A DNA stretch of 64,000 nucleotides from Streptomyces sp. NBC_01283 (lineage in GTDB: Bacteria > Actinomycetota > Actinomycetes > Streptomycetales > Streptomycetaceae), in NCBI RefSeq assembly GCF_041435335.1, contig NZ_CP108430.1, forward strand, positions 8,962,001 through 9,026,000, read 5' to 3'. The position numbers were made by a program, and so were the translations under genes. Position 1 is the first letter of the stretch. Each line of letters begins with the position of its first letter. The notes under the pieces are model-generated. The model was not told the origin of the DNA and did no database searches. It worked only from the letters and a program-made list of their open reading frames with translations. Positions 1-64,000 of this stretch are shown here, in pieces.

Positions 1-788
1 AGCCGCTGCAGCCGGTCCGGTGACCAGTGCGGGTCGGATGTGACCGCGACGACTCGGTAGCCGTCGCGGCGCACATGGCCCGCGACATCCGTGAGTCTGC
101 CGACGACCGGCACTCCGTCCAGGTGATCACCGTCAAGACCGAGGCCGTCCGGCGTGCACACCGCCTCCACCCGCCAGCCGAGGTGCGGGAGCTTGCGGGT
201 ACGGGTGATCAGGTCGCGTACGGTGGCCGGGCTCCCGGCAGCGAGCACCGGGCGCAGGCAGCGCCCCTCCATGCGCTGTCTGTGCAGCCAGAGGCGCAGC
301 AGATACCGCTCGGTCATGGTGATGAGTGCGATCGCCGGGATCGCGACGAAGATCCAGAGCTTGATGTTGCGCGAGGTGAGGGCGATCCCGCCGAGCGCCA
401 GTACGACGGCCGCCGTGAACAGTGAGCGTCCGAGTCTGCGGAACTCCTCGGCGCCCTGGCCGAGCACGGCAGGCGCCCACGACCGGCTCACAGCAAGTGC
501 TCCCAGTACCAGCAGTTCGGTGCCGAAGGCGAGGATGCGCCACTTCTCGTGCCAGTTGGCCGCGTCCCGGACCCCGAAGAAGCCGCCGATCGCCGCCACC
601 ACGAAGGCGGTGACCACGGTGTCGCTGGTGATCACGGCACGGCGATATCGCTGCTCCCAATCGATCGGTGGCCGACTGATTGACCCGTTCCCCGGACGCC
701 TGTGCGCCGGTGGAAACGGGCTGACTAATTCCCCCTGTTGCACTGACCCCCCCAGGTCGTTAATGGGCTCGACGTGTTCGCTCCACAC
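1..788 (-). CDS. Polyprenyl glycosylphosphotransferase, N-terminal part
   Basis: Partial gene running off the left edge; about 262 N-terminal residues are present. It has no ATG; I place the start at the GTG at 788-786 because GGGGGGAGGAACC lies directly upstream. After a short cytoplasmic N-terminus come four hydrophobic segments (for example around VITSDTVVTAFV and LWIFVAIPAIALITM), then a soluble region ending in YRVVAVTSDPHWSPDRLQR, which resembles the CoA-binding-like domain of exopolysaccharide initiating transferases. Such enzymes move a sugar-1-phosphate from UDP-sugar to undecaprenyl phosphate at the membrane. The catalytic domain would lie beyond the window, so the substrate cannot be judged. 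Family assignment is inference from topology and this domain. Confidence 0.75.
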   Translation of the reverse strand, partial: MWSEHVEPINDLGGSVQQGELVSPFPPAHRRPGNGSISRPPIDWEQRYRRAVITSDTVVTAFVVAAIGGFFGVRDAANWHEKWRILAFGTELLVLGALAVSRSWAPAVLGQGAEEFRRLGRSLFTAAVVLALGGIALTSRNIKLWIFVAIPAIALITMTERYLLRLWLHRQRMEGRCLRPVLAAGSPATVRDLITRTRKLPHLGWRVEAVCTPDGLGLDGDHLDGVPVVGRLTDVAGHVRRDGYRVVAVTSDPHWSPDRLQR

Positions 789-1376
789 GGTTCCTCCCCC
801 CGGGAGGCACCGCCCCCCGACCCTGTTCCTCCCCCGGGAGGCCCCCGCCCCCCGCGCCACGCGTCGTTCCCCGAGAGGTCCCGCCCCCAGCGGATGACAT
901 CCCGGTCATTGCAGCGCTACTTGAACACCCCACCCAGGCGGCAGCGGACGCGCACGTCCTGCCGGACCTTCGAGATGCACGGGAACCCGTCGAACCTTGG
1001 ATGTTCCCCAACACCCAAAGCCCTCTGCCGGGCCCCAAAAAATCGACCACCCCCACGTCTGGCGCCGGGACGCTATCGCTGGCTTTCCACGGTGCCGGAC
1101 CTATAGATCATCTTTTGTCGCCTCGTGTCCAGATGTGAAGCACGGTCAATCTAGACCATTGGCGCCGCTCTGAAGAGGGGATGTGTGAGATTTGTGCTCA
1201 AGCTTTGAAGCTTGGTCAACCGGCCGGTGCCGCCCGCGGGTGTCGTGGCGACGAGGGCGTGCCGTGTGACCTGTGACGACGTGATTCCGCCGGGTCACCG
1301 GAGCCGCTAACCCGCAGGCCATCGAGGGGAGTTGGCAAAGATCTGGCTCAAATGTTTGGCTGTAACTTTGGCGGGA
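789..1376. other. Intergenic region, no gene seen
   Basis: It lies between the start of the sugar transferase and the stop of the first P450, so it probably holds the transferase promoter and the end of the P450 operon. At 790-842 a CCTCCC...GGGAGG palindrome occurs twice, each copy followed by GGAGGAAC on the minus strand; the inner copy supplies the ribosome site. Two near-identical 14-mers, TGAAGCACGGTCAA (1136-1149) and TGAAGCTTGGTCAA (1206-1219), lie 70 bp apart and could be regulator sites. No open frame here has convincing coding character. Confidence 0.5.
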
Positions 1377-2651
1377 TCAGGTGCCGTGAGGTACGTGCTG
1401 TCCGAGGGGCCCGAGGCCGGACGGACGGCGCAGGGTGAGTGCGCCGTGAAAGTCCTGAGGAACAGGCGTGAAGCGAAACGCCATTGTGATATGTGCAGGG
1501 TCGGGCACGGTGAGGTGGTAACGGGTACTCATCAGGCGGCACAGCGCCATCAGTTGGAACGTGCCCAGCGCCGCGCCGACGCACTTCTTGGGCGTCCAGC
1601 CGAAGGGCACGTACGAGTTCCGGCCGACCGGGCCGTGCGGAGCGCCGGCCAGGAAGCGGTCGGGATCGAAGGTGTCCGCGTCCTTCCAGAACCGATGGTC
1701 GCGATGGATCATGTGCGGGCTCATGAGGTAGCCCCGCCCCGCTTCGAGGGTGATGCCGCCCACGTCGAATGCCTGTCGAGCCTGCCGGACGAGGAGCAGC
1801 GGCGGGCTCCACATGCGCAGTGTCTCCTTGACGAAGCGGTGGGTGAGGGGCGCGGCCTTCGTGGGCGCCTCCAGGAACGAGGCCGTGTCCCCGTCCTCCA
1901 GTTCGGCGGTGACCCGGCGGGCCCACTCCGGCTGCCGGACCCACTCGTACAGCACGGCGGCCGCCGCCGAGCCGGGAGGGCCGCCGATCGCCGTGAGCAC
2001 GGTGGTGACCACGTTCAGGGCGCGGTCCATGCCGAGTTGGGGCAGCAGGTCGACGAAGGGGTCGGCCAGATCGCACTCGCGGGCGCGGCGGCCCGCGGCG
2101 CGAGCGCGCAGCACCCTGCGGACGACGAGCCCGGCCCGTGCCTGCACGGCGGCGAAATGCAGCCGGTGGGCCGGGCCGTCACCGGGGGAGCGGTCGATCA
2201 GGCGCAGGAGCTTCTGGTCCAGGTCGCGCACGATCCAGTCGGCTTCGCGGGGAGTGAGGCCCGACAGGGCGCACGGCAGCAGGGACCGTATGGCGCTGTC
2301 CTGGGCGAGGTTGACCAGATCGACGTGCTCGCCGAGGCGGGCGTCCATGACCCGCCGCATACGGTCCGTCAGCGCCGCCCGGTTCGAGACGTCGGCCAGC
2401 CGGTGCAACTGGGCCAGCCACGCCGTGCGCACTTTCGCCCAGGGCACCACGGCACTGCGCCGGCCCCGCAGGAGGTCGATGCCGCGGTCGGGCATCACGA
2501 AACCCTGCCAGTTCGTCCTGCTGATCCGCTGCGCCGCCTCCGGCTCGAACACGGCCAGCAGGTCGTCGTTGACCCAGAAGACCCCGTCCTCGGCCGCGCT
2601 GCGCCTGCGCAGGTCGTGCAGGAAGTCGTCGGGATGCTCCGGTGTGGTCAC
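1377..2651 (-). CDS. Cytochrome P450, probable RiPP-modifying enzyme (second P450 of operon)
   Basis: 424 residues, the normal length of a soluble bacterial P450. The ExxR pair is in KETLRMW (Glu276, Arg279) and the heme-thiolate loop is FGWTPKKCVG with Cys357. In that loop the usual second glycine is Thr and the usual His/Arg is Lys. The I-helix region around AIGGPPGSAAA shows no acid-Thr pair. The start is GTG at 2651, preceded by GAAGGGGATTTC. It is the last gene of an operon: P450, 31-residue peptide, this gene, with an 83-nt gap that contains a strong hairpin. With no other substrate-like gene nearby, I infer that it oxidises the peptide, for example by making C-C, C-N or C-O bonds between aromatic side chains. 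P450 identity is firm; the substrate is inferred. Confidence 0.88.
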   Translation of the reverse strand: MTTPEHPDDFLHDLRRRSAAEDGVFWVNDDLLAVFEPEAAQRISRTNWQGFVMPDRGIDLLRGRRSAVVPWAKVRTAWLAQLHRLADVSNRAALTDRMRRVMDARLGEHVDLVNLAQDSAIRSLLPCALSGLTPREADWIVRDLDQKLLRLIDRSPGDGPAHRLHFAAVQARAGLVVRRVLRARAAGRRARECDLADPFVDLLPQLGMDRALNVVTTVLTAIGGPPGSAAAAVLYEWVRQPEWARRVTAELEDGDTASFLEAPTKAAPLTHRFVKETLRMWSPPLLLVRQARQAFDVGGITLEAGRGYLMSPHMIHRDHRFWKDADTFDPDRFLAGAPHGPVGRNSYVPFGWTPKKCVGAALGTFQLMALCRLMSTRYHLTVPDPAHITMAFRFTPVPQDFHGALTLRRPSGLGPLGQHVPHGT

Positions 2652-2682
2652 GAAATCCCCTTCACCTGCCGGGAGTTACCGA

Positions 2683-2725
2683 CGAGGGCGGGAGGCCGCC
2701 CGGCACGGACGGCCTCCCGCCCTCG
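2683..2725 (-). terminator. Hairpin between peptide gene and second P450 (attenuator)
   Basis: Perfect inverted repeat with 16-bp arms (CGAGGGCGGGAGGCCG at 2683-2698 and its complement at 2710-2725) and an 11-nt loop. On the minus strand it begins 10 nt after the peptide stop codon. There is no U-run. Such a structure between a RiPP precursor and a modifying enzyme commonly gives partial termination or protects the 3' end, so that more peptide than enzyme is made. That role is inferred. Confidence 0.7.
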
Positions 2726-2734
2726 CATGGGCGA

Positions 2735-2830
2735 TCAGATGTGGTGGTAGAGGTACCAGAAGTTGTGCAGCCCGCCGTAGGCGGAGCGGATGTTGAGAGC
2801 GGACAGCGCGGAGCGGTAGAGCTTGCGCAT
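2735..2830 (-). CDS. Candidate RiPP precursor peptide, 31 residues
   Basis: A short gene between two P450 genes. The ATG at 2830 follows GGGAGGTGAACCTC, a strong ribosome site overlapping the stop of the upstream P450; only 5 nt separate the two genes. The peptide starts MRKLYRSALSALNIRSAYGG, a basic helix-prone leader, and ends in LHNFWYLYHHI. The last ten residues hold Phe, Trp, two Tyr and three His, the type of side chain that P450s cross-link in biarylitides, cittilins and atropopeptides. The tail does not match the core motifs I remember for those groups (MRYYH, YIYY, AWYIWY). No peptidase or transporter is nearby, as is common in P450-RiPP loci. Translation is well supported by signals and context; modification and leader boundary (perhaps near the Gly-Gly) are inferred. 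Confidence 0.75.
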   Translation of the reverse strand: MRKLYRSALSALNIRSAYGGLHNFWYLYHHI

Positions 2831-2835
2831 GAGGT

Positions 2836-4041
2836 TCACCTCCCTTCCCCGGCGGGGACGCGGGTGCCGAGCTCCGCGGTGAAGCGTGGCGGAGCCAGCG
2901 CGGGGCCGAGCTGGGGAGCGATCCCCTCGGCGGTGACCGACAGATGCCGGCCGTTCGTGATGATCCGGACGAGGTCCTCCAGCAGCTCCAGCGCCACGGC
3001 GGCGCCGGTGCAGCTGTGTGGCCCGTACCCGAAGGGCAGGAACGCGGGTTCGGGCGGCGGGCTTTCCCACCGGCCGGGCAGATACGCGTGGGGCCGGTCC
3101 CACTGCCCGGGATTGCGGTGTACGAGGAGGGTGCAGACGTCCACCGCGTCGCCTGCCCCCACCGGCACACCGGCGAGTTCGTGCGCCACGCGCGGAGTAC
3201 GGGTGAAGAGCCAGGCGACCGGCCACAGCCGCAGCGCCTCCCGCACGACCCACTGCGGGGCGTGCTCCGCGGGCCGCTGGTGGGTTCCGGCCAGGTAGAC
3301 CGCCCAGCCCAGCGCGAAGCCGACCGAGCCGACCGTGGCGAACAGGAACGAGAGGTAGACCTCGGCCAGCGTTCCCGGATCCGTCGTACGGCCGCCACCC
3401 GCGACGACGACGTCCAGTAGGTCGCGCGGCTCGCCCGGCCCGCCGGTGCGGCGTGCTGTTATCTCCTCGGCCAGCGCGCGCATCACGGCACGCCGGAAGT
3501 GCCGTCGCGACAGCGCCGAGTGCCGTTGGCGGGCCCCGGCCAGCACCGCACGATGAACGACGCCCACGACCGCGTCCCGCAGCGACGCCGGGGCCGCGCG
3601 GCACAGCAGCACGTCCTCCAGGTGCTCGAACACGAGCAGGTTCCCGGCATCCGGCCAGTGACTCTTCGGCGCGAGCCTGCGTTCGACGAGCGCGGCCAAC
3701 TCGTGCCTGCGGGAAGCCAGTTGCCGCTGGAGCAGGACGCGCGCCGCGCGGCCGATCTCGATCTGCGCGGGCCGGGGGCCGAAGACCCCGTGCCGGGTGT
3801 GGAAGAAGTCGGACGTCTCGACGTACCACTGCCGCCGGTTGCCCATCACCTCACGCGCCGCTTCGGCCCCCGTCACCCACACCCGGCCCGAATCCGCGCG
3901 GCACACGTCACGCCCGTCGCCGTACTTCTCGATCAGACGCGCCAGCGGGTCCGGCCGGTCGGCCGGAGGGCGGTGCGTGCCTGCCTGAGAGGGGCGGCGC
4001 GGACGCGAAAGTCGGTTGTGCATGCCGCGCGACGGTTTCAT
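2836..4041 (-). CDS. Cytochrome P450, probable RiPP-modifying enzyme (first P450 of operon)
   Basis: 401 residues. ExxR is in REALRLWP (Glu268, Arg271), and the heme loop FGYGPHSCTG (Cys344) fits the classical FGxGxxxCxG pattern. The I-helix segment FATVGSVGFALG lacks the usual acid-Thr pair, as in the partner P450, which may point to radical coupling rather than hydroxylation (inference). The ATG at 4041 follows CGAGGAGCC. The gene leads the operon and its TGA sits 5 nt before the peptide start, so the two are likely translationally coupled. The two P450s differ clearly in sequence, suggesting two separate oxidations. No ferredoxin or reductase is encoded here, so general cellular redox partners would be needed. 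Confidence 0.88.
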   Translation of the reverse strand: MKPSRGMHNRLSRPRRPSQAGTHRPPADRPDPLARLIEKYGDGRDVCRADSGRVWVTGAEAAREVMGNRRQWYVETSDFFHTRHGVFGPRPAQIEIGRAARVLLQRQLASRRHELAALVERRLAPKSHWPDAGNLLVFEHLEDVLLCRAAPASLRDAVVGVVHRAVLAGARQRHSALSRRHFRRAVMRALAEEITARRTGGPGEPRDLLDVVVAGGGRTTDPGTLAEVYLSFLFATVGSVGFALGWAVYLAGTHQRPAEHAPQWVVREALRLWPVAWLFTRTPRVAHELAGVPVGAGDAVDVCTLLVHRNPGQWDRPHAYLPGRWESPPPEPAFLPFGYGPHSCTGAAVALELLEDLVRIITNGRHLSVTAEGIAPQLGPALAPPRFTAELGTRVPAGEGR

Positions 4042-4535
4042 GGCTCCTCGCGGTACGGCTTCGGGGCCCGGGTCGGGTGCGTGGAGTCGGGCACGTGGAG
4101 TCGAATACGTGGAGGAGCCGCCGAGCCCGTCGGTTCACGGACTGTATGAGGGGTCCCCCGCTCGTGCACTGCTCGTGGTGACAGCCAGTCAGCTTGCCCC
4201 TGGTACGGGACCCGTGTCACGCCCCCGGCAGCCTCGCACTGAGCCCGGTGCGGGCCGGGTGCGCCGATGCGCCACGACGCACCGGACCGAGCTCCGCCCA
4301 CCCGGGCTGCCTCTTGACCTGCGGTGGGCCGCCATTCCAGCGGTGCGCGCGACGTGATGACCCCCTCTCCACGTCCCGGGTGGGGGATGACACGCGGTAA
4401 GCCTGTTGTGAGAGGGGTGTAGCTCCATCCGGCACAGGCCTGGGGGCCTGGCCCCCGTATCGCGAGCGGCGCCGGGTAGACGGTCTCCGTACTTGACCTC
4501 ATTCCCGGCGGACCCGCGGACCGGAAGGCAACCGA
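4042..4535. other. Intergenic region, promoter area of the P450-peptide operon
   Basis: 494 bp without a credible gene on either strand. On the minus strand it is the only upstream region of the P450-peptide operon and so should carry its promoter. The notable structure is the 14-bp tandem repeat at 4070-4111. I see no clear -35/-10 pair. Confidence 0.5.
4070..4111 (-). repeat. Three 14-bp direct repeats upstream of P450-peptide operon
   Basis: Three back-to-back 14-bp units on the plus strand: GGGTCGGGTGCGTG, GAGTCGGGCACGTG and GAGTCGAATACGTG. They share G-G/A-GTCG and end in CGTG. They lie about 30 bp upstream of the first P450 start. Short direct repeats with a fixed period are typical of activator sites, though the SARP type usually has 11- or 22-bp spacing. 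A regulatory role is inferred. Confidence 0.45.
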
Positions 4536-5132
4536 TCAGGCGCGGCGGGCGCGCCAGAGCCACACTGCCGTACCGGCCAGCAGGGCGAACATCGCCAGGT
4601 TGGCCAGAAGGGCCGGGGTGTCGCCCGACGGGCCGCCGCTGGACAGGTTCCAGGCGGCGATGACCGCGGTCGGCAGGACGGCGGTGACCAGTACGCCGGT
4701 GGTCTTCTGGACGGTGGTCCAGTGCACCGAGGTGCAGAGGAGGACCGCGCCGGTGATGCGGAACAGGATGGCGAACACCGGCCCGGGGAGGTCGGGGAAG
4801 ACCATCACGAAGGGCAGCGAGAGGGTGAGCATGAGGAGCGGGACCAGGGGGTGCACCTTGCCGCGCCGGGCGGGCGCGGCGGCACCGCTCCGGGCCGAGA
4901 CCCCGGCGGCCCCGGTCCCCGCCTCGGCCAGCGCCGTTGCCGCGATCGTGCGGGGGTCACCCAGCTCCGCGAGGATCTCGCCGACCGTGGCGTCGGGGCG
5001 TTCGGTGCGCGTCACCTCGATGTGTTCCGTGAGGTCCGCGAGGAGTTCCTGGCGGCGGTCGGCGGGGAGTGCGGAGGCCTCGCGACCGACGGCGGAGAGG
5101 TAGTCACGTATGGGATCGGCAGAGGTCTTCAT
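4536..5132 (-). CDS. HAAS-domain membrane protein partnered with PadR
   Basis: 198 residues. The first 70 (YLSAVGREASALPADRRQELLADL...ILAELGDPRTIA) match the helical HAAS/DUF1700-type domain that often sits beside PadR regulators. Residues about 95-195 contain four hydrophobic segments, ending in LLAGTAVWLWRARRA. Its ATG overlaps the PadR stop by 4 bp (ATGA), so the two are co-translated. Such proteins are thought to sense envelope or small-molecule signals and affect the PadR partner; no catalytic residues are apparent. Confidence 0.8.
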   Translation of the reverse strand: MKTSADPIRDYLSAVGREASALPADRRQELLADLTEHIEVTRTERPDATVGEILAELGDPRTIAATALAEAGTGAAGVSARSGAAAPARRGKVHPLVPLLMLTLSLPFVMVFPDLPGPVFAILFRITGAVLLCTSVHWTTVQKTTGVLVTAVLPTAVIAAWNLSSGGPSGDTPALLANLAMFALLAGTAVWLWRARRA

Positions 5133-5503
5133 GCGAGGTCTCCGGTGGGGGGATGAGGGGTGGTCAGGAAGGTGTCGACGGCGTTGCGGAAGCCGGGCCA
5201 GACACGGGTGAACTCATCGAGCGCGGCATGGCCGCTGTCGGTGAGCGCGTAGTAGCGGCGGGGTGGTCCGGAGGCGGATTCCTGCCAGGTGGTGGTGACC
5301 AGGTCGTCGCGGCGGAGCCGGGACAGCAGCGGGTAGACCGTGCCCTGGCTGGTGGCCAGGGCGCCGGAGTCCTCGAGGGCATGGAGGAGTTCCACGCCGT
5401 ACCGGGGGCGGTCCCGCATCAGGGCGAGCACGCAGTACTCCAGGACGCCCTTGCGTAGCTGGGCGGCTGCCCGGGCCTGCTTGGTCGAATCACCTGGTTC
5501 CAT
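5129..5503 (-). CDS. PadR-family transcriptional regulator
   Basis: 124 residues, a typical short PadR. The winged helix runs through LEYCVLALMRDRPRYGVELL, GTVYPLLSRLRRDDLV and RRYYALTDSGHAALDEF. I chose the ATG at 5503 (MEPGDSTKQ); an open frame continues upstream but with non-coding composition. There is no good ribosome site, and TATCTTGCATCGC lies just before the ATG, so a leaderless or autoregulated transcript is possible; this resembles the ATGCAAGATACCT motif I associate with actinobacterial PadR operators (memory, unchecked). It forms an operon with the HAAS gene. A role for the P450-peptide operon further downstream is conceivable but unsupported. Confidence 0.85.
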   Translation of the reverse strand: MEPGDSTKQARAAAQLRKGVLEYCVLALMRDRPRYGVELLHALEDSGALATSQGTVYPLLSRLRRDDLVTTTWQESASGPPRRYYALTDSGHAALDEFTRVWPGFRNAVDTFLTTPHPPTGDLA

Positions 5504-5582
5504 GCGATGCAAGATACCTGGTGGGACAAGTGGATGGGAAGGGGGGGAGGGTTGTAGGGGTCTACCTGGCGTCGCTAGGCGT

Positions 5583-5897
5583 TCAGGAGGCGGGGCGGGC
5601 CTGGGCAGGGCACTCGTCATCGATCGCGTGGATCGCGTTTCCCTCCGCGTCGCTGAGGTGGAAGCAGTTGCCGTTGGCCCACACCGTGACCGAATCGGGC
5701 CGATGGTCGACCTCGAACGGCTCGTCCGCACGCAAGGTCCCGGGCCAGGAACCATCCCCCGCAGGCGAGTGGGTCACCACGACGCAGGTCTCCTTCGGCA
5801 GGATCGAGTGGATCTCCGCCCACGGCTCCACGGTCAGTTCGAGCTGCGCGTCACCGCCGTTGCTGAGCACCAGCCGCGCTGTCCCCCCGGCGAACAT
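5583..5897 (-). CDS. Small acidic hypothetical protein
   Basis: 104 residues from the ATG at 5897, preceded by AAGGAGGGTGGAC, an excellent ribosome site. The sequence (ARLVLSNGGDAQLELTVEPW, then FEVDHRPDSVTVWANGNCFHL) alternates hydrophobic and polar residues and looks all-beta, with no signal peptide or membrane segment. I do not recognise the family. It stands alone, 79 bp upstream of PadR on the same strand. Confidence 0.7.
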   Translation of the reverse strand: MFAGGTARLVLSNGGDAQLELTVEPWAEIHSILPKETCVVVTHSPAGDGSWPGTLRADEPFEVDHRPDSVTVWANGNCFHLSDAEGNAIHAIDDECPAQARPAS

Positions 5898-6375
5898 GTC
5901 CACCCTCCTTGCCCCTGCATGGGATCCCGGTGCAGCCGCCTTCGTGCGGGGCGCACCCGGCCCGATCCTCACACGTGCGATCAGTGGGCCAGAAGGGGCG
6001 CGGTACCGTCTGGTCGAACCAATGCCGGGCGAGCGACGACGCCCCCGCGTGGCCGAGCATCCCCTAGTCGGCGTGGCTACCTCCGGCCCCGCATTTGCGC
6101 TGTTCAGGGCCGACTTCGGTAAACCGGTGTAAGAATCCCGTCCAACCGCCTCTCCCTCTGTGAGCCGCCAACCTGCTGGCGGTCGCACACGACAGAGGGG
6201 TCATCACCGTGGGCGGTCGGATGGATCAGCGGGCAGTGCTGCTCTTACCGGTCGGCGGTATCACCGTCTACGTGGCCCTTGAGCATCCGTCCTCCGGCAC
6301 CGCTCCCTTGGTCGGTGTCGGTGTGGTGAAGCTGCTCCACTCTTGATGGAGGACCGTTGACCGTGACCGGTCCCG

Positions 6376-7140
6376 CTACCTCAGATCGGCGAGGAGGCCG
6401 TCGAGCGCCTTGTGGAGCGCTTCGGAGTTGGCCGGGCCGAACCACGTGGTGCGGATGCGTTCGTTGTTCCCGTTCGGAGTCTCGTGGTCGGCGGCGAGTT
6501 GATGCAGGGAGCGGGTCTCGTCGCTCAGGGCACGGCCGACGCCCTGGAAGAGGCCGCGAATGTAGCGGTCGGCGTCGCCGGAGGCGATGCCCTGACCCGC
6601 AGCCCACGACGTGAGCGTGGCGAGATAGGAATAGTGCGTGGTCAGTGTCCCCGTCAGCGCCGAAAAGACGTTGAAGGCCGCCTCGTCCGCGACCGGCAGC
6701 ACCCCGCCCAGGCTCTCGAAGAGGGGATCCACGACTGGGTGCGCCGGGTACGTCACCGTGACGGAGCGGCGTTCGCGTACGGAGGGCAGGGGGATGGCCC
6801 GGATCAGCGGGGCGTCGGTGGCCAGGGTCCGGCGCAGCTCGTCGGTGGCGACGCCGGCCATCACGTTGACCACGATCTTGTCGCCGTCCACCCTCAGGCC
6901 GGCCAGGGCTTCGTGATGGTCCTGACGGCGTACGGCGATGATCACCACCTCCGAGCGGTCCACCACCGCCTGGTTGTCGGCACAGACTTGTACGCCCTCG
7001 TAGCGCGCGGACAACTCCGCTGCCGTGCGGGCCCCTCGGGGCGAGAGGAACACCTCGCTCGACGTGCCGCCCTCGTCGCACAGGCCCGTAACGATGGCCC
7101 GGCCGATCTCGCCCACTCCGATGATGCCGATGCGCTTCAC
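6376..7140 (-). CDS. Pyrroline-5-carboxylate reductase-like NAD(P)-dependent oxidoreductase
   Basis: 254 residues. The N-terminal Rossmann motif is GIIGVGEIGRAI, followed by AVRRQDHHEAL and the ProC-type VNVMAGVATDELRR. The C-terminal half is helical, as in ProC dimerisation domains. I place the start at GTG 7140 (VKRIGIIG), because GAGGAAG lies 5 nt before it; the ATG at 7155 would bury that site. ProC enzymes make proline from pyrroline-5-carboxylate. This one is monocistronic, divergent from a LuxR regulator and away from proline genes, so it may act on another cyclic imine. Confidence 0.75.
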   Translation of the reverse strand: MKRIGIIGVGEIGRAIVTGLCDEGGTSSEVFLSPRGARTAAELSARYEGVQVCADNQAVVDRSEVVIIAVRRQDHHEALAGLRVDGDKIVVNVMAGVATDELRRTLATDAPLIRAIPLPSVRERRSVTVTYPAHPVVDPLFESLGGVLPVADEAAFNVFSALTGTLTTHYSYLATLTSWAAGQGIASGDADRYIRGLFQGVGRALSDETRSLHQLAADHETPNGNNERIRTTWFGPANSEALHKALDGLLADLR

Positions 7141-7316
7141 TGCTTCTTCCTCCATGGGGTGTGGTGCCGTGAATCATGCTGGTCCTGGCCCGGGGTATCA
7201 AGTTTGGTTCCGTGGCGCCGAGTTCGGGGCAGGCCCCGGGTTCACCACGGATACCCTCGGCCGCGGCGGCACTCGCCGGGGCCGAAGCCCTTGCCCCTGA
7301 CCTCGTACGACGTGCG

Positions 7317-10300
7317 ATGCTTGGCGCTGTGCCCAGCAGTCATATCAGCCCCGTTTTCGTAGGCCGCAGCGTCGAACTGACTGCCCTTGGCGAGGCCTTG
7401 TCCCGGGCCGACGCCGGGGAGCCCGGAGCCCTCTTCGTGGGCGGCGAGGCCGGGGTCGGCAAGACCCGGCTGGTTCAGGAGTTCCTCGGCCGGGCCGACG
7501 CGGGCGGGGCCGTCGTCGCCCTCGGCGGCTGCGTCGAAACCGGCGCCGACGCCCTGCCGTACCACCCTGTCTCCACCGCCCTGCGCTCGCTGCGCCGCCG
7601 CCTCGGCGCGGAGCTCGACGCCGCCGTCGCCGGTCAGGAGGGCGAACTCGCCCGACTGCTGCCCGAACTCGGCGAGATGGACCGCGGCCAATCCGAGACC
7701 GACAGCCGCGCCCGGCTCTTCGAACTCACCGTCCGCCTCCTGGAGCGTCTCGCCGCGCACCGGACCCTCGTCCTGGTCCTGGAGGACCTGCACTGGGCGG
7801 ACCGCTCCACCCGGGAGCTGCTCAGCTATCTGCTGCGCGCCCTCACCGACAGCCGCCTGCTCATCGTCACCACGTACCGCTCCGACGACCTGCACCGCCG
7901 CCACCCGCTGCGCCCCGCCCTCGCCGAGTACGAGCGGCTGCGCACCGTCACCCGCATCGAACTGCCCGCCTTCGACCGCACCGAGGTCCGCCTCCAGCTC
8001 GCCGCCATCCACGGCGAGGACCCGACCGAGCAGGTGCTCGGCCGGGTCTTCGACCGCTCCGAGGGCAACGCGTTCTTCGTCGAGGAGCTGGCGAGCAGCA
8101 TCCAGGGCGGCTCTCCGAGCGGCATCAGCGACTCCCTGCGCGACCTGTTGCTGGTCCGGGCCGAGGCACTGCCGCACGACGTGCAGCGCGTGGTGCGGAT
8201 CGCCGCCCAAGGCGGCTCCGAGGTGGAATTCCGGCTCCTGGCCACCGTGACGGGCCTCGCCGATGACGAGCTGATCGAGACCCTGCGTACCGCGGTCGGC
8301 GCCGCCGTCCTGCAGCCCTCCGACGAGGGCGAGTCCTTCCGCTTCCGGCACGCCCTGATGCGCGAGGCCGTGGCAGGAGACCTGCTGCCCGGCGAGCGCT
8401 CCCGGCTCAGCCGCCGCTACGCCGAGGCGCTGGAGGACGACCCCACACTCGTACGGTCCGGGGAGCGGGCCGGGCGCCTCGCCGGCTACTGGTTCGACGC
8501 CCGCGACCCCGCCAGAGCGCTGCCCGCCATGATCGCCGCGGCGGCTGTCGCACGCGGCCGGCACGCGTTCGCCGAGCAGCACCAACTCCTGGAGCGGGCG
8601 CTGGAGCTGTGGGACGACACCCCCGAGGAGCTGCGCCACCAGGCGATGCGGCAAGGCGTCGACGACGGCCTGTGGCCGGCCATCTCCCCGGACACACCCG
8701 GGGACTTCGTGGACCTGCTCGCCGCGATCACCCTCGCCGCCCGCCTGGCGGGGGAGCGGGAGCGGGCACTCGCCATCAGTAAGCGGGCGCTGCGTCAGCT
8801 TGAGGGCGACCCCACAATAAGTGCCTTTCCCATTCCCCGAGTTGTCGGCTCAGCTCAGGTAGGGGACCTGCCCTTGGGCGGGGGAGACGCCATCCGCGCC
8901 GCCTGGTTCTGGATCGAGCGCTGCCAACTGATGCGCGACCTCTGCCGCTCCGACGGCTGGGACGAGATCTCCCACGCCCAGAAGCTGGTGAGGGGTCTGC
9001 CGCCGTCCGTCGTACATGCCCATGTGCTGACGCATTTGGCGCACTGGTACATCAATCACCAGCCGGGGCCGCTGGCGATCGAGACCGCTCAGCAGGCGGT
9101 GGAGCTCTGCCGGTTGACGGGCGCCGAGGTCACCGGCCTCGCCGCGCGGCACATCCTGGCCTGGCTCACCATCCACGCGGGCGACGTCGAGACCGGGCTC
9201 GAGCAGGCCCGTGAGGTGTGCGCCCGGAACCTGGAGCCGGGCAATGCCCAGATCCTGCTGCGCGGCTACGGCAACCTGTCCACGGCGCTGCACGGCATCG
9301 GCCGCTACGCCGAGGCCGTCGAGGTCGCCGAGGAGGGCAGCGGCCTCGCTGATCGGCACGGGCTGCCGGACATCGCCTCGTTCATCGACGGCAATCTCGC
9401 CGAGTCCCTCACCGAGCTCGGTCGCTGGGACGACGCCGACGACGTGCTCGAACGGGCCGGTGACCGCCGCGGGGTGAGTGCCCGTACCCAGGGGCAGCTC
9501 GCCGGGCAGGCGGCCGAACTGGCCCTGGCGCGGGGCGCGTACGACGTGGCCCGGCGGTGGCTCGAGGGGCCCGACACGTGGGCCACCGGCAGCTACCCGG
9601 AGCCGCAGAACACCCTGCCCATGGCCCGGGTCGCCATCGCGCTGGCGGCCGCCGACGGCCGGATCCTCGACGTCCGCTCCCGGCTGGAGTCGGCGGTCGG
9701 CGAGGGTGTCGCGCCCGGCCACCATCGCTACGGCTGGCCGTTGCTGTACGAGGCCGCGGCGGCGGAGGCACGGGCCCGCGGGCTCGCGGTGGCCGAAGTG
9801 GGGCGCGAGGCGGCGGTGGAGCGCATCCGCGAGGCCATGAAGGGCATGCCCGAGTTCGTGCCGTTGTGGTCCGCGCAGGCCCTGATGATCCAGGCCGAAC
9901 TGCTCACCGCCGAAGGCGAGGACGCCACCGCTCGCTGGACGGAAGCCGTCGCAGCCACCGCGCAACTTGAGGCCCCGGTACTGCCGGCCACCGCCCGGCT
10001 GCGGCTTGCGGAGGCCCTGATCACTCAAGGCGGCACCGAGGCCCGCGACGCGGCCGGTGAGCTACTGCGGCAGGCCGATGCGGCAGCGCGCGAACTCGGC
10101 GCGGAGCCGCTCGCATCGGAGATCACCAAGCTGGCGGGCCGCGCTCGCATCCAGCTCCAGCCGACCGACGCGGAACCGGCCCCGCCCCCGGTGGCGGCGC
10201 TGGGGCTGACCACCCGGGAGCGAGAGGTGCTACGGCTGGTGGCCGCCGGGCGGAGCAACCGGAGAATCGCGGAGGAGCTGTTCATCTCCCCGAAGACGGC

Positions 10301-10397
10301 GAGCGTGCACGTCTCCAACATCCTGGCCAAGCTGGGCGCTTCAGGCCGAGGAGAGGCCGCCGCGATCGCGCACCGGCTGCGGGTCTTCGACGAGTGA
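7317..10397 (+). CDS. Large ATP-binding LuxR-family (LAL) regulator
   Basis: About 1026 residues. The N-terminal ATPase has Walker [12 protein letters not shown] and Walker [14 protein letters not shown] long helical TPR-like middle follows, and the C-terminus is a LuxR helix-turn-helix ([25 protein letters not shown], then [16 protein letters not shown]). LAL proteins activate catabolic or antibiotic genes, often in response to a sugar or small ligand with ATP bound. The start is uncertain: ATG 7317 or GTG 7329 both fit, neither has a good ribosome site, and the frame is open to 7176. It is divergent from the ProC-like gene and convergent with the aromatic catabolic operon; its target is unknown. 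Confidence 0.87.
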
Positions 10398-10426
10398 GGT
10401 CGGCCGGCCGAGGGGTCACCCGCCGC

Positions 10427-11410
10427 TCACGGGCGCTCCCGAAGGCGGCGGCGGCCCGCCGGAAGCGGTACGGGGTCGATGCCGGGCACCACGGAGACGG
10501 CCAGCGTGCCGATGCCCTCCACGGTGAGCGCGACGGTGTCGCCGGGCTTGAGCGGCGGGGGAGTCCGCTCGCCGCGCACGCCCCACAGCTCCGCGAGACA
10601 GCCGCCGTTGCCGCAGGTCCCCGACCCGAGCAGATCACCCGGCACGACGCGGGTGCCGCGTGAGGCGTAGGCGGCCATCTCCTCGAACGTCCAGCTCATG
10701 TTGGACAGCAGATCGCGGCCGACGACCTCGCCGTTGACCTCGGCGGTCAGGGCCAGGCGCAGGAATCCCTCGCTGTCGCGGTGGGGCTCCAGTTCGTCGG
10801 CGGTGACCAGACACGGGCCGATGCTGTTGGCGGTGTCCTTTCCCTTGCAGGGCCCCAGGCCGACGTTCATCTCGGCGGACTGCAGGTCCCGGGCGGACCA
10901 GTCGTTGAGGATGGTGTAGCCGACGATGTGGTCGCGGGCCTGCTCGGGAGTGAGGTCACGGCCCTCGCGGCCGATGACGGCAGCCACCTCCAGTTCGAAG
11001 TCCAGGACGGCCGAGCCCGGCGGCACCGGAACGGGGTCGTGCGGGCCGAACACCGCATGGGGATTGCTGAAGTAGAACGTCGGCGCCGCGTACCACCGTT
11101 CGGGAACGCCGCTGACGCCGTTGACGGACCGGCGTACGCCCTCGACGTGTTCCTCGAAGGTCACGAAGTCGCGCAGTGAAGCGGGCTGGAGCGGTGGCAG
11201 CAGCCGGACGTCGGCCACGTTCGGGCCGGGGGGTGCGTCCAGAGCCCGCGCGCCCACGTCGAGCAGGGCGGGAAGGCCGCCGCCGGCCGCGATGACCTCG
11301 GTCAAGGACCGCACCCCGGGAAGCGGGAACAAGGCGCCGCCCGCATCGAGGACGGCAACCTGTACGGACTGCCGTACGGGCTGGTGGTGTTGGTAGGTGA
11401 CGAAGCGCAT
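10427..11410 (-). CDS. Fumarylacetoacetate hydrolase-family protein (operon end)
   Basis: 327 residues from the ATG at 11410, preceded by AAGGGGAGCTGCCCC. The FAH fold is clear in FYFSNPHAVFGP, VLDFELEVAAVIG (metal-binding glutamates), GYTILNDWSARDLQ and GDLLGSGTCGNGG. Family members cleave C-C bonds in acylpyruvates or hydrate/decarboxylate ring-fission products, with Mg2+ or Mn2+. It is the last gene of the six-gene aromatic operon; another FAH protein is the first gene. Two such enzymes suggest two consecutive steps after ring opening. The order of action is inferred. Confidence 0.85.
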   Translation of the reverse strand: MRFVTYQHHQPVRQSVQVAVLDAGGALFPLPGVRSLTEVIAAGGGLPALLDVGARALDAPPGPNVADVRLLPPLQPASLRDFVTFEEHVEGVRRSVNGVSGVPERWYAAPTFYFSNPHAVFGPHDPVPVPPGSAVLDFELEVAAVIGREGRDLTPEQARDHIVGYTILNDWSARDLQSAEMNVGLGPCKGKDTANSIGPCLVTADELEPHRDSEGFLRLALTAEVNGEVVGRDLLSNMSWTFEEMAAYASRGTRVVPGDLLGSGTCGNGGCLAELWGVRGERTPPPLKPGDTVALTVEGIGTLAVSVVPGIDPVPLPAGRRRLRERP

Positions 11411-11450
11411 GGGGCAGCTCCCCTTCGGATTGGCCCGGGGGCCAGGTCGG

Positions 11451-12389
11451 TCAGACCGGCGGGGCGACGAACACGCCACGGTCGACATCGTTGAACGACT
11501 CCTTGGCGACCAGTTCGTTCATGGGGTTGGCCGTGCCCCACTGGTCGGTTACCTCGGGCTGCGAGAAGTCGTAGATGTGCGGGTGCCAGGTGTCCTCGTC
11601 CAGGTTTTCCAGCTCGGTGGTGTATTCGACGGTATTGCCGTGCGGGTCGAGGAAGTACGTGAAGGTGTTGTCCCCGGCCATGTGCCGGCCAGGGCCCCAG
11701 ATCTTGCGGAATCCGGCGCGCATCACGCGGCCCGAGCCGCGCATGTACTCGTCCAGGCCGCGCATCTCGAAGGAGACGTGGTGCAGCGCCGTGTGCGGGC
11801 CCTGTGCCAGCGCCATGGAGTGGTGCTGGCTGGAGATGCGCATGAAGTGCATGACCTCGCCCATGTGCGGCGAGCTCAACGTGTCGGACAGGCGGAATCC
11901 GAGGTGTTGCTCGTACCACTCGCGAGTGCGGTTCAGGTCGGGGGAGTTGAGGACGACGTGGGAGAGCTTGACCGGGATGGCCTCCTTCTCCTCCACCTTG
12001 CGGTGCCTGCGCGCCGCCACGTCGGTGGAGACCTCGATGGTGCGGCCGTCGACGTCGAAGAACCGGAAACCGTAGCCGCCGCCGGGGGTGTCGACCGTGC
12101 CCGGCTGCGTGATCAGCTGGACTCCTCCGGAGAGGAGCTGCTCGGCAAGCGTGTCGACGTCCGCCCGGGAGGCGGCGCCGTAGGAGACCAGGTCGAGGCG
12201 CTTCTCGTCGGCCTTGCGCAGCCGCACCACGTACTGTTCGGGCGATCCTTCGGCGGCCAGGAACGAGATGCCGGAGTCCTCGGCGACCTTGGTCAGGCCC
12301 CAGACGCCGGCGTAGAAGTCGAGTTGCTTGTCGTAGTCGGGCACGGCGAGGTCGACGTGCCGCAGGTGGGTGAGCAGGCGAGAGGTCAT
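11451..12389 (-). CDS. Extradiol-type ring-cleavage dioxygenase, VOC superfamily
   Basis: 312 residues, two VOC modules. The N-terminal module (1-125) lacks metal ligands. The C-terminal one carries His144 (KLSHVVLN), His204 (ALHHVSFEM) and Glu255 (GNTVEYTTE), the two-His-one-Glu site for Fe(II) or Mn(II). This matches catechol 2,3-dioxygenase/2,3-dihydroxybiphenyl dioxygenase architecture, so it most likely opens a dihydroxylated ring next to the hydroxyl pair using O2. It is followed by the FAH hydrolase (40-nt gap) and preceded by the amidohydrolase (31-nt gap). The substrate is unknown. Confidence 0.82.
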   Translation of the reverse strand: MTSRLLTHLRHVDLAVPDYDKQLDFYAGVWGLTKVAEDSGISFLAAEGSPEQYVVRLRKADEKRLDLVSYGAASRADVDTLAEQLLSGGVQLITQPGTVDTPGGGYGFRFFDVDGRTIEVSTDVAARRHRKVEEKEAIPVKLSHVVLNSPDLNRTREWYEQHLGFRLSDTLSSPHMGEVMHFMRISSQHHSMALAQGPHTALHHVSFEMRGLDEYMRGSGRVMRAGFRKIWGPGRHMAGDNTFTYFLDPHGNTVEYTTELENLDEDTWHPHIYDFSQPEVTDQWGTANPMNELVAKESFNDVDRGVFVAPPV

Positions 12390-12420
12390 GAGGGTCCTCC
12401 TTCAGGGAAGGTCGGCTTCT

Positions 12421-13416
12421 TCAGGGAAGGTCGAGCAGCGCGGCAGCGGTGGCGCCGCGGACGGCTTCGAAGCCGGTGTCGTCCAGGCGGGCGGCGCGCA
12501 GGGCCCCGACGGGGTCCGGGGAGCCCATGTCGAAGGGGAAGTCGGAGCCGAGCAGGACTCGGTCCGCGCCCGCCACGCGCACGAGCTCGCGCAGCACATG
12601 TGGGTCATGGACGAGGGAGTCGAAGTACAGGCTCCTGAGGTAGCTGCTCGGCGGCTGCGCGCAGCCTGCGCCCGCGTCCGGGCGTACCTGCCAGGCGTGG
12701 TCCGCGCGCCCGATGTGTGTGGGCAGGTAGCCACCCCCGTGCGCGGCGATGATCCGTAGGCCGGGGTGGCGGTCGAGGACGCCGGAGAAGATCAGATGGG
12801 ACAGGGCGACGGCGTTCTCGGTGGGCTGGCCCACCGAGTTGGACAGGTACCACTGGTCAAGGCGCTCATCCAGCGTGCAGCCGAAGGGGTGCAGGAACAG
12901 CAGCGCCCCGGTCTGCTCGGCCCGCGCCCACAGGGGCTCAAGGGCGGGGTCGGACAGCTCGCGCCCGGGAGCATGGCTGGAGATCTCCACGCCCAGCAGT
13001 CCCGCTTCCAGCGCGTGGTCCAGCGCAGTGACGGCCAGTTGCGGATGCTGCAGCGGTACGAGCCCCAGACCGCGCAGCCGCGACGGGGCAGCCGCACAGT
13101 GCGCGGCGATGGCCTCGTGCGCCAGCTGGAACAGCTTCGACGCCAGCTCCTCGCCTGCCCAGTAGTGGTAGTGCGAGGGGGAGGGGCTGACCAGCTGGAC
13201 GTCGACCTGCTGCTCGTCCATGGCCCCCAGCCGGGCCGTGACGTCGGTCAGCCGGGCGAACCGCTCCCTGATCATCTCCCCGCTGACCTTGAGCGCGGTC
13301 GGCCCATTGCGCCGCGCATCCAGCGCCTTGGCCTCATCGAGGCCCGGCTGTCCGGCGACCAGGTGCTCGACCTCGGGCAGCAGTACATGGGCGTGCACAT
13401 CGACGGTCGGTGTCAC
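12421..13416 (-). CDS. Amidohydrolase-family decarboxylase/hydrolase (ACMSD-like)
   Basis: 331 residues. The start is GTG 13416, with CAGGAGCGCCC upstream and a 4-bp overlap (GTGA) with the monooxygenase stop. The metal-binding HxH is VDVHAHV (His8, His10), with later ligands in LLFLHPFG, IIAAHGGGYLP and LLGSDFPFD. This pattern belongs to the ACMSD/gamma-resorcylate decarboxylase group, zinc or manganese enzymes that remove CO2 from aromatic or ring-opened acids. In this operon it may decarboxylate an intermediate before or after ring cleavage (inferred). Confidence 0.82.
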   Translation of the reverse strand: MTPTVDVHAHVLLPEVEHLVAGQPGLDEAKALDARRNGPTALKVSGEMIRERFARLTDVTARLGAMDEQQVDVQLVSPSPSHYHYWAGEELASKLFQLAHEAIAAHCAAAPSRLRGLGLVPLQHPQLAVTALDHALEAGLLGVEISSHAPGRELSDPALEPLWARAEQTGALLFLHPFGCTLDERLDQWYLSNSVGQPTENAVALSHLIFSGVLDRHPGLRIIAAHGGGYLPTHIGRADHAWQVRPDAGAGCAQPPSSYLRSLYFDSLVHDPHVLRELVRVAGADRVLLGSDFPFDMGSPDPVGALRAARLDDTGFEAVRGATAAALLDLP

Positions 13417-14543
13417 GGGCGCTCCTGGAGCCGGGTCATCGTGCGGGCCATCAAGCCGGGTACGTCGGAGTCGCGGACCTGGTCGAGCTGCCACTGGCCC
13501 AGTTGTACGGACGCCTCGACGACCGCCCGTACGCGCCCGATACGGCGCTCGTAGTAGGCGCTCAGGAGTGCGTCGTCCCAGGCATCGCCGCCGGTCAGCA
13601 GCTCGGCGAGCACCGCGGCGTCCTCCAGGGACATCGCCGCGCCCTGGGCCAGCGTGGGCGGGCAGCAGTGCGCCGCGTCGCCGATGAGCACCACGCGGCC
13701 GCGGTGCCAGGAGCCCTCCACCAGCAGCCGGTCGAACCAGGTGTAGTTGACCTGCGCGGGGTCGGTGATGGTCCTGGTGATCTCGGGCCAGTGGCCGCCG
13801 TAGGCCGAGGCGAGACGGACCATTTCGTCGGCATAGCGCTCGGGAGGGAGCGTGGCCCGGTCCCGGCAGGCCTCCGCGACGTACGCGTACAGCGTGGTCT
13901 CCCCGGTGGGGCAGTAACCGGCGATGTAGGCGGGCCCGCCGTAGGCGAGGTCGGTGCGGGTCACGCCCTCGGGGCGCGGCGCGGCCACGCGCCAGATGGC
14001 CATGCCCGTGGGCTCGGGCGCGTCGGTGATGCCGATCGTCGCGCGGGTGGCGGAGCCCAGGCCGTCGGCGGCGACGACGAGGTCGTACCGGGCCTCGTGG
14101 CCGTCGCTCAGGCGCACCTGCACGCCGGTGTCGTCCTGATCCACGATGGTCGCGGTGGTGCCCAGACGGACGTCGGCGCCGCTTGCACGGACCGCGTCGA
14201 TGAGGATCCGCTGCAGCTGCGGGCGCTGCATGCCGACCGTCGCGGGCAGGTCGTCGCCGCCGGTGCGGATGTCGTCCTGGACGTGCAGCACCGTGCCGTC
14301 GGGCGCCGTGATGCCGACCGAGCCGAATCCGTAGCCGCGGGCGCGGACCTGCTCCCACACACCCAGGTCGCGCAGCACCCGTAGGGCGTTGCCCTGCAGG
14401 GTGATGCCGGATCCGGCGGTGGCGTTCCAGTCCTGCTTCGCCTCGACGAGATCGACCGCGACGCCGGCCCGGCGCAGCAGGATGGTCAGGGCGTTGCCGG
14501 CCGGGCCGCCTCCGATCACGAGGACATTGCGCGAGGGGGGCAT
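13413..14543 (-). CDS. FAD-dependent aromatic monooxygenase
   Basis: 376 residues from the ATG at 14543, preceded by AAGGAGTTCTCC. It has the three signatures of group A flavin hydroxylases: GxGxxG in VLVIGGGPAGNAL, the mid-protein DG motif (LVVAADGLGS) and the GD motif VLIGDAAHCCPPTLAQG. It should hydroxylate an aromatic ring with NAD(P)H and O2, providing the diol for the downstream dioxygenase. The start overlaps nothing, and its stop overlaps the amidohydrolase start. Resemblance to salicylate- or hydroxynicotinate-type hydroxylases is general only. Confidence 0.87.
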   Translation of the reverse strand: MPPSRNVLVIGGGPAGNALTILLRRAGVAVDLVEAKQDWNATAGSGITLQGNALRVLRDLGVWEQVRARGYGFGSVGITAPDGTVLHVQDDIRTGGDDLPATVGMQRPQLQRILIDAVRASGADVRLGTTATIVDQDDTGVQVRLSDGHEARYDLVVAADGLGSATRATIGITDAPEPTGMAIWRVAAPRPEGVTRTDLAYGGPAYIAGYCPTGETTLYAYVAEACRDRATLPPERYADEMVRLASAYGGHWPEITRTITDPAQVNYTWFDRLLVEGSWHRGRVVLIGDAAHCCPPTLAQGAAMSLEDAAVLAELLTGGDAWDDALLSAYYERRIGRVRAVVEASVQLGQWQLDQVRDSDVPGLMARTMTRLQERP

Positions 14544-14566
14544 GGAGAACTCCTTTGTCCCAGTGC

Positions 14567-15529
14567 TTACTTGATGGCGAGCGGGTTGATCGGCGAACCG
14601 ACCGCCCCGGTGATGGGCAGCGGTGGCGCCGCCAGGAAGAACTCGTAGACGCCGTCCGCGGCGCAGTCCTCGCCCAGGGCCTCCAGGTCCCACATCTCGC
14701 CCACGAGCAGGCCCAGGTGGGGAATGACGACCTGGTGCAGGGGCTGGAAGGCGCCCTCGAACTCGTTGGGGCGGACCTCGAAGCCCCAGGTGTCCGTCGC
14801 GATCGCGGCGATCTCACTGCGGTGCAGCCAGTCGGCCGTAGTGAACGACAAACCGGGGGCGGGGCCGCCGGCGTACTCGCCCCAGCCGTCGCGCCGCACC
14901 CGGGCCAACTGGCCGGTGCGCACCAGCACGATGTCGCCGCGTTCCACGCTCACGCCCTGAGCGAGCGCGGTCTCCTCGAGATGGGCGGTGGTGATGGCGA
15001 ACCCGTCCTGGAGCTCGCCGTCATGGCCGATCGCGCGTCCCACGTCCAGCAGCACGCCACGACCCACGATGTGCGCGGCCATGTGCTCGATGCCGGTGAC
15101 GAGGTCACCGTCTGAGGTGACGGTGGTCGCGGCATCGCGCCCGTTCCACGCCTTGCCGTGGTCGAAGATGTGCCCGAGGCCGTCCCACTGGGTGGAGCAC
15201 TGCAGCGGCATGGACACCACGTCGTCCGCGCCGCCGATCCCGTGCGGCAGACCCTGTGTGCCCAGCGCGGCATCGGCGCCGGTGTCCAGCATGGTGTGCA
15301 CCGGGTTGGTACGCCGACGCCAGCCCCGCTGGGGGCCGTTCATGTCGAAGGGCTGGGCCAGCGAGAAGCTCGCACCACGGCGGACGAGGGCCGCACCCTG
15401 TACGCGCTTGGCCTCATCGAGGAAGTTCAGTGTGCCCAGGCGGTCGTCCTTGCCCCAACGCCCCCAGTTCGAGCAGGCCTTGGCGGCCTGGGCGACGGCG
15501 CCTTCCGGGTCGTGACGGTCGAGCTTCAT
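14567..15529 (-). CDS. Cyclase-family (kynurenine formamidase-like) hydrolase
   Basis: 320 residues from ATG 15529 (MKLDRHD), preceded by GAGGTGTCCGC; 4-bp ATGA overlap with the upstream FAH gene. Cyclase-family motifs are seen in MPLQCSTQWDGLGHIFDHG, which replaces the usual HGTHxD metal site, and in GDIVLVRTGQ. Members hydrolyse formamides or cyclic esters/lactones. In this operon it could open a lactone or amide of the ring-fission product or of the starting substrate. Function is inferred from family only. Confidence 0.8.
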   Translation of the reverse strand: MKLDRHDPEGAVAQAAKACSNWGRWGKDDRLGTLNFLDEAKRVQGAALVRRGASFSLAQPFDMNGPQRGWRRRTNPVHTMLDTGADAALGTQGLPHGIGGADDVVSMPLQCSTQWDGLGHIFDHGKAWNGRDAATTVTSDGDLVTGIEHMAAHIVGRGVLLDVGRAIGHDGELQDGFAITTAHLEETALAQGVSVERGDIVLVRTGQLARVRRDGWGEYAGGPAPGLSFTTADWLHRSEIAAIATDTWGFEVRPNEFEGAFQPLHQVVIPHLGLLVGEMWDLEALGEDCAADGVYEFFLAAPPLPITGAVGSPINPLAIK

Positions 15530-16554
15530 GCGGACACCTCGGCCACACATCGGGTGCGCTGGGCGCCGAGCCCGGTGATGGACGCGTCCATCACGTCGCC
15601 GTCGCGCAGCAATCGGCCCCAGTGCATGCCGTTGCCGGCCGGGCTGCCGGTCAGCACCAGGTCGCCGGGCATCAACCGCACGGTGTCGGATATGTAGCTG
15701 ATCAGCCGCGCGACCGAGAAGATCATGTCCTTGGTCGACTCGTCCTGCATGGCCTCGCCGTTCAGCTTCAGCGTGACCTGGAGGTCGTCCGGGGTCGCGA
15801 CCGACTGCGCGGGCACGATCCAGGGACCCAGCGGGGTGAACCCGGGGGCGTTCTTGCTGCGCAGCCAGTCGGTGCCGATCTGCGGCATGTCACGGCGGAA
15901 GACGGTGGCCCGGTCGGTGAGGTCGTTGGCGATCGTGTAACCGGCCACGTGCTCCAGCGCCCGCTCGACCGGGACCCGGAAGGCGGGCCGACCGATGACG
16001 GCGGCCAACTCCAGCTCCCAGTCGGGCTTCTCGGCCCAGGCGGGCAGCACGACATCGTCGAAGGGCCCGGTGATCGCACTCGGCAGCCCCATGAAGACGT
16101 ACGGCAGGTCGTCGGCGGCACGCCGGTCCATGATCCGAGCGGCTTCGGCGCGCGCCTCCTCCTCGCTCAGTCCGTCCGAGCCGTCCCGGTGCGCCACATG
16201 CAGATCGATGACGTGCCGCCGGTAGTTGGCGCCGGACTGCAGCACCTGCCGGGGTGCGATCGGCGCGTGCACCCGGAACTCGCTCACGAGCGGGTCACCA
16301 CCGGAGGGGCGGTCGGCCAACTCGGCGAAGGTGGCCGACAGTCGGTCCCAGTCCTCCAAGGCGCCGAGCATCGTCAGCCCCGCGTCGCCGAGGGCCCGGC
16401 GCAGATCGACCACGGATCCGTCACGGCGGACCAGCGCGGGAAACGCGTCCTGGCCGGGGGCCGAGACGGTTGCCAGGGCGTATGGGCCGGAGAAGAGGTG
16501 GGGGCTGGAGAGGTCGGTGCCGGAGAAGTGCGCGGGCACGGCTTCAGGTTTCAC
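15526..16554 (-). CDS. Fumarylacetoacetate hydrolase-family protein (operon start)
   Basis: 342 residues. The start is GTG 16554 because AGGAGG lies 8 nt upstream. Signatures: QSGANYRRHVIDLHV, PDWELELAAVIGRPA (metal glutamates), GYTIANDLTDR and GDLVLTGSPAGNG. It probably acts on an acylpyruvate-like product of ring cleavage. It differs enough from the FAH protein at the far end of the operon to be a different enzyme rather than a recent duplicate. First gene of the operon, divergent from LysR across 137 bp. Confidence 0.85.
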   Translation of the reverse strand: MKPEAVPAHFSGTDLSSPHLFSGPYALATVSAPGQDAFPALVRRDGSVVDLRRALGDAGLTMLGALEDWDRLSATFAELADRPSGGDPLVSEFRVHAPIAPRQVLQSGANYRRHVIDLHVAHRDGSDGLSEEEARAEAARIMDRRAADDLPYVFMGLPSAITGPFDDVVLPAWAEKPDWELELAAVIGRPAFRVPVERALEHVAGYTIANDLTDRATVFRRDMPQIGTDWLRSKNAPGFTPLGPWIVPAQSVATPDDLQVTLKLNGEAMQDESTKDMIFSVARLISYISDTVRLMPGDLVLTGSPAGNGMHWGRLLRDGDVMDASITGLGAQRTRCVAEVSA

Positions 16555-16623
16555 GAACAAGTCCTCCTGATTGCGGTGTGACCAATCTGGCCCCCACACC
16601 CCTGATCAGGGAAATCGATTCTG

Positions 16624-16640
16624 TGGATAGTCTTCATCCA
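16624..16640. promoter_or_regulatory. Probable LysR operator between operon and regulator
   Basis: Inverted repeat TGGAT-N7-ATCCA, flanked by a further ATTC...GAAT pair (16618-16650), inside the 137-bp divergent gap. A second short palindrome, AATCGATT, lies at 16613-16620. LysR-type regulators typically bind interrupted dyads in such gaps; the classical T-N11-A spacing is not exact. Confidence 0.5.
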
Positions 16641-16691
16641 GCAGACGAATACCACTGGTGCCGTGCCCGAAGAACCGCCGAAGAAGGCCCC

Positions 16692-17600
16692 GTGAACCTC
16701 TCCAGCCTCGACCTCAACCTCGTCGTCGCCCTGCGCGCCCTGCTCGAAGAACGCAACGTCACCCGCGCCGGCCAGCGCGTGGGCCTGTCCCAGCCCGCGA
16801 TGAGCGCCGCGCTGTCCCGCCTGCGCCGCCACTTCGACGACGACCTGCTGGCCCGCACCGGCGGCCACTACGAACTGACCGCCCTGGGGCAGATCCTCCT
16901 GGAACGCACCTCCACCGCCTGCGACCTCCTGGAGCGCCTGTTCAGCAGCCAGGCCGACTTCGACCCGGCGACCGAGAGCCGCACCTTCACGCTGATGGCC
17001 TCCGACTACGCGGTGGCCGTCTTCGGTGCCGCCCTCGGCCGCCTCGTACATGCCGAGGCCCCCCACGTCAGACTCCGCTTCACCCAGACACCGACGACCG
17101 TCGTGGAGGACCTCGGTGTCCTGCTCAGCACGACCGACGGCCTGTTGATGCCTCACGGCGTGGTCGGCGACGTGCCCCGCACCGACCTCTTCCGCGACGA
17201 GTGGGTCTTCCTGGTCGCGGAATCCAACACCGAAGTGGGCGACCACCTCACCCGGACCCAGCTGGCCGAGCTGCCCTGGGTCACCTACCAGCGCACCTAC
17301 GACGCGCCCGCCGTACGGCAGTTGAGCATGCTCGGCATCGAACCCCGCGTGGAGGTCTCGGTCGACAGCTTCGCCATGCTGCCCTTCATGGTGGCCGGCA
17401 CCCATCGGATCGCCCTGGTCCAAAGGCGCCTGGCCGAGCTGATGCACGACCTCTCGGCAGTACGCCTCCTGCCACCGCCCTACGAGGCCGTGCCGCTCCA
17501 GGAAGCCTTGTGGTGGCACCCCCTCCACACGCACGACTCCACCCACATCTGGCTCAGGCACGCCGCCTTGCGCGTCGCCGCGGAGCTGGACGACGCCTGA
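16692..17600 (+). CDS. LysR-family transcriptional regulator
   Basis: 302 residues from GTG 16692, with GAAGAAGG upstream. The N-terminal winged helix (LNLVVALRALLEERNVTRAGQ, then LSQPAMSAALSRLRRHFDDDLL) is typical, followed by a substrate-binding domain of the NodD/NahR group (FTLMASDYAVAVFG, VSVDSFAMLPFMVAGTHRIALV). It is divergent from the aromatic catabolic operon, and NahR-group proteins usually activate such operons in response to an aromatic acid. It therefore most likely controls that operon. Confidence 0.88.
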   Translation: MNLSSLDLNLVVALRALLEERNVTRAGQRVGLSQPAMSAALSRLRRHFDDDLLARTGGHYELTALGQILLERTSTACDLLERLFSSQADFDPATESRTFTLMASDYAVAVFGAALGRLVHAEAPHVRLRFTQTPTTVVEDLGVLLSTTDGLLMPHGVVGDVPRTDLFRDEWVFLVAESNTEVGDHLTRTQLAELPWVTYQRTYDAPAVRQLSMLGIEPRVEVSVDSFAMLPFMVAGTHRIALVQRRLAELMHDLSAVRLLPPPYEAVPLQEALWWHPLHTHDSTHIWLRHAALRVAAELDDA

Positions 17601-17616
17601 AACGGTAAGCCAGTCG

Positions 17617-18405
17617 TCAGGCAGGGAGTGAGACCGTCGGCGCGAAGGCCGTGATCGCGTCGACGAGGTCGGCCGGAGCTTCCAGCGGGATCAGGTGACC
17701 CGTGCCCGGGATCACCACGAAGTCGGCTCCGGAAAGGTAGGGCACCAGGTTGTTCACGAGCACGTCGACCGGCTCGACATGGTCGTTCTCGCCGGCGACG
17801 ACAAGGGCGGGGACGCTGATCATGCGGGTGTGCTCGGAGACGTCCTCCGCGATACCGCGCAGCGGCCACTGCGTGCGGGCGGCGTCGGCGCCGGACCGCG
17901 AATCGGACACGATCTGCGTCTTGATGGATTCGGGCAGCGCGGTCGCGGTGAGAACGTTGTCCCGTGCGCCGGCGACGGACTCGTCGGAGTCGTAGGCGTG
18001 GGAGAGGCCCTCTCGGTACTCGGCGGTGATCTCCGCGGCGGGCTTCGCCGGACCGGAACCGACGAGGACGATCCCGCGGAGGCCGACGGGCCTGGTCGCC
18101 GCGACCAGTTGCGCGACCTTGCCGCCCATGGAGTGTCCGACGAGGACGTAGTCGGTGACGCCCGCGTCGGCGATCAAGGCGAGCGTGTCGTCGGCGAGTT
18201 GGCGGAGGGTGTACGGGCCGGACATGCCGATCGAGCGGCTCCACCCGCGGAAGTCGACCGTGAGCATGTCGCGCCCCGCGAGGCGGTCCACGACCAGGTC
18301 CCAGGTGCGGGCGGAACCACCCCAGTAGTGCAGGAACACCAGGGTCGGCCCGGCTCCCGGCCGATGGTCGTAAGCGGGCAGGTGCGGCTGCCGGGTGGCG
18401 TTCAT
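17617..18405 (-). CDS. Alpha/beta hydrolase
   Basis: 262 residues from ATG 18405, with GGAGAG upstream. The oxyanion region is LVFLHYWGGSARTWD, the nucleophile elbow GHSMGG, the acid probably in VVAGENDHVEP and the histidine in GTGHLIPLE. It is a soluble single-domain esterase/lactonase-like enzyme of unknown substrate. It is divergent from a broken AraC-type gene that would have been its natural regulator, and ends 16 bp from the LysR stop. Confidence 0.83.
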   Translation of the reverse strand: MNATRQPHLPAYDHRPGAGPTLVFLHYWGGSARTWDLVVDRLAGRDMLTVDFRGWSRSIGMSGPYTLRQLADDTLALIADAGVTDYVLVGHSMGGKVAQLVAATRPVGLRGIVLVGSGPAKPAAEITAEYREGLSHAYDSDESVAGARDNVLTATALPESIKTQIVSDSRSGADAARTQWPLRGIAEDVSEHTRMISVPALVVAGENDHVEPVDVLVNNLVPYLSGADFVVIPGTGHLIPLEAPADLVDAITAFAPTVSLPA

Positions 18406-18517
18406 CGTGGCTCTCTCCAAAATCAATGCGGGGCGGTTTCCCTGTGCGTCCATTGAAACTTTCGCGCCGTGGTGAGGCATCGGCGTGACTGGTCGCCCGA
18501 TGGTGGAAACTGGACAC

Positions 18518-19367
18518 ATGACCGCGATCCGGCAGATGACCTACCAGCCTGTCGGGCCTCTCGGACACGGCGCCGCCGCCGTCGAAACAATGACGTTCGA
18601 CCGCCTTCGCGAGCTGAACGACGGCGGGACGCAGCGTGCCGACTTCCACGTCCTCGCCGTCGTCGATGCCGGCCACGGGGCCGTCACCGTGGACTTCCTC
18701 CGACACCCGATCCGGAAGCGGTCCGCGGTGTGGGTCGCTCCCGGAGCGGTGCACCGGTGGGACGACATCGCCGATGTGGGGGGGGCATGTCGTGCTGTTC
18801 GTGCCGACCGCGCCGGTCACCCACGCCACCCGGGAGCTCGTCGCGTCCCCTGACCTGGTCGCGCACCGGAGCATTCCCGACGCGGACTGGCCGTTCGTCG
18901 ACGCCGCGCGCAACCATCTCCTCCTCGAAGCGTCCGCCCCAGCCGCGGACACCTCGACGGAGCTGCCCGAGATCCTGCTCTCGGCGCTCATCGCCCGGCT
19001 CCGCCCACCGCACACCGAAGCGCGGTCGACGAATCCGGTGTTCCGGCTGTTCCGGTCCAGCGTCGAAGCGCACTTCCGGGCACACCACGACGCCGGCCAC
19101 TACGCCCGGGCACTGGGATACGCGCCCCGCACCCTCTCCAGAGCGGTGCAGCAGGTCACCGGCCGCACCGCGAAGGCGTACATCGTCGATCGGCTCGTCC
19201 TGGAAGCCAAACGGCTCCTCGCACACGACCACCTCACCGCGGCCCAATGCGCCGGCACTCTCGGCTTCCCCGACGCGTCCAACTTCTCGGTGTTCTTCCG
19301 GAACGCCACGGGCATGCGCCCTGGCGCATGGCAGGCGACGGCGGCTCGCCAGGACACTCCAGGATGA
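18518..19367 (+). pseudogene. AraC-family regulator with one-base frameshift in a G8 run
   Basis: The frame starts at ATG 18518 (MTAIRQMTYQPVG) and reads a cupin-like sensor up to WVAPGAVHRWDDIADVGG; the rest of the protein (HVVLFVPTAPVTHAT onward) is in the +1-shifted frame. Removing one G from the run of eight at 18778-18785 gives one continuous protein of about 282 residues. The C-terminal AraC helix-turn-helix pair is intact (YARALGYAPRTLSRAVQQVTG and TLGFPDASNFSVFFRNATGM). The break may be a true mutation, a slippery variable tract or an assembly error. It is divergent from the alpha/beta hydrolase. Confidence 0.75.
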
Positions 19368-19595
19368 CCGGCGTCGCGTCCGTGAAGCCGCCGTCCTGGC
19401 CCGCCTTCGGGCCGCCTACTCAGGTGCGTGGAGCCGGGTCAGCCGCCTGTAGGGCCTACTTGCCAGGCGCGCAGACGGCCCGCTCCCGTTCAAATGCCGT
19501 TCAGCGCACAACCATCAGCCGTTTCCGCGTGTCTGGCAGATGAATCACATCCACGCGCACGCGTCTCGACACCGCTCGCGCCTTGAGGAGGAACC

Positions 19596-21071
19596 GTGGG
19601 CATCCGCAGACCCGCCATATCGACCGCCGTGGCCGCCGCTCTGATCGGGTCGCTCGGCGTGCCGATCGTCGCGAGCACCGCATCCGCGCAGGACGGCGCC
19701 ACCACCGTCCGAGAGGACTTCGACGGCGACGGGTACCAGGACGTCGCCGTCGCCGCCCCCGGTGCGAAGATCGGCGGCCACACCTCGGCCGGATACATCA
19801 CGATCAGCTACGGCTCGGCGCACGGCATCGACCCCGAGCGCACCACGGTCATCAGCCAGGACACCCCCGGCGTGCCCGGAGACTCCCGTGACAACGGGGT
19901 GTTCGGCTACGCGATGGTCTCCCGCGACCTGGACGGCGACGGCCTGACCGACCTGGCCGTGGTCACCCGGGACTACCGGCCGGAGGAGAACGCCAACGGA
20001 TCAGTGATCGTCCTGTGGGGCCGCAAGACCGGCATGACCGGCCAGGACGCCGTCCGCATCGCCGCACCGGCGAACGCCCAGGTCGGCGACGACCTCACCG
20101 CGGGCGACTTCGACGGTGACGGGCACACGGATCTGTTCATGCGCAACGGCGACGACTACGACTACCACGACGTGCTCTACGGCCCCTTCAGCCGGGCCGG
20201 CGCCCCCGCCCGCGAGCAGCAGGTGCAGGTGTACAGCACCGACAACTCCATCAACTCCACCGCCACGGGCGACTTCAACGGCGACGGCATCGAGGATCTC
20301 GCGACCTTCTACGTCTACGAGAACCATGCCGAGGGCGGCAAGCTGTGGCTCGGCACCAAGTCCGGCCTGTCCACCGTCCCGCAGCGGCTGAGCTCCGCCT
20401 CCAGCACCGCCGTCGCCGACTTCGACCAGGACGGCTACGCCGACCTCGCCACCCGGATCTTCCCCGGCGGCGACACCGAGGGCACCGAGGAGGACCCGGG
20501 CACCGTCAAGATCTACTACGGTTCGGCGTCCGGCCCCAGCCAGACCCGTACGCAGACGGTCACCCAGAACACGGCGGGCGTGCCCGGGGCGAACGAGAAG
20601 GGTGACCAGTTCGGCGGACGGCTCAACGCGGGCGACGCGAACGGCGACGGATACCCGGACCTGGCCGTCGGCGTCCCCGGCGAGGCGATCGGCTCGAAGG
20701 CGAAGGCCGGCGCCGTGGTGCTGCTCAAGGGTGGCAAGGACGGGCTCACCGGCAAGGGCGCGCAGGCGTTCCACCAGGACACGGCGGGCGTGCCGGGTGC
20801 CGCGGAGTCCGGCGACGTGTTCGGCGGGTCGGTACGACTGCTCGACGCGACGGGTGACGGCAAGGCGGACCTGATCGCGGGCGCGCCGGGCGAGAACCTG
20901 GGCACCGTAGTGAACGGCGGCGCGGTGTGGCTGCTGCGCGGCAGCGCCTCCGGCCTGACGGCCTCGCAGTCGGTCGCGGAGAACCCCGTGGACATCGGGG
21001 CACCGGCGCCGAAGGCGCTGTTCGGCGAGAACCTGAGCGGCGACAACGGCTCCGGAACGGTGATCCCCTAG
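19596..21071 (+). CDS. Secreted FG-GAP repeat (integrin alpha-like) protein
   Basis: 491 residues from GTG 19596, preceded by GAGGAGGAACC. The signal peptide ends near ASTASAQ (residues 24-30). At least seven FG-GAP blades follow, each with a calcium-loop motif such as DFDGDGYQDVAV, DLDGDGLTDLAV, DFNGDGIEDLAT, DANGDGYPDLAV and DATGDGKADLIA. This builds an extracellular beta-propeller that binds calcium; such proteins are common in Streptomyces secretomes, with binding or cell-surface roles rarely defined. No catalytic domain is attached. Confidence 0.88.
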   Translation: MGIRRPAISTAVAAALIGSLGVPIVASTASAQDGATTVREDFDGDGYQDVAVAAPGAKIGGHTSAGYITISYGSAHGIDPERTTVISQDTPGVPGDSRDNGVFGYAMVSRDLDGDGLTDLAVVTRDYRPEENANGSVIVLWGRKTGMTGQDAVRIAAPANAQVGDDLTAGDFDGDGHTDLFMRNGDDYDYHDVLYGPFSRAGAPAREQQVQVYSTDNSINSTATGDFNGDGIEDLATFYVYENHAEGGKLWLGTKSGLSTVPQRLSSASSTAVADFDQDGYADLATRIFPGGDTEGTEEDPGTVKIYYGSASGPSQTRTQTVTQNTAGVPGANEKGDQFGGRLNAGDANGDGYPDLAVGVPGEAIGSKAKAGAVVLLKGGKDGLTGKGAQAFHQDTAGVPGAAESGDVFGGSVRLLDATGDGKADLIAGAPGENLGTVVNGGAVWLLRGSASGLTASQSVAENPVDIGAPAPKALFGENLSGDNGSGTVIP

Positions 21072-21106
21072 CGCGGCTGCCGCAAAGGGCCGTTACCGGC
21101 CTGCTC

Positions 21107-21148
21107 GGCAAGGATGAGCCCCAGGACGACCTGGGGCCCATCCTTGCC
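21107..21148. terminator. Bidirectional terminator hairpin
   Basis: Long stem between convergent genes: GGCAAGGATG (21107-21116) and GCCCCAGG (21118-21125) pair with CCTGGGGC (21130-21137) and CATCCTTGCC (21139-21148). There is one internal mismatch and an ACGA loop. It should end transcription of both the FG-GAP gene and enolase. Confidence 0.75.
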
Positions 21149-21178
21149 TCTGCCCCTACTGCTACCTCTGCCTGCTGG

Positions 21179-22486
21179 TCACGCCCGACGCAGTGCGGAG
21201 CGGCCCGCGAAGCGCGCCATGTCGCCCAACTCCTCCTCGATCCGGATGAGTTGGTTGTACTTCGCCGTGCGGTCGGAGCGGGAGAGCGAGCCCGTCTTGA
21301 TCTGACCGCAGTGGGTCGCCACCGCAAGGTCCGCGATGGTGGTGTCCTCCGTCTCGCCCGAGCGGTGCGACATGACGGCCGTCCAGCCCGCCTGGTGGGC
21401 CGTGGCCACCGCGGTCAGTGCCTCGGTCAGGGTCCCGATCTGATTGACCTTGACCAGGATCGAGTTGCCGACGCCCGTGCGGATGCCCTCGCGCAGCAGC
21501 GTCTCGTTGGTGCAGAACACGTCGTCGCCGGTGAGCTGACAGCGGTCGCCGACGCGGGCGGTCAGCTCGCGCCAGCCGTCCAGGTCGTTCTCCGCCATCG
21601 GGTCCTCGATGGAGACGACCGGGTACGAGTCGATGAGCTTGGCCAGGTAGTCGGCGTGCTCGGACGGGGTGCGGCGCACCCCCTCGCCCGTGTAGTCGTA
21701 CATGCCGTCGCGGAAGAACTCCGACGACGCCGGGTCCATGACCAGGCCGATGTCCGTGCCGGGGCGGTAGCCGGTGCGCTCGACGGCGGCCGTCACGAAG
21801 TCGAGCGCCTCCTCGGCGGTACGCAGCGCGGGCGCGAAGCCGCCCTCGTCGCCGACGCCTGTGGAGTGCCCGGCGGCCAGCAGATCGCGGCGCAGGGTGT
21901 GGAAGACCTCGCTGCCCATGCGTACGGCTTCGGCGAAGGTGTCCGCGCCGACGGGAGCGATCATGAACTCCTGGAAGTCCAGCGGATTGTCGGCGTGGGC
22001 GCCGCCGTTGACGATGTTCATCATCGGCAGCGGCAGGAGGTGGGCGTCGGCGCCGCCGAGGTAGCGATAGAGAGGCTGGCGGTGGGCCGCCGCGGCGGCC
22101 TTGGCGGCGGCGAGGGAGACGCCGAGGATCGCGTTGGCACCGAGCCTGGACTTCGTGGCGGTGCCGTCGAGGCCGACCAGGGAGGCGTCGAGACCCGCCT
22201 GGTCCGCCGCGTCCCGGCCGCGCACGCATGCCGCGATCTCCCCGTTGACGTGGGCCACCGCGCGGTCGACGCCCTTGCCGTGCCAGCGTGCGGCGTCTCC
22301 GTCGCGCAGCTCCACGGCCTCACGGGCGCCGGTGGAGGCGCCGGAGGGGACAGCCGCACGCCCCAGGGACCCGTCCGTCAGGACGACGTCGACCTCCACC
22401 GTGGGGTTCCCGCGGCTGTCGATGATCCGGCGGGCGGTGACGGTCTCGATGGTGGCGTCGACGGTTCCGACTGCCTTTGCGGACAT
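21179..22486 (-). CDS. eno: Enolase (2-phosphoglycerate dehydratase)
   Basis: 435 residues, full length. Signatures: [14 protein letters not shown] at the N-terminus, [15 protein letters not shown] (substrate loop), GDEGGFAP (acid catalyst glutamate), [20 protein letters not shown] (base lysine) and [10 protein letters not shown]. It interconverts 2-phosphoglycerate and phosphoenolpyruvate in the cytoplasm with Mg2+. It stands beside a MarR regulator and is not in the FtsB/DivIC neighbourhood where I would expect the main actinobacterial enolase, so I infer a second, conditionally expressed copy. Confidence 0.93.
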
Positions 22487-22565
22487 GGGAGGTCCTTCCC
22501 TTTGTCATGTGCCGTGGCCCCGGCTGCGACAGCGCTGGCGCTGAGCCCGGCAAGGCCAAACACTA

Positions 22566-22628
22566 CAGCAATGCTGCTCAGTTTTGCTGTACAGCATTGC
22601 TGTGCAGGTCGGGTGCGCAGCAATGCTG
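22566..22628. promoter_or_regulatory. Three evenly spaced palindromic operators between eno and marR
   Basis: Perfect palindromes CAGCAATGCTG (22566-22576), CAGCATTGCTG (22592-22602) and CAGCAATGCTG (22618-22628). Their centres are exactly 26 bp apart, about two and a half helical turns. A GCTGTACAGC palindrome abuts the middle copy. They lie in the short divergent gap before the MarR gene and are its most likely binding sites, controlling itself and enolase. Confidence 0.75.
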
Positions 22629-22649
22629 ATCAACGGGGTAAAGTGCCCT

Positions 22650-23072
22650 ATGCCCACCTCGGAAGCCGCCGCCATCGCCGCCGAACTGCGCACTGCGATG
22701 GGCAAGCTCACCCGACGCGTCAAGCACGAGGACCGCATCCCGCTGGGTCAGGTCGCCGTGCTCGGTGCACTCGACCGCGACGGCGCCATGACCACCAGCG
22801 ACCTCGCCACCGATCAGCGCGTACGTCCCCAGTCGATGGCCCGGGCGGTCGGGCTGCTCATGGAACAGAACCTGATCACGCGTCGGGCGCACCCCACGGA
22901 CGGCCGCAAGTCACTGGTCGAACTGTCGGACGCGGGCCGGGCCGCGCTGGAGGCGGAGCGCGGCCGCAGGGTCGGCTGGCTCGCGCAGGCCATCGAGGCC
23001 GAACTCACTGATGAGGAGCGGGAGTTGCTCGGGCGGAGCGCGGCCCTGCTGGAGCGGCTCGCCACACGCTAG
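22650..23072 (+). CDS. MarR-family transcriptional regulator
   Basis: 140 residues from ATG 22650 (MPTSEAAAIAAELR); upstream in-frame starts at 22584 and 22624 would place coding sequence over the palindromic operators. The winged helix is LGQVAVLGALDRDGAMTTSDLAT, RVRPQSMARAVGLLMEQNLI and RAHPTDGRKSLVELSDAG. MarR dimers bind palindromes and are released by phenolic ligands or oxidation; the sole Cys of the longer form is absent in mine. It is divergent from enolase and shares the three operators with it. Confidence 0.88.
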   Translation: MPTSEAAAIAAELRTAMGKLTRRVKHEDRIPLGQVAVLGALDRDGAMTTSDLATDQRVRPQSMARAVGLLMEQNLITRRAHPTDGRKSLVELSDAGRAALEAERGRRVGWLAQAIEAELTDEERELLGRSAALLERLATR

Positions 23073-23509
23073 ATCGGCGCGACGCGTTCTCGTTCTGCCG
23101 GGCCCGGGTTGTGTCGGTGATCGTCCCGGCGTCCGGGGCCTCGCCACGGGTGAAGGTTCCGGCGGCGATCGCCGCGAAGACCGGGGAAGTCGGTCATGCC
23201 GAAGAAGGCGGCACACCGGAAGAAACTCCAACGAGGGAGGGGCTCGGACTCATTGAGCGGATTCGCCCGTCCAACGGGCCGCGCACCTGCTGGTCCCGAG
23301 CAGCCAGGGTGAAGATCCCGTCTATGACTGGCCCGTCTTGACAGCAGTGGCGGAAGAGGTGAAAGGGATGACCCCGCAGGTCTACGACCTGCACCTGGGC
23401 GTGGCACTGGCCGGCCCCGAGGAGCTTTCCAAGGTCTCATTCCAGGTCCGCAAAGGCGTAGGAGTCACTGGAGAAGCCCGCCGCTTAGAAATGATGGGGC
23501 AGGTTCGAG
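23073..23509. other. Intergenic region without a recognisable gene
   Basis: 437 bp between convergent marR and the end of the PKS operon. A plus-strand frame (23368-23562, MTPQVYDLHLGVALAGPEEL) has some protein-like character but no ribosome site of quality, and it runs into the dehydratase gene on the other strand. I do not call it. No strong hairpin was seen. Confidence 0.4.
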
Positions 23510-24709
23510 TCAACCGCAGGGAGCGAGACGCACAGCCAGGCGTTCGGCGTGCAGTGCCTTGAGGCCGTCGACGGTGACCAGGACGTCCGCGATGAGTGTC
23601 GGGTACGGGTGCGTGACCAGGTGCGAGGCGAAGACCTCGTACGTCACCCGGTTCGAGGCCGGGGTCACTTGGCCCCGGAAGCGCACCACGAACGGGTGGC
23701 CCGGGACCGCTTCGAAGCGCCAGTGGTCCTTGCCGATGGTGAAGCCCGAAGCGGCCAGGTGGAAGCTCATGGCCTGCAGGCAGCCGTCCAGTGTCAGGTT
23801 GCCGGGCATGACCGGGTCGTGATGGAAGTGGGCGGCGAAATACCAGGCGTTCGGGTGGACGAGGGTCTCGGCCCGGAGATAGCCGCGTGCCCAGGGGCCT
23901 CCGGAGGGGGCGAATTCCGTGACGTCGCCGAGGAGCAGCATGTCACCGGACGGCAGCCGCGGTGAGCCGGACGGTGGCCATTCGGGGCCGAAGCAGTGGG
24001 CGGCCCTGCCGTCCGCGAACGCCCGGACCAGGGTGGGGCCGAACGCGCGCGAGCGGGGGCTGACGGCGCTGGGAGCCGCTCGCCCCGGGGGCGGGGCGGA
24101 CCGGCTCGGGGTCCACCGCACTCCGGGGGCGGCAGAGAGCTCCTGATAGGAGAAGTAACCGGCCTGGGCGTTGCGGATGGTGAGCCGCAGCTCGTCGGCT
24201 ACCCGGCAGTCCGCCTCGAAGAAGACGATCAGGGACTGGTCCTGCCGGGCGTGGTCGAGGATGCGGACTTCCGCGACCGAGGTCTCGCCTGCCACAGGGG
24301 CACCGGCACCGTGGAAGGTCGCCTCGTACCCCAGGAGCCGGAAGACCCGCTGTGCGTCGTTGTCCAGGTCCGCGCCCAGCCAGCTGAGCAGTACGAGCAG
24401 AGACTGTGTGCTCTCGATCGTCAGGCCGGGGTACATGCGGGCCGTGTGGTCGACGAAGCTGCGGTCCGGCCGCACGAAGGTCCGGGTCCGGATCGAGCCC
24501 CGACACGGTGTCCCGGACGTCCCCAGCGTGCCCGGGGTGCCCTCAAGGCCGGTGACCTCGTCGATGAGGAGCAGCGGGGGCTTGGGCGGACGGGTCTGGC
24601 GTGCCCTGTCGTCCTGGATTGCATAGCGGGGGCCGAACACCTGGGAGACCGGGGCGTGGGAGAGCTCTTCGAGCTGGTCCCTGGCGAAGACGCGGTCGGG
24701 GGTGGTCAT
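23510..24709 (-). CDS. Double-hotdog dehydratase of PUFA-type PKS (PfaC DH-DH-like)
   Basis: 399 residues with two FabA/FabZ-like hotdog domains. The N-terminal one (about 40-190) carries FVDHTARMYPGLTIE, where His88 and Glu99 fit the FabZ-type pair. The C-terminal one (about 250-395) carries HFHHDPVMPGNLTLDG (His294), very close to the FabA/PfaC signature. It should remove water from 3-hydroxyacyl-ACP, and FabA-like domains can also isomerise the double bond, as in PUFA synthases. In PfaC these domains follow KS-CLF; here they stand alone. The ATG overlaps the upstream stop by one base (TGATG). Last gene of the operon. Confidence 0.85.
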   Translation of the reverse strand: MTTPDRVFARDQLEELSHAPVSQVFGPRYAIQDDRARQTRPPKPPLLLIDEVTGLEGTPGTLGTSGTPCRGSIRTRTFVRPDRSFVDHTARMYPGLTIESTQSLLVLLSWLGADLDNDAQRVFRLLGYEATFHGAGAPVAGETSVAEVRILDHARQDQSLIVFFEADCRVADELRLTIRNAQAGYFSYQELSAAPGVRWTPSRSAPPPGRAAPSAVSPRSRAFGPTLVRAFADGRAAHCFGPEWPPSGSPRLPSGDMLLLGDVTEFAPSGGPWARGYLRAETLVHPNAWYFAAHFHHDPVMPGNLTLDGCLQAMSFHLAASGFTIGKDHWRFEAVPGHPFVVRFRGQVTPASNRVTYEVFASHLVTHPYPTLIADVLVTVDGLKALHAERLAVRLAPCG

Positions 24710-26997
24710 CAAGGCCTCAGGACGAGTTCGAGATCCCGGATGTCGGCGAGCAGCCCCTCGTCGTCGGTCAGCGTCAAATGGCACTGGGCGTGGGAGGTTT
24801 GCGGGGGCACGGCTCGCAGTACGCAGGTGACCGGGCCCCGCGCGGGACCCAGGCGCGGGGCGTGGAACTCTCCGATGGCCATCGGCAGGGTCGCGTCCCC
24901 GAAGAGGTCCTCCGCCCAGGCCACGGCGAGCTGCAGTGCGCCGTCGACCGCTGCCGGGTCGGTCTGCCAGGTCTCGCCGGACCAGCCCATCTCCCGCAGC
25001 CCGGTGAGTGTTGCCCGAGCGCCGGTGAGGGAGATGCCTTCGATCGTGGCCAGCGACTGGAACAGCGGCCCGTGGAAGAGCGTGTGACCGTCGTAGAGGG
25101 GGTTTCGACGGGAGGGTTCGAGTTCGACGGGCGGCACGATGCCGGTGATCTCGTGAGGGGCCGCGGCGATTCGTGCCCTGCAGTGGGGTGTGCTCCCGGC
25201 GCCGTGCAACTCGACGCTCAGCGCGTGCATGTCGCTCCGGTCGGCCCGCAAGGTGAACCGGGCGCCGTCCGTGTCGAGTTGGTCCGGGACGGCCCGCCTC
25301 AGGACGCGTACGTCTCGTAGAAGAACCCTCGGCGACGTCGGGCGCCAGGAGCGTGCGGCGGCGGTGAACCATTCCAGGGTCTGGGCGAGAGGAAGCACCG
25401 GGTCGCCCGCGATGACGTGGTCGGCCAGCTGCGGATGGCTCCGTGCGGTCACCGTGACCTGTGCCGCAGCGGGTTCGGACACGGCGGCCAGTGGCCACGG
25501 GGCCGCGGCGGCGCCGGGTGAGCCGGTGATGACGGCGTGGGGTGCGCGCGATTCCAGCTCGGCCACGAAGGCCTCGGCGCCGGTGTCGAGGGGGAGCAAC
25601 GGTGTGCCGTGGCGGTCGAAGTGGGCGGCGAGTTCGGGCGTGACCATTCCGCCGCGCCAGGGCCCCCAGATCAGTGATTTCACCCGGCAGTCGGGACGCC
25701 GCGCGGACTCGGCGGCCATCACCTGGGTGAGGGTCTCGTTCGCCATGGCGTAGTCGCACTGGCCGGGATTGCCGAACGTCGCCGCGACGGACGAGAACAC
25801 ACTGATCAGCTTCAGTGGATCCTCGGCGGTCGCGTCCAGCAAGGCACGCAGTCCGGTGGCCTTGGTACGCATGACCTGGGTGAACTGCTCGTCGGTCTTG
25901 TCGGCGACGAGCCTGTCGGCCAGTACGCCGGCGGCGTGCACGATGGCGGTGACCGGCCCCCAGTCGTCGCGGATCCGCTCCAGGCAGCGGGGGAGGGCTG
26001 CCATGTCGCCCACGTCCACCGTCTCGTAGCGCACCTGAGATCCGGCTTCCTCGATCGCGGCAAGGGTCGCCCGCACCTCGCGGACGGCCATGATCTGCCG
26101 TACGTCGGCGGCGAGTTCGGAGGGGCTTGACCCGGCGCCCCGTCCCCGCAGTGAGGCGAGCGCGCGCGTCACCTCTTCTGCGCTGCCAGTCGGCAGGCCC
26201 GGCGGCTCCTCGGTCAGGCGGGTCCGCCCCAACAGTGCGAGCCGGGGGCGCCGGGCCCGCGCCAGGGCGACCAGCCCGGCAGCGGTGACACCACGAGCGC
26301 CACCCGTCACGACGACAACGGAGTCGGGCCCGATGCGGGTGCCCGCGCCGTCGCGGATTGGGGGCACGGCGCAAGGGTGTGGTGTGACCCTGGTGCGGTC
26401 CGCTCGCAGTCCGACGTCCAACAGGGGGCCACCGGACAGGAGTTCCTCGGCGATCGTGTCCACCTGCTCGCGCGGCCCACGGCCCGTTAGTTCGCAGTCC
26501 ATCGCCTTGACCGAGGCGCTGGGCCACTCCTTGGCCACGGTACGGGCCAAAGCGGCCAGGCCACCGAGCCAGGCCCGCTCGCCTTGCCGACCGCTCAGTC
26601 CGAAGTCGCCGCCGGTGTCCTGGACGGTCACGAACACACCGCAGCCCTTCTCCCCGCGACCATTCACACCGTCGTTGTCCGTGAGCCGTCGTGCCAACCG
26701 CCGCGCAACGCGGAAGGCCTCATACTGCAGATCCAGGGCCCTCTGGACGCCCTGTGTGCCTTGTGCGCCTTGTGCGTCTTCCACCGGTGCGAGCCCGGTG
26801 AGCAGGACGACGTTCTGGGCGTCGGGGGGAAGTTCAGTGCCGGTGGCGACCCACCGTGCGTCGACTCCGTGGTGGCCGAGCCGGTCGGCGAGCGGTTCGG
26901 CCAGGTGTGCGCCGTCGTCGACGATGTACAGGGGTCCGTCCCACAGCCCGGCCATGGCGAGGCCCGTCGCCGGTGCGGGAAGAACGGTGAGTTCCAT
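24709..26997 (-). CDS. Ketoreductase-dehydratase (KR-DH) PKS subunit
   Basis: 762 residues. The KR domain has the NADPH motif VVVVTGGARGVTAAG (about 227-241) and catalytic Ser402/403 and Tyr416 in SVFSSVAATFGNPGQCDYAMAN, preceded by a structural half-domain (about 20-200). Residues 515-760 are a hotdog dehydratase with HVIAGDPVLP, the HxxxGxxxxP motif (His527, Gly531, Pro536). In PUFA synthases KR and this type of DH sit at the end of PfaA behind the ACPs, so this looks like the split-off C-terminal half of PfaA. It starts 56 nt after the KS-AT-ACP gene; the ribosome site is weak. Confidence 0.87.
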   Translation of the reverse strand: MELTVLPAPATGLAMAGLWDGPLYIVDDGAHLAEPLADRLGHHGVDARWVATGTELPPDAQNVVLLTGLAPVEDAQGAQGTQGVQRALDLQYEAFRVARRLARRLTDNDGVNGRGEKGCGVFVTVQDTGGDFGLSGRQGERAWLGGLAALARTVAKEWPSASVKAMDCELTGRGPREQVDTIAEELLSGGPLLDVGLRADRTRVTPHPCAVPPIRDGAGTRIGPDSVVVVTGGARGVTAAGLVALARARRPRLALLGRTRLTEEPPGLPTGSAEEVTRALASLRGRGAGSSPSELAADVRQIMAVREVRATLAAIEEAGSQVRYETVDVGDMAALPRCLERIRDDWGPVTAIVHAAGVLADRLVADKTDEQFTQVMRTKATGLRALLDATAEDPLKLISVFSSVAATFGNPGQCDYAMANETLTQVMAAESARRPDCRVKSLIWGPWRGGMVTPELAAHFDRHGTPLLPLDTGAEAFVAELESRAPHAVITGSPGAAAAPWPLAAVSEPAAAQVTVTARSHPQLADHVIAGDPVLPLAQTLEWFTAAARSWRPTSPRVLLRDVRVLRRAVPDQLDTDGARFTLRADRSDMHALSVELHGAGSTPHCRARIAAAPHEITGIVPPVELEPSRRNPLYDGHTLFHGPLFQSLATIEGISLTGARATLTGLREMGWSGETWQTDPAAVDGALQLAVAWAEDLFGDATLPMAIGEFHAPRLGPARGPVTCVLRAVPPQTSHAQCHLTLTDDEGLLADIRDLELVLRP

Positions 26998-27053
26998 TCG
27001 TACGAGATGGGGTTCGGGAGGTGGCCCGGCCGCCCTGGTCCGGGTGGCCGGGC

Positions 27054-30000
27054 CTAGCGGAAATTTCCCTGGAGCCTGTCAGTGATCTGCTGCAGTGTTC
27101 GGCACGAAGCCAACTCCTCTGCGGGCACGCCCAGTTCACCGAGGGTCCTGCGGAGCATCGACATGATCTCGACCCGTTTGATCGAGTCGATTCCGAGTTC
27201 CTTCTCCAACTCCATGTCGAGGTTGAGGAGTTCCTTCGGATAGCCGGTACGTTCGGACACCGCGCTCAGGAGTGCCTCTTCCACCGGGGTGCCGCCTGCG
27301 GGCGCACCCGCAGAAGCGTCGGCGGGAATTGCGGTGGGGGCGGTCGAGTCCGCAGGCTGGGCCGGTGACGGGACAGGGAAAGGCTCCGCAGGCGCGGCCT
27401 GCGCCTGCGGCGGCGGAACGGAAGTCGGCACGGCCACCGGGAGTTCCTCGGAGTAGGCGCCACCGCCAGACCGTTCCCGCAGGCCCACCAACGACTCCCG
27501 GGTGAGGCGCAGGAAGGCCAGATGTGCCTCGGCCATGTACCGCTGGTAGTCGGCGTGGGCCTCGGCTGCCCGGCGCTGTACTTCGTCGTGCACGTGTTGC
27601 TGAGCGGGCCCCGCGGGCATGTCATCACTCTCCACGATCTCTTGCCGCCCCATGGCGGGGCTTTCCGGATTGGGTGCGGGCAACGCCGCGGCGCCGCCCT
27701 CGGGCGGGTAGGGGCGGCCCTGATTGCTGCCGTCGACGCCGATCGAGAAACCGGGTTCAGTGGCAGCCTGACGGGGCGGCCCGTACGGCAGCCAATGCGC
27801 CGGCCATTCCATCTCCACACCGCGTACGGCCAGTTGTCCCAGTGCCTCGAAGAGGGCGACGGTTCCGTCCTTGCCTCGCCCGTCGGTCGCGACCGCCAGA
27901 TGCGGGCGCCCCTCCAGGACGCGATCCACCAGGCCGGTGAGGGTTCCCGCCGGGCCCACCTCCATGAACGTGCGCACCCCCGCCTCGTACATGGCCTCGA
28001 TCTCCTCGACGAACCGCACTGGTGTCGAGAGGTGCTCACTGATCCGGTTGCGTACCACGTCGGGATCGGCCGAACGGGGATAGCGCGCAGCGTCCGCGTT
28101 TCCGTAGACCTCGATGGCCGGGGGCTCGATGGGGCATTCGGCGAGAAAGTCCGCCAAGGGGCGGCAGGCGGAGGAGACAAGGGGGCTGTGGAACGCCGCC
28201 GAGGCCTGCAGTCGCTTGGCCGTGATTCCTGAGGCGCGAAGGCGGTCGGCCAGAGCGTCCAGTGCTTCGGCCGTGCCGGAGAGGACGGTCTGCTCGGGCG
28301 CGTTGTCGTTCGCCACCCAGACTTGGTCCTGCCCCTCGGACTCCAGGAACGCCTCGGCCCAGGCCCGGGAGGCGCTGACGGCGAGCATGCCACTGGGCGT
28401 GGACGCCGCGTCCCGCATGAGTTCGCCGCGCCGCCGGGCAAGGCGCATCAACGTATCCGCCCCGAAGGAACCAGCGGCGTGCAACGCGATCAGCTCGCCG
28501 AAGCTGTGACCCGCCACGCATGCGGGTTCGAGGCCCAGCTCGGTCAGCATCGCGAGGACGGCCAGGCTGTGCGCCGCGAGTGCCGGCTGAGCCCACTCGG
28601 TCACCGTCAGACGGTCCTGCTGAGCGGTCCGCTCCTCCTCGGTGAAGACGGGAGGAGGGAAAACCACCTGGTGCAACGGCTGTACGCCGAAGTCCAGGGC
28701 GCCCACCTGATCCCATACGCGCTGCGCCGGAGGGTGTTGGGTCGCCAGCTCCGAGCCCATGCCCACGTACTGGGCGCCCTGCCCAGGGAAGAGGAACGCC
28801 AGGGGCCCCTCTTCGGTGGCTCCGCGAGCGTAGTAGGTGCCGTTCGGCGTGGAAAAGCCGTCTTCCCCCGCCCTGTCGAGCAGGTCCACTGCCTGGGCGA
28901 GCCTGGTCGCGAGCTCATCGGGGTGCTCGACCACCAGGGCGAGCCGGTGTTCTGCCCCGGCCTCGAACCGTGTCTGCGAGGTGCGGGCCAGTTCTGGGAG
29001 GGGGAGGGGCGAGTCTTCGGCCCTGCCGACCCCGTCGCGCATCTCGTCGAGAGTGGCCCCGCTGAACAGCAGCAGCTCGGCCGCCGCCGAACGCAGCCGA
29101 CGGGCGGGCCGCGCCGATCCCTCCGCGGAGGGGACGAACTCCTCCACCGCGACATGGAAGTTGGTGCCGCCGAAACCGAAGCTGGAGACCGACGCGCGCC
29201 GTGGCCGGTCCGCGCCCACCCACGGTCGTGCGCGGGTGTTCACGTAGAAGGGGCTGGTCGCGAACGCGAGATCCGGGTTGGGACGCTCCACCTTGATGGT
29301 CGGCGGAAGAACTCGGTGGTGCAGGGCAAGGACCGTCTTCAAGAGGCCCGCCGCGCCCGCTGCCCCCTTGGTATGGCCGATCTGCGACTTGATCGACCCG
29401 AGCGCGCACCAGGGAGCCCCGGTGCGCCCCGCGGAGCCGAACACCGAGGCCAGTGCCTCGAATTCGGCGCGGTCGCCTGCCTTGGTCCCAGTCCCGTGCG
29501 CCTCGACCAGTTCTACGGTATCGGGGCCGTAGCCCGCCGCTTCGTACGCCCGGCGCAGTGCCCGTTCCTGACCGGCGGGCAGTGGGGCGTAGATGGCGTT
29601 GCCCTTGCCGTCGGACGAGGCACCGACACCCCGGATCACCGCGTAGACCTGGTCGGCGTCGCGCTCCGCGTCTGCCAGGCGTTTGAGGGCGAACATCACC
29701 ACGCCCTCACCGAGGAGTGTGCCGTCGGCGTGGTCGGAGAAGGGCCGGCAGTCCCCGGTGGGCGACAGCGCCGGAGTCTGGCTGAAGCAGGTGAACATCA
29801 GCTCGTCGTTGACCGTGTCCGTCCCGCCGGTCACGGCCAGATCGCACCGCCTGAGCGTCAGCGCGTCGATCGCGGTCGTCAGTGCCGCGAACGAGCTGGC
29901 GCAGGCGGCGTCGGTGGTGTGGTTGGTGCCGTGCAGGTCGAACCGGTTGGCGATCCGGCCTGCCGCCACATTGGGCAGCAGCCCGGGGAAGGTGGCCTCC

Positions 30001-30521
30001 TGCCAGGGCACCATGTGCTCCAGGATGCGCTCACACAGCTCCTGCGCCCGGCTCTCGGGCAGCCCGGCCTCCCGGAACGCCTTCAGCCAGATCGGCCGGC
30101 CCGTACGCATGGCCATGTGCGCGGCCAGCGGCAGATAGCCCGTCACCCCGAGGATGACGCTCACCTTGTCGCGGTCGAGGACATCGAGCTTCCCATGGGT
30201 GGCATCGCAGAGGACCTGGTCCGCGACGAGCAGGGAGAGCAGTTGGGCGGAGTCGGTGGCGGGCAGCGACCGCGGCGGCATTCCGTAGGCCACGGGATCG
30301 AAGTCGACGCGGGGCAGGAAGCCACCCCGTGAGACGTACGCCCCGTCCGGCTGGTCGTCGGCGAGGAGATCCTGTGCCAGCCAGCGGTCGGCGGGCACCT
30401 CGGTGATGAGGTCCTGGCGGCCCACGATCATCCGCCAGCTCTGCTCGGCGTCTCGCGCCCCGGGCAGCAGGGCTCCGATACCCACCACGGCGATGGGCAC
30501 GGACTGGGCGTGGTCGTTCAT
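27054..30521 (-). CDS. Iterative type I PKS: KS-AT-ACP (PfaA-like)
   Basis: 1155 residues from ATG 30521, preceded by AAAGGAGCGAGACC. KS (1-460): active Cys207 in TDAACASSF, His342 in EAHGTGT, His383 in SIKSQIGHTKGAAG. AT (about 573-860): LFPGQGAQYVGMG and Ser673 in GHSFGE. A disordered Pro/Ala linker follows, then one ACP (about 1070-1155) with LGIDSIKRVEI (Ser1113 for phosphopantetheine). The LGIDSIKRVEI motif and KS type are those of PUFA/heterocyst-glycolipid synthases, but those carry several tandem ACPs and this has one. It should build a chain repeatedly from malonyl units with the KR-DH, DH and ER proteins of the operon. Product unknown. Confidence 0.92.
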   Translation of the reverse strand: MNDHAQSVPIAVVGIGALLPGARDAEQSWRMIVGRQDLITEVPADRWLAQDLLADDQPDGAYVSRGGFLPRVDFDPVAYGMPPRSLPATDSAQLLSLLVADQVLCDATHGKLDVLDRDKVSVILGVTGYLPLAAHMAMRTGRPIWLKAFREAGLPESRAQELCERILEHMVPWQEATFPGLLPNVAAGRIANRFDLHGTNHTTDAACASSFAALTTAIDALTLRRCDLAVTGGTDTVNDELMFTCFSQTPALSPTGDCRPFSDHADGTLLGEGVVMFALKRLADAERDADQVYAVIRGVGASSDGKGNAIYAPLPAGQERALRRAYEAAGYGPDTVELVEAHGTGTKAGDRAEFEALASVFGSAGRTGAPWCALGSIKSQIGHTKGAAGAAGLLKTVLALHHRVLPPTIKVERPNPDLAFATSPFYVNTRARPWVGADRPRRASVSSFGFGGTNFHVAVEEFVPSAEGSARPARRLRSAAAELLLFSGATLDEMRDGVGRAEDSPLPLPELARTSQTRFEAGAEHRLALVVEHPDELATRLAQAVDLLDRAGEDGFSTPNGTYYARGATEEGPLAFLFPGQGAQYVGMGSELATQHPPAQRVWDQVGALDFGVQPLHQVVFPPPVFTEEERTAQQDRLTVTEWAQPALAAHSLAVLAMLTELGLEPACVAGHSFGELIALHAAGSFGADTLMRLARRRGELMRDAASTPSGMLAVSASRAWAEAFLESEGQDQVWVANDNAPEQTVLSGTAEALDALADRLRASGITAKRLQASAAFHSPLVSSACRPLADFLAECPIEPPAIEVYGNADAARYPRSADPDVVRNRISEHLSTPVRFVEEIEAMYEAGVRTFMEVGPAGTLTGLVDRVLEGRPHLAVATDGRGKDGTVALFEALGQLAVRGVEMEWPAHWLPYGPPRQAATEPGFSIGVDGSNQGRPYPPEGGAAALPAPNPESPAMGRQEIVESDDMPAGPAQQHVHDEVQRRAAEAHADYQRYMAEAHLAFLRLTRESLVGLRERSGGGAYSEELPVAVPTSVPPPQAQAAPAEPFPVPSPAQPADSTAPTAIPADASAGAPAGGTPVEEALLSAVSERTGYPKELLNLDMELEKELGIDSIKRVEIMSMLRRTLGELGVPAEELASCRTLQQITDRLQGNFR

Positions 30522-30573
30522 GGTCTCGCTCCTTTCGTTCCTTTCGCTCCTCTCGCGGTCCGCGCGGCAGTGC

Positions 30574-32193
30574 CTAGGCCAGCGGTCGGGCGGGGAACGC
30601 GAAGGCCGCGGCGGGTACCTCGACCCCGCAGCCGCGCAGCTGGTGAGCGCGGGTGACGGCGGCGGCGCCGGTGAGCAGGTTCCGGGCGATCTGCACCACC
30701 GAGCGGTTGGCCGGGTCGGCCAGGAATCCGTCGGCGGCCCACTCGTTGAAGGCGCCCATCGCCGGGCCGCACCAGATCTGGTAGTCGGTGCGCCGGGCGG
30801 TCTCGCCCTGGACGGCCCAGCGGCTGGACATGCCCAGGTACCAGCGGAAGACCAGCGCCATCCGGTGCCGCGGATCGCGCTCGGCCCGCTCCACCTGGCC
30901 GGGCTCGCGCTCCATCCAGTACGTACGCGCCCCGGCCCACACCTGCTCGTACGGGGCCCGCAGAACGTCTCGTTCGATCTTTGCGCGGTCGGCTTCCGGT
31001 ACGGCACTCCATGACGGGTATGCGCTGTAGACCTGGTAGAGGTGCTCGGCCCGCCCGGCGAACATGGTTCCTCTGCGGAGCACTTGAAGGCGGACACCGA
31101 GCTCGAACATGTCGCCGGCCGGAGCCATGGCCACGTCCGCGAGGCCGGCCTGGGAGAGCATGGCCTTGGCGTCGGCGGACAACCCGGACTCCACGGAGGC
31201 CTGGTTGACCGAGCCGGTGACCACGTACGACGCACCGAGAGCGAACGCCGCGGCCGTGGCGCCCGGGGTGCCGATGCCCCCTGCGGCGCCGATCCGGATC
31301 GGACGGCTGTAGCCGTGCCGTTCGGTCAGGGTGTCACGCAGGGCCAGCATCACCGGGAGGAGCACCGTCAGGGGGCGGTTGTCCGTGTGGCCGCCGCTGT
31401 CGGCCTCCACGGTGATGTCCTCGGCGACCGGCACCGTGGCGGCCAGTTCGGCCTCGCCCGGGGTGAGTAGTCCCCTTTCGACGAGCGGGCGCAGGAGTTC
31501 GGCCGGGGCGGGCGCCATGAACTGGGCGGCCACCTCGGGCCGGGAGACCTTGGCGAAGAGGTGTGTCGTGCGCCGCACCGCGCCCTGGACGTCCCGGGTC
31601 AGACCATGAGCGGCCACCCGGACCACGGCCGGCGTCAGCTGCATGAACGCCGAGGCGGAGACGGCGGGCACACGGTGGGCCAGCAGCAACTCCGCCGTGC
31701 GCTCCTCGGCGGCGGGCTCCGAGGGCGCGTGCAGCAGGTTGACGCCCCAGTTCCGGTGGCCGGGCAGGGCGGCCGTGAGCTCGGCCACGGCCGCGGCGAC
31801 CCGTTCACGGGGCAGTCCACCCGCGCCGAAGAAGCCCATCATGCCGGCCCGGGCCATGGCGATGACCATGCGAGGCGTGGCGATACCGCCCGCCATCTCC
31901 CCGGCGACGTAGGGGAGACGCGCTCCGTGTGCCGTGCAGAAGGACCGGTCGCCAAGGCGCTCCGGGGGAAACGGGGGAAGGACTCCTGCGACGCCCCGCG
32001 CCGGCGAGTTCTTCCCCAGGGTGAAACCGGCGTCGGACTCGATGACGTGGAGAGGCTCGTCGAGCCGAGCGATCGCCTGGACGACTGCGTCCTGGCGGCA
32101 CTGGGCGAGCTCATCCGGGATGCGCTGACCGCGTGGACCGCCCGGTCGCGTGTCAGCGTTCAGCGGACGGGTGTCAAGATCGATGTGGTTCAT
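30574..32193 (-). CDS. PfaD-like enoyl reductase (FMN, nitronate monooxygenase fold)
   Basis: 539 residues from ATG 32193 (MNHIDLDTRPLNAD). The TIM barrel shows GEMAGGIATPRMVIAMARAG, GVNLLHAPSEPA, ITVEADSGGHTDNRP and the FMN-phosphate motif IGAAGGIGTPGATAAAFALGA. The C-terminal part (MALVFRWYLGMSSRWAVQG, QIWCGPAMGAFNEW) is specific to PfaD-type trans-acting enoyl reductases. It reduces enoyl-ACP during chain building and so decides where double bonds remain. It lies 52 nt upstream of the KS-AT-ACP gene. Confidence 0.88.
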   Translation of the reverse strand: MNHIDLDTRPLNADTRPGGPRGQRIPDELAQCRQDAVVQAIARLDEPLHVIESDAGFTLGKNSPARGVAGVLPPFPPERLGDRSFCTAHGARLPYVAGEMAGGIATPRMVIAMARAGMMGFFGAGGLPRERVAAAVAELTAALPGHRNWGVNLLHAPSEPAAEERTAELLLAHRVPAVSASAFMQLTPAVVRVAAHGLTRDVQGAVRRTTHLFAKVSRPEVAAQFMAPAPAELLRPLVERGLLTPGEAELAATVPVAEDITVEADSGGHTDNRPLTVLLPVMLALRDTLTERHGYSRPIRIGAAGGIGTPGATAAAFALGASYVVTGSVNQASVESGLSADAKAMLSQAGLADVAMAPAGDMFELGVRLQVLRRGTMFAGRAEHLYQVYSAYPSWSAVPEADRAKIERDVLRAPYEQVWAGARTYWMEREPGQVERAERDPRHRMALVFRWYLGMSSRWAVQGETARRTDYQIWCGPAMGAFNEWAADGFLADPANRSVVQIARNLLTGAAAVTRAHQLRGCGVEVPAAAFAFPARPLA

Positions 32194-32251
32194 GTGAGGC
32201 CTCTGTCTCTCGCTCGCCAGCGCCCTGGATCTCCTGGATCTCCTGGGTCTT

Positions 32252-33343
32252 CTAGGTCCCTTGGACGAACGCATCGATGAAGTCGGCCAGGCGCTCCCGG
32301 GACATCGATACGTTGAGGATGTCGCGGCCGATGAGCTGCTCGACGGAGTCCAGGTCGAACTCGCGGGTGCCGTTGGTGTAGTGGCGGTAGAACGTGCAGA
32401 GCCGGTCGGCCTTGAGGTCGACCAGGGCCAGGTCGGACTCGTCCGCGACACAGGTCGGGCCGGGCAGGCCGAGGGCATCGAAGACCGCCTTGAGCATGGC
32501 GTGCACGGGGAGTTGCTCGGCGTTGGCCAGATGGTAGATACCGGACCGGTCGCTCGCGCGGGCCACACCTACCGCGGCCGCGGCGACCCGGTCCACCGGG
32601 ATGTAGTTGGTGAGCGAGTCCGCGGTCATCCGGAGGCGCAGCGGCCGGGTCGCCATCACGTCGCCGAGTGATTCCGTGAGTTCGGCGCGGTACTGCGTGA
32701 GTGCGGAGATGAATCCGTAGAGTCCGCTGCTGCTGGTCGTGCCCGCGCTCTCGCTGTGCCCGATCACGACGCTCGGCCGGAAGATCCGCAAACAGTCGAA
32801 CCCCGCTGTGGTGACGACGTGTTCGGCCGCCACCTTGCTGCGCTCGTACCAGTTGTTGCAGTCATCGTCGTGGGAGACGGGGTCGGGAGCGATCCGGCCT
32901 GTTCTGCTGCCCGACACGTAGGCGGTGCTGACATGGTTGAAGACGCAGACGCCGAACCGTTTCGCCAGCGTGACCGCGTGCCGGGTGCCCTGCACGTTCT
33001 GGTTGAGGATCTCGTCCTTGCCCGAGTCCTCGAAGGCGAGGGACGCGGCCACGTGCCAGATCTGGTCGACGGGGCCAAGGCTTGCAGTGACTCCCAGGTC
33101 GGGCAGGGTGAGGTCACCGGCGATGCCGCGGCAACGTGCGTCGATCTCGCCCACCAGATCCGCTCGCCCGTACACCTGAGCGGCACGATGAAGCGCTCCC
33201 TTGAGCCGCTCGGTGGCCATCTCATCCCCTCGCGCTCTGACCACGCACGAGAGGACCGCGTCGGTCCGCTCCAGGAGTTCCAGGACGGTGGCTCCCCCGA
33301 CGAACCCTGTGGCACCCGTCATCAGGTAGTGCTCGGCAGCCAC
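32252..33343 (-). CDS. NAD(P)-dependent SDR / thioester-reductase-like protein
   Basis: 363 residues from GTG 33343, preceded by AAGGAGGACAC. The Rossmann motif is LMTGATGFVGGATVLELLE; the catalytic Tyr-Lys is in NNWYERSKVAAEHV. The overall layout (FNHVSTAYVSGSRTG, then YIPVDRVAAAAVG) is that of the Male-sterility/NAD_binding_4 group, which reduces acyl thioesters to aldehydes or alcohols. As first gene of the PKS operon it could release the chain reductively, like HglB in glycolipid synthesis; it lacks the fused ACP of that protein. A role as ordinary sugar or sterol-like dehydrogenase cannot be excluded. Confidence 0.82.
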   Translation of the reverse strand: MAAEHYLMTGATGFVGGATVLELLERTDAVLSCVVRARGDEMATERLKGALHRAAQVYGRADLVGEIDARCRGIAGDLTLPDLGVTASLGPVDQIWHVAASLAFEDSGKDEILNQNVQGTRHAVTLAKRFGVCVFNHVSTAYVSGSRTGRIAPDPVSHDDDCNNWYERSKVAAEHVVTTAGFDCLRIFRPSVVIGHSESAGTTSSSGLYGFISALTQYRAELTESLGDVMATRPLRLRMTADSLTNYIPVDRVAAAAVGVARASDRSGIYHLANAEQLPVHAMLKAVFDALGLPGPTCVADESDLALVDLKADRLCTFYRHYTNGTREFDLDSVEQLIGRDILNVSMSRERLADFIDAFVQGT

Positions 33344-33606
33344 GTGTCCTCCTTGATGAGAGAGGTCTGCGATGGACTTCCATACCCTGCCCATCGGTCA
33401 CACGCTTACCGCGGCGCACTTCTGGACGCTGACGTACTGACGATCTACGAAGTGCGCGGTGGCGCACTGAGCCCCGGGGGTGCCCGACGCCGGCTTCAAT
33501 GACCGCCTCCGGCGTGGACGTGCCAGGTACGCGCGGGGCGTGCGCGCCCACTCACGACCAGAGTGGTGAATCGGGCCACTGCTACCGCTCGCCTACCCTG
33601 TGGGTC

Positions 33607-34221
33607 ATGAGTCGTTGGGAAGAGCTGACCGGTGGGACGTCCGGGGAGGATTACGCCGCCCGGTTCGCGGCCCTGGCCGACAGTGGCAAAGACATGCACG
33701 GTGAGGCGGGGTTGTGTGCCGCGCTGGTGCCCGCCGGGGCGCGGGTGCTGGATGCCGGGTGCGGTACCGGCCGGGTCATGATCCGGTTGGCGGAGCTCGG
33801 GTATGACTGTGTCGGGGTCGACCGGGACGCCTCCATGCTGGCCGTGGCGCGCAGGCAGGCGCCGGAACTGCCATGGATCCAGGCCGACCTGGCCACGTTC
33901 GACCCGGCCGAGCTGCATGATGGGGCGGGCTTCGACCTCGTGGTCGCTGCCGGCAACATCTTCCCGCTCCTTGCCGCTGGTACCGAGGCGGCGGTGGCAA
34001 GCCGCTTGGCGGGGGCTCTGCGCCCGGGCGGCCTCATGGTCGCCGGATTCGGCCTGGACGCAGCCCATCTGCCGGTCCCGCCCGGCATCACCCTGCCGGA
34101 GTACGACGCCTGCTGCGCCGCGGCCGGCCTCACCTTCGCCGACCGCTTCGCGACGTGGGACGGCCGCCCCTACGAGGGCGGCGGCTATGCCGTCAGCGTC
34201 CATCGGCTGCCTCGCGGTTGA
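33607..34221 (+). CDS. Class I SAM-dependent methyltransferase
   Basis: 204 residues. SAM motif I is VLDAGCGTGRVMIRLAELG, with the acidic motif VGVDRDASML and motif post-I DLVVAAGNIFPLL. The ATG at 33607 has no ribosome site, but TACCCT lies 7 nt upstream, a common -10 for leaderless Streptomyces mRNAs. It is divergent from the PKS operon across 263 bp; whether it modifies the PKS product is unknown. Confidence 0.82.
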   Translation: MSRWEELTGGTSGEDYAARFAALADSGKDMHGEAGLCAALVPAGARVLDAGCGTGRVMIRLAELGYDCVGVDRDASMLAVARRQAPELPWIQADLATFDPAELHDGAGFDLVVAAGNIFPLLAAGTEAAVASRLAGALRPGGLMVAGFGLDAAHLPVPPGITLPEYDACCAAAGLTFADRFATWDGRPYEGGGYAVSVHRLPRG

Positions 34222-34791
34222 CGGTGTCTGTCCCCGCGTCGGCGTGGTACAGGGGGCGCGGTCAACCGGGCGGCGACAGAAGCGACGAGGCTGAACGCCA
34301 GACCGCAGCGTTCCGCGACTTCCTGGACCGACAGATCGGGCAGCGACCAGCCGATCATGACCTCGAACGGGGCGGGCAGGAACTGTGCGGAGACGTTGGG
34401 GAGTTGCCCGGTCGGCAGGCTGGCCGGGGCACGCGCTCCCTGTGCGTGCACTGCGACAAGTGCATGCCGACCATTTTCACCGGCACACACTGCGTCCTCG
34501 CGGACGCGTCCGATACGGTCGCCCGCCCTGCGCGAGAAGCGAACGGGAAGCCAACGTCCGCACCGTGAACACGGACCCTTCACCGGTCGTGACGGGCTGT
34601 CAGGAGGCCACTCCGGCAAGCAGCTCCGACCTCGGGACCTGCCACGCCGGTGGGCGTGCCATCCAGGAGCTCGACCGTGCTTTCCGCTTTGTCCTCTGGC
34701 TCAGGCGCGTGGATCCGGGCACCATCTTCTTACTCCACCTGCACCACAGCCGTCCCATCGTCAGCACGGTCATCAGCAGGAAGGAACCACC
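34222..34791. other. Intergenic region, possible degenerate ORF
   Basis: 570 bp. On the minus strand a frame at 34185-34619 encodes stretches with protein-like composition (GPCSRCGRWLPVRF, VMIGWSLPDLSVQEVAERCG), including a CxxC pair. It overlaps the methyltransferase 3' end, has no clear ribosome site and matches no family I know; it may be a decayed gene. The last part carries the promoter and ribosome site of the secreted protein downstream. Confidence 0.35.
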
Positions 34792-35301
34792 ATGCGCATC
34801 CGCTCCGCTCTCACCGCGCTCGCGCTCACCACCGGCGCCCTGATCGCCCCCGGCTTCGGCGTCCTGACCACGGCCACCGACGCCTTCGCCGCCACCAAGA
34901 TCAGCCATGCCACCGCAACCTCGATGTTCCGTGAGGTCGGCATCACCTGGTCGTCCTCCGGCGGCTGCTCGGACCGTAACAACCCGACGTGTACGTCCTT
35001 CGAGCAACTCAACCTTGCCACCGCGCAGGGTGCCCAGACCCTCAAGCGCGCCAGCGGGTGCGCCCTCAACATCACGGGTGGCACGGAGACCGGCCACGCG
35101 AGCGGCACGTACTCGCACTGGAACGGATACAAGCTCGACTACGGCAAGAACACCTGCGTCACGAGCTACGTCAAGAACACCTTCACCTACATCGGCCTGC
35201 GCGGTGACGGTGCCCCGCAGTACAAGTCCGGCTCCGGCAACATCTACGCGGACGAGGGCAACCACTGGGACGTCCTCTACTACAACTGCGGCGGCTGCTG
35301 A
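34792..35301 (+). CDS. Secreted small protein with M15/hedgehog-type zinc peptidase motifs
   Basis: 169 residues from ATG 34792, preceded by AGGAAGGA. A signal peptide runs to about ATDAFAA (residue 34). Six cysteines suggest disulfides. YSHWNGYKLD (His109, Asp116) has the spacing of the M15 SxHxxGxAxD motif, and DEGNHWDV (Glu155, His158, Asp160) fits the ExxH part. Together these are the zinc site and base of D-Ala-D-Ala/hedgehog-type peptidases. I infer a secreted peptidoglycan-directed or related zinc hydrolase; it is shorter than typical M15 enzymes, and one ligand differs in context. Confidence 0.7.
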   Translation: MRIRSALTALALTTGALIAPGFGVLTTATDAFAATKISHATATSMFREVGITWSSSGGCSDRNNPTCTSFEQLNLATAQGAQTLKRASGCALNITGGTETGHASGTYSHWNGYKLDYGKNTCVTSYVKNTFTYIGLRGDGAPQYKSGSGNIYADEGNHWDVLYYNCGGC

Positions 35302-35416
35302 CCCTCCGCGAGACCTGGCGGGCCGGGCGCGGCGTCGGCGTCACCTCTGAGCCGACACAGCCGACACACTCCTGCAGGGCCCTGGTTCCCGCCATCGCCG
35401 GTGCGACACTTGCGCG

Positions 35417-35689
35417 GTGACGGACAGTGAACGGACAGCGGACCGGCGCCTGGAGCGAGCCATCCTGGATCTGCTGGAGCAGCGTGGCCCGACCTCGACG
35501 ATCTGCCCCTCCGACGCCGCGCGGGCGGTATACGAGGGGGACGGCGACGGCTGGCGCGAGCTCATGGAACCGGCCCGCCGCGCGGCCCGGCGCCTGGTCG
35601 CGGCCGGCGAAGTGGAGATCACCCAGGGCGGCCGCCCCGTCGATCCGACGAAGGCCCGCGGTCCGATCCGCATCCGCCGCGCCCGCTGA
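35417..35689 (+). CDS. DUF3253-type small winged-helix protein
   Basis: 90 residues from GTG 35417. The sequence LERAILDLLEQRGPTSTICP, then WRELMEPARRAARRLVAAGEVEITQGG and KARGPIRIRRAR follows the DUF3253 pattern, a compact helix-turn-helix-like fold of unknown role. It is a single gene with no signal peptide, possibly nucleic-acid binding given its basic C-terminus. Confidence 0.75.
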   Translation: MTDSERTADRRLERAILDLLEQRGPTSTICPSDAARAVYEGDGDGWRELMEPARRAARRLVAAGEVEITQGGRPVDPTKARGPIRIRRAR

Positions 35690-35820
35690 CACGTTCGAAA
35701 GCCGGCACCGGCCGGGGCGGGCAGCGCTCCTGTCGGCCCCGGCAGGGAACCCGGAACGTGCAGCCCAACTGCCTGACACCTCAGGGGGGTTGGGTGGCGC
35801 CCATTGCTAGGATGACGCCC

Positions 35821-36657
35821 ATGCGGATAGGCGTGAACGTCCCCAACTTCGGGCCCGGGGCGAATCCGGATCACCTAGCCCGGTGGGCCGCGACCGTGGA
35901 GGGGCTCGGCTTCGATCTGCTGATGATGTCCGATCACGTGGCGATCACGCCGGATGTGGCCGAGCAATATCCCGCACCCTTCTACGAGCCTTTCACCACG
36001 CTCGCCTGGATGGCCGGAATCACGACCGGGATCCACCTGGGGACGACCGTTCTCATCACCCCCTACCGGCACCCGCTGCTCGTCGCCCGCATGGCCGCCA
36101 ACCTGCAACAGCTCAGCGGCGGCCGACTGGTGCTGGGCGTCGGGGTCGGCTGGGCCCGGGAGGAGTTCGAGGCACTCGGCGTCCCCTTCGAACGCCGTGG
36201 CGTGCTGACCGACGAACACCTGCGGACGATGCGCGCCGCATGGGACAACGACGCCGACTACCGATCCGGACAGGTGCCGATCTGGATCGGTGGCAACAGC
36301 GACGCGGCGATACGCCGTGCCCTGCGTTTCGGAGCTCCCTGGCATCCGCTGCGGTTCACGATGCCTTGGTTCAGGGACGCGCTCGTGCGGCTGAAGGGGA
36401 TTTCCGCGCAACTCGGTCAGCCCACGCCGGGTCTGGCGCCGCGGATCCGTCTCCGACTCACGGAAGAACCGGTGGACCACCCGGATCGCCGAGCAGGAGA
36501 GGGAACCATCGAACAGTTCCTGGAGGACGTCGAGGAACTGCGCCTGGCCGGTGCCGACACCGTGCTTCTCGATCCGTACCACGGGGATCCCGATGAGACC
36601 CTGCGGCCCGAGACGGCCTGGCACGCCCTGGCCACCGTGGCCGCACACCGAACCTAG
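35821..36657 (+). CDS. LLM-class F420-dependent oxidoreductase
   Basis: 278 residues. I use ATG 35821 (MRIGVNVPNFGPG) because AGGATGA lies just upstream; an ATG at 35812 is the alternative. Luciferase-like motifs: GFDLLMMSDHVAI, TTVLITPYRHPLLVARMAANL, GGRLVLGVGVGWAREEFEALG and VPIWIGGNSDAAIRRALRFG. It is the TIGR03619-like group of F420 (or FMN) enzymes of actinobacteria, which hydride-transfer to unknown small substrates. Single gene. Confidence 0.85.
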   Translation: MRIGVNVPNFGPGANPDHLARWAATVEGLGFDLLMMSDHVAITPDVAEQYPAPFYEPFTTLAWMAGITTGIHLGTTVLITPYRHPLLVARMAANLQQLSGGRLVLGVGVGWAREEFEALGVPFERRGVLTDEHLRTMRAAWDNDADYRSGQVPIWIGGNSDAAIRRALRFGAPWHPLRFTMPWFRDALVRLKGISAQLGQPTPGLAPRIRLRLTEEPVDHPDRRAGEGTIEQFLEDVEELRLAGADTVLLDPYHGDPDETLRPETAWHALATVAAHRT

Positions 36658-36747
36658 CCCGCATCTCGCCGGCCACCCTGGTGAGCAAGCCAAGGCAAGC
36701 CGAGCCGAGCCAAGTCAAGACGCGACAGATTGAGGGATGAAGCAGCA

Positions 36748-37293
36748 GTGGCACCTCACGATCACGACCTTTCTGGGACCGGCGCCGCTCCCGCCGCCGT
36801 CACCGAGACCGACCTGGTCCATCTGCGGCGCTGCGTGGCACTGGCGGCCGAGGCGCTCGACGCCGGTGACCTGCCGTTCGGGTCCGTGCTCGTCGACGCG
36901 GACGGCAAGGTCAGGGCGGAGGACCGCAACCGCGAGTCGACCACCAAGGACCCGACATCACACCCGGAGCTGGCACTGGCCCAGTGGGCCGCGGCTCACA
37001 TGGCCCCCGAGGAACGGGCCACGGCGACCGTGTACACCTCGGGCGAGCACTGCCCGATGTGCGCCGCCGCTCACGGGTGGGTCGGCCTCGGTCGCATCGT
37101 GTACGCGAGTTCCTCCCGCCAGGCCCGGGACTGGAAGGCCGAGTGGGGCGTGCCCAACACGTCACCCTTGAGCCCGCTGACCATCCAGGACGTGGTGCCC
37201 GCTCTGGAGGTGGCCGGGCCGGTACCTGAACTCGCCGACGAGGTACGTGAGTTGCAGTGGCGCTTCCGTAACAGGAAGAGCGCGATCGGCTGA
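36748..37293 (+). CDS. Nucleoside/guanine-type deaminase
   Basis: 181 residues from GTG 36748, with GAGGG upstream. The zinc site of the CMP/dCMP deaminase fold is TSHPELALAQW (His and proton-shuttle Glu) plus EHCPMCAAAHGW (PCxxC-type cysteines). The sequence LPFGSVLVDADGKV is typical of the tRNA-adenosine/guanine deaminase subgroup. It deaminates a nucleobase or nucleoside; substrate unsettled. Single gene. Confidence 0.83.
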   Translation: MAPHDHDLSGTGAAPAAVTETDLVHLRRCVALAAEALDAGDLPFGSVLVDADGKVRAEDRNRESTTKDPTSHPELALAQWAAAHMAPEERATATVYTSGEHCPMCAAAHGWVGLGRIVYASSSRQARDWKAEWGVPNTSPLSPLTIQDVVPALEVAGPVPELADEVRELQWRFRNRKSAIG

Positions 37294-37901
37294 CAGCCGG
37301 GCAGGCCGGCCGATGACGGCCCGGTCCCGTACATCAGGTCCCGCACATTCTTGCCGTTCGCTCCGGTCACTCATCACTCAGGACGCGCATGAAGCACACG
37401 CCTTCTGGTCCATGGAGAAGCCTCGCAGGGGGAGGCGGGCATCCGGGAAAAGCCACGGAGCCGGCGGGCGACGCGGCGCGGCAGACCGAGCGGGCCCGGG
37501 GGATTCGGCGGGTCGGCCGGTGAGGAGAGGGGCGCTGACCTCGACGAACAGTGAACGGTCTGCAGTCTGGTTGCCAGGCCGGCTAGTTGGACCGCCGGCT
37601 AGGGGGAGCGTCTGCTTTACTCGCCGCTCACGTTCGACCGCACGCCGTGACGTCGCCCACGGCTACGTGATGCACCGACCCGCCCGATCGAGCCAGCCCG
37701 AATCAGGTACTGAGCCTGCCTGAACCAGGTACGGATTCGGCCCGAACCGGGTATTGAGGGGGTACTGAGCCGGTGAGCCGCTAGGCACGGCCATCCTCAC
37801 GTTCCATCAAAACGGCTCAACGGTGTCTGTCCGTATGCGTGCTCCCGTGCAGTGCCCTGCCGAGTTGGGCGAGGTCGACGTTGGGCTCGGGGCCGCCGTA
37901 C
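37294..37901. other. Intergenic region with short tandem repeat
   Basis: 608 bp with no convincing gene on either strand. It contains a degenerate 22-bp tandem repeat at 37697-37762. No clear terminator for the deaminase gene. Confidence 0.45.
37697..37762. repeat. Three degenerate 22-bp tandem units
   Basis: Units begin CCCGAATCAGGTACTGAG, CCTGAACCAGGTACGGAT and CCCGAACCGGGTATTGAG, each 22 bp, followed by a partial GTACTGAGCC. The conserved part is C-C/T-GAAyCrGGTA. No gene overlaps; role unknown. Confidence 0.5.
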
Positions 37902-38213
37902 CTACCAGTACGTACGCGTGATCTTGTCAGGCAGCTGCCCCTGCCCCTGCCGCTTCGCCTCCTGGAAGATCACTGATGCCGCAAGCAGGAAGGCGTGGCG
38001 GACTTTCGGGTCCGGGTCGGGGTTTTCCACAGTCGCGACGTTCTTGTCGAGAAGCATGTGGCCGAGGGGTGTGCCCTCCGGTGTGCAGGGCCGGGCGACT
38101 GATCCCTCCGGGTCGATCAGGACGTTTCCGGTAGCACCTGCCGCAGACTCCCATACGTAGACGAATCCCGTCTCGAGAGAAAGACACTTCCTGCACATCA
38201 GTGACGCAGGCAC
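37902..38213 (-). CDS. Hypothetical protein with N-terminal CxxC
   Basis: 103 residues from GTG 38213, chosen because GGAGAGG lies just upstream; ATG 38198 (MCRKCLSLETG) is possible. The sequence VYVWESAAGATGNVLIDPEG, then HAFLLAASVIFQEAKRQG is a mix of strand and helix with no membrane segment. I do not recognise the family. Isolated gene. Confidence 0.6.
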   Translation of the reverse strand: MPASLMCRKCLSLETGFVYVWESAAGATGNVLIDPEGSVARPCTPEGTPLGHMLLDKNVATVENPDPDPKVRHAFLLAASVIFQEAKRQGQGQLPDKITRTYW

Positions 38214-38470
38214 GGGACCTCTCCACCTCCCACACGCTCGCGGCGGCCGTCCCACCGGCCTCCATCAACAAGGTGCCCCGAGCGAAGTGGTGCCCCGCCC
38301 GCGCATGGGTCGGCGGCAGAGGGGCACACGGAGCTAGCACGGCAACGACCCAGCAGCCGCACAGTTCGCGGGTGACAGGTTCCCACCTGTTCAGGGCTGT
38401 GCAGAGGGCGGGAACTGCAGGTCGGACAGAAGGCCGCGCGTACCACCGAGACTAGACGTTAGGAAGAATC

Positions 38471-38626
38471 ATGATTGTCCTTGGTGTCATCTTGCTCATC
38501 ATCGGCCTGCTGGTCGGTGTCTCGTTGCTGACGACGGTCGGCGGCATACTCGTCGTGGTCGGCGCCGTCCTGTGGGTCCTGGGCGCGAGCGGGCGTGCGG
38601 TGGGTGGACGTAAACACTACTTCTAG
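38471..38626 (+). CDS. Very small membrane protein, 51 residues (DUF6131-like)
   Basis: ATG 38471 follows AGGAAG. Two closely spaced hydrophobic segments (MIVLGVILLIIGLLVG and VGGILVVVGAVLWVLG) form a helical hairpin, then a basic tail GRAVGGRKHYF. Such mini-proteins are widespread in Streptomyces, likely inner-membrane, with no assigned function. Good ribosome site and composition support it as a real gene. Confidence 0.75.
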   Translation: MIVLGVILLIIGLLVGVSLLTTVGGILVVVGAVLWVLGASGRAVGGRKHYF

Positions 38627-38916
38627 AAGAAATGTCCATCGGTGTTCGTGCCCCCTTACCCGGCATACGAGCTTCTGCGTTGTGCCGGGGCCTTGGCCTT
38701 TGGGCGAGAGGCTCCGTGGCATCCGGCCGCGGAGCCTCCGCGAAAACCCGTTGGCGAGCCACGGTGGCCACTGCTACTTTGCCGGAGGCCGTGCGAGAGA
38801 ACGAGGAGGTGGTACCCGTGAACGCAGTATCGACATGGGTGCTCCCCTCCGGGGTCACGGTCGGGCGATAGGTCGTCCGGGAGCGCCGTTCCAGTGCTCT
38901 CCCGAAAGGCACGACC

Positions 38917-39648
38917 ATGCATTTCACTTCTGAACAGCGTCTCGACGACGGAGTCCTCGAGCGCGAGTTCACCCTCGGCGAGATCCCCGGCACCCTGTGG
39001 ACGCCGGAATCCGCCGCACCAGCCGCACCGGCCCCGCTGATCCTGATGGCTCACAACAACGGCCTGCCCAAGGCGGAACCCCGGCTGGTGGCCCGGGCCC
39101 GGCACACCGCGGCGCGCGGCTACGCGGTGGCCACCATCGACGCCGCCGGATGCGGTGGCCGGCCCCGTTCCGCCGCCGATGAGCAGGCACGCGCCGACCT
39201 CCGCCGGGCGATGCAGGCCGGCGAGCCGGTCGACGAGATCTTCGAGTCCTTCATCGGCCCGCTGGTCGAAAAGGCGGTCCCGGAATGGCGGACCACCCTG
39301 GACACCCTCCTTGCGCTGCCCGAGATCGGCGGCCCGGTCGGGTACTCGGGGTGGACCGCCCTCGGCATCCGCCTGGCGGTGGTCGAACCGCGCATCGCGG
39401 CCGTCGGCTTCTTCGCCGGGGGTTTCGTGCCCAGCGCTCAGCGCGAGGAGGCTCGGCAGGTCACGGTTCCGCTGCTGTTCCTGCTGCAGTGGGATGACGA
39501 GGGAAACCCTCGGCAGCGGGCCCTGGACCTGTTCGACGCCTTCGGCACCAAGGAGAAGACGCTGCATGCCAATCTGGGCGGGCACACCGGTACCCCGTGG
39601 TTCGAGGTGGAGGACGGGGGCCGGTTCTTCGACCGGCACCTGAAGTGA
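38917..39648 (+). CDS. Dienelactone hydrolase-like alpha/beta hydrolase
   Basis: 243 residues. Oxyanion region LILMAHNNGLPK, nucleophile elbow GYSGWTALG (Ser), acid likely in LLQWDDEGN, histidine in NLGGHTGTPWFE. The nucleophile motif GxSxxT is slightly unusual but acceptable. Cytoplasmic, no signal peptide. The gap of 290 bp upstream (38627-38916) holds no gene I can support. Substrate unknown. Confidence 0.75.
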   Translation: MHFTSEQRLDDGVLEREFTLGEIPGTLWTPESAAPAAPAPLILMAHNNGLPKAEPRLVARARHTAARGYAVATIDAAGCGGRPRSAADEQARADLRRAMQAGEPVDEIFESFIGPLVEKAVPEWRTTLDTLLALPEIGGPVGYSGWTALGIRLAVVEPRIAAVGFFAGGFVPSAQREEARQVTVPLLFLLQWDDEGNPRQRALDLFDAFGTKEKTLHANLGGHTGTPWFEVEDGGRFFDRHLK

Positions 39649-39825
39649 GGCCGGTCCGTCTGACCAGCAGTAGTCGACGTTAGACGGCGTCGGCCGGTAC
39701 CCGCTCATCAAGGACGGGCCCCAACCCTCCTCGATGGCGGTGGCCGGCAGATCCACAAGCCGCCTCGATCGCGGCGGTACCTGCCATCACCGGTACCGGC
39801 CGATCGGGGTGGCGCTCGACCCGAA

Positions 39826-40239
39826 CTACGACTCGACTACTTGCCGGCCCTGCGGTGCCAGGGTGCGCAGGACGCAGAACTCGTTGCCCTCGGGGTCGGC
39901 CATGACCACCCAGCCGCAGTGCGGGCCCTGACCCACATCGGTCCTGGCGGCGCCGAGGCCGAGCAGTCTGGTCACTTCGTCGTCGGTGCTGTTGTCGATC
40001 GGGCTGATGTCGAAGTGAAGCCGGTTCTTTACAGTCCTGGCCTCGGGCACCCGGATGAACAGCAGGGTGGGCGGCATCTGGCGTGCCCGGACATCCTCGA
40101 TGGTCGGTACCCACGAGCCGATCTCGACCTTGCCCTCGCTCCGGTCGATCACCTTGAAGTCCAGGACCTGGCACCAGAAGGCCGCGAGCCTCTCCGGATC
40201 GTGGCAGTCAACGGCCAACTCGGTGAACCTGCTTGTCAT
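39826..40239 (-). CDS. Small VOC/glyoxalase-like protein
   Basis: 137 residues, one pair of betaalphabetabetabeta modules: FTELAVDCHDPERLAAFWCQVL, VKNRLHFDISPID and GWVVMADPEGNEFCVL. Actinobacteria have many such proteins, mostly of unknown role (resistance, isomerase or dioxygenase). Downstream of TetR on the same strand. The gap between them (40285-40311) has a (GCCC)n run of six to seven units. Confidence 0.75.
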   Translation of the reverse strand: MTSRFTELAVDCHDPERLAAFWCQVLDFKVIDRSEGKVEIGSWVPTIEDVRARQMPPTLLFIRVPEARTVKNRLHFDISPIDNSTDDEVTRLLGLGAARTDVGQGPHCGWVVMADPEGNEFCVLRTLAPQGRQVVES

Positions 40240-40325
40240 GTCACTCCCAGATAGTGCGGACGGGGCTCAGGGTATTGGCTCGTGCCGCCCGCCCGCCCGC
40301 CCGCCCGCCCGGCAAGGCCGAAGCG

Positions 40326-40928
40326 CTACGTCGGTCGCCGTCGCACGGCGTCGGCGACAACCGCTGTCACGAGCTTGTTGACGGCCGCCGAGGTCGGCGG
40401 GCCGGGGTCGCGGTCCGCGAACAGGAGATGCCCGCCCCCCACCAGGGACAGGGTGAGTGAGTCGATGTCGGCGTCGGCCGCTATGCGACCGAGTTCACGC
40501 TCGTCGGCCAGATATGCGGAGACCGCGGTCGTGGCCTCGGCGAGGATCGCGATCCCGCCTCCGGGCCTGGCTTGCCGCAGTCGCGCGCGCAGCTCGTCCC
40601 GGAAGGTGATGAGCGGGATGATCGCCACCGGTACCGGCCCGAACAGGGTGGTCAGCGCGCTGGTGAGGTTGCCGGCCACTGTGCCGGTTCCGGCGGACTC
40701 GCGCAGCGCGATCGCCTGCGTCTCGAGCTGCGCGGCCCGGTCGAGCACGAGGTCGGTGAGCAAGGCGTCGAAGTCGGTGAAGTGCCGGTGCAGTACGCCC
40801 TTGGCGCAGCCCGCCTCTTCGGTGACGGCCCGGCTGGTCATCCCGTTGGGTCCGTCCCGCAGGAGCACGCGTTCGGCAGCGTCGAACAGATGCTGACGAG
40901 CGTCGCGAAGGTGTACCCCAGTCGGCAT
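40326..40928 (-). CDS. TetR-family transcriptional repressor
   Basis: 200 residues from ATG 40928 (MPTGVHLRDARQ), with GAGAGGACC upstream. The helix-turn-helix is GMTSRAVTEEAGCAKGVLHRHFTDFDALL; the ligand domain is helical. It is divergent from the methyltransferase at 41001, and a perfect 16-bp inverted repeat sits between them, overlapping that gene's start codon. It most likely represses the methyltransferase and itself. Confidence 0.86.
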   Translation of the reverse strand: MPTGVHLRDARQHLFDAAERVLLRDGPNGMTSRAVTEEAGCAKGVLHRHFTDFDALLTDLVLDRAAQLETQAIALRESAGTGTVAGNLTSALTTLFGPVPVAIIPLITFRDELRARLRQARPGGGIAILAEATTAVSAYLADERELGRIAADADIDSLTLSLVGGGHLLFADRDPGPPTSAAVNKLVTAVVADAVRRRPT

Positions 40929-40972
40929 CCACAGGTCCTCTCGTGCGTCAACTCGCTGCCAACGATGGCGTA

Positions 40973-41008
40973 GTGGGCATGCGCCCACTAAGGTGGGCGC
41001 ATGCCCAC
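40973..41008. promoter_or_regulatory. TetR operator overlapping a start codon
   Basis: Two 16-bp arms, GTGGGCATGCGCCCAC (40973-40988) and its exact reverse complement (40993-41008), separated by TAAG. Each arm is itself an imperfect dyad GTGGGC-N4-GCCCAC. The right arm covers the methyltransferase ATG at 41001 and its ribosome site AAGGTGG. Binding here would block both transcription and start-codon access. Confidence 0.75.
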
Positions 41009-41828
41009 CTTACCGCGAGAGCAACCAGATCCATCCCGGTCGGAACCGCACAAGGCCCGTCGGATGGCCGAGTCATTCGGCGCTGACGCGCAACGCTACG
41101 ACCAGGCCCGGCCCAACTACCCTGATGAGTTGGTGGCCCGAATCGTCGCCGGAAGCCCGGGAGTTGACGTGCTCGACGTCGGCTGTGGCACCGGTATCGC
41201 AGCCCGCCAGTTCCAGGCCGTCGGCTGCGCCGTGCTCGGCGTGGAGCCTGATGCGCGGATGGCCGACTTCGCCCGAGCTCGTGGCGTGCAGGTCGAGGTG
41301 GCGGACTTTGAAGCCTGGGAGTCGGGCGGGCGGACATTCGACGCGGTCATTGCCGCCCAGTCGTGGCACTGGGTGGATCCCGCCATCGGTGCCGTGAAGG
41401 CGGCGCATGTGCTGCGGCCGGGCGGTCGGTTGGCGATCTTCGGGCACGTGTACGAGCCGCCTGCCGAGGTGGCCGAACCGTTCGCCGCTGCCTACCGGCG
41501 GGTGGCGCCCGACTCCCCGCTCAACGGCCAACCGGCCCGACGTCCACTCGACCTCTACAAGGCGGCCTACGCGAAGATCGCCGACAAGATCCGCGAGACC
41601 GAACAGTTCGACGAGCCCGAACAGTGGCGATTCGACTGGGAACAGTCCTACACGCGTGACCAATGGCTGGACCTGCTCCCCACCACCGGCGGCCTCACCC
41701 AACTCCGTCCCGATCAGCTGGCCGAGGTGCTGGACGCGGTGGGGGGAGCCATCGATTCCCTGGGCGGACGCTTCACGATGAACTACACCACCTTGGCAAC
41801 GACCGCCGTACGCGCCGGTACCTCTTGA
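41001..41828 (+). CDS. Class I SAM-dependent methyltransferase, TetR-controlled
   Basis: 275 residues from ATG 41001 (AAGGTGG upstream); ATG 41064 (MAESFGADAQRYDQARP) also fits the family. SAM motif VLDVGCGTGIAARQFQAVG, acidic VEPDARMADFAR, then FDAVIAAQSWHWVDP, the pattern of the UbiE/trans-aconitate-like methyltransferases. Substrate unknown. The gene is controlled by the adjacent TetR through the overlapping operator (inferred), so it may answer a toxic small molecule. Confidence 0.84.
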   Translation: MPTLPREQPDPSRSEPHKARRMAESFGADAQRYDQARPNYPDELVARIVAGSPGVDVLDVGCGTGIAARQFQAVGCAVLGVEPDARMADFARARGVQVEVADFEAWESGGRTFDAVIAAQSWHWVDPAIGAVKAAHVLRPGGRLAIFGHVYEPPAEVAEPFAAAYRRVAPDSPLNGQPARRPLDLYKAAYAKIADKIRETEQFDEPEQWRFDWEQSYTRDQWLDLLPTTGGLTQLRPDQLAEVLDAVGGAIDSLGGRFTMNYTTLATTAVRAGTS

Positions 41829-41907
41829 GCGGATCAGCCAAGTCGCCACGGTCTATGGTCGCGATCGCCCCGTCGCCGAGGTAGTGGATTCGCCGCCCGG
41901 CTGGGGC

Positions 41908-42544
41908 TCAGATGTCGAGGAAGCGGACGTCCTTGGCGTTGCGTTGGATGGAGCGGCGCGCTTCGACGACCTCTTCACCCATGAGAACGGAGAAGAGGTC
42001 GTCGGCGACGGCGGCGTCGTCCAGGCTCACCTGGCCCAGGACGCGGTGGTCGATGTCCATGGTGGTGATGCGCAGTTCCTCGGCGTTCATCTCGCCCAAG
42101 CCCTGGAAGCGCTGGATGGAGTCGTCCTTGATGCGCGCCGCCCCTGTCGGCGGCCCTGTTATATGAGGGCGTCGCGTTCCCGGTCGGAGAAGGCGTACTC
42201 GGCGTGCTCCCGGCTCCACTTGACCTTGTACAGCGGCGGCCGGGAGAGGTAGACGTGACCGTGCTCGATCAGCGGCCGCATGGAGCGGAACAGGAACGTC
42301 AGGAGCAGGGTGTTGATGTGCTGGCCGTCGACGTCGGCGTCCGCCATCAGAATGCCCTTGTGATAGCGGAGCTTGGCGAGGTCGAAGTCCTCGTGGAGGC
42401 CGGTGCCGAAGGCCGAGATGAGGGCCTGGATCTCCTGGTTGTGCAGGATCTTGTCGATGCGTGCCTTCTCGACGCTCAGGATCTTGCCGCGGATCGGCAG
42501 GATCGCCTGGAACTCGGGATTGCGGCCGGACTTGGCGGAACTTC
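41908..42544 (-). pseudogene. Truncated gyrB-like fragment (C-terminal third)
   Basis: The minus strand encodes [19 protein letters not shown] through [20 protein letters not shown] to SDRERDALI, the TOPRIM region of GyrB. Then TAA at about 42160 and a frame change intervene, and [20 protein letters not shown] to [10 protein letters not shown] completes the C-terminus. The ATPase and transducer domains are missing; the frame is closed by a stop just before SAKSG. Differences from usual actinobacterial GyrB (such as SREHAEYAF) suggest a second, possibly drug-resistant gyrB or parE-type gene that has decayed. Confidence 0.88.
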
Positions 42545-42711
42545 ACAGCGGGGGAGCCGCGGTCAGAGAAGCACCTCAAGGCCACGAGAGCGACCGAATC
42601 CGCCACCTCACCGACCCGGCGGACGCAGACCGGCGGCCTGTTCTGCTCTGTTCTGGTCTGCGTTCCTTACGTCGAGGTGATGCAGGCGCCAAAGGATGAG
42701 ACCAACAGCGG

Positions 42712-43218
42712 TCACATCTGGCGGCCGGCCGCGTCCCCGCCGGGGTCGTCGGCCAGCACGACGGACGCCGTGATCTGCTTGCCCACCGGCTCCCGGTGAA
42801 CGGCGAAGCTCTGGCAGACGGCCATGACGATCTCCAAGCCGTGCTGCCCGATCCGGCCCGGGTCGGCCGTCAGGACGGCCGGAAGGGTCGTGTTGCTGTC
42901 CCACACGCTCACCTGGACGGCGCCACCTTGGATCTCCAGCGTCAGCAGACACGGACCGGGGGCGTACTTGCGGGCGTTGGTCACCAGTTCGCTGACCACC
43001 AGTTGCACCATGTCCATCGCCCGCCTGGACACCGGCAGCCCATGGAGGGCCTGCACTTCGGTCAGGAAGGAACGGGCCAGGTCACGGGCTTCCGCGATCT
43101 CTTCGCTGCCCTCGAACGCAGCGGAAACCGACTCCGATCCGCCGAACAGCGACTGTCGGCCATCGGCCCCCGCGTGGTCCATACAGTCCGCCCCGGTATC
43201 CGTAATGCCACCCGTCAT
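42712..43218 (-). CDS. RsbW-like ATP-binding protein (anti-sigma/HATPase fold)
   Basis: 168 residues. The GHKL ATPase N-box is VVSELVTNARKYAPGP, with the G1-like DSNTTLPAVL and IGQHGLEIVMAVCQSFAV further on. Streptomyces genomes hold dozens of such stand-alone histidine-kinase-like ATPases that bind sigma or anti-sigma antagonists. No partner gene is next to it, so the target is unknown. Confidence 0.8.
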   Translation of the reverse strand: MTGGITDTGADCMDHAGADGRQSLFGGSESVSAAFEGSEEIAEARDLARSFLTEVQALHGLPVSRRAMDMVQLVVSELVTNARKYAPGPCLLTLEIQGGAVQVSVWDSNTTLPAVLTADPGRIGQHGLEIVMAVCQSFAVHREPVGKQITASVVLADDPGGDAAGRQM

Positions 43219-43393
43219 GCGGACCGTCTACCCGCAAAACGCCGACAAACGCAGTACGCACCCCCCGGAAATCGGCGTACCCAGAAGACACCGACACCTC
43301 GGCATCCTCCGAGCACGGCGCAGCGCAGGGCTGTCGTCGAAGCGTGTCTTCCTCCTCTTCCCTTCCTCTCTTCCCCCTCGGCTTCTGGCGTGC

Positions 43394-44692
43394 TCAGGCC
43401 GTGGTGAATCCGTCAGCCACCGTCGAGGTCGGGACGTTGAGGATCGCGTCGAACGCCTCGACGACGGGGACGTGCAGATAGGCGCCTTGTATCCGGGTGC
43501 GGTCGGGGGCCGTGGTGAGGCCCGTACTGTCACCGGCATCCGCGCGTGCCTGGCGGAGAGGGGCGATGGCGAGGCCGGGCCCTGCCTCGGCGAAGGCCGC
43601 TTCGACGCTTCCCGGCTCGGGCGGCTGCAGCGCGGTCGGGACGACGGTGAAACCGAAGGGTGCGTCCTCGTCGGGGCGCATGTCAGCGGTGTGCCCACTG
43701 GTGCTCGTCAGGCCGAGCGCGAAGTAGTCGTCACCCAGGGCGTTGCGCAGGTACTGGCCCATGGGGAACCCGGTGAGATTGCCGTTGAAGGACACCGGTG
43801 TCGTCTGGATGTGGGCGTTGTGGGCCATCAGCACGCAGCGAGCGCCGGCCTCGGTGCGCTGCAGATGCCACAGAACCGACTCGGCCATGTAGGCGTCCCT
43901 GGCGGAGGTGTCGGCGGTGAGCCCATTCCCGGCGAAGAGACCGGCCATGGCACGGAAGGTGTGGTCGCCCTGGCAGGCGGCCTGAAGACGTCGCAAGGCG
44001 ATGTCGTAGCTGTGCTGATCACTGCGGGAGACGTACAGCGGCCGGACGGCGTGGAAGCGGGTGAGCAGGCGCGCCAGGGTGGCGGTGAGGGCGTCCTGTT
44101 CCGCGGTGGGCAGGCGGGCCCACGCGGGCGCGGCGTCGGCTGCGGAGCCTCCGGCGAACGACTTGGAGATGCGTGTCGCCGTCTCGATCGCCGGCAGGGT
44201 TTCGGGGTCGACGCGGCGCAGGTAGTCGGTGACCGGAGTCAGGGCGGGAAGCAGCGACCCGCCGGCCGCCGGGATGTCGATGCCGGCGAAACGCACCGGT
44301 GGTGATGCCGTGCGGTTGTGTCGGCGTATCCAGCGCAGCGGCTCGTCGACTCCCACGGGGATCGTTGCGGCGAGGTGGGCCGAGAGCTCGCTTTCGGGGC
44401 CTTCGCCCTGGGCCCATGCGTCGAGGGGGAAGCCTTCGCTGAGGCCGTACTCGAAGGCCAGGATGGTGAAGCCGCAGCGTTCGACGAGGTAGCGCAGGAT
44501 GCGCTGTCGAAGGTGCGCGAACTCGTTGATGAAGTGAGAGTTCTCGCCGATCGCGACGACGCGCGCGTCGCCGATGAGGGCTTCCAGTGGCTTCAGGTCG
44601 TCGATAGACGCTTCGGGGTCGAGGTGGGTGAGCGGTACGGAGTGAGCGCGAAGCCAGTCGGCGAAGGGGCTGTGATGGGGCGAAGTGGGCAT
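43394..44692 (-). CDS. Erythromycin esterase-family protein
   Basis: 432 residues from ATG 44692. Family signatures: VVAIGENSHFINEF (Glu-Asn-Ser-His active region), ILRYLVERCGFTILAFEYG, and ARCVLMAHNAHIQTTP (HNxH). Ere enzymes hydrolyse the macrolactone of erythromycin; many Streptomyces homologues are not proven to do so. The neighbours are fragments of resistance-type genes (gyrB-like, Vat-like), which makes a resistance role plausible. The ribosome site is weak. Confidence 0.83.
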   Translation of the reverse strand: MPTSPHHSPFADWLRAHSVPLTHLDPEASIDDLKPLEALIGDARVVAIGENSHFINEFAHLRQRILRYLVERCGFTILAFEYGLSEGFPLDAWAQGEGPESELSAHLAATIPVGVDEPLRWIRRHNRTASPPVRFAGIDIPAAGGSLLPALTPVTDYLRRVDPETLPAIETATRISKSFAGGSAADAAPAWARLPTAEQDALTATLARLLTRFHAVRPLYVSRSDQHSYDIALRRLQAACQGDHTFRAMAGLFAGNGLTADTSARDAYMAESVLWHLQRTEAGARCVLMAHNAHIQTTPVSFNGNLTGFPMGQYLRNALGDDYFALGLTSTSGHTADMRPDEDAPFGFTVVPTALQPPEPGSVEAAFAEAGPGLAIAPLRQARADAGDSTGLTTAPDRTRIQGAYLHVPVVEAFDAILNVPTSTVADGFTTA

Positions 44693-44768
44693 TGCTGAGT
44701 ACTCGTCTCTCGTCTCTCGGTCCTGGGTGCGGGGCGGCTGCCTTGGAGCCAACCATTGTCTGCTGGAA

Positions 44769-45065
44769 TTACTCAACCACCGCCGTGGCAGGGTGAGTCG
44801 CCGGGTTGTGAGACGGCCTGACTGAGTGCCCTGGCGCCGCGCTCTCCAGGTCCTCGACGCTGCCGGACATGATGGTTCGCAGGTGCTCGGTGGTGCAGGC
44901 GATGGGCCAGTACTCGGCCCACGAGCCGCCCATGGTGGGGAAGAGGGGGAGAGACGGCCCGTCCATCCGGCGGTTGGCACCGTTCATGAGGAACCGCACC
45001 CCGCTGCCCAGCGCGCAGAATTTCCCGATGACGAGCTTCTCGGGTCGGCCGCGGAGGTTTGAACA
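44769..45065 (-). pseudogene. Vat/CatB-type xenobiotic acetyltransferase fragment
   Basis: The minus-strand frame NLRGRPEKLVIGKFCALGSG, FLMNGANRRMDGPSLPLFP and MGGSWAEYWP matches the N-central part of hexapeptide-repeat acetyltransferases that inactivate streptogramins or chloramphenicol. The left-handed beta-helix half is absent: after about 60 residues it turns into unrelated sequence ending at 44769, and the true N-terminus is also missing. I consider it a decayed gene fragment. Confidence 0.75.
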
Positions 45066-45080
45066 TCGGCAGGCAGGTGA

Positions 45081-45776
45081 TCACCCACAGAGCGAGCGGG
45101 CTCCGGGGCTGTCGCCCTTGAAGCGCTGGCCCGCGGCGATCTCCTCGCCGACCATTGCCCAGACGGATTCGTCGTCCTGGAAGGGCAGCGGGTCAAGGCT
45201 GCTCGTCTCCTGACGGATACGCTCGACCTCGCGATCCAGCCGTTCGAAGTCGGCTTCCTCGTCGCCGTCGTCACCGTTGCTGCCGCTGAAGGTGAACTCC
45301 TCGAGCAGGCGCTGGAATCGGAGGGTGACCTGGACGAGGGAGGAGACGTCCGCGTGGAGTTCCTGCACGGTCTCCTCGTCGGCGTCGAAGGCGTGCACCT
45401 TGCCGGAACGCGGGTCGAGGGCTAGATGGGCGTTGAGCAGCCAGCCGATGACGGGCCACTGGCCCGCATCCGCAGGGGCGTCCTCGAAGTCTTCGGCGTC
45501 GACGACGTCCTGGACGAGGGGCAGCACACCGGCGTCTGCGTCGACCTCGCGGAGCCAGAGCGTCCCGGTGGGGACGCCGATGGTCTGCAGGAGACGGGCG
45601 CCCTCGGTGTCCGCTGCGGAGGGCGGAAAGGCGCTGGCGGGCAGGGTCGCGAGCCGGTCCTCGCCGAAGATGTCCGCGAGTTCGCTGCGGGTGACGTCGA
45701 AAAGCACTGCCGAAACTCCGAACTCGGCGCAGGCACGGGCGCCGTGGGACTCTGGATGGACGGAAGCGGTCACCAC
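45081..45776 (-). CDS. SUKH-4-like immunity/knr4-type protein
   Basis: About 231 residues from tandem GTG codons at 45776/45773. SELADIFGEDRLATLPASAF, LLQTIGVPTGTLWL, WPVIGWLLNAHLALDPRSG and VHAFDADEETVQELHADVSS follow the SUKH-4 pattern of Streptomyces, proteins that act as immunities to nuclease or deaminase toxins, or are orphans. No toxin gene is nearby. The C-terminus contains the acidic stretch NGDDGDEEADFE. Confidence 0.75.
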   Translation of the reverse strand: MVTASVHPESHGARACAEFGVSAVLFDVTRSELADIFGEDRLATLPASAFPPSAADTEGARLLQTIGVPTGTLWLREVDADAGVLPLVQDVVDAEDFEDAPADAGQWPVIGWLLNAHLALDPRSGKVHAFDADEETVQELHADVSSLVQVTLRFQRLLEEFTFSGSNGDDGDEEADFERLDREVERIRQETSSLDPLPFQDDESVWAMVGEEIAAGQRFKGDSPGARSLCG

Positions 45777-45957
45777 CCCAGCTGGGCGGATCGAGGCGCT
45801 TCCGGCGATTCCGATTCTGCCCCACGGGCCACCCCGCCCTCTCACGGCACGAGCTAACGATCCGACGGCTGCCCGCGTCAGGCGGATCCAACTGGCCGCG
45901 GACCGGGGGGATGAGGCCCGGCGATGGCCCGTGGCTGCCGGTAGCCTGCGGCGGGTG

Positions 45958-46491
45958 ATGGTGGGCACTGAGAACACGAGACTCGTCGTCCTGCGGGGCA
46001 ATAGCGCCTCGGGCAAGTCGTCCGTCGCGGCCGGTATCCGTGACCGCTTCGGCCGCGGCTTGGCCTGGGTGGAGCAGGACAACCTGCGCAGGATCGTGCT
46101 CCGCGAGCGGGACCGGCCCGGCGCGGCGAACATCGGCCTGATCGATCTGACCGCCCGCTACGCCCTGGACGCCGGGTATCACGTGGTGGTCGAAGGGATC
46201 TTGTACGCCGACCATTACGGCGAAATGCTCGCCCGGCTGCGCGCGGACCACCGCGGCCCGTCGCACGGCTACTACCTGCATGTGCCGTTCGAGCAGACAC
46301 TGGCGCGCCACGCCACCAAGCCCATCGCGCACGAGGTCGGTGAGCCACAACTGAGGGACTGGTACCGGGAGCTGGATCTGCTGTCCTGCGGGGTCGAGAC
46401 GGTCGTCGAGGCCGACAGCACCCTCACCGACACAGTTGACCGCATCATGCTCGACACCGGCCTGGCCGGCCTTCCCGCAATGGAGAACTGA
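45958..46491 (+). CDS. P-loop small-molecule kinase
   Basis: 177 residues from ATG 45958; TAGCCT lies upstream, so the mRNA could be leaderless. Walker A is LRGNSASGKSSVA; VVEGILYADHY and HVPFEQTLARHATKP follow the chloramphenicol-phosphotransferase/shikimate-kinase-like P-loop group. It probably phosphorylates a small metabolite or antibiotic. It is divergent from the SUKH gene. Confidence 0.78.
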   Translation: MVGTENTRLVVLRGNSASGKSSVAAGIRDRFGRGLAWVEQDNLRRIVLRERDRPGAANIGLIDLTARYALDAGYHVVVEGILYADHYGEMLARLRADHRGPSHGYYLHVPFEQTLARHATKPIAHEVGEPQLRDWYRELDLLSCGVETVVEADSTLTDTVDRIMLDTGLAGLPAMEN

Positions 46492-46632
46492 CAGCGTGGC
46501 GTACCTCAAGGCACGCTCTGCCCCGCGTAAATGGAGTGCTGTGCGCCTGTCAGAACAGCGTTAGGGGAGACTGCAGCCCATGAGACTGACAGGCATGGGC
46601 ATGGGCATCGGCTCACGGACGGGGCAGCATTC

Positions 46633-47166
46633 GTGAGCGTCGGCCTGCCCTTCTTCCGCTATCACCCCGACCCTCTCGCCAGCGGATCCATCCGCGCGAG
46701 CGCCGATAAGTGCGTCTGCTGCGACCGCAGCACCGGGTGGATCTACACCGCGAGCTTCTACACCGCCCAAGAGATCAACGGGAACCTCTGCCCCTGGTGC
46801 ATCGCTGACGGCAGCGCCGCTGAACGATTCGAAGGCGAGTTCTCCGATTCGTACGGGCTCGACGGCGTCAGCGAAGCGACCCTGCACGAGGTCACCCGCC
46901 GCACCCCCGGATTCCACGCCTGGCAAGATCCGCACTGGCTCGTCCACTGCCACGACGCGGCCGCCTTCATCGGCGAGGTCGGCTACACCGAGCTGGCAAC
47001 GCACCCCGAGGCACTCGAGCAACTCCGGCTCGACCTGCGCATGAGCGGCTGGCACGACGCCGCCCAACTCGAGCGCTTCCTGACACACCTTGGCGAAGCG
47101 GCAACCGTCATGCTCTTCCGCTGCACCGTCTGCGCCACCCACCTCGCCTACACCGACGCCTCTTGA
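46633..47166 (+). CDS. CbrC (UPF0167) family protein
   Basis: 177 residues from GTG 46633. The typical CbrC start LPFFRYHPDPLASGSI is followed by CVCCDRSTGWIYTASFY, LCPWCIADGSAAERF, WQDPHWLVHCHDAAAFIG and LFRCTVCATHLAYTD. Cysteine pairs suggest metal binding. The E. coli relative is linked to colicin E2 resistance, but most homologues have no known role. Confidence 0.85.
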   Translation: MSVGLPFFRYHPDPLASGSIRASADKCVCCDRSTGWIYTASFYTAQEINGNLCPWCIADGSAAERFEGEFSDSYGLDGVSEATLHEVTRRTPGFHAWQDPHWLVHCHDAAAFIGEVGYTELATHPEALEQLRLDLRMSGWHDAAQLERFLTHLGEAATVMLFRCTVCATHLAYTDAS

Positions 47167-47370
47167 CTCAACACTCCGCTGGAGGTCCTTCTACCTCCCC
47201 AGGCGTCACAGCCCTCCCCTTCCACCTCGTACTGGGTGCCCATCCGCGCCGGGTTCAACCGGGACGGGCATCAGTGATCGGTCATACCTGTGGCGGGGCC
47301 ACGGGCGTGTGTGGCGGCTGCGAACAGGTCCAGGCCGAGAGGTGTGCAGGAGTGCCAGAGGGCTTTGCCG

Positions 47371-47502
47371 TCACGGATGGATGCGCGGGCGGCAGCGCTG
47401 TAGCTCGGGGGCTGGTCCGCCGGTCACGAGTTCGTCGGCGATGAGTCGTCCGGCGGTGGGCGCAAGAGTGATGGCGGAGTGCATGACGGCGATGTAGAGG
47501 GA
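47371..47502 (-). pseudogene. Tail of a DAO-type FAD oxidoreductase
   Basis: The minus strand reads SLYIAVMHSAITLAPTAG, RLIADELVTGGPAPEL then QRCRPRIHP and stop, the usual C-terminus of glycine/D-amino-acid oxidase family proteins (FAD-binding VAVMHSGVTLAP). No upstream domain is found in 47503-47640, so only a relic of about 43 residues remains. The rest of 47167-47660 shows no gene. Confidence 0.65.
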
Positions 47503-47662
47503 TCGACCCCGCTTGCACGCTGGGTGCGCCGCTCAACCGTGACGACAACGGGATGTCTCGGCAACAACCGATGTCGGCACCGCTTCGGGGGCCACCCCCG
47601 GTCCACAACGGCGACCGGGAATCGCCCTGGCCGAGCCGCTCATGTGGATTTACCTTGCGCCT

Positions 47663-48211
47663 ATGAATGAGCTGCGCAAACGCAAGTACGAGCGATGGTT
47701 CCGCGCCGCGGACGTCGACGGTGACGGTGCGATATCGCGGCGGGATGTCGTCATGATGGGCGAACGCTACGTCCAGGCCAGGGGCATTCCCTCCGACTCC
47801 CCGCAGGCGCGGCAGATGTACGACACCATGCACGGATTCTGGGAGTCCGTGATCGCCCCCGCCGACGCCGACAAGAACGACAGGGTGAGCTCAGCGGAGC
47901 TGGCTCAGGCGTTCGCCGCCACCTTTACCGATCGCGCTCGCTATCCCGAGGAGCTCGCGCCGGTAGCCGACCGCTTCTTCGACCTGGCCGACAGCGACGG
48001 CGATGGCGCCATCAGTCTCGCCGAGTTCACCCACATCTTCGGAAGCACGGGACGGGCCGCCAACGCGGAGTGCGCCGAGGTGTTCCACGCGCTCGACCTC
48101 GACGCCTCTGGAGCCCTGTCGCGGGCCGAGTATCACCAAGCCGCGTCCGAGTTCTTCTATGGAGACGATCCCGACTCGCCTGCCGTCCACATCTTCGGCC
48201 GTCTCGAATAG
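47663..48211 (+). CDS. EF-hand calcium-binding protein (calerythrin-like)
   Basis: 182 residues from ATG 47663 (MNELRKRKYERWF). TACCTT lies 8 nt upstream, suggesting a leaderless mRNA. Four EF-hands: DVDGDGAISRRD, DADKNDRVSSAE, DSDGDGAISLAE and DLDASGALSRAE. It has the length and order of calerythrin/CabB-type proteins of actinobacteria, cytoplasmic calcium buffers or sensors. The upstream and downstream genes are unrelated. Confidence 0.88.
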   Translation: MNELRKRKYERWFRAADVDGDGAISRRDVVMMGERYVQARGIPSDSPQARQMYDTMHGFWESVIAPADADKNDRVSSAELAQAFAATFTDRARYPEELAPVADRFFDLADSDGDGAISLAEFTHIFGSTGRAANAECAEVFHALDLDASGALSRAEYHQAASEFFYGDDPDSPAVHIFGRLE

Positions 48212-48382
48212 CTCGAATAGGGGGAGAGGCGCCCCCAAGCACCTCTACGCCACTGTTCCCCCCTGGCGGTGGCTCGCAGGGCCGGGTCCAACAGCCACCG
48301 CCCGGAGGCCTTTGGTCACCAGCAGTCGGGTCCTTCGGCGTGGGGTCTGTGGAGGACGGTGGCGAAGACTGGGTTCCTGGCT

Positions 48383-48404
48383 CAACCTACGGTTCCGTAG
48401 GTTG
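48383..48404. promoter_or_regulatory. 22-bp palindrome upstream of nitronate monooxygenase gene
   Basis: CAACCTACGG, TT, then the exact complement CCGTAGGTTG; perfect 10-bp arms, ending 25 bp before the ATG at 48430. This is a typical TetR-family operator layout. No TetR gene is adjacent, so the regulator would act from elsewhere. Confidence 0.65.
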
Positions 48405-48429
48405 CGGAGCGCGAGGAACGAGGTGGGGC

Positions 48430-50070
48430 ATGTCGATGGCCACGACGAGCGGGGAACTGCCCAAGGTCATCCAGGGAGGGATGGGCGTGGGTGTCTCCGG
48501 CTGGCGCCTGGCCCGAGCCGTCGGCCGTGCCGGGCAGCTCGGCGTCGTGTCGGGCACGGCTCTCGATGCCCTCCTGACGCGCCGGCTCCAGATCGGCGAC
48601 CCGGGCGGAGACGTGCGCCGCGCCCTCGCGGCCTTCCCCGTACCGGAGTTGGCGACCGCGGTCCTGGACCGCTTCTATGTCGAAGGCGGTGTCGCGGCGG
48701 GAGAGCGTTTTCGTGCTCAGCCGATGCTGCGGGCCGAGCGCGGGGAGCTGGCCGAACTGCTCACCGTGCTCGGGAACTTCGTCGAGGTGTGGCTCGCCAA
48801 GGAGGGGCACCGGGCTCCGGTCGGGATCAACTACCTAGAGAAGATACAACTGGGCCTCGCTCCGGGCCTGTTCGGAGCGATCCTCGCGGGGGTGGACTGC
48901 GTCCTGGTGGGCGCGGGCGTTCCGGGGCACGTCCCCGAAATGACGCGCCGACTGGCGCGGATGCAGCCGGTGAGCACGCACATCCGGCTCGACGGGGCCC
49001 AGGAGGACTACGTCCACTCCTTCGACCCGGCCGCCCTGCTGGGCCGTACGGCCCTCGGGGCGGAGCAGGGCTGCCAGTGCGAGGGCGAGGACGGGGGAGG
49101 GGGTGAGGAGGCCGGATGCCGCCGAAAGCTGCCTGCGGACGGGCAGCGGCAGGTGCAGGACGTGCGGATCGAGTCCCTCGTTCCCGCCGTACGTTCGTCC
49201 ACCACCCCCAATCCCCCTGCCACCCGAGCCATGGGTCTCGCCGGACCGCTGCGGTGCCCTCACGTCCTCGCCATCGTCTCGCTGCCTCTCCTGGCCTCGT
49301 ACCTGGCCCGCGACGAAGCCACCACGCCCGATGGGTTCGTGATCGAGACCCATGGCGCGGGCGGTCACAGCGCCCCGCCCCGCGGTGCTCTGCAGCTCGA
49401 TGCGGAGGGCGAACCCGTGTACGGACCGCGGGATCACCCCGACCTGGCAAAGATGGCGAAGATCGGCATTCCCTTCTGGCTCGCGGGCGGCGCCGCCCAC
49501 CCCGAACGGCTCGCGGCGGCCCGAGCCCTGGGCGCGGCCGGTGTACAGGTCGGCAGCGCGTTCGCGCTCTGCGAGGAGTCCGGCCTGGAGCCCGGCCTGC
49601 GCCTGGCGCTGAGGGCCCGGGCCCACGCCAAAGAGCTGAAGGTGCGCAACGATCCGTTGGCATCGCCCACCGCATTCCCCTTCAAGGTCGCCGAGCTGCC
49701 GGGCACCCTCTCCGACCCCGCCGTGCGCACAGCCCGTCGCCGTGTCTGCGACCTCGGCTACCTACGCGCTCCCTATCGCACCGCCGGCGGTGCGATCGGC
49801 TATCGCTGCTCCGCCGAACCCGAGGCCGCCTATCGCCGCAAGGGTGGCTCGGACGCCGACACCGAGGACCGCCTGTGCCTGTGCAACGGCCTGCTCGCCA
49901 CCGTCGGGCTCGGCCAGCGCCACCCCCGCGGGCAGGACGAGCCGCCGGTCCTCACCTTGGGGCAGGACCTGGACTTCCTCTCGGACCTGAGTCCGGACGG
50001 CGGGCCCTACCGGGCGGTCGAGGTAGTGGAGTGGATGACGGGCGGGCGCGCAGCTGCGACCGCAGGGTAA
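48430..50070 (+). CDS. Nitronate monooxygenase-family FMN enzyme with internal insertion
   Basis: 546 residues from ATG 48430, preceded by AGGTGGGGC. TIM-barrel motifs: KVIQGGMGVGVSGWRLARA, PVGINYLEKIQLGLAPG, FVIETHGAGGHSAPPRG, IPFWLAGGAAHPERLAAARA and AAGVQVGSAFALCEESG. Between the two halves (about 207-280) is a Cys/Glu/Gly-rich insertion (GCQCEGEDGGGGEEAGC). The C-terminal extension has several cysteines. It may oxidise nitronates or act as an enoyl reductase-like enzyme. The palindrome upstream suggests ligand-induced expression. Confidence 0.8.
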   Translation: MSMATTSGELPKVIQGGMGVGVSGWRLARAVGRAGQLGVVSGTALDALLTRRLQIGDPGGDVRRALAAFPVPELATAVLDRFYVEGGVAAGERFRAQPMLRAERGELAELLTVLGNFVEVWLAKEGHRAPVGINYLEKIQLGLAPGLFGAILAGVDCVLVGAGVPGHVPEMTRRLARMQPVSTHIRLDGAQEDYVHSFDPAALLGRTALGAEQGCQCEGEDGGGGEEAGCRRKLPADGQRQVQDVRIESLVPAVRSSTTPNPPATRAMGLAGPLRCPHVLAIVSLPLLASYLARDEATTPDGFVIETHGAGGHSAPPRGALQLDAEGEPVYGPRDHPDLAKMAKIGIPFWLAGGAAHPERLAAARALGAAGVQVGSAFALCEESGLEPGLRLALRARAHAKELKVRNDPLASPTAFPFKVAELPGTLSDPAVRTARRRVCDLGYLRAPYRTAGGAIGYRCSAEPEAAYRRKGGSDADTEDRLCLCNGLLATVGLGQRHPRGQDEPPVLTLGQDLDFLSDLSPDGGPYRAVEVVEWMTGGRAAATAG

Positions 50071-50119
50071 TGCCGAGGTGCCGCGGCCCCCTCGCGGTGT
50101 CGTCCCAGCGCCCCCCCGC

Positions 50120-50148
50120 TTGACATGCAACCAAATGGTTGCCAATTT
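50120..50148 (+). promoter_or_regulatory. Promoter with operator in its spacer for ArsR-SRPBCC gene
   Basis: TTGACA (50120-50125), 17-bp spacer, CAATTT (50143-50148). The spacer holds the perfect dyad GCAACC-AAAT-GGTTGC (50127-50142). An ArsR repressor bound here would block RNA polymerase; autorepression by the downstream fusion protein is likely. Confidence 0.65.
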
Positions 50149-50170
50149 GGTGGGGAGGGGGTTGGATGAC

Positions 50171-50956
50171 ATGGACGAGGTGTTCAAGGCACTCGCGGAC
50201 GCCAGTCGCAGGCAACTGCTTGACCGGCTGAACGAACGGACCGGGCAGAGCCTGCGCGAGCTGTGCGCGGAGCTGGACATGAGCAGGCAGGCGGTGTCCA
50301 AGCACCTGTCGGTGCTGGAGGGCGCGGGCCTGGTCACAGTGGTCCGGCATGGCCGGGAGCGGCTGCACTACCTCAACCCCGTCCCCATCCACGACATTGC
50401 CGACCGCTGGATCGGCCAGTACGAGCGGGGCCGGATGGCCGCGCTCAGCAACCTGAAGCACGCCCTGGAGGGAACGGCCATGACCAAGCCCGAGTTCGTC
50501 TACACGATCTACATCCGCACCACGCCCGAGAAGCTCTGGGAGGGACTGACCAGCCCGGAGTTCCTGAAGCAGTACCACGGAGGCTATGCACCCTCCTCCG
50601 ACTGGAAGGTCGGCTCGAAGGTGCTGTGGCCGGTCGAGGACGGCGGCGAGCCGCAGGACCTCGGCCAGGTCGTCACCGAGTCGGAGCCCGGCAAGCGGCT
50701 CGCCTACACCTGGCACACGCTCCAGCCGATGCATGCGGAGATGTTCGGCATGAGCGACGAGGAGTTCGCCGAGGCTGCCAAGGAGCGCTCGAAGGTCACC
50801 TTCGACATCGAGCCGGCCGAGGAGCCGGAGTTGGGCGTGAAGCTGACCCTCACCCACGACGGCTTCACCTCGGCCGACTCCAAGATGCTCGAGGGCGTCA
50901 GCGGCGGCTGGACCATGATGATGTCGCACCTGAAGACGCTGCTCGAGCAGGCCTGA
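50171..50956 (+). CDS. ArsR-type regulator fused to SRPBCC (AHSA1-like) domain
   Basis: 261 residues from ATG 50171 (MDEVFKALADASRRQ). Residues 1-100 form an ArsR winged helix (SLRELCAELDMSRQAVSKHLSVLEGAGLV, HYLNPVPIHDIADRW). Residues about 110-255 are an AHSA1/START-like domain (YTIYIRTTPEKLWEGLTSPEF, SKVLWPVEDGG, GVSGGWTMMMSHLKTLLEQA), which binds hydrophobic ligands. In many actinobacteria these are two adjacent genes; here they are one, joined near LEGTAMTKPEFV. The methionine at the junction may still allow separate SRPBCC translation. Confidence 0.85.
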   Translation: MDEVFKALADASRRQLLDRLNERTGQSLRELCAELDMSRQAVSKHLSVLEGAGLVTVVRHGRERLHYLNPVPIHDIADRWIGQYERGRMAALSNLKHALEGTAMTKPEFVYTIYIRTTPEKLWEGLTSPEFLKQYHGGYAPSSDWKVGSKVLWPVEDGGEPQDLGQVVTESEPGKRLAYTWHTLQPMHAEMFGMSDEEFAEAAKERSKVTFDIEPAEEPELGVKLTLTHDGFTSADSKMLEGVSGGWTMMMSHLKTLLEQA

Positions 50957-50978
50957 CCCGCGTCTCGATGGGCCGCTG

Positions 50979-51547
50979 TCAGCGGATCGGCCGCCGCCCG
51001 TTCCTGCCTCTGCGGGGATCAGCCCGTTCTGACGGAGCGTCGTGCTGGTGACCTTGGCCTTCGGCCCGTGCGGAGCAGTCGTGTCCGCCGCCGGGCAGTC
51101 CCGCGACGTGCAGCACGGGCTCTTCGCCTTCGGGGATCCGGAAAGTGAAGTTCGCTCCAGAGGGGATTGCCGCGAGGGAGCACTGGTCGCCGAAGGTCAG
51201 CCGGGCGTGGGGCTGCCAGGGGCAGGCGGCCTAGTCCAGGGCGGACACCACATCCGCATGCGTGATCCGTGCGGGGAACGTCCCCGTCCCCCGACAATCG
51301 ACGGTGGGAGGTCGACGGCGTCACGCCAAGTCTGGAGGTAGATGAGAGCGACCTTGCGGCAGTGGCAGACACTCAGCTCAAGGTCTCCGTAGGCGTAGAG
51401 CCGGGGCCGCTTTCTGTTCCGGCTCGTCGTTCCGATTTCCCAGCGTTCGCCGAGCGCTTCGGTCACATCGTTCCAGTCGGCTCCGCTGAACACCGGGCCC
51501 AGACGGCCCGCCCTGGCCATGCCGGTCAGGACATCAAGTAGCTGCAC
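50979..51547 (-). pseudogene. Broken hypothetical gene
   Basis: The frame from GTG 51547 reads MQLLDVLTGMARAGRLGPVF, EALGERWEIGTTSRNRKRP and YLQTWRDAVDLPPSIVGG with good coding character. It then must shift at about 51290 to continue as FPARITHADVVSALD, and after a TAG reads HARLTFGDQCSLAAI, FRIPEGEEPVLHVAGLPG to 50979. One frameshift and one stop thus split a protein of about 185 residues. I do not know the family. Confidence 0.6.
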
Positions 51548-51675
51548 GAGGCGTAGCCCGGCAGGCTCCCTGACCAGCAGTCCAGTGCCTTGGTGGGGCC
51601 GCCCGCAGCATCCGAGCGCTCGCCAACCGGGGTCGACCGGACGCGTGTCCCGTCAGCCCCGGCACCCAACCCGCT

Positions 51676-52557
51676 TCAGATCGCCTGCACATCGCCATGG
51701 GTCGAGGAAGCGACCGTGTCGCGATGGGCGAAGTCGCCGGGTGGGATGCCGGGGTGGTGGCTGGGCCGTGGTTCCGGTGCGGTCGCGGCCGGGCCGAGGG
51801 TGAGCCGGGAGACGATGCGGTAGCGGTCGCCGCGGTACAGCGAGTGGACGTACTCGACCGGGCAGTCGGAATGGTCCGAGGTGAGCCGCTCGACCAGCAG
51901 GGCGGGGGAGAGCTCGGGCACATCGAGCACGTCGGCCTCGGCCCGGGTCACCACCGTCGGCTCGATGGTCTGGATCGCTTCGCGGACGTGAACGTCATGA
52001 TGCTCGCTCAAGTGCTCGTACAGATCGCCGTTCTCCAGTTCCTGCGCGGAGAGGCCGGGCACCAGATCGGCACGGATGTGCAGGTGCTCGATGGCCATCG
52101 GGGCGCCGTCGACGAGCCGCAGCCGGGCCACGTAGACGATCCGGGCGGCGGGGGAGAGGCGCAGCTTGCGGCCGACGCGGGCGCCGGCCTGGATGGTGGT
52201 GAACTCCAGGAGCCGGCTGGACCAGGCGCCCCCAGCGCGCGGCACCTTCAACCCATGCGCAGGTGAGATCAGCTCCTGGGTGATCTTCTCCGGCGCGACG
52301 AACATGCCACGCCCGTGTTCGCGGACGAGAACACCCGCCGCGACCAGTTCATCCACGGCCGCGCGCAGGGTGGGGCGCGAGACGCCCAGGTCCGCGCAGA
52401 GCGCACGCTCGGAGGGGATGGGATCGCCGGGGCGCTGTGACTCGACGAGTTGCAGGAGGTGGTCACGGACCCGCTCCCGTTTGAGCACCGCTCCCGAGGA
52501 GCGCCGCCCGACCCCCGCCTTTGCCGTCCCGTCCGCGTCGTTCGCGTCGGTGGTCAC
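51676..52557 (-). CDS. DasR-like GntR/HutC-family regulator
   Basis: 293 residues from GTG 52557, with GAGGGGGCGGAAG upstream. The winged helix is RPGDPIPSERALCADLGVSRPTLRAAVDELVAAGVL; the UTRA ligand domain contains RLVDGAPMAIEHLHIRADLVPG and PVEYVHSLYRGDRYRIVSRL. This closing motif and layout are those of DasR, the Streptomyces GlcNAc sensor. It is longer than DasR at both ends. Divergent from the sugar ABC importer and glycosidases, it most likely controls them in response to a phosphorylated amino sugar (inferred). Confidence 0.87.
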   Translation of the reverse strand: MTTDANDADGTAKAGVGRRSSGAVLKRERVRDHLLQLVESQRPGDPIPSERALCADLGVSRPTLRAAVDELVAAGVLVREHGRGMFVAPEKITQELISPAHGLKVPRAGGAWSSRLLEFTTIQAGARVGRKLRLSPAARIVYVARLRLVDGAPMAIEHLHIRADLVPGLSAQELENGDLYEHLSEHHDVHVREAIQTIEPTVVTRAEADVLDVPELSPALLVERLTSDHSDCPVEYVHSLYRGDRYRIVSRLTLGPAATAPEPRPSHHPGIPPGDFAHRDTVASSTHGDVQAI

Positions 52558-52671
52558 CTTCCGCCCCCTCTTGCCGTACGACCAGCTGTCTGACCAGTGC
52601 ACCACGAATGCATGGAGATCGACAACCAAATCATTAACTCCCGTGGTTGCAGCGGGGGTTGACGCATCCAA

Positions 52672-52683
52672 TGGTCTATGCCA
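52672..52683 (+). promoter_or_regulatory. DasR-box-like site upstream of ABC importer
   Basis: TGGTCTATGCCA matches 10 of 12 bases of the core TGGTCTAGACCA of the known DasR-responsive element. It lies 70 bp before the binding-protein gene. TTGACG at 52659-52664 could be the -35 box. Either DasR itself or the adjacent DasR-like protein may bind it. Confidence 0.55.
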
Positions 52684-52706
52684 GCTTTCTCCCTCACCAG
52701 AGGTCA

Positions 52707-52731
52707 CCTGACCAGTTAGAAGCTGGTCAGG
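52707..52731. promoter_or_regulatory. 25-bp inverted repeat upstream of ABC importer
   Basis: CCTGACCAG-N7-CTGGTCAGG, perfect 9-bp arms, 22 bp before the GTG of the binding-protein gene. The half-site GACCAG recurs twice as a direct repeat near the regulator's start (52580-52598). These repeated half-sites suggest the local GntR protein's own operator; an mRNA hairpin is the alternative. Confidence 0.55.
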
Positions 52732-52753
52732 CCCGGCACCCCAGAGGTGAACC

Positions 52754-54022
52754 GTGAAGTTCCGTTTCCTTGCCGGTGTGTCCGCGCTCGTCGCGGTCGC
52801 CGGGCTCAGCGCCTGCTCGTCCGGCTCCGGTGACGGGGACTCCGCCGGCGGCGGGAAGAGCGCGATCGATGTGTGGCTGATGCGCGACAGCGTCTCGTCC
52901 GCCTTCCAGAAGGACTTCGAGAAGGGCTTCGAAGCCGCGCACCCGGACATCGACGTCCGCATCCAGATCCAGGAGTGGGACGGTATCGGCGAGAAGGTCA
53001 CCGCCGCGCTGGCCAGCAACGACGCCCCCGACGTCATCGAGACGGGCAACACCCAGGTCGCCCAGTTCGCGCAGAGCGGCGGCCTGCTGGACCTGAGCGA
53101 CAAGGTCGACGACCTCGGCGGCGACGCCTGGCTCAAGGGACTCGCCGAGCCGGGAGCCTGGGAGGGCAAGCAGTATGGCGTCCCGTACTACGCGGCGAAC
53201 CGCGTCGTCATCTACCGCAAGGACCTCTTCGAGAAGGCCGGCGTCGACGCCTTCTCCATCAAGACCCGCGACCAGTGGACGGCCGCGACGAAGAAGCTCA
53301 ACAAGGGCTCGCAGCAAGGCATTTACCTGCCCGGGCAGAACTGGTACACCTACGCAGGCTTCGTCTGGGACGAGGGCGGCGACCTCGCCACCGAGTCGGG
53401 CGGCACCTGGAAGGGCTCGCTGGACAGCCCCCAGGCGCTGCGCGCCATGACCTTCTACAAGAAGCTGCAGGCCCTGGGCAAGGGGCCCAAGGACTCCGAC
53501 GAGGCGCAGCCGCCGCAGGCCGAGGTCATGGCCAAGGGCCAGGTCGCGCAGATCATCAGCACGCCGGGCGGAGCCAACGTCGTCACGCAGAACAACCCCG
53601 AACTCAAGGACAAGCTGGGCTTCTTCCCGATCCCTGGCAAGACGGCCGACGAACCGGGCGCCGTCTTCACCGGCGGCTCCGACCTGGTGATCCCGACGGT
53701 GTCGCAGCACCACGACGCCGCGTACACCTTCGTCAAGGAGCTGACCGGCGACGCCTGGCAGAAGAAGCTCGCCGTCGCCATGAGCTACGTCCCCAACAAG
53801 ACCACGCTCGCCGGCGCGGTCGCCTCCGACCCGGGCGCCTCCGCCATGGCGCAGGGAGCGGCCGTGGGGCACGCGACGCCGAACACGCCGGGCTGGGCCG
53901 CCGTCGAGGCCAAGAACCCCATCAAGGACTACCTGACCGCCGTCCTCACGGGAGGCGATCCGAAGCACAAGGCCGCCGAGGCGTCCGACGCCATCACCAA
54001 CGCCATGAAGTCCGGCTCCTGA
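52754..54022 (+). CDS. Sugar ABC transporter lipoprotein (substrate-binding, DasA/NgcE-like)
   Basis: 422 residues from GTG 52754 (AGAGGTGAACC upstream). The lipoprotein signal ends in the lipobox LSAC (Cys21), followed by a Gly/Ser linker. The family-1 binding fold is seen in IDVWLMRDSVSSAFQKDFEKG, NDAPDVIETGNTQVAQFA, YGVPYYAANRVVIYRKDLFEKAG and VFTGGSDLVIP. The layout resembles DasA, the chitobiose receptor. Likely binds an N-acetylglucosamine-containing oligosaccharide. The msiK-type ATPase is not encoded here, as usual for Streptomyces. Confidence 0.88.
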   Translation: MKFRFLAGVSALVAVAGLSACSSGSGDGDSAGGGKSAIDVWLMRDSVSSAFQKDFEKGFEAAHPDIDVRIQIQEWDGIGEKVTAALASNDAPDVIETGNTQVAQFAQSGGLLDLSDKVDDLGGDAWLKGLAEPGAWEGKQYGVPYYAANRVVIYRKDLFEKAGVDAFSIKTRDQWTAATKKLNKGSQQGIYLPGQNWYTYAGFVWDEGGDLATESGGTWKGSLDSPQALRAMTFYKKLQALGKGPKDSDEAQPPQAEVMAKGQVAQIISTPGGANVVTQNNPELKDKLGFFPIPGKTADEPGAVFTGGSDLVIPTVSQHHDAAYTFVKELTGDAWQKKLAVAMSYVPNKTTLAGAVASDPGASAMAQGAAVGHATPNTPGWAAVEAKNPIKDYLTAVLTGGDPKHKAAEASDAITNAMKSGS

Positions 54023-54138
54023 CCCGCCCGTTGACTGCCCCCGCCCGTCGACCGCCCTCGCGCTGAAGCGACTGCCTCCGCGCTGAAGTGCCTGCCTCCC
54101 GCACTGACGTGCCGCCCCCGCACCGAGAGGAGTGCGCC

Positions 54139-55104
54139 GTGACGATCGTCCGTGACCCGATGGACCCGGTAGTGTCCCGACAGCCTCGGCGTACGCCGAT
54201 CACCAGCCGCCGCGCCACGACATCCGGAATCTGGCCGTACCTGCTCGTGACGCCCGCGGTCCTCGGAATGCTGTACCTGCTCGTCTACCCGCTGGCGCGG
54301 GCCGTCCTGATCTCCTTCCAGGACTTCGGTCTGCGCCAGCTCATCCTCGGTGACGCGCACTACACCGGATTCGACAACTACACGCAACTGCTGTCCGACC
54401 CCCGGTTCTGGACCGTGGTGCGCCGCACCTTCCTCTTCATGGCCGTCAACGTCGTGCTGATCATGGTCCTGTCGACACTCGTGGCCCTGATGGTGGAGCG
54501 GCTCGGGCGGTTCGGCCGCACGGCCGTGCTCAGCGCGCTCGTGCTCACCTGGGCGATGCCCGTGGTCGCGGCGACCACCGTGTTCCAGTGGCTCTTCCAC
54601 TCCGAGTTCGGGATCGTCAACCACGCCCTCACCGGCCTCGGTTTCAGCAGTTTCGAAGGCTATCCGTGGCTGGCGCACGGACCGGCGGCGTTCGCCATCC
54701 TGGTCACCCTGGTCGTGTGGCAGTCGGTGCCGTTCGCCGCGATCACGCTGTACTCGGCACTCACCACCGTGCCCACCGAGCTCTACGAGGCCGCGCGCAT
54801 CGACGGCGCATCCGGGTTCCGCATCTTCCGCTCCGTCACCCTGCCGATCGTACGGCCGATCTTCATGCTGGTCCTCTCCCTCGAAGTCATCTGGACGTTC
54901 AAGGCGTTCGTGCAGATCTGGGTGATGACCCGCGGCGGCCCCGGCGACGCCACGACGATCCTGCCGGTCTACGCCGTGCAGACCGCACTGGCCCAGCAGC
55001 GCTACGACCTGGGATCGGCCGCGTCGATGCTGACCGTGCTGCTCATGTCCGGCGTACTGATCGCGTACTTCCGCCAGATGTTCCGACAGGAGAACGAGCT
55101 GTGA
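54139..55104 (+). CDS. Sugar ABC transporter permease (MalF/DasB-like)
   Basis: 321 residues from GTG 54139, preceded by GAGAGGAG. Six membrane segments, beginning IWPYLLVTPAVLGMLYLLVYPL. The EAA loop is YEAARIDGASGFRIFRSVTLP, the contact site for the ATPase. It overlaps the next permease by 4 bp (GTGA). Forms the membrane channel with that partner. Confidence 0.9.
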   Translation: MTIVRDPMDPVVSRQPRRTPITSRRATTSGIWPYLLVTPAVLGMLYLLVYPLARAVLISFQDFGLRQLILGDAHYTGFDNYTQLLSDPRFWTVVRRTFLFMAVNVVLIMVLSTLVALMVERLGRFGRTAVLSALVLTWAMPVVAATTVFQWLFHSEFGIVNHALTGLGFSSFEGYPWLAHGPAAFAILVTLVVWQSVPFAAITLYSALTTVPTELYEAARIDGASGFRIFRSVTLPIVRPIFMLVLSLEVIWTFKAFVQIWVMTRGGPGDATTILPVYAVQTALAQQRYDLGSAASMLTVLLMSGVLIAYFRQMFRQENEL

Positions 55105-55937
55105 CGACCTCGCGCGCACTGCGCCGCCTGCCGCTCGACATCGCCGCGACCGTGACGGTCGTCGTCTGCCTCTTCCCCGTCTACTGGATGGTCACCACCG
55201 CCTTCAAACCGGCACGCGACATCCAGTCCGACAGCCCTCAACTGCTCCCGCAGAGCTGGACCTTCGACCACTTCCACCGGGCCATCGACGCGGACGGATT
55301 CGGCCTGTTCTGGCGCAACAGCGTGCTCGTCACCCTGGGCGCCGTCGCCCTCGCCCTGCTCGTCGCGCTCGGAGCCTCGTTCGCCGTGGCCCGGATGCGC
55401 TGGCGCGGACGCCGCCAGTTCATGCTCATGGTGTTCATCGCGCAGATGGCACCGTGGGAGTCCCTGATCATCCCCGTCTACATCATCTCCCGGGACACCG
55501 GGATGCTCGACCGGCTGCCGACACTGACCCTCGTCTACTTCATGATGACGCTGCCCTTCACCGTCGTCGTGCTGCGCGGATTCATCGCGACGATCCCGGC
55601 GGAGCTCGAGGAGTCGGCGCAGGTCGACGGCTGCACCCGGCTCGGCGCGTTCCGGCACGTGGCGCTCCCGCTGCTCGCGCCCGGCCTGATGGCCACGTCG
55701 CTGTTCGGCTACATCACGGCGTGGAACGAATTCGCCTACGCCAACTTCCTGATCATCAAGCAGCAGGACCACCGGACGCTGCCGGTGTGGCTGTCCTCGT
55801 TCCACAACACCTTCGGCACCGACTGGGGCGCCACCATGGCCGCCTCGACCCTGTTCGCGCTGCCCGCGCTGGCGATCTTCCTGCTGTTGCAGCGACACGT
55901 GACATCCGGGTTCGCCGCCGGCGCCGTCAAGGGCTGA
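55101..55937 (+). CDS. Sugar ABC transporter permease (MalG/DasC-like)
   Basis: 278 residues from GTG 55101. Six membrane segments starting ATVTVVVCLFPVYWMVTTAF; EAA loop LEESAQVDGCTRLGAFRHVALP. C-terminal RHVTSGFAAGAVKG is the standard end of this family. Translationally coupled to the upstream permease. The second half of the channel that imports the released glycan. Confidence 0.9.
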   Translation: MTTSRALRRLPLDIAATVTVVVCLFPVYWMVTTAFKPARDIQSDSPQLLPQSWTFDHFHRAIDADGFGLFWRNSVLVTLGAVALALLVALGASFAVARMRWRGRRQFMLMVFIAQMAPWESLIIPVYIISRDTGMLDRLPTLTLVYFMMTLPFTVVVLRGFIATIPAELEESAQVDGCTRLGAFRHVALPLLAPGLMATSLFGYITAWNEFAYANFLIIKQQDHRTLPVWLSSFHNTFGTDWGATMAASTLFALPALAIFLLLQRHVTSGFAAGAVKG

Positions 55938-56023
55938 CCCCTCCACCGCGCCCGCCCCTCCACCGTGTGTGACCCGCTACAGCGCCCGTCCCGCATCCCT
56001 CCCGCCCGCACCGGAGGTCCGCC

Positions 56024-57589
56024 GTGCCCGCGTCCCGCCCCGCACTCGTACCCGCGCCCACCCAACTGACCCACCGACCGGGCCACTTCACGCTCAACCC
56101 CGACACCACACTGCGCGTCACGCCAGGCGCCGAACCCGCCGCCACCCTGCTGCGCACCCTCATCGCACCCGCCACCGGACTACCGCTGAGCCCCGCCCCC
56201 GACGGTCCGTTCGTCCTCGCACTCGACCCAGGACTCGGCGGACTGGGCGCGGAAGGCTACGGCCTGACGATCTCGTCCGACGCCGTGCTGCTGCGAGCCG
56301 CCCACCTCACCGGTCTGCTGCGCGGCATCCAGACGATACGTCAGCTGCTCCCCACCCAAGCCCTGGCGAACCGGGCCCGGCCGGGCGTGCCCTGGCACCT
56401 GCCCTGCGTCGAGATCACGGACGTACCACGGCACGCGTGGCGTGGGTTCATGCTCGACGTTGCACGCCACTTCCAGCCGGTGGCATTCCTGCGCCGCTAC
56501 GTCGATCTGCTCGCGTTGCACAAACTGAACGTGCTGCATCTGCACCTCACCGACGACCAGGGCTGGCGGCTGCCGGTCGCCGACTATCCGCTGCTGACCG
56601 AGGTGGGCGGACGGCGTGCCCAGTCGATGGTGGGCCCCGCCGGGTCCGACGTCCTCGACGGCATACCGCACGAAGGGGCCTACACAGAAAGGGAATTGCG
56701 CGACCTCGTCACCTACGCCACCGCCCGCGGCGTCACGATCGTGCCCGAAGTGGAGATGCCCGGCCACGCCCGCGCGGCCCTGGCCGCCTATCCCGAACTC
56801 GGCACCGTCCCGGGCCGCCGGCTCGACGTATGGACCCGCTGGGGCGTGTGCGACACGGTCCTCGGCGTCCACGAGCCCGTCCTCGACTTCTGCCGCGCCG
56901 TCCTCGACACCGTGCTGGACATCTTTCCCTCCCCGCACGTGCACGTCGGCGGAGACGAATGCCCCACGACCGAGTGGGCCGCAAGCCCCGCCGCACACGA
57001 GCGCATCAAGGCCGAAGGTCTGTCAGGGCCGGGCGAGTTACGCGGATGGTTCCTCGGCCAGGTCGGCAACCACCTCCTTGGGCGCGGCCGGATCCCGACC
57101 GCGTGGGCCGAGACGGGGGAGGGCCTGCCGCCCGAGTTCACCGTCATGACCTGGCGCGATCCCGAGCACACCCGCATCGCCCTCAAACGCGGCCACAACG
57201 TGGTCAGCAGCCAGCACAGCGCCGCCTACCTCGACTACGCCCAGTCCGCCTCCCCGGCCGAACCACCCGCCCAGCCCGGCATCGTGGTCGATCTCCGCAG
57301 CGTTCACGACCACGACCCTCCCGAGAGCCCCGCCTCGGGAGGTGAACTCATCGGCGTACAGGCCCAGTTGTGGACCGAGTTCGCCCCCACCGCGGTCCAC
57401 ATCGACTACCTGGCCTTCCCCCGGCTCGCCGCGTTCGCCGACCGGGCCTGGCACGGCGCCTCCCCCTGGCCCCTGGCGCGCGCACGCCTGATCGCGCACG
57501 GCGACAGACTCGCCGCACTTGGCGTGCGGCACGGACCGTTCGACCCGTACGTCCCCGTCCCCCACCGTTTCGGAGAGGAATCGACATGA
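56024..57589 (+). CDS. Intracellular beta-N-acetylhexosaminidase, GH20
   Basis: 521 residues from GTG 56024 (GGAGGT upstream). A GH20b-type N-terminal domain (1-125) precedes the catalytic barrel with LNVLHLHLTDDQGWRLP and the catalytic Asp311-Glu312 pair in HVHVGGDECPTTEW. No signal peptide, so it acts in the cytoplasm on imported oligosaccharide and removes terminal GlcNAc or GalNAc by substrate-assisted catalysis. It overlaps the next gene by 4 bp (ATGA), placing it in the importer operon. Confidence 0.92.
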   Translation: MPASRPALVPAPTQLTHRPGHFTLNPDTTLRVTPGAEPAATLLRTLIAPATGLPLSPAPDGPFVLALDPGLGGLGAEGYGLTISSDAVLLRAAHLTGLLRGIQTIRQLLPTQALANRARPGVPWHLPCVEITDVPRHAWRGFMLDVARHFQPVAFLRRYVDLLALHKLNVLHLHLTDDQGWRLPVADYPLLTEVGGRRAQSMVGPAGSDVLDGIPHEGAYTERELRDLVTYATARGVTIVPEVEMPGHARAALAAYPELGTVPGRRLDVWTRWGVCDTVLGVHEPVLDFCRAVLDTVLDIFPSPHVHVGGDECPTTEWAASPAAHERIKAEGLSGPGELRGWFLGQVGNHLLGRGRIPTAWAETGEGLPPEFTVMTWRDPEHTRIALKRGHNVVSSQHSAAYLDYAQSASPAEPPAQPGIVVDLRSVHDHDPPESPASGGELIGVQAQLWTEFAPTAVHIDYLAFPRLAAFADRAWHGASPWPLARARLIAHGDRLAALGVRHGPFDPYVPVPHRFGEEST

Positions 57590-59025
57590 GTCCAGCACGA
57601 AAGCCCTCCCGCCTCGCACTCACGAGATCGGCACGCTTAGCCCTCGTCGCCCTGATGGGCTGCACCAGCCTGGCCGCGCTGCCCGCCACCGAGGCCGGCG
57701 CCGCCGCGGGTAGCGTGTCGGTGCAGCACCACACCGGCTCCACCGGCAGCGACCAGGCCGAACCGTGGCTGAAGGTGAAGAACACCGGCACGTCCTCCGT
57801 GGCACTGAGCGGCGTGAAGCTGCGCTACTACTTCAAGGCCGACTCGGCGAGCGCCACCTACCGCTTCGCCTGTTCATGGGCCGTGAAGGGCTGCGGCAAC
57901 ATCACCGGTACCTTCGGCACGCTCGCCCACCCGACCGCCAACGCCGACCGCTACCTGGAGATCGGCTTCACCTCGGGCGCCGGTTCCCTCCCCGCCGGAG
58001 CCGACAGCGGCGACCTCCAGCTCCGCTTCTACCGCTCCGACTGGCAGTCCCTGAACCAGCGGGACGACTACTCCTTCAGCGCCGCGCAGAGCTCCTACGC
58101 GAACTGGTCGAAGGTCACCGCCCAACTGGACGGAGCGACGGTCTGGGGCACCGCCCCCGAGGGCAACGACCCCACAGATCCGACCGATCCCACCGACCCG
58201 ACCGATCCGCCAGGCCCCGGCGGGACCCTCTTCGACGACTTCACCTACACCAAGTACGACGACCCGGCCATCTCCGCACACGGCTGGAACGTGCGCTCCA
58301 ACTCCGGCGGTCCCGGAGTGCCGGGTGCGACCTGGGCGCCGCAGAACGTGACGTTCTCCTCCTCCGGCGGTAACTCCGTGATGAACCTGGAGACGTCGAC
58401 AGCGGGCACGGGCGAGAGCACCAAGCAGACCGAAGTGCTCACCAAGGCCCTGAAGTTCAAGAACGGGACGTACGCGGCGCGCGTGAAGTTCAGCGACGCC
58501 CCGAAGAGCGGACCGGACGGGGACCACCTGGTGCAGACGTTCTTCACCATCAACGACCTCAAGGCGCCGATGGCGGACGACTACGCCGAGTACGACTTCG
58601 AGTACCTGCCCAACGGCGGCTGGGGCGAGCCGTCGAACATCCTCTACACGACGTCCTGGGAGACCTACAACCCAGACCCCTGGCAGGCTGTCAACCAGCA
58701 CACCGAGAGCCGGCAGAGCTACGCGGGATGGCACGACCTGATCGTCACGATCGACAACAACTCCATCCGCTACTACGTCGACGGGCAGCAGTTCGGCACG
58801 CACGACGCCGCATATCTGCCGGAGCGGCCCATGTCGATCAACTTCAACCAGTGGCTGATCGACCTCGCCGGACAGACCAGCACCAGCCCGCGCGCGTACG
58901 ACCAGCAGGTGGACTACGTCCTGCACGTCAAGGACCAGGTCCTGACCCCCGCGCAGGTTGCCGCCAAGCTGGCCGCGTACCGCAGCGCGGGCACCGCCTT
59001 CGAGGACACGGTGCCGTCCTCGTGA
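57586..59025 (+). CDS. Secreted CBM3-like plus GH16-like glycoside hydrolase
   Basis: 479 residues from ATG 57586 (GGAGAGGAA). Signal peptide to about ATEAGAA (residue 40). Residues 44-185 are a CBM3-like beta-sandwich (EPWLKVKNTGTSSVALSGVKLRY, FYRSDWQSLNQRDDYSF), then a (PTD)n linker (196-212). Residues 214-460 are a jelly-roll with EYDFE (Glu335, Asp337, Glu339), matching the GH16 ExDxE catalytic motif, and FDDFTYTKYDD at its start. Possible substrates are beta-glucans or related polysaccharides; binding of crystalline cellulose or chitin by the CBM is inferred. Confidence 0.8.
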   Translation: MSPARKPSRLALTRSARLALVALMGCTSLAALPATEAGAAAGSVSVQHHTGSTGSDQAEPWLKVKNTGTSSVALSGVKLRYYFKADSASATYRFACSWAVKGCGNITGTFGTLAHPTANADRYLEIGFTSGAGSLPAGADSGDLQLRFYRSDWQSLNQRDDYSFSAAQSSYANWSKVTAQLDGATVWGTAPEGNDPTDPTDPTDPTDPPGPGGTLFDDFTYTKYDDPAISAHGWNVRSNSGGPGVPGATWAPQNVTFSSSGGNSVMNLETSTAGTGESTKQTEVLTKALKFKNGTYAARVKFSDAPKSGPDGDHLVQTFFTINDLKAPMADDYAEYDFEYLPNGGWGEPSNILYTTSWETYNPDPWQAVNQHTESRQSYAGWHDLIVTIDNNSIRYYVDGQQFGTHDAAYLPERPMSINFNQWLIDLAGQTSTSPRAYDQQVDYVLHVKDQVLTPAQVAAKLAAYRSAGTAFEDTVPSS

Positions 59026-59049
59026 AGTGAAAGCAGGTCATCGACAGCC

Positions 59050-59083
59050 GGTGCCCGCACATCTGCGTCATGGTGCGGGCACC
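59050..59083. terminator. Terminator hairpin between GH16 and Endo H genes
   Basis: GGTGCCCGCAC (59050-59060) and GTGCGGGCACC (59073-59083) form a perfect 11-bp stem with a 12-nt loop between two convergent genes. No T-run follows on either side, as is common in Streptomyces. Confidence 0.75.
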
Positions 59084-59195
59084 CGCGCGACCGCGCCTCC
59101 GACATCGTTGTCGAAGGCGCGGCCTGCACGGTTCGCGGCCCTACGGGATGCGGCAGACCCCGGGGGAACGGCGTGCGACGGGACCTACCGCTGCC

Positions 59196-60134
59196 TTACG
59201 GCGTGTAGACGGCGCCACTGCCGTACAGCTCCCTGGTGAACGCGGAGACGTCGGCGCTGCGATCGGTGCCGTCGAGGTTGTACGTCAGATAGACGCCGTA
59301 TCCCTCGCTGACGGTACGACGGGCGAGGCTGGCGGACGTGCTCTGCGAGGTCCCGCCGATCTCGACGGCCGCCGGCGACAGCTTCGACTTGGGCAGTGCG
59401 ATGCGGGGGACCTGCCAGGTGCCGTAGTACGGGTTCCAGGCGTAGTTGAACTTGGAGGAGATGTCGACGCCGCCGTAGGAAAGGCGTGACGCGGCCGGGC
59501 CGATGTTGTAGAGGCTGATGATCTTGTTCGGCATGTTCGCGCGCAGTGCCGTCACCAGGTACACGAACGAGCTGGCGTTGGGCTGGCCGGTGCCGTTGTT
59601 GCCGTACTCGGCGTATTCGTCGTCGAAGTCGATGCCGTCGAGTCCGTACTTGGTCACGGTGTCCGACAGCTGCTTCGCGAACGCCGCGGACGCCTGCTGG
59701 GACGGGAAGTTGGCGAACCCGGCGCCCTGGTGGTTGCCGAGCACCGAGAGGACGACCTTGATGCCCTTCTGCTGCAAGGGCCGTATCTCCGTGACAGCGT
59801 TGTCGAGGACGCGCTGCACGTTCTCGTTGAAGTGCAGATACGCCGCCTTCTTGCTCGTGTCGTAGTTGATGTTCGCCGCGAAGATCACCGCGACGTCGAA
59901 GACGTTGCCACCGCCGTTGGCGAGGGTGTACTTGCCGACATTCCGCATGCTGTTGTTGTTCACCTCGACGTACGCCACCGAGGTTGGCCCCTGTTTCGCG
60001 GCGGGAGCGGGAGCGGGGGTGGCAGCGGGGGCCGCTGCCGCGCCGGTCGTGGCGGTCGTGCCGAAGGCGAGGGCCGCGACGGCCGAGAGCGCGAGCGCGG
60101 CCACCCGCACTCTGCTCCGTACCAGAGTGAACAT
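59196..60134 (-). CDS. Endo-beta-N-acetylglucosaminidase H (GH18)
   Basis: 312 residues from ATG 60134 (GGGAGACC upstream); an ATG at 60152 is less likely. Signal peptide, then the mature start KQGPTSVAYVEVNNNSM. GH18 motif DGIDFDDEY (Asp166, Asp169, Asp171, Glu173). The sequence follows S. plicatus Endo H closely as I remember it (VAVIFAANINYDT, VLGNHQGAGFANFPSQQA, YAWNPYYGTWQVP). The enzyme cuts between the two core GlcNAc residues of high-mannose N-glycans outside the cell. It faces the importer/GH20 operon, which could use its products. Confidence 0.93.
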   Translation of the reverse strand: MFTLVRSRVRVAALALSAVAALAFGTTATTGAAAAPAATPAPAPAAKQGPTSVAYVEVNNNSMRNVGKYTLANGGGNVFDVAVIFAANINYDTSKKAAYLHFNENVQRVLDNAVTEIRPLQQKGIKVVLSVLGNHQGAGFANFPSQQASAAFAKQLSDTVTKYGLDGIDFDDEYAEYGNNGTGQPNASSFVYLVTALRANMPNKIISLYNIGPAASRLSYGGVDISSKFNYAWNPYYGTWQVPRIALPKSKLSPAAVEIGGTSQSTSASLARRTVSEGYGVYLTYNLDGTDRSADVSAFTRELYGSGAVYTP

Positions 60135-60325
60135 CGTTGATCGGTCTCCCATCGTGTGGTCGGCGCCGGGTTGTTCGGAAGCGCCGAGTGAAGCCTCCGA
60201 GTTTTCTGCGCCTGTGACTGAATCCTGAGAATCATGCGCGAACTCTTCACGGCTTACACATGCGCCTCACGACAACCTGGCGCCCGGGTCGATGGGAGGT
60301 GATGAGAGGTAGTGCCTTATACGGT

Positions 60326-60376
60326 TTCAGGCGTCAGGGTGGAGACGGCTGAGCCGTCTCCACCCTGACGCCTGAA
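60326..60376 (-). terminator. 51-nt perfect palindrome, strong terminator
   Basis: Two 25-nt arms that are exact reverse complements (60326-60350 starting TTCAGGCGTCAGG; 60352-60376) around one central G. It begins 24 nt downstream of the stop of the minus-strand gene at 60400, where it can act as a very stable terminator. Its length and perfection exceed the other hairpins of the window. Confidence 0.7.
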
Positions 60377-60399
60377 GTGGTTGGTTTATGAGCAAGAAG

Positions 60400-60873
60400 T
60401 CAGATGCGTCCATGCGTCAGCCGAGTCAGCGGTCCGCCCTGGATCTTCGCTGTCCGGCGCCCGGCGGTGAAGGAAACACCGACCACACTGACCAGACCTG
60501 CGGCGGCACCTGCGGCAATGGCCTTGCGGTTCTTCACCAGCGTCCAGCCGGCGACTGCCGTCGAGGTGACCTTGCCGGTGGCCGATGCGACTGTCTTGCT
60601 GCCAGTCTCGATGCCCGCGGCTGCCACCTGCTTCGCACGCTGCGTCGCGTGGCCGAGTGCATGCGCACCAGAGCTGGCGGCGTCGGCGGCCTCCCCGGCG
60701 GACCCCTTCGCCTTCTCGGCAGCCTCAGCGGATTCCTGCTTGGCCTTCTGTGCGGTGGTGTTCACCTTGCGCGCCCCTGTACTCGTAGTGGACCGCCCCT
60801 TGGCGGCCGTGGTCCTCGTGCTGTGCCGAGAGTTTCCGGCGCCGTCATCAGATCTTCTTCTCTCTTCAGCCAT
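60400..60873 (-). CDS. Ala/Ser/Lys-rich hypothetical protein with C-terminal membrane segment
   Basis: 157 residues from ATG 60873 (MAEERRRSDDGAG); a TTG at 60894 with ACGAGGCG upstream is the alternative. A charged low-complexity helix (AQKAKQESAEAAEKAKGSAG, AADAASSGAHALGHATQRAK) is followed by one hydrophobic segment AIAAGAAAGLVSVVGVSFTAG and a basic tail. It recalls LEA- or gas-vesicle-associated helical proteins, but no family is recognised. Followed by the 51-nt palindrome. Confidence 0.65.
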   Translation of the reverse strand: MAEERRRSDDGAGNSRHSTRTTAAKGRSTTSTGARKVNTTAQKAKQESAEAAEKAKGSAGEAADAASSGAHALGHATQRAKQVAAAGIETGSKTVASATGKVTSTAVAGWTLVKNRKAIAAGAAAGLVSVVGVSFTAGRRTAKIQGGPLTRLTHGRI

Positions 60874-61005
60874 GCAGTCCGTGTTGCCACTCAACGCCTC
60901 GTGAAACTTGTAGTGTTCGGCTCCGCTTCGTCGACCGGCAGCAGGGACCCGAGTGGCGTCAGGTGCGCTGGGCCTTCACGGGGAGGAAGTGGCCCTGATG
61001 TGGTG

Positions 61006-61959
61006 TCACACCCCTGGATCCGCCTCGACCGGCCCGGGCTTCAGGGCCCGCGCCGCCTCCAGCTGGGCCGCGAAGGACAGACCCAGGAACAGGGCGATCG
61101 AGGTCAGATAGGCCCACAGCAGCAAGGACATGAAGGCGCTGAGCGGGCCGTAGACAGTGTCGAAGGAGCCGCTGACCGAGAGGTACAGGCTCAGGAGGCC
61201 GGTCAGGCCCGTCCACAGGATGAGGTAGACCGCCGCACCGAAAGCCAGCCATGTGTAACCGGGCTGGCGCCGTCGGGGCGCGCGCCGGAAGATGATGCTC
61301 GCCGAGACGAGTGCCAGCACGAAGCCCAAAGGCCAGCGAACCACCCCGAACACGGTGCTCACCTGGTGCCCGACGCCGAAGACCGTCACCGCCGCTGCCG
61401 CCAAGTCACGGCCCGCCACCATGATGACGAAGCCCAGTCCCAGGGGCAGGCCCGCGGTGACGGCCATGGCCAGGCCACGCAGGTACTTCCGGTGGAAGGG
61501 GCGGTCACGTTCGTTGCCGTAGATCCGGTTGGCGCCGCGTTCGATCTGGCACATCGCCGTCGTGACGTTGGCCAGCGAGAAGGCGAGGCCGAACCAGAGA
61601 GCGACCTGCGTGCCACCGCCCGCTGTCCGGCGGCTGCGGGTCAGCGCCTCGTCGACGACATCCGCGCTCGGCCCTCGTGCCATACGGTGGATGACCACCT
61701 CCGCGAAACGGCCGACGTCCTGCGTGTGCAGCACGCTCGACAGGCCGACGAACACGATCGCGAGCGGGATGACCGCGAGGACCGTCTGCAGGGCCAGCGC
61801 CCGAGAGTGGCTGAACCCGTCGGCGTAGCGGAACCGCATGAAGGCGTCGCGCAGCAGCCGCCAGCCTCCGTAGTGACGCAACGCCACGAAACCCTCATCG
61901 CCGGAGAGCTCCTCGCCCTTCATGTCCCGCGTCTGTGGAACCGTCGTCGCCGTGCCCAT
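61006..61959 (-). CDS. YihY/BrkB-family inner membrane protein
   Basis: 317 residues. After a short cytoplasmic N-terminus (FMRFRYADGFSHSRALALQTVLAVIP, the YihY signature) come about six membrane segments, ending LLLWAYLTSIALFLGLSFAAQLEAARA. The family is a broad group of polytopic proteins of uncertain role, sometimes called virulence factor BrkB. Single gene. Confidence 0.88.
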   Translation of the reverse strand: MGTATTVPQTRDMKGEELSGDEGFVALRHYGGWRLLRDAFMRFRYADGFSHSRALALQTVLAVIPLAIVFVGLSSVLHTQDVGRFAEVVIHRMARGPSADVVDEALTRSRRTAGGGTQVALWFGLAFSLANVTTAMCQIERGANRIYGNERDRPFHRKYLRGLAMAVTAGLPLGLGFVIMVAGRDLAAAAVTVFGVGHQVSTVFGVVRWPLGFVLALVSASIIFRRAPRRRQPGYTWLAFGAAVYLILWTGLTGLLSLYLSVSGSFDTVYGPLSAFMSLLLWAYLTSIALFLGLSFAAQLEAARALKPGPVEADPGV

Positions 61960-62104
61960 ACCCCGCCCCGATCCGTCGGCTGTACGCAGACAGAACGTTC
62001 CTGCGTGTCAGTACCCCGTGCCCAGGGTGCCGGTACGCAATCCGGCGGTGGGTGACGCGATGGGGGCGGGAACGGTCGAGGAAGTAGGACGCCGAGTGTT
62101 TTCG

Positions 62105-62566
62105 CTACTCGACGTTCCGCGCCAGAATCCCGAGGGTCGCGCGAAGGGCCGCCTCGGGGATCACGGGGAAGATGCCCGCGTCCCGGTACCGTTCCTCGAC
62201 CTCGCTCCAGTCGTAGTACGACGTGGCCAGAGTGCCGCCCTCGCGGGCCTGGAGCCGGTATCCGTAGAGGTGTCGGATGGGAGGCTGCACCTGGCCGGAG
62301 ATCGTCCATTCGATCAGGGCGTCCTGCTCAAACTTCGTGATGATCACGGTGACGTCGTACTTGCCCATCGGGTAGTCGTTCAACGCCTCACGGTCCATGT
62401 GGACGACAAATGTGTCGCCGACCCCGCGGGCAGGCTTGCCCTCGGCGGACTGCAGCATTCCTGAGCTGTCGATGGCCACATGTCCGGCCGGGTCGCACAG
62501 CAAGGCGAAGATTTTGTCCGGGGACGCGGCAATCTGGCGCTGCACTTCGAATCGCTCTGTTGTCAT
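62105..62566 (-). CDS. SRPBCC-family polyketide cyclase/START-like protein
   Basis: 153 residues from ATG 62566 (AAGGGTGGATCAC upstream). START-like fold: FEVQRQIAASPDKIFALLCDP, GDTFVVHMDREAL, EQDALIEWTIS and a long C-terminal helix EAALRATLGILARNVE. Such proteins bind hydrophobic small molecules; no catalytic role evident. Single gene between YihY and the ABC ATPases. Confidence 0.8.
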   Translation of the reverse strand: MTTERFEVQRQIAASPDKIFALLCDPAGHVAIDSSGMLQSAEGKPARGVGDTFVVHMDREALNDYPMGKYDVTVIITKFEQDALIEWTISGQVQPPIRHLYGYRLQAREGGTLATSYYDWSEVEERYRDAGIFPVIPEAALRATLGILARNVE

Positions 62567-62688
62567 GTGATCCACCCTTGCACGATCACGGAACCCGGGG
62601 CCAGCAGAAGTCGGTGCGCGCGCTGGCGGGAGTATCGGCGGCGAGGAGAGCTTGACCCGCCGCTTGACCGCCCGCCGAGCGGCCCGGT

Positions 62689-63594
62689 TCACGAGGCGGC
62701 ATGCAGCCAGCACGCGGCCGGGCCGAAGTCAGGCTCCCGCACCCGGCAGATGTCCATCGCGTGCGGGCAGCGGGGGTGGAAGCGGCACCCCGGAGGCGGG
62801 TCGGCCGGGTCGGGGACGTCGCCTGCGAGCTCGGCCGGCAGGGTCCCGAGGCCATCGGGGTGCGGAATGGCGCGCAAAAGGGCCTGAGTGTAGGGGTGTT
62901 GGGGGGAGTTCCAGACGGAGGCGGTCTCGCCGACCTCGACGATCCTGCCGAGGTACATGACCGCGATCCGGTCGGCTATCAACCGGACCACTGACAGGTC
63001 ATGGCTGATGAAGAGCAGGCCGGCGCCCGCCTCCACGGCCAGGTCGCGCATGAGAGCGGCGACCTGGGACTGGGCGGAGGCGTCGAGGGCGGAGATGGGT
63101 TCGTCGCCGATGAGCAGGCGGGGGCGGGCGGCCAGGGCACGGGCGATGGCGACGCGCTGGCGTTGCCCGCCGGAGAGCTCGTGCGGATGGCGGGTGGCGA
63201 ACGAGCGGGGCAGGCCGACGCGTTCGAGCAGGTCGGCCGGGGTGTCGGAGTCGCCGCGGACGCGCAGGCCGTCGGCGATCTGGTCTCCGGCACGGCGCCG
63301 CGGGTTCAGGGAGGCGTAGGGATCCTGGAAGACCATCTGGATGCCGGTCAGCTCCCTGCGCCGCAGGCCGAGCGGGGTGACCGGCCGGCCGTCGAACGTG
63401 ATGGAGCCGCCCGCCGCCGCGTGCAGCCCGCAGACGGCGCGGGCCAGCGTCGACTTGCCGCACCCCGACTCGCCCACCAGGCCCACGACTTCGCCCTTGG
63501 CGACCGTGAGGCCGGCCCCGGCGACGGCTCGGACGGCGGGCCGGCCGGGGGAGCGGTGCTCGACGACGAGGTCGGTGATGCTGAGCAGGGTCAC
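62689..63594 (-). CDS. Peptide/nickel-type ABC transporter ATPase (OppF/DppF-like)
   Basis: 301 residues. Walker A GLVGESGCGKSTLA, Q-loop MVFQDPYASLNPRRRAGDQI, signature HELSGGQRQRVAIARAL, Walker B LLIGDEPISALDASAQ, switch His in FISHDLSVVRLIADRI. The C-terminal oligopeptide extension carries cysteines (GCRFHPRCPHAMDICRVREPDF). Energises import of peptides or nickel with the upstream OppD-like ATPase, overlapping it by 4 bp. Confidence 0.92.
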   Translation of the reverse strand: MTLLSITDLVVEHRSPGRPAVRAVAGAGLTVAKGEVVGLVGESGCGKSTLARAVCGLHAAAGGSITFDGRPVTPLGLRRRELTGIQMVFQDPYASLNPRRRAGDQIADGLRVRGDSDTPADLLERVGLPRSFATRHPHELSGGQRQRVAIARALAARPRLLIGDEPISALDASAQSQVAALMRDLAVEAGAGLLFISHDLSVVRLIADRIAVMYLGRIVEVGETASVWNSPQHPYTQALLRAIPHPDGLGTLPAELAGDVPDPADPPPGCRFHPRCPHAMDICRVREPDFGPAACWLHAAS

Positions 63595-64000
63595 GGCAGG
63601 GCCTCCAGCAGGGAGCGGGTGTAGGGGTGCGAGGGCTTGCGCAGTACGGAGTCCCGCGGGCCCGATTCCACGACGAGGCCGTCACGCAGCACGCTCACCT
63701 CGTCTGCGATCGCCGACATGACGCCGAGGTCGTGGGTGATGAGCAGGACGGCTAGGCCGAGTTCGTCGCACAGACCGCGCAGCAGTCGCAGGATCCCGGC
63801 CTGCACGGTCACGTCGAGGGCGGTGGTGGGCTCGTCGGCGATGAGTACCTGCGGATCGCAGGCCAGCGCCACCGCGACGGCGATGCGCTGGCGCATGCCG
63901 CCCGAGAACTGGTGCGGGTAGCGCGTGAACGCCTGCTCGGGGGCGGGGATGCGGACCTTGGCGAGGAGCTCCATGGCGCGCTCGCGAGCTTCGGCCCGGC
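63591..64000 (-). CDS. Peptide/nickel-type ABC transporter ATPase (OppD/DppD-like), C-terminal part
   Basis: Partial gene cut by the right edge; about 136 C-terminal residues are visible, from [21 protein letters not shown]. Signature [18 protein letters not shown], Walker [17 protein letters not shown], switch His [20 protein letters not shown], and end [13 protein letters not shown]. The Walker A lies outside. It pairs with the OppF-like ATPase whose ATG overlaps its stop. The permeases should lie beyond the window. Confidence 0.92.

Follow-up and report, generated by a model that had tools for sequence, protein, structure and literature searches.

The window, a 64,000-nucleotide stretch of the Streptomyces sp. 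NBC_01283 genome, carries a genuine RiPP cassette of three genes that is well conserved. It encodes a precursor of 31 amino acids between two dissimilar cytochrome P450 genes, and this precursor adds a new member to the hyalucidin family. We consider it very probable that family membership and the action of both P450s on the aromatic tail of the peptide hold together, a joint claim that does not extend to each individual bond.

The hyalucidin-type cassette and its family

All three genes are on the minus strand. The first, P450-A (2836..4041; 401 amino acids), and the third, P450-B (1377..2651; 424 amino acids, with a GTG start), match Pfam PF00067 with 66 and 81 bits, respectively (cut-off for P450 calls, 22.8 bits). 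Between them lies the precursor peptide gene (2735..2830, minus strand), which encodes MRKLYRSALSALNIRSAYGGLHNFWYLYHHI. The arrangement described in the first-pass annotation was confirmed: this 31-codon gene begins 5 nt past P450-A (2831-2835) and ends 83 nt ahead of P450-B (2652-2734), all on a single strand, translation of 2830..2735 gives the C-terminus HNFWYLYHHI, and the two P450s are indeed dissimilar, with 29% identity.

The strong Shine–Dalgarno sequence of the peptide gene, GGGAGGTGA (2836..2844, minus strand), includes the TGA stop codon of P450-A, and the same overlap occurs in 13 compared loci; from this we infer that P450-A and the peptide gene are translationally coupled. A distant locus, in genome G1141, has no such overlap, and its P450-A stop codon lies 18 nt ahead of the peptide start. 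Because the peptide frame is open far upstream within P450-A (ORF 3829..2735, 364 codons), the internal start of the peptide could escape gene callers. A scan of positions 900-4600 returned no promoter-like sites (shuffle mean, 0.3) and one terminator-like site (shuffle mean, 1.0).

The peptide had been put forward as a candidate new RiPP family. That proposal is wrong, as the precursor passes the curated cut-off of the NCBIfam model NF053510, ‘hyalucidin A family RiPP precursor’ (56.4 versus 35 bits), which is the single NCBIfam model that it matches. Yin et al. (Angew. Chem. Int. Ed. 2026, e22698), as cited in PMC13417212, present hyalucidin A in their title as a benzofuranoindoline peptide made via tandem P450 catalysis, and the two P450 genes of the cassette fit this wording. 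The citing paper was the only full text in our literature search to contain the name ‘hyalucidin’. The window adds a diverged member to this recently described family, whose first product, to judge from that citation, was published in 2026; the new member has the longest spacer among the compared loci (six residues before WYLYHHI, versus three or five in the 12 others).

Two other classes of P450-modified peptides were considered and rejected. Biarylitide precursors have five residues, as described in the cited text of PMC13417212, whereas the precursor here has 31. ApyO, the aminopyruvatide P450 associated with a YLY motif, is the best NCBIfam match of both cassette P450s, and YLY also occurs in the tail of our peptide; however, neither P450 comes close to the ApyO equivalog cut-off (68 and 66.6 versus 525 bits). 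A literature search on two-P450 RiPPs found nothing further.

Conservation of the peptide with both P450s

We searched for the peptide with the family model in overlapping draws of same-genus, same-family and phylum genomes, each of which counts the genome of the window. The model matched at eight places in 7 of the 392 same-genus genomes, in 6 of the 249 same-family genomes and in one of the 296 phylum genomes, which together make 13 loci in 12 genomes; the model had no match in 14 control genomes (0/14). Including the G1141 locus, the total is 14 loci in 13 genomes, with that of the window among them. One genome, G276, has two hyalucidin cassettes (L020 and L021) that represent both sub-types, with 30- and 28-amino-acid precursors.

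The order P450-A, peptide, P450-B on one strand is kept in 14/14 loci, more than chance would produce. A lack of conservation next to P450 pairs had been named as grounds for abandoning the original reading, and the comparison found the opposite, with all three genes present at every locus. The proposal that two P450s modify the peptide is thus well supported by conservation, given that both flank it in each case.

Searches that started from the P450s gave a concordant picture. The eight P450-B matches of at least 560 bits in the 392 same-genus genomes adjoin the eight copies of the peptide, and both sets occupy one and the same group of 7 genomes. The six P450-A matches of at least 409 bits in the 249 same-family genomes likewise come from exactly those six genomes that encode the peptide. 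At an E value of 1e-40, P450-B was found among 296 class genomes in the genome of the window only, with the best first-look candidates scored. These protein searches scored the best first-look candidates per genome (four for the genus and seven for the family), such that weaker copies may be missed. Two weak P450-B matches, distant relatives (28% identity) from G145 and G125, have no such peptide among the nearby short ORFs that follow a Shine–Dalgarno sequence. An exact short-pattern search of genome contigs with the P450-A of the window returned three distant P450s only, which reflects a limit of the method, because P450-A orthologues exist. Plasmid searches likewise returned only distant P450s, with less than 60% identity.

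In the flanks, no ORF family outside the cassette is common to more than 3 of 13 loci, and the three genes are therefore not accompanied by a conserved protease, transporter or redox partner. Upstream of P450-A, the window encodes a HAAS-domain protein and a PadR-like regulator (4536-5755, minus strand). These are probably unrelated to the cassette, because they belong to no ORF family shared by at least three loci.

The alignment of precursors separates three parts of the peptide. Column counts across 13 loci define a conserved leader part (residues 1-18; 2777..2830, minus strand) with the pattern M..L[YF]....S.[LM]N.R..Y, in which M1, L4, S10, N13, R15 and Y18 are common to all 13. The leader is followed by a variable spacer, GGLHNF in the window (residues 19-24; 2759..2776, minus strand), which reaches six residues here only. 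Because this spacer is longer than those of the 12 other loci, the product of the window may differ from theirs. The aromatic tail, WYLYHHI (residues 25-31; 2738..2758, minus strand), is the presumed site of cross-linking. Its W-Y-[LV]-Y-H segment is invariant in 14/14 loci, and the second His and the final Ile are kept in 13 of the 14. Mean pairwise identity across 13 loci is 96% for the tail, compared with 66% for the leader, 67% for P450-A and 73% for P450-B. Tail codons are also invariant across the 13 loci, except for the codon for Leu or Val, and synonymous change is therefore unable to show selection on the tail. The comparison thus narrows the key residues to W-Y-[LV]-Y-H and links both P450s to the peptide.

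The G1141 locus emerged when P450-A was used to search 119 genomes from the order; matches at an E value of 1e-20 were obtained in 9 of them. This genome belongs to another taxonomic family of the same order and carries a diverged hyalucidin-type cassette (L109:7150-10064), with P450s that are approximately 45-46% identical to those of the window. Its peptide, MRKIAHATQRALSIRTRGYSRYFNWYVYHNM, scores 36.4 bits against NF053510, barely above the cut-off of 35. The precursor likewise has 31 amino acids, with five residues after the Tyr and before the tail, and departs from the leader consensus at L4, S10 and N13. To judge from its tail, WYVYHNM, the Ile and the second of the two His residues may be dispensable, which is useful as a guide to mutagenesis.

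Candidate chemistry of the aromatic tail

Both P450s form well-defined groups of orthologues. P450-A has 12 aligned orthologues with 55-61% identity, and P450-B has 12 with 62-69% identity, each of which adjoins the peptide. In a midpoint-rooted tree the two are separate clades (support 1.0, 13/13 each). As a control for the tree and for motifs we used 20 other P450s of the window’s genome, drawn from 30 P450 loci (41 Pfam matches); four end-duplicates, the two P450s of the window and one other were left out, and three more were excluded by ORF length. Several P450 matches in this genome are doubled, with identical scores, near both ends of the main contig; the two copies face opposite ways, which is what long terminal inverted repeats would produce.

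The I-helix of P450s usually carries an acid–alcohol pair that serves proton delivery in oxygen activation. P450-A has the heme motif FGYGPHSCTG and an I-helix, FATVGS, without the usual acid; P450-B has the heme motif FGWTPKKCVG and an I-helix, AIGGPP, with neither acid nor alcohol. Across 13 loci the I-helix patterns are FA[TSAV][VA]GS in P450-A and AI[GA]GPP in P450-B. The acid is missing in 13/13 P450-A and 13/13 P450-B proteins and present in 19 of the 20 other P450s of the genome, the single exception having Leu at this position. The G1141 P450s show the same patterns, as judged by eye. The loss of the acid would fit a radical coupling of aromatic side chains, which is suggestive but not proof. 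The closest solved chain to P450-A, PDB 9ulw_A (231.7 bits over residues 41-393), is named only ‘Cytochrome P450’ and has the same I-helix pattern, FAT.GS; its PDB code is unnamed in the full-text literature searched. Predicted structures of P450-A and P450-B, built from five-row alignments, were unusable (mean pLDDT, 38.3 and 37.4).

We propose that residues 1 to about 18, which form the leader, mediate docking of the peptide to the P450s; these enzymes would generate radicals on Trp25, Tyr26 or Tyr28 with no insertion of oxygen. Radical coupling of Trp25 and Tyr28 by one P450 would close the fused benzofuranoindoline. We somewhat favour this coupling on the basis of the WxxY spacing, by analogy with the WxxW and WxxY spacing noted for atropopeptide substrates in the cited text of PMC12352619. 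The other P450 would carry out a second oxidation within the WYLY segment, and a housekeeping protease could then trim off the leader. Laurentirubin B, as described in PMC11450843, offers a RiPP precedent for two P450s that act in sequence; that P450-A acts first here is a guess with even chances. We infer the core, the bonds and the order of the enzymes from analogy and from the wording of the title of Yin et al. Both Trp–Tyr and His–Tyr cross-links had been suggested at the outset. The former fits the benzofuranoindoline of that title. A His–Tyr link would be possible for the first His, which is present in 14/14 loci, and finds less favour for the second, which is Asn in one locus.

In a variant of this scheme, the two P450s would install two independent cross-links, for example Trp25–Tyr28 and one that involves Tyr26 or His29, and this longer-spacer member would give a ring pattern unlike that of hyalucidin A. 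Tyr26 and His29 are also invariant in 14/14 loci, spacer length differs among loci, and the RiPP P450 ApyO is described in PMC13192836 as changing its bond type upon small changes of substrate. However, the tail that would bear the bonds is identical (WYLYHHI) in 11 of 13 compared loci, including that of the window, and we regard this variant as possible but the less probable outcome.

It is highly unlikely that the cassette is instead that of an atropopeptide of the tryptorubin type with an extra P450, as for laurentirubin B. Atropopeptides share with the hyalucidin-type cassette a short precursor, P450-made cross-links, an aromatic residue at +3 of a Trp and sometimes a second P450, the precedent for which is the lau cluster (PMC11450843). 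One of the criteria for atropopeptides is a Trp at core position 2; here a Trp with Tyr at +3 occurs in 14/14 precursors, and whether this Trp would occupy position 2 depends on where the core begins. However, none of the six variants of the KSLK-type leader motif listed for atropopeptides in the cited text of PMC11450843 is found in any hyalucidin-type precursor (0/14), and thus by its authors’ definition the peptide is not an atropopeptide; furthermore, the precursor belongs to the separate curated family NF053510. Even less credible is an action of the P450s on an unrelated small molecule, with the short ORF as an incidental neighbour: P450s are common in the genome of the window (some of the 41 Pfam matches are pieces or end-duplicates of one gene), but the conservation of the ORF with both P450s in 14/14 loci, where no outside gene recurs in more than 3 of 13, for practical purposes refutes this reading.

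Single-P450 relatives of P450-A

Matches to P450-A occur in 17 of the 249 same-family genomes, 11 of which have a second-tier match (32-37% identity). In 10 of these 11 genomes, a short gene lies 3′ of the second-tier P450 (loci L084-L093), with products such as MIAAIRRILRNKPASLWDPPVWL, MAATMRRIFTNKPARRWYWY and MMAVIRRILTNTPPLIWNPKDPW. Among the ten, G426 differs in that its P450 frame stops short and the small gene follows after 163 nt; the eleventh genome, G482, has no short gene of this kind after its P450. The peptides have 20-25 amino acids with at least two Trp residues near the end, and 7 of 10 fit the pattern [ILMV]RR[IV][LF].N.P[AP]..W. With P450-A and P450-B as queries, no second P450 was found near these loci except for one approximately 5 kb away in G395, although an unlike P450 could escape such a search.

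Seven of the sister peptides had no NCBIfam match when tested alongside a hyalucidin-type control that did match, and a KSLK-type (atropopeptide) motif was found in 0/10. This precursor type is apparently unlisted, as far as the openly readable literature on P450-RiPPs shows. The tree joins 12 sister P450s, including those of G482 and of Embleya sp. NBC_00888, with the 13 P450-A proteins (support 0.97). On this basis, we tentatively suggest that P450-A belongs to a wider peptide-modifying clade, that the cassette may have arisen when a one-P450 system captured P450-B and that the sister group may constitute a separate RiPP class, a scenario we hold to be somewhat doubtful as a whole. The single-P450 relatives nonetheless provide a lead towards another class of peptides. 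A short gene of this kind also occurs in Embleya sp. NBC_00888 (L038:6950-7200), the one record followed up from the plasmid searches.
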